A DNA stretch of 20,634 nucleotides, from contig BRYA01001533.1 of the NCBI GenBank assembly GCA_030267965.1, positions 3,690-24,323 of the forward strand, read 5' to 3'. This stretch comes from Triparma columacea (taxonomy: Eukaryota; Sar; Bolidophyceae; Parmales; Triparmaceae). Of the stretch, positions 1 through 20,634 are shown in pieces. Made by a program: the position numbers and the translations under genes. Under the pieces are notes generated by a model that worked only from the letters and a program-made list of their open reading frames with translations, was not told where the DNA came from and searched no databases. Every line of letters begins with the position of its first letter. Position 1 is the stretch's first letter.

Positions 1-84
1 CCCCCCCCCCTCTCTCTCTTAACCCCCCCCCCCCCCCCCCTTCCGCTTCCGCGACTCGCTTCGCTCGTCGCCCACTTCGCCCAG
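1..84 (+). other. 3' end of an intron of the exonuclease gene, with introner-like sequence
   Basis: Poly-C and CT-rich sequence with a CTTAAC branch-like site, then GCGAC, core TCGCTTCGCTC, GTCGCCCAC, and the acceptor CCCAG at 80-84. About 30 nt (46-75) match the PI4-kinase introns exactly, in the same sense relative to transcription. The donor is outside the window, so the intron call rests on the acceptor, the poly-C tract and this shared element. The frame is open through it, so read-through coding cannot be excluded. Confidence 0.6.
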
Positions 85-1526
85 GCTGAGAAGAAGAAGA
101 GGAAGAAGGATTCCGCCCCAGTCTCTCCCCCCGCCATCCACTCCGCCCCGACCTCCTCCAAGACGAAGAAGCAGAAGACCGCCCCTTCCCTCAACCCGAT
201 GTTCTCCTCATCTGCCTTCCCCGTGTCCTCCTTCATCCCCCCAGCCCCCCCCACCCCTCCTCCCCAAGCGTCGACGACCGGAAAGGTACCCCCTACCTCC
301 CCTCTAAGCCCCGCAACTACTCCAACCAAGGGATCCTTAATATCAGCCTCCCCCGGCTCCCGCCCCATCCCAGTGCCAGAGAAGGCCACTACGGAAACAG
401 CGAAGATGTGGGACGGCATGGTCAAAAAGACCAGGGTGCACCCGAGATTCAAGGGGGCGGTACAGCAGCTCATCAGCAACGAGGAGAACCCGGAGTGGTT
501 CAGAACGGCCGAGTACAAAAAACTTGTAGAGGTGAGAAAGAACTGGTAATGGAAACATACATACATACATGCACTTATTCCAATCACCAAATACTAACAC
601 CCCCCCAGTCCGACCCCCGTCGCAACGCCAAGAAGCTGCCCCGTCTTCTCGCCATGGATTGTGAGATGGTCGAGACCAAGGACCCGTTAACCGGTCGCAT
701 CGACGCCAAGGCCCTCGCCCGTCTCTCCGTAATCGACGGCTCCAACCCCTCCAACGTTCTCATCGACACCCTCGTCAAACCGTACTGGCCAGTCACGGAC
801 TATAGGACGAGAATCAACGGGATCACGAAGGAGAGCCTACAGGGGTGCGAGTTCACCCTCCGCCACGCGCAGAAGTTCATGTCAGACCTCTGCTCCTCCG
901 AGACCGTAATCGCCGGACACGCCGTACACAACGATCTCATCTCACTGAAGATGAGACACTTCAGAGTCGTAGACTCAGCGTTCCTGTACACGACGGTCGA
1001 CGGGGTTGAGGCGGGACCACCGAGCTTGAAGGACGCGGCGAAGTGCGTGTTAGGTATCGATATGCCAGCGAGCCACGATAGTGTTAACGACGCTAGACAG
1101 AGTATGGCACTCCTCCAGGAGTACCTGGACGCAGGGGAAATTCAGAAACCAGAGTGGAAAATCGTTAGGAGTAAGAAGGTAAAGGGGGGTACGTATGACC
1201 CGGATGGTACTAATGGGTCGGACAGCCTTTTCGTACACCGTATACCCATTGGTACGGGGGACGGTAAAATCAGGACCATGATGATCAACCACACCAGCAT
1301 ACAACCATCTAAAATGGGGGAACTCGTTCAAGGGACTGACGGAGGGTACGGTAAGTGTCTGGTGTTTTACGACGATGAGAAAAGTGCGAGTCTGGCGTTC
1401 GAGAAACTTAAGGGGAAAACGGAAAAGGATAAGGGGGGGAGAGAACAGAAGAGGGTCTTTTGGAAGAGTGGGGAGTACGTTTTTGTGAGACGGAATGGGG
1501 GGAGGAAAGGGAAAAAGAAAGAGTAA
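85..1526 (+). CDS. DEDDh 3'-5' RNA exonuclease (REXO/SDN type) with C-terminal RRM-like domain, 5' partial
   Basis: Exons 85-531 and 609-1526; the 5' end lies outside the window. The 77-nt intron (GTGAGA...CCCCAG) joins LVE to SDPRRN without shifting frame. The N-terminus is basic with a KKKRKK stretch (nuclear or nucleolar signal), followed by a conserved SDN-like block (VHPRFKGAVQQL...EYKKLVE). The nuclease domain shows all DEDDh residues: DCEMVET (D, E), HAVHNDL (D), and HDSVNDAR (H, D). The C-terminal part (SLFVHRIPIG ... KCLVFYDDEKSASLAFEKL) looks like an RRM. Family members trim 3' ends of small RNAs, rRNA or snRNA (plant SDN1-3, animal REXO5). Which RNA is trimmed here cannot be told. 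The tail is Lys/Arg-rich and ends at TAA. An acceptor CCCAG at 80-84 makes 85 the likely exon boundary, but the reading frame is also open to base 1. Confidence 0.88.
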
Positions 1527-1829
1527 GGGGGCGGGGAGGGGGGGGGAGGGAGAGAAAGAGTGAGAGAGAGAGAGTGAGAGAGAGAGACAGAGAGAGGAAT
1601 AAGCAATCGGTTGTGTTTTAGAAGGATTGGACGTGTGTTTTTCTGTATTCGGGGTATGCCAAGACTATTTAACCACCCGCCACCGCTCCGCTCAGCGCTT
1701 ATATCGTGCGATGAAGGCCTTCAGATCCATTCCCCTGTTGAAAAAAAGGGGGGCAATAAATTGGTCAAATATATTTATGCAACAATAAATAAGGTTTAGA
1801 TGCTTCAACTCTGCTTAAGATGAATCAAC
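1527..1829. other. Convergent intergenic spacer with GA-rich microsatellite
   Basis: This lies between the exonuclease stop and the zinc-finger gene stop. Positions 1527-1600 are G-rich then (GA)n. Two AATAAA hexamers on the + strand sit at 1755-1760 and 1784-1789. A small ORF at 1611-1799 has no recognisable features. No other gene is seen. Confidence 0.6.
1755..1789 (+). terminator. Possible polyadenylation signals of the exonuclease gene
   Basis: Two AATAAA hexamers in AU-rich sequence, 229 and 258 nt after the stop codon. Poly(A) signals are loosely conserved in algae, so this is only a candidate. Confidence 0.3.
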
Positions 1830-3026
1830 TTATACGTGATGCTTGGAAATGTGTCTCTTGATACTGCCTCTCTCCTTCGCCTTATATTCACATCCTTCTT
1901 GCGGGCATGTATGCCATGTTACGCCAATGTCGTGAACATTAGCAAGGTGTAACTTGATGCTGCCTCTCAGCTTCGCCTTATGTGCACACCCTTCTTGTGG
2001 GCATGTATGCCAAGTTACGCCAATATCGTGAACATTAGCAAGGTGTAACTTGATGCTGCCTCTCAGCTTCGCCTTATGTGCACACCCTTCTTGTGGGCAT
2101 GTATGCCAAGTTACGCCAATATCGTGAAAACTAGCAAGGTGTGACTTGAGGGTGCCTCTATCCTTCGCCTTATATTCACACCCTTCCTGTGAGCATGTAT
2201 GCCAGGTTACGCCAATATCGTGAATACGAGAAAGGTGGGTCTTGATGCTGCCTCTCTGCTTCGTCTTATATTCACACCCTTCTTGCGGACATGTATGCCA
2301 AGTTACGCCAATATCGTGAATATTAGCAAGGTGCTTCTTGATATCGAATCTCTGCTTTGCCTTATATTCACACCCATCTTGTGGGCATGTATGCCATGTT
2401 ACGCCAATATCATGTATATGAGCAAGGTGTAACTTGATGTGGGCTCTCTCCTTCGCCTTATATTCACACCCTTCTTGTGGGCATGTGTACCACTTTACGC
2501 TAATATCGTGAATATTAGCAAGGTGCTTCATGAGGTTGGATCTCTCCTTCGCCTTATATTCACACCCTTCTTGCGGGCAAGAATGCCATACTGTGCTAAC
2601 ACCGTTCTGAGGCTTCTTTTCGTACCCAGGATCGTATTCATCATCATCATTTTCACCACCATTACCATCACCATCCCAAGATTCATCGTCCTCGTCATAG
2701 TCTTCTTCACCATTGCGATAATTGTATTCCATACTCGTTTCTCTCTTTCTCTCCTTGCTCCTGCTGTTTGTCTTCCCTTCAGCAATAACCTCCTCATCAC
2801 ATGGTTGGCATACAAGCAATTCATGCTGTACCACATCCTCCTCTTTAACAAATACCTCGCTTCTCGATCCTCCGACACTACCTGCTGTCGATTCACCCTT
2901 ATTCCCTCCTTGAAACTCAGGAAGGATACCGGGTCCATCTTCTTCCACCTTGCATCCTTCTATTTTGGGTGCGCGTGTGTTAACGTGCGAGCTGACATCT
3001 AGACAATGCGCCGGTGCGGTCGACAT
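1830..3026 (-). CDS. C2H2 zinc-finger protein with eight tandem 32-residue fingers
   Basis: Intronless, 398 aa from the ATG at 3024-3026. An in-frame ATG at 3074 would add 16 residues; the inner one starts a more usual MSTAPAHC. The N-terminus (about 1-106) is unrecognised. Residues about 107-132 are strongly acidic. Residues 145-398 are eight units of 32 aa (the last 30), each with CX4C, X12, HX4H (for example CPQEGC...KHLANIH) and a linker near HDIGVTWHT. This spacing binds zinc in C2H2 fashion. Whether the protein binds DNA, RNA or protein is not visible. Similar arrays with HDIGVTW-like linkers are, to my knowledge, expanded in diatom-lineage algae. Two adjacent units are identical in DNA, which shows recent duplication. 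The N-terminal acidic block could be an activation region (inference). Confidence 0.82.
   Translation of the reverse strand: MSTAPAHCLDVSSHVNTRAPKIEGCKVEEDGPGILPEFQGGNKGESTAGSVGGSRSEVFVKEEDVVQHELLVCQPCDEEVIAEGKTNSRSKERKRETSMEYNYRNGEEDYDEDDESWDGDGNGGENDDDEYDPGYEKKPQNGVSTVWHSCPQEGCEYKAKERSNLMKHLANIHDISVKWYTCPQEGCEYKAKERAHIKLHLAHIHDIGVTWHTCPQDGCEYKAKQRFDIKKHLANIHDIGVTWHTCPQEGCEYKTKQRGSIKTHLSRIHDIGVTWHTCSQEGCEYKAKDRGTLKSHLASFHDIGVTWHTCPQEGCAHKAKLRGSIKLHLANVHDIGVTWHTCPQEGCAHKAKLRGSIKLHLANVHDIGVTWHTCPQEGCEYKAKERGSIKRHISKHHV
1833..2594 (-). repeat. Coding tandem repeat, 96-nt period, eight copies
   Basis: The zinc-finger array in DNA. Period is 96 nt (32 codons). The copies covering about 1930-2026 and 2026-2122 are base-for-base identical, while the others differ mainly at the four finger-tip codons and at silent sites. 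Confidence 0.9.
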
Positions 3027-3211
3027 GAAACAATAACTTTTCTTTAGGGTTCGTAATGGACCCCTTGTGATCAATTGGTATTTAATACCGGCTTGGCCTG
3101 GGATCGGGCTGGGGACTAAGTCCGAACTAAGCAGGAACTAAGGGGGGTGGGTCAAGTTAGGGCTAATAAACTGCTTCTGTTATAGGGTTGTTCGCGCGCT
3201 TTTAATCCACT

Positions 3212-3224
3212 CACGTGTTATATA
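3212..3224 (+). promoter_or_regulatory. CACGTG box and TATATA element upstream of the small membrane protein gene
   Basis: CACGTG at 3212-3217 is followed at once by TATATA at 3219-3224, 34 nt before the ATG at 3258. A TATA box here would place initiation close to the ATG with a very short leader. The spacer (3027-3257) is shared with the divergent zinc-finger gene. Both motifs are short and could be chance. Confidence 0.3.
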
Positions 3225-3257
3225 GACGTACTGATTCTTCAATTCCTTCAATCCCCC

Positions 3258-3680
3258 ATGTTGTCGTTCCCCCCCTTAACTCCCTACATCTGTGGCACCT
3301 GTGGTCTCGGTGTGAATTCTCTCATGCTATTGTTCAACGTCTTCTTCACCCGTTCCCGCCAAATTGCCTCCCTTGATCCTGACCTCATGTCTCCACCTGG
3401 CCAGTTTCTAATACTCCTTTGGGGCGCATCTTACTACGCCGCCGGGACCGATCCTTCCCCCCCCGGTCATATATGGCTTGTATTCACCGTTGAGAAGGCG
3501 TACTATGTGTACAAGTGGGTTGCCTGGAACTCTTCACACAATGCATTGAAGTCCATAAAGGGGGCTGCGTCGTCAAAGGACAAGCTGGATGTGCTCGCCC
3601 CCCTGTTCCACGCCGTGTACGGGTCCGCGGATCTGGTGCTAGGACTGATGTTCTTCAGCCTCTGGCGCCAGGCGCATTGA
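3258..3680 (+). CDS. Small multi-pass membrane protein, function unknown
   Basis: Intronless ORF, 140 aa. Four hydrophobic segments: about 17-30 (LGVNSLMLLFNVFF), 48-62 (FLILLWGASYYAA), 71-90 (IWLVFTVEKAYYVYKWVAW) and 119-136 (SADLVLGLMFFSLW). Between segments three and four is a Lys/Ser-rich loop (KSIKGAASSKDK). No signal peptide is separate from the first helix. The layout (four short helices, a charged loop, a tryptophan near the end) resembles small conserved membrane proteins of algae and bacteria, but I do not recognise a family. The third base of codons is G/C-biased like neighbouring genes, which supports real coding. No intron is needed. Confidence 0.65.
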   Translation: MLSFPPLTPYICGTCGLGVNSLMLLFNVFFTRSRQIASLDPDLMSPPGQFLILLWGASYYAAGTDPSPPGHIWLVFTVEKAYYVYKWVAWNSSHNALKSIKGAASSKDKLDVLAPLFHAVYGSADLVLGLMFFSLWRQAH

Positions 3681-4039
3681 ACTCGTTAAGTAGCCCCAGA
3701 CACCCAGACAAAGCTGAATAGTGGGGGGATTTCGCCGGTGGTGAAACAGTATTTCAAGTAACTTGTGTGCTCCAATTTACGGGCCCAATCACGCCAATGT
3801 TGTTAATGAAATACCCCAATTTCGATTGAGAAAGGACATGAACTCACAGCCCCACAGAAGACGAAGCACGATCCGCCCTGCCTTCGCATCCCGCGCCGTG
3901 AGCTCGTAGCCCGCCATGATTAGGCATCAAAAAAAGGTGCTCAAATCCATCAAATTTAGTCCAAAATTGCGTTTCCACTGTAAGCCCCCCGTCCCCGCCA
4001 CCCCCCCCCCCCCAAACCCCCCTCCCCCCCGCAAATTCT
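3681..4039. other. Convergent intergenic spacer
   Basis: This lies between the stop of the small membrane protein and the stop of the minus-strand gene at 4040. It holds an AT-rich part with an A7 run (about 3930-3937) and a C-rich low-complexity tract (about 3984-4033). No gene, RNA or clear hairpin is seen. Confidence 0.55.
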
Positions 4040-4546
4040 CTACCCGAAGCTGTTGCTCCACCCCCCCAGTTCGTTGTCGATCGTGTGCTGCAGGTAGATG
4101 GCCGCGAGCGTTTTAGTGTCCACCGACTGTTGGAGCGTCACACCTCCCTTGGCCTCAATCTCATCCTTGGTCACCCCCACGGAATCCCACATGGCGTTCG
4201 TAGAGAGGCAGGTCTTTATGTAGTCGAGCTTCAGCTTTGGGGGAGGGAGGATCACGTGGGGTATTATGCCCTCGGGACAAAATTCCTCAAGGCCCCTGGA
4301 GTTGAGGAGCCGTAGAGTCTGAGGTTCGCTGGTGCTGCCTACACTGGGCATGAATATTATACGCGCTTCCACGTCTTCGGGAGGGAGGGCTCCGTCCTTG
4401 ACCGGCTTGGCTGTGCTCAAATAGGGGTCTGAGTAAGCTAGGATGTAGGGAATTCTTGGACCCTGAACCACTGTAGCTCCGATGCGCTTTAGGGGGGAGA
4501 GTCTGGATATTAAAGATAGTAGAGGAGGAGGCCTAGGGACTGACAT
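4040..4546 (-). CDS. Hypothetical protein, possibly organelle-targeted
   Basis: Intronless, 168 aa from MSVPRPPPLLSL; an in-frame ATG at 4660 would give 206 aa, but that extension (KQSTKPKLDKEQKPSEPP) looks like leader translation. I do not recognise the family. Residues 1-25 (PPPLLSLISRLSPLKRIG) are hydrophobic and basic with no acidic residue, which fits a mitochondrial presequence. The mature part is mixed alpha/beta in character, with a Pro-rich PEGIIPHVILPPPKLKLDY and a conserved-looking C-terminus (DTKTLAAIYLQHTIDNELGGW). Codon bias resembles neighbours. The gene is divergent from the MARVEL-like gene. Confidence 0.6.
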   Translation of the reverse strand: MSVPRPPPLLSLISRLSPLKRIGATVVQGPRIPYILAYSDPYLSTAKPVKDGALPPEDVEARIIFMPSVGSTSEPQTLRLLNSRGLEEFCPEGIIPHVILPPPKLKLDYIKTCLSTNAMWDSVGVTKDEIEAKGGVTLQQSVDTKTLAAIYLQHTIDNELGGWSNSFG

Positions 4547-5022
4547 GATGCAGTGTGACAGGAGGGAATTGAAGACTTTCTCGCAAGGTGGTTCAGATGG
4601 TTTTTGTTCTTTATCCAATTTAGGCTTGGTGGACTGTTTATGGATGTAATAGTATGTCAACGGTCTAGTTCATTTAGCTGTTGAACGTTTGAGGGGTAGA
4701 ATAGGGATAAATGACGAGCAAAACGACAGAAATTTTCCCCCAGCGTTTTGTCGAATCGATCCGAAAAGTTCTGAAATCGATCAAAAATCTCAATTTGAGC
4801 TCCAAAGGTATTTTTCAAGACAACCCCTTCCCTGCATACTGTATATAACCGTAACCACCAAAGTATCCCTCATTTTTCATAAAATGACTACCAACCTTCA
4901 TAAACCACCAACTTTCCAAAAGTCTCGAATTTCTGTGTACGATACTCATGAAACTCCCCCACTCAACTCTCCCCCACCCCACCCCACCCCGCCCTTCCCT
5001 CCCTAACCCCCCCCCAGCCGAA
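4547..5022. other. Divergent promoter region with TATA element and probable 5'UTR intron
   Basis: This is the spacer between two divergent genes. A TATATAA box at 4842-4848 faces right. Just before the ATG at 5023 there is CCTAAC (branch-like), a C tract and CAG at 5015-5017, exactly like the coding-intron acceptors here. A GT donor near 4938 would give an intron of about 80 nt, the usual size in this window. No coding exon is evident upstream. Confidence 0.4.
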
Positions 5023-5601
5023 ATGGACGCCGGAATCATTCACGACACCCCCCGCCTCCTCTCCTCTCTCCTCGGTCTAACCTTCCTATCCTCCTTCTGC
5101 TTCTTCATCTCCGCCTGCACTGTAGCCGGGACTGCCAATGCAGGCTTCAACGTCCTCATAACCTCCTTCATCTACCTGGGCTACGCGGTCGGGGGTCTCT
5201 ACACCATAACCAAGTCCCAGAGTCCCATTTCCATCGGCTTCCTCATCGGTGTTTCCATAATGGTGACAATCGACTGCCTCCAGAATGCGATTTTCTGGGG
5301 CCAGCTCGCCAACTGCACCACAGCCATTACCGTTTCCGAGGGCGTGTCCCTCGACATCGGCACCGGCGTTATCTCCCACTACACCTGCCACAACGTCGGC
5401 GGAATGAAGGCCGTCTGCGCCTTCGCTGTGATCAACTTCCTGGTAGGCCTCTGCTTCACGACTTCCCTCATCCAGGGGAAGGACGAGATCATCGACGGGG
5501 GGCAGGGGGGAGGTTACGACGACGTGGGACCGACGGGGAGTATAGGGTACAACCAGCAGGGGGCGTACGACAACCCACCGCCGTCCACGGCGGACCTTTG
5601 A
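5023..5601 (+). CDS. Four-transmembrane MARVEL-like (tetraspan) protein
   Basis: 192 aa from MDAGIIHD at 5023. The frame stays open further upstream, but that sequence is Pro-rich leader ending in an acceptor-like CAG. Four hydrophobic helices: about 13-37 (SSLLGLTFLSSFCFFISACTV), 43-65 (NVLITSFIYLGYAVGGLYTI), 73-95 (ISIGFLIGVSIMVTIDCL) and 133-155 (AVCAFAVINFLVGLCFTTSL). A short Cys-containing loop (GQLANCTTAITV...HYTCHN) between helices three and four recalls the extracellular loop of MARVEL-type vesicle proteins. The C-terminal tail is cytosolic-looking, Gly/Tyr/Pro-rich (GGYDDVGPTG, QQGAYDNPPP) and may carry sorting motifs. A role in membrane trafficking is inferred from topology only. 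Confidence 0.65.
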   Translation: MDAGIIHDTPRLLSSLLGLTFLSSFCFFISACTVAGTANAGFNVLITSFIYLGYAVGGLYTITKSQSPISIGFLIGVSIMVTIDCLQNAIFWGQLANCTTAITVSEGVSLDIGTGVISHYTCHNVGGMKAVCAFAVINFLVGLCFTTSLIQGKDEIIDGGQGGGYDDVGPTGSIGYNQQGAYDNPPPSTADL

Positions 5602-5637
5602 GGAGGGACTAACCCCAAAAGGAAAGATGGTTTTAAG

Positions 5638-5862
5638 GAGATGGGGGAGGGTATAAAGATAAGAGACGAAGTGTATTCGGTTTCGACAAATGAAAGTCGC
5701 TTTGATTTTTCTCGACCAAAGCATTGGACGCAACATTAGCCCCCACCCCAAACCCCTTCAGCGGTTCGCTTCGCTCACCGCAGAGATGGGGGAGGGTCTA
5801 AAGATAAGAGGCGAAGTGAATTCGGTTTCAACAAATGAGAGTCGCTTTGATTTCTCTCGACC
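5638..5862. repeat. 80-nt direct repeat, offset 145 nt
   Basis: Copies 5638-5717 and 5783-5862 align without gaps with six mismatches (74/80). They start with GAGATGGGGGAGGGT and end with TCTCGACC. The 65 nt between them contain the GCGGT/ACCGC hairpin. Confidence 0.9.
5761..5781 (+). repeat. Hairpin with core TCGCTTCGCTC
   Basis: Arms GCGGT (5761-5765) and ACCGC (5777-5781) enclose the 11-base core TCGCTTCGCTC. The same core is enclosed by GCGAC and GTCGC in the introns at the left edge and in the PI4-kinase gene. The stem pairing is kept while its bases differ. Confidence 0.7.
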
Positions 5863-6029
5863 TTGGGCCGTAGCAATCATACCGTTCTTGAATTTTGCAG
5901 GGATCCTTTTGTTTCCCGTGCTCATGTACTTCGTGTAACAGACCCAACATTGGACAGTGTGGCTTCCTTATCGTGCATTGCCCCCCCTCCCCTTTCCCCC
6001 CCCCCCCTTCTACCCCCCATCTTCGTTGT

Positions 6030-9015
6030 TTAGCAATTGTTTGTAATTTTTCCATCCCCCCTCGTCATCTTCCCGAGTTCGTTAAGCAGCAGTAAATCCA
6101 CGAACCTGTGGAAGTACGTCCTCACGAGTTCCTCTTTCTTCTTCGTCCACCCAGCCCCGACGAATCCCTTGGGTGTTTCAAAGTGTGCTGCGCTCCTCCT
6201 GCTCCCGCTTAACGCCCTGCTCAGGTTGCTGCTCCCCGACCCCACCCCCGTCGTCGCCCCCGCGTTATTGAGCGCGCTGTAGCTCCGCGACTTCACCAGC
6301 TGAGGCTGAGCCACTCCCTGTCCTTCGCCCAAGTATCCCCCTGTCCCAACCTCCCCGTCGACAAAGGTGAGCGCCTTTGCGGCGCTTACGATCTCGTCCT
6401 CCTCGATAGACTGCCAACCAACATTCTCCCTCCCGAACCCTTCGGCCCATAAGCTGCCCTCCACTTGGAGGTTCTCCCCCTCCATGCTGCAGGATCTCGT
6501 GATCCCAAGCACAGTCGTCCTCTCCCCTGCTCCCCCGAGGTTCGCGAGCTCCGTGGCGCTCAGCGAGTTCCTGAGCTTCGCGGTGGAGTGGGCCAGGTAG
6601 ACGTCCTTGAGGACTCCGCAGCCTGTGGTTCGGACGGGGGACTCGAGGGAGAAGCCCGGCATGGAGGATTCGTCGGTGAAGGAACCGAAGAGGGGCTCTT
6701 TCACAGGGGAGGAGGGGCGCTTCGAGGCCCAAAATCCACCGGGGGAACGAGAGATGTCGGAATCGATAGAGTTGGTGCGCCGGCGGGAAGGGGGTGAGGG
6801 GGGGGGGATTTGGATGGAGGGGACGTTCGAGTGGGAAAGGATTGCGTCAGCCCAGATGATTGGGGAGGAGGATTTGGGGGGAGTGGAAGGGAGGGGGGGT
6901 GGGGAAGGGAGGGGGGGTGGGGAAGGGGAAGGGTCGTCGGAAAGGTCGGCAGGAGGTTCCCCAGACGGGAGCTCGGAACCGCTGAGACGGAGGATAGGCT
7001 CGTCGGAGGAGTCGGAGTCAGAGGACGTAGATAGGACAGAAGGCATGTTCTGGAGGTTGATACCCTTGCTTGGGGACAAGGGGGTTCTGGGCGCAGAGGA
7101 GGTGGAGATGGGCGCAGATGTTGAGGTCGAGCTGGTAGTGCTGGGCTGTTTGACGGAGAGCCTCGTCATGATAGCCTTGGAGGCGACGCGGTGCGAGAAC
7201 TTCTCGTTGTCGACCGCGTGGTAGCTCAGGTCCGCAGCGTTGAGTAGGATCTTTTCCAGCGTGCTGGGGATCTCCCCAAGGTCGTCGGTGCGACAGCACA
7301 TGTTGGCGATCTCGTAGAGGGAGAGGTTAGCTTGGACTCCCTTGATAAGGAGGTTGCAGGAGGCGCGGAAGACGTCGCAAGTGGCATCGTCAATGTTTAG
7401 GCGGTCCTTGAGGATCGACACGTCCTTCTCGACATCCAGGTTGCTGACGTACTGCCTCAGCTTCTTGCACAGTGGTTTCTTGACTTGTGGGTAGTCCAGC
7501 CAGCACCAGTCGCACCACGCCACGTCCGCCTTGTTCCTCAGGCAGTAACCGTGGTCGATGGGAACGAGGGACCAGGCGGAGCTGCCGTCGGAGCCGCGGC
7601 GACGCCGGGCAAGGAGGTTAGCAGCATTGCGGTCTGCATTCATTATACGGATGTCGAGGAGAGCAATCTTCTGGACCTCGTATGTGGAGATTACAGAGGG
7701 CGAAATGTCGTCCATTGTGCAGTCGGATTGGACGAAGGCCTGGAAGGATCCGAGCTTCATCGGTGTCTCCCTCATCCCCCCCCCCTGTACCTGCATCGGC
7801 GTAACAATGGAGTGCGTCCCCTTTGCTCCGCCCCCGCTCGCCACCGTGTCGTACCTGCCCCCGACGTTGAAGGCCCTGTGGCTCGCCTCTGCCAGCGTGG
7901 TCTCAGGAACGCCACTGAGGCCCCCATGGTCGAGCAGGTAGGCGGCGACCTCACGGTAGCAACCGGTTCCCGGGATGTGACCGGTGCGCATGGTGATGTC
8001 GGCGGAGGGGAGGAAGCCACGGGGGTTGTTGGTGGCGTAGGGCTCTTCGTCGGAGGGCTTGAAGACGGCGACGTTTTGCTTCGTGGGGGCTCGGAGGATA
8101 TAGGTTCCCCCTGAGCCGTCGAGGGTGGCGAGGGGCTTGAGGTTCATGGAGAAGGCACGGTCGGTCTGGGTGATGGTTTTGAGGAGGGATCGAGACGTGA
8201 GGGGGAGGAGGGAGGGGGTGACGGATATGGAGCAGCCGTCAGGGTTTGGAGGGAAGTGGATGTGGCGTGAGGTCGAGGAGAAAGACGCCTTGGGGGAATT
8301 GGGGCAGGAATTGGTGGGGGTCACTGTGGGCGACGAGCGAGTGTGGGCGACGAGCGAGTGTGGGCGACGAGCGAAGCGAGTTGTGGGCGACGAGCGAAGC
8401 GAGTCGCGGAAGGGGTGGGTGCGTTGTTGGGGTGCGTTAGTGGGATGGTAAGGTTTGTGCGTCGAGCGAGTCAGGTTCGTTGATGGTTGAAGGTTGGTGT
8501 AGTTGATGCAGCTCTTCTCACCTGATTGGTGAGGCACCGGGCGGCCGACAATGTCGAGCAGGAGGGTTGCTCCCGACTTGTACACGCCAACGTCATTCAG
8601 GGTGCGGTTGTTTTTGAGGGGCTGTTGGGAGGGCGACGAGCAAAGCGAGTCGCGGAAGGGGTGGGTGCGTTATTGGGGTGCGTTAGTGGGGTGGTTAGGT
8701 TTGTGCGTCGAGCGAGTGTCCTTGCTCGAGCGAGTGTCCTTGCTCGCAGCAGCGCTATGCCGGTCATTGTTCCTCAGCATGAAAACCCAAACTCACCTGT
8801 GAGGGCCCGTAGAAGAGACGCTGGCTTGCCGATGGAATTGATAGGATGCTCGACAGCCTGTCCTTGATGTCCTTGATGGTCGTCCACGGCTTGACGTGCA
8901 GGGCACGCTTGTGCCCGTGGTTGTCCTGCACGTCACGAACAAAAACACGGAACTCCTCGACTTCGTCATCCATGAAGGACATCTGATGGGGGCGCTTGCC
9001 TCCCGTCGACGCCAT
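6030..9015 (-). CDS. Ubiquitin-like-domain phosphatidylinositol 4-kinase, gamma (type II) class
   Basis: Three exons: 9015-8797, 8621-8522, 8323-6030; 870 aa after splicing. Residues about 15-100 form a ubiquitin-like domain (FRVFVRDV ... RLFYGPSQ joined to PLKNNRTLNDVGVYKSG ... LLLDIVG). The joint falls in the middle of the fold, which confirms the splice. Residues about 175-430 are a PI4K-gamma kinase domain: GSGGTYIL glycine-rich start, VAVFKPSDEEP with the ATP-binding Lys (about 195), NNPRG, YREVAAYLLDH, KLGSFQAFV, LLDIRIMNADRNAAN catalytic loop and VPIDHGYCL metal-binding Asp. The family makes PI4P or, in plants, phosphorylates proteins and binds ubiquitin-linked partners. The last roughly 400 residues are Ser/Pro-rich and probably disordered, with an in-frame tandem tract near 6890-6925. 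Both introns carry a repeated element. Confidence 0.9.
8324..8521 (-). repeat. PI4-kinase intron 2 carrying introner-like element
   Basis: 198-nt GT-AG intron (GTGAGA ... CCACAG). On the + strand 8385-8471 match 8631-8717 of intron 1 at 83/87 positions without gaps. Next to the 3' splice site, sense-strand units of the type ACTCGCTTCGCTCGTCGCCC, then shorter ACTCGCTCGTCGCCCACA units, are stacked, and the last provides the CAG acceptor. Length is a multiple of three and the frame is open, so retention would add 66 residues. Confidence 0.8.
8622..8796 (-). repeat. PI4-kinase intron 1 carrying the same element
   Basis: 175-nt GT-AG intron (GTGAGT ... CAACAG). It contains the 87-nt element (8631-8717), seven nt from the acceptor CAG. 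Upstream in the sense direction are two copies of an 18-nt unit (+ strand CGAGCGAGTGTCCTTGCT at 8709-8726 and 8727-8744). Confidence 0.85.
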
Positions 9016-9957
9016 AGTGGGGTTTAAGGGTGGAAGGGTTAAAATGTTAGGGTTAAAAATGGTCCAGGTTGGTGGGAGTTGTTGGGAGTCGATGCCTTGC
9101 TGGAGCTTCTTAATTTGGCCTTTTCTGTCGATATTTTGAGTAAGTTGGGGGTGTTTGTGGTTGTGATTGTGTTAGCATTGTGTGGGGGTGGGGGTTTGTG
9201 GGGGTGTTGTGCACCATAAGAGGGATAAAATGGGTTAGGGTTTCGTCCATGGTGTCGAGATAATTCAAATGGCAATTAAAGGCAAATGACACAACTTACC
9301 AGTCCAAATAAGATGTGTTTCAGAGATCTACGGTGCAGTAATAGGTCTCAAATGGAATAAATAGCGGCTAGATTGCCTTTAAAGGGGTAATTCTCGAGCA
9401 CCCTCGCAGAATTCTCGAAAACTAGTCGTTGAGTGTTTTCTGGCTTTCAGTACGTTTACAGCTATAATGATGATATGAATGGTTCGAAGTAGGTAGGTTA
9501 GATGTGATGGTGAAGCGTTGGTGGTAACTAAGGCGATGAGGGTGGTCAAAGGTGGTTAAGAAGCGAAATGCCAGATCTTTTATCGCGGAGAATTAGTCTT
9601 GGAAAATCCAATTTCTTCCAACCACCTTAAGACCCTTCTTTCAAGTCGTTTTTCGTTCACTTCAAACACGCACCGTCTCTCCAGCTACTAACCGCGAAAA
9701 TGCACCTTTAAAATACGGAAGTGCCGGTAACTACAACCATTCCACCTCCTTTAAAGAACAAATTAAAATTATTCTACGTCATCTTGCGCTCCCATCAAGC
9801 CTCGATTTACCCCGTCAGTACGATTCCTGTCACGTCGTTTTCATTTTCCCGCCCTCCATCAACCCCTTCCAGAACATCAAGGAGTCATTCTTTGCCTTTC
9901 CAGGTTTCAAGGAAGGTCTTGCCATCCAAACAACATTCCCCACCAAACCCAAACAAG
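9016..9957. other. Divergent intergenic region, about 940 bp
   Basis: Lies between the PI4-kinase start and the start of the gene at 9958. Near the kinase, the sequence is G/T-rich with several TTAGGGT-like words and a telo-box (TTAGGGTTT, 9235-9243, AAACCCTAA on the kinase strand), an element linked in plants to growth genes. A short minus-strand ORF (9039-9275) could be an upstream ORF. Positions 9300-9720 are AT-rich with two copies of AATTCTCGA. No RNA gene or conserved protein is seen. Confidence 0.5.
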
Positions 9958-10931
9958 ATGCCCGATGGACGCGGTAAGTCGTCCCTCCTTTCCTCCTTTC
10001 CCGTTCTCTTGCACCCCCCTTCCTACCGTATTCCCCCCCCAGCGTCCCTCTAACCCTCAAACCCCAACCCCCCCTTCCCAACCGAATTTCCTCCCCTCCC
10101 TTCCCTTCTCCCTCCCTTCAGGTTGTCTCGAGATAAGGGAGTCCAACAACCCCTTCATGGTAACAAACAACCAGATGATAGGTGCCGCAATGCGCATGAA
10201 AGAGTTCGAGGGTATGAAACCCTACAGGCCCCCCAACGAGTATGCCGAGAAGGACATTGCTACTAAGTACGATATGAGCTTCTTGTACTCGAGGGAGAGC
10301 GAGAGGATTGGAGAGGGGATACCGAACTCTGACAATAAGGTGAGGGGGCGGGGGGGGGACGGGGGAGGGGAGGAGGGGGGGGGGAGGGAGAGGGGGGGGG
10401 TGGAGGGGAGGGGGGTTTAGGGGAGGGGGGTTTAGGGTTGCCTCCAGATAGGAGTAGCTTGTTTTTGGCGGGCGGGACGGAGACAAGGGGAGACAAGGTG
10501 CCATCCTCACAAAGCACTAACGCTTAAAATGTTCCGCTCTCTCTCTCCAGCTCGCCAGGTTGTACGCGTCCGTCCCCTCAAAGACGGAGACAGCCCGTAA
10601 GATAGGTCACGCCGGTGAGTACTCCGATCCCAAGGAGTACGCCTCCGTCTCCGTCGACGCCTACATGAAGACCGTCCGTGACGAGAAGGTCGACGTCGAC
10701 CGTCTCCTCGCCTCTTACAACCACGATCCAAAGGCCCAGAATCCCCTGTATGGTACGACGCAGAACGAGTTCGGGGTTAAGAAACCGACGGCGGCGACGT
10801 ACACGAGCGAGAGGATAGCGAGGGACCAGAAATTCTCCAACTCTTACAACTCGCAAATGCCAAGGGACCAGGGACTTAATACTAGCCTTACTAAGTCCAA
10901 CGTACACTCGGAACTTAACCCACTCTTCTAG
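9958..10931 (+). CDS. Small conserved-looking protein, probably flagellar/axonemal
   Basis: Three exons: 9958-9973 (only 16 nt, MPDGR), 10122-10339 and 10551-10931; 204 aa. Both introns are GT-AG and frame is kept (phase 1, then 0). The protein is soluble, basic and rich in Asn, Tyr and Ser, with no membrane segment. It shows short tyrosine-centred segments (NNPFMVTNNQM, KPYRPPNEYAEKD, KYDMSFLYSR, QNPLYGTTQNEFG, AATYTSER, FSNSYNSQ). This extended, low-fold character is common in microtubule inner and other axonemal proteins. The assignment is inference from style and from the neighbour at 11113, not from a recognised domain. The second intron is extremely G-rich. Confidence 0.6.
10340..10550 (+). 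other. G-rich intron with quadruplex-forming potential
   Basis: 211-nt intron. Positions about 10340-10437 are runs of G3-G9 broken by single A, C or T, ending in two TTTAGGG-like words. The acceptor half is CT-rich (CTCTCTCTCCAG). The G-runs are on the sense strand, unlike the C-rich tracts in other introns here. Confidence 0.7.
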
Positions 10932-10995
10932 AACGTAGGGGAGGGGGAGAGTGGGGGGGGAGGGAAGGATTTTTTGTAACATTTTTTAAAGGAAA

Positions 10996-11011
10996 CGTCT
11001 CTGCAGAGGCG
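10996..11011. terminator. Short hairpin between convergent genes
   Basis: CGTCTCTGCAGAGGCG is nearly self-complementary (one G-T pair) and lies 65 nt after the stop of the gene at 9958. It could be a 3'UTR structure. It is short and may be chance. Confidence 0.25.
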
Positions 11012-11112
11012 CAGAGTTGTGTATTGGTCCAAAAAAAAGGAGAACTTATTGCATTCCATATTTTCCCCCCTCCTCCCTCTCTCTCCTCTCTAGTTTTTCC
11101 TCTCCTAACTTT

Positions 11113-12569
11113 TCAATACATGTATTCTTCCTCCGTCCCAATATTGAAAGTGTTCCTCTGAAGTCTCAATTTCATCCTCCTATTACTCTCCTTCTCTTTT
11201 TTAATATCCCTCTTATCCTCCTTCATATCCCTCACCAATTTCCTATTACTAGCTTCCGTCGTCGTGCAACCTCTGGATTCCTGGTCCGCCCATCTCCCAT
11301 CTTTCGGTGCGAGTTCAAAGTGCGCCGCTCTAAGGTCCGCAACAAGAGCCGGGTCCACCGGTCTCCTTGCCTCTCTCGCAAGTTCAGGGCTGAATTTAAA
11401 CCCGTCCCTATAGTCCGTAGTAAGCCTGCTCCCCCCATCCCCTTTCCCCCCCTGTCCGTCCCCCTCCCCGAAAGTGAAAGTGGTACCCCCGAGTTGTTTC
11501 TTAAGTATCCTAGCCCTATTCCTGTTTTCAACGTACCCCCCAATCCCCTCGCTCACGCCTTCCCTAAGTCCCGCCTGGCTCGTCGTTTCATAAACCCCCT
11601 TACTACTCCCTCCTCCTTCCCCTAATGTAGGGAAAGCGGTTGATGCTTTAATCCTTTTCCCTCTTTCCTCGTTAAGTCTCCCTCTATAATCCCCGAACCC
11701 CGGTCCCGTAGGGTCCGGCAGTACGCTCGTAGGTTTCGCCTCCTCCAAGCTCCCTCTATCGTCCCCTAACGACCACTGGGTACGTGTTAATTGCGCCTTC
11801 ATCATTTTCGCTCGTGATCTACCGTCACGTGTTGCTGCCATGCTTTCTTTCACTAGAGCTTCTGCGTCTTTTGTAGGCGCACGACGTGCGTCGGTCTCGT
11901 AAACTGTCGCAGTGTCACCGAAGGTATGCTGGGGTGTCCAGTTGAATATCTTCCGATCCCGAGCTTCCTTTAATACTTTACTACGGTCGTGGACGACGCC
12001 GTGTTTTAGAACGTCGTTCATGGCGGAGGCGGTTGTGGTGGAGAAACGCTTACCGGAACCCGGGATACGCTCGGTGTAATGGGTAGGGAGCTTAGCACCG
12101 GAGGCTTTGAACTTCTCAAACTCCCTAAAGTGGGAGGGGTAAGGGAAGGGGAAGAGGGGAGGGGTGGAGAATCGGGATGAAAGGCGGGTTGGTGTGGGGG
12201 GGGGGAGGGGGGGGGGGATGGATATAGGTGCAGATTTCGGGCAAAGGGGTAGTAGTATTTAGGCGAGGCAGTTGCGCAAAGAGGTGTTGTGAGTGTTAGT
12301 TTTCATTGGATGGGTGCAGTAAAACTCACGCCCCCCCTTCCCCCGCGGCTCCTTCGTCTGACTTCCCCTAACTTTCGCGAGGGCCTCACCTTAGCAGGTT
12401 CTTCTCTCTCTGTGCAGCAAGCTTGGCTTCTAGCTCTGTTCTCCGGGAGGTTGCTGCACCTAATATCCCTGACATTACGGCACTGGGAGGGAGGGGGGGG
12501 GTTTGGGGTTAGAGGTTGGGGGGGAGGGGAGTGTGGAGGGTGGTGCTTACTTTGTGTTGGTGCGTTCAT
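11113..12569 (-). CDS. Axonemal-type repeat protein (candidate microtubule inner protein)
   Basis: Three exons: 12569-12551 (MNAPTQ), 12468-12390 (RILGAATSRRTELEAKLAAQREKNLL) and 12124-11113; 369 aa. The splices extend the long ORF upstream of its first internal ATG (12021) through EFEKFKASGAKLPTHYTERI in one frame. The sequence is charged, with a repeated short motif, aromatic plus Leu/Phe-Gly-Asp/Glu: HTFGD, TQWSLGDD, FPTLGEG, TTFTFGEG, HFELAPK, NTFNIGTE, each usually followed by a Tyr/Thr-Thr segment (VYETTSQAG, CTTTEAS). Motifs of this LRxxHFxLGxD kind occur in ciliary proteins lining doublet microtubules. There is a Lys/Arg/Glu-rich helix near the C-terminus (about 325-355). Assignment to a named protein is not possible. 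Confidence 0.65.
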
Positions 12570-12700
12570 CTTTTATTAAATGGGACATTTCGTTGTAAAC
12601 AGTTGAGGGAGGTGGGAGAGTGGATGAGTCCAGGTCCAGGTCCAGAGCCCAGAAAGCAGTTCAGGTTTGGAATCCATTTTTGCTCATTTAGTTGCTCATT
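12570..12700. promoter_or_regulatory. Compact divergent promoter
   Basis: 131 bp separate the two start codons, so both 5' leaders and promoters must fit here. It contains a short tandem CCAGGT repeat (about 12630-12645). No TATA box is clear. Confidence 0.4.
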
Positions 12701-15128
12701 ATGGTGTTTGAAGAAGGTGATAGTCGTCATGATGTGTTAATTGAGTCAGATGTCACAAGTGGTGGCGTTAAAGAGGTAGAATTAGTAAATGATGCAGCTG
12801 TTATTTCTTCTCAACCCGAGGCAATGAATACATCCCCTAAAAGCTCTATAAATACACACAAAAACACATTAAATGGTTCTACAACAACATCAACTACATC
12901 TACTAGCACTACTACATCTACTACACCCCAAACATTCTCTGTAGGGGACTACAGTTTGATATTAGAACGATCTTCTCTTGAGGAATCATTTGGTTTATCT
13001 TTATTATATGTACATATACCACCATATCAAGGTGCTGTATGTTGCGATGGATATGTTAGGAATGAGGCATATAATCCAATAGGATATGCGTGCGTAGAAG
13101 AAGAAGATGAGGGAGATAAAGAGGGAGAAGATGGAGACACTTACAAGAATGCCACAACTGCAAGCACAACTACAAACACATCCACAACGACAAGCACATC
13201 TACGAGCACATCTACGAACACATCTACTAAGAAGAAGAAAAAGAAAAACAACAAAAGTAAACAAAACAACCACATTCAGGCCAAACAAGAAGGTAAGAGG
13301 AAAAGAGAACAACAAGCTAAAGAGCAACAGTTGGGAGGCCTAATATAAATGCATTTGCTCACACACCCAACGACAACCCCTCCCCCCCCCCCTCCCAGTC
13401 ACCCTCATGCCCGGTGACCTAATAACCCACGTGAACGGCACCTCAATTTCCCCCCTCCTAACCTCCCACCCAACCCTCGACCCCATCTACCCTCTCTTCT
13501 CCAACTCTCTAAAAGTCACCCTATCCCTAACGCGTGGTAGACGTTGGATAATCCCAAAAATCCGTCACCTCAACCCTCTCTTCAACACCGAGTTCTACGA
13601 CATCGACAGTGACTCTGAGGTCGTCAGTACCTCCCTCTCCCTCTCCGGCAACACCGCTCTTGACGACGTCCTCGAGCCTCAGGGGGAATTCAGGGCGTGG
13701 TTAAAGAGTAGGAAAACAAAGTGGAGGGAGAGTAGAGGTAAGACAGACGAACACTACGCAGCGTTATACCCGGAACGTAGACAGCACAAGAAGAGGGAGG
13801 CTAACGAGCAGGGCGGAAGTAAGAAGAACAAAATTGGGGATGAGGAGGAGGGGTACTACACGATGAAAGGGAAGGACGAGTTCTGGAAGGATCTTGGATT
13901 CGATACCGTAGAGGACTGGCAGCAGGGTAGGGTTGAGGGGTGGAGAAGGAAGTACAGGTGGAATAGGGTTAGACTTGATGTTATCAAGGAGAAACTTGGG
14001 AACGGTGAAGGGGTGGGACTACCGATGGAGGAGGAGGGGGGGAAGGGTACGTTCAGGGAAGTGCAGGAATGGCTGGCTGTTAGGAAGGTTGAGTGGAGGG
14101 TTAAGAGAGCTAGGGAGAAAGAGTATAATAGGGAGCTTGTTGAGGACGTCAAGAGGGCCAAGATGGGGGTCATAGGGTTGCCGCAGGAGAAGAATACGAC
14201 CACCATAGAACCTCCGGATTCGGTCGCACGCGAAGTTACGTCCTCGTCGTCCTCCTCGTCAACCTCATCCTCAACAACCTTGCCTACTCTGAGCGTTTGC
14301 GAGAAAGCCTCCAGCCTAGACCCCCTACACCAGACGGTCCTCGAGCACTTAACCCTCTCCCTAACTCAGCCTAAGCCACCCGCGAAGACCTACTCAATCG
14401 ACTGGCTATTCGACCTTGACATCTGCGGTAACGACGACCTCGTGTTCCTAACGTTAAGCTTCCTTACTGAATTCGAGGTTAACAGGTTAGTCACGAGCGT
14501 CAGCAAACACAAGACAAGACAAATGGCAGAGAGGCAGAACCTGTGGTCGCAGAAATGCAAGATGAACACTAGGTGGAACCTACCAAGGAACCCGAGGAAG
14601 GCGTGGTTCGAACTCTACGTAACGAACCTCAAGAAATTCTTCCTAGAGCGACTCAAGAAATCTGAAGAGCTACTAAGCCTATGCATGTACCACCTCCGTA
14701 AAGGTGACCACTTGACACAGATAAAGAAGAAGGTCCTCCCTTGTGTACGTGATTTTAATTTCTCAGTTGATTTCACCTCCGGTTCCGTCGGTGATCGTAA
14801 CGGTCTACTTAACTGGGCGGTAGTATACCGGCGCCCAAAAGTAGCGAAATGGCTGGTCAACGACATGGGAGCGGACTTGGAAACAAAGGACAGTGGATTC
14901 TTCACACCCCTATGTAACGCGGCTTGGAATGGGGATCTCCAAATGGTCCGGTTCCTCTTATGGCGTGGTGCCAGGAGGGATGCCATCGGGCTGACGCACT
15001 GTAGTAAAGGGTTCGGGGCGGTGCAGATGGGGTTTAAGGGACTGACGGCGGAGGGGTGGGCGAGGATTAAAGGGTGGAAGGAAGTTGAGATGGAGATTAA
15101 ATACGGGGTCGCGAAGGAATACGGGTAG
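12701..15128 (+). CDS. PDZ-like, F-box-like and ankyrin-repeat protein
   Basis: Exons 12701-13292 and 13399-15128; 773 aa. The donor (AAG|GTAAGA) and acceptor (CTCCCAG) join QAKQE to VTLMPGDLITHVNG in frame. A PDZ-like fold starts in exon 1 (YSLILERSS...FGLSLLYVHI, about 86-112) and ends in exon 2 (MPGDLITHVNG ... LKVTLSL, about 201-245). Between the two halves is an insert of about 85 residues, acidic then Thr/Ser-rich then poly-Lys. Then come Trp/Lys/Arg-rich helical repeats (FRAWLKSRKTKWR, FREVQEWLAVRKVEWR), an F-box-like segment (about 490-535, DLVFLTLSFLTEFEVNRLV ... NLWSQKC) and two ankyrin repeats (GLLNWAVVYRRPKVAKWLV, TPLCNAAWNGDLQMVRFLL). This suggests an adaptor, perhaps for ubiquitin ligation (inference). 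Exon 1 is AT-rich, exon 2 GC-richer. Confidence 0.75.
12866..13240 (+). repeat. Coding low-complexity ACA/ACT/AGC tracts
   Basis: Two Thr/Ser-rich stretches (about 12882-12930 and 13153-13228) made of imperfect ACATCTACT/ACAAGC trinucleotide runs, the second followed by a Lys run. They flank the first half of the PDZ-like domain. Confidence 0.7.
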
Positions 15129-15258
15129 AAGGGTGGAAAGGAAGGAAAGGTTTACATAAGGATAGGACGGCTTACATAAGGATGATGTGATGTTACATTT
15201 GAAAGTATTTTTTGAACACGGTTATTACACAAGCCTTTCTTTGGCTTTCGAGCTGCTG
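15129..15258. other. Convergent 3' spacer with short direct repeat
   Basis: 130 bp between two stop codons. TTACATAAGGAT occurs twice (about 15152-15163 and 15171-15182). It may hold overlapping 3' ends of both genes. Confidence 0.4.
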
Positions 15259-16520
15259 TTAGCCGAGCTTGATGAACTTCCTTAGTCTCTCTTCGTTCTT
15301 ATCTCCCCACCCCAGAGTATTTTTAACCCACTCCGCCTTCTTGAACTTCGCCGCCGATACCTCCCCCACCTCTGGTCCCGATTCGTCGATGCTGAATCCC
15401 CCCTTTCTCTTGCTCCCTCCTCCGTCCTTCCCCCCCTTCCCCTCCATCCTCCTAACGTAGTCGTCCTCCAGCTGAGCCAGCCGTGCCTCAGCTTCCCCGA
15501 ACATATCCTCGGCCTTAGTTTTATCCCCCCCCTCCCAGTACAGCGCCGCCAGGAGAACCCTCCCCTCACACTCCTTCCCTATGGCCCTCTGAAGTAACCC
15601 CACGTCCCTACTGGACAGCTGGGTGGACTTAGGTACGACACGCTCAAGCTTGGCCTTAGCCTTTTCAGGGTCATACTCCGCAAGCGCAACGCAGCTCTCC
15701 ACCTGAGCAACGTACCCCCTGACCGGGTCTCCTACCCCCTCGAACGCGTCCCCAGCCAAGTCAAGGACAAAAGCGGCGACCGGGAAATCCTTACCCTCAC
15801 GACGGAGGGAGTCACCGTACTCCCAACCGAGGTAGGGGTTCCTCTGTATACCTGACTCGGCCATGTCAGACTCTGTGTCGGCGTACTTATCACCTCTACC
15901 TACGGATACGACAGCTACCCTGTAAAGCTCACCGAGACCATCGTAGTCACGTAAGGCCTTACGGGAACGGGCGAGACCGGTGGTGGATAAACCAACCTCG
16001 CCGTCGGTGTCGTCGTTGTTTAGGTAAGAAAGTGACTTGGTGTAACTGGAACGGGCAGTAGACCAGTCAAGGACTTCCATACTTGCATCACCAAGACACC
16101 TGTAAATCGGACCGAGGTCTAGAGGTAGGTTCGGGGTGTGTTAGTTTTGCTCTGTTACGCTCTCTCCAAAACGTTGCTGTATTTTCTCCTCCCACCCTCA
16201 CCTTTCTCAGGTCCGTCCCAAGTTCCCGCTACATCTCTAAGTAAAGGCATCGCTTTCTCCGCGTCCTTTTCACCGTACAAAACCGACAAAGAGTCCCTTA
16301 GCTTCGCCACGTTGGAGGCGCTAGGAGAGAGGGGTTGGGGGGATGACTGGTCGGATGCGAGGGAGGGAGGGACGATTGACAAACCTAGAAGGGTGACGTG
16401 AGAGAGAAATACACGACGACCTGATATTGATGGTAGAGGACGACGGGGGAGAGTAGGTTTTAGGGCATTTGTCAAGTAAGAAAGGAGAAAAAGGAAAAGG
16501 AGAGGACGATGATTCAGCAT
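15259..16520 (-). CDS. Thylakoid-lumen-targeted TPR-like protein
   Basis: Exons 16520-16202 and 16118-15259; 392 aa. The 83-nt intron (GTGAGG ... CTCTAG) joins GPEK to DLGPIYRCLGDAS, phase 1. The N-terminus is multipartite: a hydrophobic signal peptide (HRPLLFLFLLSYLTNA, about 4-19), a basic Ser/Pro transit-like stretch (LKPTLPRRPLPSISG), then twin Arg and a second hydrophobic segment with an AxA-like end (GRRVFLSHVTLLGL...SLAS). That is the pattern for Tat import into the thylakoid lumen of a complex plastid. The mature protein is helical with TPR-like pairs (NPYLGWEYGDSLRREG, AAFVLDLAGDAF, GRVLLAALYWEGGDKTKAEDMF). A role in photosystem assembly or stability is plausible but inferred. The C-terminus has a Gly/Lys linker (KGGKDGGGSKRKGG). 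Confidence 0.75.
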
Positions 16521-16699
16521 GGCAAGTCTGTATTAGGACTTGGGGGGATTTAGAGGAATCGGTTTGTAGATAACGTCTGAAGGTGGTATGGTTGTATCAG
16601 GAATTTGTAGGATAGTGCGAGAATCGAAAGTGTTAATGAAACTGAAAAAGTTCCTCTTTTGCTCTTGGTTCGGACTTGGTTCAGAAGCCAATTTATAAG

Positions 16700-17713
16700 T
16701 TACATCGTTGAATCAGATATTGAATCGCGATTATAAATGTGCCAAGTCAGCCCCATTATATCTAGGGTGGGGGGTGGGGTTGGGGCGGGGCGGGAGGTGT
16801 TGGGGGATGAGCCTTGGTGTTTGATTGTGCGCTCGCCAAGTGGCCCAGGGCCCATCGCCCTTCCCCGATTCACCGATCCCCTCCCTCCTCCCCCCCTCCC
16901 CCTCTCCATCCCCCTCTCACCTCCCCCTTTCCTCCCCTCCCACCCTTCGATCTCGTAGTCCACTGTGACCACCGTACAGTCCTCAATATCCCTCAAAGCC
17001 CTCCCCAGAAGCGGGCGGAGCGCTTTCAGACCGTCGGTCACCATGTAGGTCGTTATCAAAGCGGATGTACATTCTAACCCCAAGTACTCCCTGCGAGGTG
17101 GTGTGGTGTGCAACGTTTGTGTTAAAAGTGAGACGAGAACACACGCAACAAAAGCAGTCCACTTCCGACAGCTACTCCCCCCTCACCTCAAGTCCTTGCA
17201 TCCCTGCAAGTTCCCCTCTACCCAAACGACCTCCGTACCCTCAATCTCCCCCACCCCCACCCTACTCTCTGCCTCCCTCAACATCCCACTGTCGTTGTCC
17301 ACCCCAACAGTCCTTCCGACACTCGGTCGACCCAAGGATGCCCTATTCAAAGCCCCCCAACCGCAACCTAAATCTAAGTGCGTCGTTCTCGCCTTCGCCG
17401 CCGTAACTACCCCTCCAACGGCCTCAATAGGAGGACCCTTTCGCCTTGGGTGTCCAAGAGTGTCAAATATACGTGAAGCTACGATATCAGGCGTTGGAAC
17501 GAAGGGAGATAGGCTAGCATTCTGGATATAAGTATCCCAGTCGACACTTTGTGGCTTTGACGTAAAATTCAGGGCCAAAATTGACATTGGAAGCAAGCTT
17601 TTGATGCATTGAGGGGTAATCTGCGCCATTCTTTGACGAACAGGATATTGTAGAGCAGATCGGGTAGATTGTAGAGTGGAGTGTACCAAGAGGGATGATT
17701 GTCGTGTAATCAT
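16700..17713 (-). CDS. Mitochondrial class I SAM methyltransferase, FAM173/ATPSC-KMT-like
   Basis: Exons 17713-17187, 17090-16921 and 16761-16700; 252 aa. The start at 17713 (MITRQSSLLVHSTLQSTRSA) gives a typical Arg/Ser mitochondrial presequence; an in-frame ATG at 17761 adds 16 residues. The core shows the family's entry motif (SPFVPTPDIVASRIF), SAM-binding motif I (HLDLGCGWG), the acidic end of strand two (GVDNDSGML) and later strands (VVWVEGNL, LECTSALITTYMV, TVVTVDYEIEGW). The C-terminal GLTWHIY matches a closing strand. Relatives methylate a lysine of the ATP-synthase c-subunit or adenine nucleotide translocase in mitochondria. The substrate here is inferred. The second intron (16762-16920) is 159 nt, in frame and stop-free, so the third exon is less certain. 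Confidence 0.7.
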
Positions 17714-17928
17714 ATCTTCCCCAAAAATCGGGGAAATTGGGGAAATCTTTGTGTGTGCCAAAACCTGTTGTAGCCTCTATTAATTTCCCAATTGCTTGTC
17801 TTTGAAGGCTGAAGTCATAAACTTCGCGGGGGGGGGGCGAGAGGGTGGGGGTAGGAATTCTAAGCTGACGGTGCTTTTGTTGTTTTCCATCAAGGCTTCT
17901 CGACAACTTCCACACAGATACTCTGTGG
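17714..17928. promoter_or_regulatory. Divergent promoter region of methyltransferase and LRR receptor
   Basis: 215 bp with a G9 run near 17829-17837. No clear TATA box on either strand. A longer minus-strand frame crosses it without recognisable protein features. Confidence 0.35.
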
Positions 17929-20634
17929 ATGCTAAAAATGTGCTCGTGGTGGTTCCTGGTGCTAACGTGGGCGCATCTCTTAGTTTACAGCGTGATACAC
18001 GTCGAAGGAAGTATAACAAACTTGAGCGAACTGGAAGGCAACACTGCAATCAAGGAACTCAATTTGGGACAGACCTATTATTATTTTGGCCAGTCGCGTT
18101 GGTTCAGCGGCCCGCCATGCACGGTCAAGGGGGATTTAAAATCTCTCAATGGTTTGGTCCACTTGGAGAGTCTTAACCTGAATAACTGTTTTGACGTGAC
18201 AGGTAGCCTCTCGGACCTTGAGAGTCTTGTGAACTTGAAGAGATTAGAACTAAGGGGGCTAACCAGTGTGGTTGGATCTATAGAATCCCTAAAGAACATG
18301 AAAGCGCTGACGTCCCTTAATTTGGCCTACCTCTACCAAGCGGAAGGTACCCTATCATCCGTCAAGGATATGACAAATCTGAAATTCCTAAGTTTGAAGT
18401 ACCTTTATCGTGTGGGTGGCTCACTCACTTCGTTTGAAGACCTGGCGGGATTAGACTACCTAAACACTGCACACGTCGATCTTATAGATGGCTCCCTTTC
18501 CTCACTTTCTAATTTGACGGAATTGACCCATTTGCAAATGTATGGCAACAACTACGTGGATGGGACCTTATCCTCCATCAAAAGCATGACGAAATTGAGG
18601 TTCCTGGACTTGGGCAATCTCGTGCTGGTGGGTGGGACACTTAATTCCATCGAAAATGTGACGAAATTAACGTACCTAGACCTGTCACTGCTGAAGCATT
18701 TGGGTGGTTCGCTTTCGGCCGTATCAGACATGACTGGAATGACATTCTTAAATTTGTTCGGTGCGGAGGGTGTTGGTGGATCCTTGGCTTCTCTCGAGCG
18801 CTTGGTAAACTTAAAGACAATCTTCTTATACGGGCTGAAGCAATTGGGCGGTTCTGTCAAGGTAGTCGAGAACTTCCTTGATTTCGACACCCTTCTGGTA
18901 TCAGGAACGAGCGTCACGGGCAGACCCTCGGAGGATATCATATCTCGATGCAAGGATCCGGACGTCTACTGCATGTTCACCCCCGCACCCAAAATGTGCG
19001 GAGAGGGGGAAAGAATGGTCGGTTTAACGTGCGAGTCTTGTCCAAATTGCGGGGCAGATGGATCGTGCCTTCATGGGATGGATGAGAGTGATTATTTTTG
19101 TGAAAGGTCAGTAACGACGAAGAATGCAAAGGAGAAAGGGTGTCCTCACAAGTCTCTCACCCTCCTCCTCGTATCCCTCTCCTTCCTACTTACAATCATG
19201 GCAGCTGCTACACCGGCGATTTCAAGGTCGGGCAGACATGTACGGAGTGTTTTGCCGGAGATGCTACGGTCCTTCTATTTCCAGCCGTAATTCTCACAGG
19301 TTTTGCCTTCGTCGCCGCTGTTCTCTATCGCTTGTCCAAAAAGTACCCAGCGGTAGCAACTCAACTCAGGAATTGTACCTTCAACATAGAGAATCAAATT
19401 CGGGTCAAACAAGTTTCGACGTTCTTCCAAGTAATGGGCATTGTTGCGTCCCTCGGCATGCCTTTGCCGTCGTGGTTCAGGTTGTCCTTCGAAAACCTTA
19501 TTGTCTTCGTAACATGGCCATTCTCCTTCCAACCTGCGTGCATCGAGTTGATCGACGTTCGAACCAGCACTCGAGGGTTGCTGCTGTTCGTATTAACCAT
19601 GTGCTTCACTTATGGCCTCAGAAGGCTCTACAATATTAAGTTGTTGCGCCAATGTCTTCCGCTCTCACTCTTCAAGAATGCCCAAGTTGCCGCTGGTATT
19701 ATCTTCAGCGTTTCTTCGATTATGCTTCTAACTTCGACGCTGAGAACGTCAGAGCTGAAAGATGGAATCTTTCATCTCCAGGGCGACACTAATGCAGGTA
19801 AGTTGGACAAGGAGCTAAGCGATGAACAATGGAAGCGAGGGTCTTTTTCGCCCTTTAGTCGTCGCTTCGCTCATCACTTAGCTCATCGCTCATCACAGCC
19901 CTTATGGCGGAAATATTCTCGCTCGTCATGGAGACCTGTATGCAGGTGTGCTTTATGGTGACAGAAGCAACAATCATCCACTCCCAGCTCAAGAGTTGGG
20001 GACGACGGTACAAGGAGTTAGAGAAGTATCACCGGGAGGGAGACGAAGGAGTCAAAAGGAGGATGGAAACGGTAGAATACCAATTAGAGAACGAAATGTA
20101 TTTCATCGCGACATTTTGTCAGAACTACGTGCCCGCAAACGTAGACTTCGAGCGAAAGATTTTTGGGTTAAAGATCACGTCATTTCTAGTCTCTGAGATG
20201 ACAATTGCAGCTTCGGCTGCTGTCCATATGCGTGAGTACCAAGAGGATAGTGTGATAGTGTGAACATTCTTTGTGCCATTGACGACTAACCACGCCAAAA
20301 CACGACAACAGTTTCGTCGATACCAGCAAGATTTAGTCCGTTTCCAGTCCCAGACCTCGGCTCCATACCTGCCGTCACTGCTGGGATCCAAGTTGTACTT
20401 TTGAATATTATCTACGCAAGGTTTCTTAAGGTACTTCGGCAAAGACCCTACATAAGCGGTCGATTTTCCGACATTCGTGGGGATCCTTTGAACGATGCTG
20501 AGTCCTTCAGGTTGAGAGCAATCAGGTGAGGCAAGCGGGTGTGAAATGAGGGGAATAAGACAGGAGCGCATTCTTATCAAATGAAAGCCGTCATACTAAC
20601 TTGTACGTCCCAACAAAGTTTCGGCTTGACCATG
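17929..20634 (+). CDS. Leucine-rich-repeat multi-pass membrane receptor, 3' partial
   Basis: Exons 17929-19106, 19205-19797, 19899-20231, 20312-20525, 20619 to the right edge; every join keeps frame (phases 2, 1, 1, 2). Residues 1-26 are a signal peptide (WWFLVLTWAHLLVYSVIHVEG). After an irregular cap, residues 92-331 are ten LRRs of exactly 24 aa (GSLSSLSNLTELTHLQMYGN type), then a Cys-rich juxtamembrane block (CESCPNCGADGSC, FCE joined to SCYTGDFKVGQTCTEC), which recalls ephrin-receptor-like modules. A hydrophobic helix follows (ATVLLFPAVILTGFAFVAAVL), then several more (STFFQVMGIVASLGM, STRGLLLFVLTMCF, AAGIIFSVSSIMLL, TAGIQVVLLNIIYA). The VKQVSTFFQVMG part resembles the multi-pass module of large algal surface proteins. 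The ligand and signalling output are unknown, and the C-terminus is missing. Confidence 0.8.
19798..19898 (+). repeat. Hairpin-forming intron 2 of the LRR receptor gene
   Basis: 101-nt GT-AG intron (GTAAGT ... CACAG). Inverted repeat arms GAGCTAAGCGATGA (19812-19825) and TCATCACTTAGCTC (19871-19884) pair at 13 of 14 bases. Inside, GAAGCGA faces TCGCTTC. The core TCGCTTCGCTC occurs in the sense orientation near the acceptor, as in the PI4-kinase introns. Confidence 0.75.

Follow-up and report, generated by a model that had tools for sequence, protein, structure and literature searches.

Two related introns in a kinase gene

The window, i.e. the whole stretch of 20,634 nucleotides of Triparma columacea DNA that was analysed, contains a PI4-kinase-like gene, the features of which are listed in Table 1. 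An earlier reading of the sequence alone (the sequence-only reading) had pointed out two copies of an 87-nt element in this gene. Both copies were recovered, aligning without gaps at 83 of 87 positions (95%) with a spacing of 246 nt; as the gene is encoded on the minus strand, the element has to be read in reverse complement.

Table 1. Features of the window discussed in the text, in the order of transcription of the kinase gene.
Feature	Position	Strand	Description and basis
PI4-kinase-like gene		-	ubiquitin-like domain and PI3/PI4-kinase domain
Exon 1	8797..9015	-	start of the ubiquitin-like domain; gene prediction and relatives' proteins
Intron 1	8622..8796	-	175 nt; head GTGAGTTTGG of ~40 nt, then family A body and tail
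87-nt element, intron 1 copy	8631..8717	-	ungapped comparison
Candidate branch site, intron 1	8682..8686	-	CTAAC within CACTAACGCACC; putative
3' tail core, intron 1	8631..8652	-	one mismatch; hairpin-forming
Exon 2	8522..8621	-	without duplication; gene prediction and relatives' proteins
Intron 2	8324..8521	-	198 nt; different 5' head of ~50 nt, then common 3' part and extra tail units
87-nt element, intron 2 copy	8385..8471	-	ungapped comparison
3' tail core, intron 2	8385..8406	-	exact; hairpin-forming
Second tail unit, intron 2	8362..8383	-	one mismatch
Exon 3 (predicted)	6051..8323	-	PI3/PI4-kinase domain; reading frame extends to 6030
Third family tail core	52..73	+	exact; at the end of an intron of an exonuclease-like gene, intron start outside the window

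Introns were predicted with a small, self-trained, home-made HMM, which was trained on the window and the fetched loci and has the donor consensus AG/GTGAG. It placed both window introns and exon 2 exactly at the positions given in Table 1. Because its training set included the loci under study, which carries a risk of circularity, the junctions were tested through proteins. The spliced protein of the window gene starts with MASTGGKRPHQ and joins FYGPSQ to PLKNN and VPHQS to VTPTN. Its closest relative, TrRE_jg5096 of T. retinervis, is 97% identical in the alignment and the next one, a transcriptome-derived protein, 86% identical; both are ungapped across the two junctions. A stop is introduced by retention of intron 1 or by skipping of exon 2, and none by retention of intron 2. 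The location of both copies in introns of one gene, as first proposed, is thus backed by the proteins of relatives. For a second gene, the best named match was to T. verrucosa (75%), and T. retinervis was absent among the 120 matches listed.

The copies had also been described as lying close to the 3' splice site. This is correct for intron 1, where the distance is 9 nt, and incorrect for intron 2, where it is 61 nt and the gap is occupied by further tail units. The first 40-50 nt of the two introns differ. Intron 1 resembles full-length members of what we call family A beyond the 87-nt element; with its tail removed, its body matched, for example, that of locus C734 over 105 nt at 88%. A third tail of the family closes an intron at positions 1-84 of the window, on the plus strand.

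A repeat family located in introns

In the genome searched (37.85 Mb), the 87-mer gave at least 50 matches at E <= 1e-3, with 40 of the 69 candidates scored. The 22-nt tail core, CGACTCGCTTCGCTCGTCGCCC in gene sense, was found at 142 places when one mismatch was allowed, whereas the reversed pattern, used as a control, gave none. Set against the control, these counts indicate that the similarity seen in the window is not due to chance. In the neighbourhoods of the core places, different bodies precede the same core. A viral origin was considered and rejected: a 20-nt core matched IMG/VR twice, and the contigs were phage-like by eye, judged from their reading frames, with nothing intron-like at the match.

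For the assessment of location, all 40 exact cores were examined, and cores with one mismatch were examined at the fetched loci (17 places, then 19 in a second set, and some more thereafter). Predicted introns contained 38 of the 40 exact cores, 30 of them in sense and 8 in antisense orientation, and two could not be assigned, while introns made up 28,207 of the 179,004 labelled bases (16%; overlapping loci counted twice). With 38 of 40 inside introns and 30 in sense, the introner-like nature that the sequence-only reading had assigned to the element withstood comparison with an even spread over intergenic DNA. A second set of 20 loci contained 19 cores at this threshold of one mismatch, every one of them in a predicted intron, 14 in sense and 5 in antisense. 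Among the 30 sense introns called around an exact core, 9 have donors other than GTGAG or GTAAG, and two of the eight antisense calls are doubtful, one being a predicted intron of 33 nt and the other located at a contig end.

The position within the intron depended on the orientation. The counts exclude introns with N, those truncated by the end of a locus or lying close to it, and those overlapping an intron already taken from another locus. Of 70 sense introns, 65 carried the motif TTCGCTC within their last 80 nt and 6 within their first 80 nt; of 15 antisense introns, 14 carried its complement GAGCGAA within the first 80 nt and none within the last 80 nt. The same two biases were seen in introns without the core at three mismatches (25 vs. 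4 and 11 vs. 2, n = 124). Family introns are longer than ordinary ones, with medians of 182 and 117 nt, respectively.

Structure of the family introns

Six family A introns from six contigs have 18-20 of their first 20 nt in common and carry the same tail, while their exon flanks agree at 1-9 of 20 positions. Their global identity ranges from 0.53 to 0.87, partly owing to internal repeats of varying number. In family A, similarity thus extends to near both splice boundaries at different loci, the pattern by which introners are recognised. The head of family A, GTGAGACTGGTGAAAGATGGGG, was found at 11 places (control 0), and the head of family H, GTGAGAATGGACAAAA, the most numerous one found, at 179 places (control 1). 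Among 20 loci with an exact GTGAGAATGGACAAAA, the called intron began at this head in 18 and 4 nt upstream of it in another, the last locus being uncalled; many of these introns finish in variants of the tail. A 12-mer with the CTAAC branch-site motif, CTAACGCAACCC, which is related to CACTAACGCACC, occurred at 193 places compared to 7 for its reversal, and the tail TCGCTTCGCTCNTCGCAG at 388 compared to 4 with at most one mismatch. The introns terminate in AG after the tail. An intact member would be a complete spliceosomal intron with a family-specific 5' head, a variable body, candidate branch sites of the CTAAC type, and a 3' hairpin tail just before the AG.

The tail, common to different intron bodies, can fold into a hairpin of five pairs. 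In an alignment of 45 distinct tails, 17 cells were changed on both sides of a pair, compared with 5.1 ± 1.7 after shuffling (reached by 0 of 500 shuffles), a figure that is inflated by the relatedness of the copies. Slid versions of the hairpin gave at most 4 such cells. Counted by pairs, double-sided change was present in 3, which is not above the shuffles (2.3; reached by 169 of 500), and the compensatory evidence comes mostly from two of the five pairs, with the combinations GCGAC/GTCGC, GCGGC/GCCGC, GCGGT/ACCGC, and GCGAT/ATCGC. The alignment therefore supports putative compensatory changes in the 3' tail hairpin, and the support applies to this hairpin and not to the whole intron. Whole-intron folding of the first 35 introns per class within 60-250 nt, assessed against mononucleotide shuffles, revealed no clear difference between sense introns and others (mean z of -0.45 and -0.30, 35 introns each).

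Chimeric introns

Judged by their sequences, the two window introns are chimeric, with common 3' parts only and 5' heads of their own. Intron 1 tracks family A from AGCGCTGCTGCG on, its first 40 nt being its own, and intron 2 enters the family later, near CTCGACGCAC, after about 50 nt of its own. Being alike in their 3' parts only, the pair falls short of the strict definition of introners by similarity at both ends. Comparable joints follow GTGAGAAT heads in C49, C547, and C283:54723. At C229, C547, and C283:54723 the family A body lies behind other intron sequence, and in the antisense intron of C682 it lacks GTGAG at its head. The arrangements at C229, C547, and C682 are as expected if some copies entered pre-existing introns.

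A common mid-body was present at 13 places, with the tail retained at 12 of them and the head at 8, suggesting, with these small numbers, that the 5' side is lost or replaced more often than the 3' side. This gives a weak indication that copies are anchored at their 3' end. A truncation of the 5' end as in SINEs was also considered: the ladder of break-points is suggestive, but the measure halts at internal tandem repeats and 13 mid-bodies are too few, so this candidate was not retained.

Splicing and absence from paralogues

Splicing was assessed from proteins in further genes. The ABC1-type kinase gene of C469 has five core-bearing introns (at most three mismatches), and a contig of 2470 nt encodes a protein that agrees with its predicted product at 617 of 617 residues. 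Unspliced, the stretch needs 2922 nt, so the contig must represent either a transcript after splicing or a copy devoid of introns; the near-identical matches to the protein in this genome are solely its separate exons on C469. The ABC1 domain is continuous through three of the core-bearing introns. Similarly, the cyclic-nucleotide and kinase domains of a PKG gene are continuous through three introns with antisense cores, and core-bearing introns also leave a dual-specificity phosphatase (DSPc) domain (two introns) and a PfkB domain (one intron) unbroken. By these protein and domain comparisons, core-bearing introns of the window, ABC1, PKG, DSPc, and PfkB genes are judged to be spliced; at the remaining loci, splicing is predicted.

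The paralogues of two of these genes, which were assessed from match tables and not from their DNA, are uninterrupted where the family introns lie. The ABC1 paralogue C112 (51% identical) reads through three positions with core-bearing introns, one of which is a full-length family A intron, and C311, C295, and C118 (36-40% identical) also read through ABC1 intron positions, C118 with one stop. In the PKG gene, paralogous stretches read through the positions of the antisense-type introns, numbering at least 8 at residue 344, at least 10 at residue 569, and at least 15 at residue 781. The lengths of these matches leave no room for an intron, and their identities of 24-50% mark them as old paralogues. 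Coreless introns (at three mismatches) of the ABC1 and PKG genes are likewise missing from the paralogues where these were covered. From the paralogues, which are 24-51% identical, we infer that introns may have been gained; alternatively, the paralogues could have lost these introns or have arisen as retrocopies.

Clustering of copies within genes

Among the 100 of 142 core places that were listed, 34 pairs were separated by 150-3000 bp, shorter distances being excluded, compared with 0.75 pairs expected at random. Both members were on the same strand in all 34, and in all 20 pairs of adjacent places, on 12 contigs. The strand result is weakened by the sense bias of 30 in 38, which alone makes equal strands within a gene likely (about two-thirds), while the clustering is unaffected by it. 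A comparison of the bodies of 243 predicted introns, leaving out introns below 40 nt, showed similarity in 35 of 389 same-strand pairs from the same neighbourhood and in 430 of 29,014 other pairs. A similar body elsewhere was found for 88 introns, and for 28 of these the best match was in their own neighbourhood.

The exons do not take part in this local similarity. As stated in the sequence-only reading, the exon between the two window introns is not duplicated, and no exon match longer than 35 nt was found at the window, C368, C750, or C496 loci. One gene of C750 carries two interleaved intron families, and C368 and C283 contain more than one intron set each. A predicted 306-nt intron of C496 contains an internal CAG/GTGAGG, like two introners placed back to back.

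Possible origin of the family

Because of the intron and orientation bias, the introns that are similar from end to end, and the paralogues uninterrupted at the tested positions, we consider it probable that the repeat of 87 nt represents the 3' part of a family of introner-type mobile introns. This statement concerns the family and not a gain of introns at the positions in the window. As for how such introners would multiply, copying through RNA by reverse splicing is the route that we tentatively prefer, and it may well turn out otherwise. An excised intron would reverse-splice into a transcript, often that of its own gene, the transcript would be reverse-transcribed, and the cDNA would recombine back into the genome. 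If copying stopped early or the template was switched, the result would be chimeric introns like the two in the window, with their own 5' head and a copied 3' part. Copying through RNA would account for the exact boundaries at splice sites, the general lack of duplications, the local clusters on one strand, and the exchange of 3' halves. On the other hand, the antisense copies (8 of 38) are unexplained by reverse splicing alone and a second process is needed for them. A wider picture, in which a superfamily of RNA-copied introners multiplies mainly within its own gene, the 3' hairpin serves as a handle for swaps of 3' halves, and a sizeable share of the introns stems from few mobile introns, is speculative and on balance rather unlikely.

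Alternatively, the family could be a DNA-type introner, that is, a non-autonomous DNA transposon, possibly Helitron-like with a hairpin at its 3' end, which would enter exons in either orientation and be removed by splicing, its clusters being formed by local hopping. Such a transposon would explain the antisense copies with the core at the 5' end of the intron and the 3' hairpin common to different bodies. A few flanks resemble duplications (at least 6 nt in 2 of 70 introns compared with 0.22 expected; C240:59800 with 7 nt and C368:15494 with 6 nt), and GGTAG was seen by eye on both sides of C73. Among the introner families for which this could be determined, 130 as given in PMC9860276, 59.2% carry target-site duplications (TSDs), TIRs, or both. 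A general excess of matching flanks is lacking in Triparma, as matches of at least 4 nt were found in 5 of 70 sense introns while 3.97 were expected; a general TSD was therefore rejected, with rare cases still possible. In addition, hopping would mix the strands, in contrast to the uniform orientation of the close pairs. A match to Helitron_like_N (PF14214) was absent from the genome and equally from 14 control genomes, making this result uninformative. Overall, we regard the DNA route as rather unlikely, and as less likely than the RNA route.

It is improbable that an ordinary short repeat or transposable element merely entered old introns near their ends and created no introns. The introns alike from GT to AG at different loci argue against this, as do the restriction of the copies to intron ends instead of a spread throughout the introns and the absence of the tested introns from paralogues. 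Some of the data do fit such insertions, namely the unrelated 5' parts of the window introns, the three loci with the family A body behind other sequence, and the greater length of the antisense introns (median 206 nt vs. 117 nt for introns without the core).

We find it slightly less probable still that the introns of one gene were only homogenised, by gene conversion or template switching, and no new introns arose. Although the excess of similar bodies within neighbourhoods and the chimeric heads and tails would follow from homogenisation, the occurrence of the families across contigs and their absence from the tested paralogues would be left unexplained. As an additional process, homogenisation may well be acting. 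Finally, tandem duplication of gene segments, which would copy intron and exon together and place similar introns in one gene, is very improbable in view of the interleaved families of C750, and is refuted by the exons for the four loci tested (window, C368, C750, and C496).

Comparison with known systems

The origin of spliceosomal introns is a long-standing question. Helitrons have a short conserved hairpin at their 3' end, variable bodies, and no TSD, and they end in CTRR and insert between A and T. The Triparma introns are similar in their hairpin 3' end, their variable bodies, and the lack of a general TSD, and differ in that they end at the AG of the splice site and follow AG. With introns ending in AG and an AG preceding the insertion in 67 of 80 sense cases, the terminus and insertion rule of Helitrons (CTRR, A^T) does not hold.

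The Parmales, to which Triparma belongs, are the sister group of the diatoms, and the Triparma family would extend the introner-bearing lineages to this group. The local pile-up on one strand without duplication of exons at the checked loci makes the RNA route directly testable. In the open-licence full-text literature, we found no paper that links introners with Parmales or Triparma. The main text of PMC9860276 names no Triparma, Parma, or Bolido, while its supplementary tables, based on a screen of 520 aquatic partial genomes, may include Parmales; PMC10328945, which presents the Parmales genomes, does not use the word "intron" in its main text.

Near-identical introns inside one gene have been described in Oikopleura, where they were suggested to stem from reverse splicing (PMC3879977), and the same is seen in Triparma. 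The scale differs, with four pairs in about 75,000 introns in Oikopleura, as given in that paper, and in Triparma 34 close pairs among the core places listed as well as a spread between loci. The introner-like elements of fungi are longer than ordinary introns (PMC4457414, PMC3879977), as are the family introns of Triparma, and are said in these papers to degenerate over time. A conserved secondary structure is reported for the fungal elements (PMC4457414, PMC3879977), whereas the Triparma introns fold about like others. Ascomycete introners are described as lacking TSDs and TIRs (PMC9860276), and the Triparma family is likewise without a general TSD.

Introners are known in Micromonas, Aureococcus, Florenciella, and others (PMC9860276, Gozashti et al. 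2022), and the search used in that work accommodates both orientations. They are proposed there as a major ongoing source of introns, with movement through DNA or RNA under debate. In contrast to the introners presented in PMC9860276, Triparma has no general TSD, a single hairpin tail across different bodies, and strong local clustering on the same strand. In common with them, it has many loci with similar introns that reach both splice sites, several families per genome, and an aquatic host.

Additional Introns of the Family

The exact tail core, the 22-nt hairpin-forming core of the 3' tail in this probable introner family, also occurs at the end of the intron ahead of the exonuclease-like gene, so that two genes of the window bear the family. 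A further intron of the window, predicted by the gene finder and ending in degenerate tail units, is possibly an older family member.

Judging from the comparison of their bodies (86% alike over 65 nt) together with the antisense core at their 5' ends, the C226 and C482 introns suggest that introns with the core in antisense have seemingly been copied as well. In the predicted C496 intron, the internal junction could reflect either a back-to-back introner pair or a recursive splice site.

Target-site duplications are generally absent from the family, and the three copies with duplication-like flanks are exceptions. Among the other repeats of the window, the 80-nt direct repeat lies within a stretch to which the gene finder gave no assignment.

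Family introns and repeats in the window and on other contigs (C) of the same genome, with fetched loci (L) in brackets
Feature	Position	Strand
Intron end with exact tail core (52-73), ahead of exonuclease-like gene	window 1-84	+
Predicted intron, degenerate tail units at its end (2 mismatches)	window 19798-19898	
Repeat array, 96-nt period, encoding zinc-finger-like array	window 1750-2625	- (array)
80-nt direct repeat, copies 93% alike	window 5638-5717 and 5783-5862	
Copy flanked by GGTAG, duplication-like by eye	C73:23012 onward (L076)	
Copy with duplication-like flanks, 7 nt	C240:59800-59938 (L050)	
Copy with duplication-like flanks, 6 nt	C368:15494-15696 (L056)	
Intron, antisense core at 5' end	C226:23359-23485 (L086)	
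Intron, antisense core at 5' end	C482:34777-34874 (L036)	
Antisense-core intron, unit starting GCTCGTATCCAAGCCCCCCTT in six tandem copies	C775:43229-43548 (L066)	
Predicted intron with internal CAG|GTGAGG junction	C496:12043-12348 (L038)	

Core Matches in a Viral Database

The 20-nt form of the core was present in two IMG/VR contigs (L088 and L089). No intron-like surroundings were seen at the core in either contig, and by eye both look like phage DNA.
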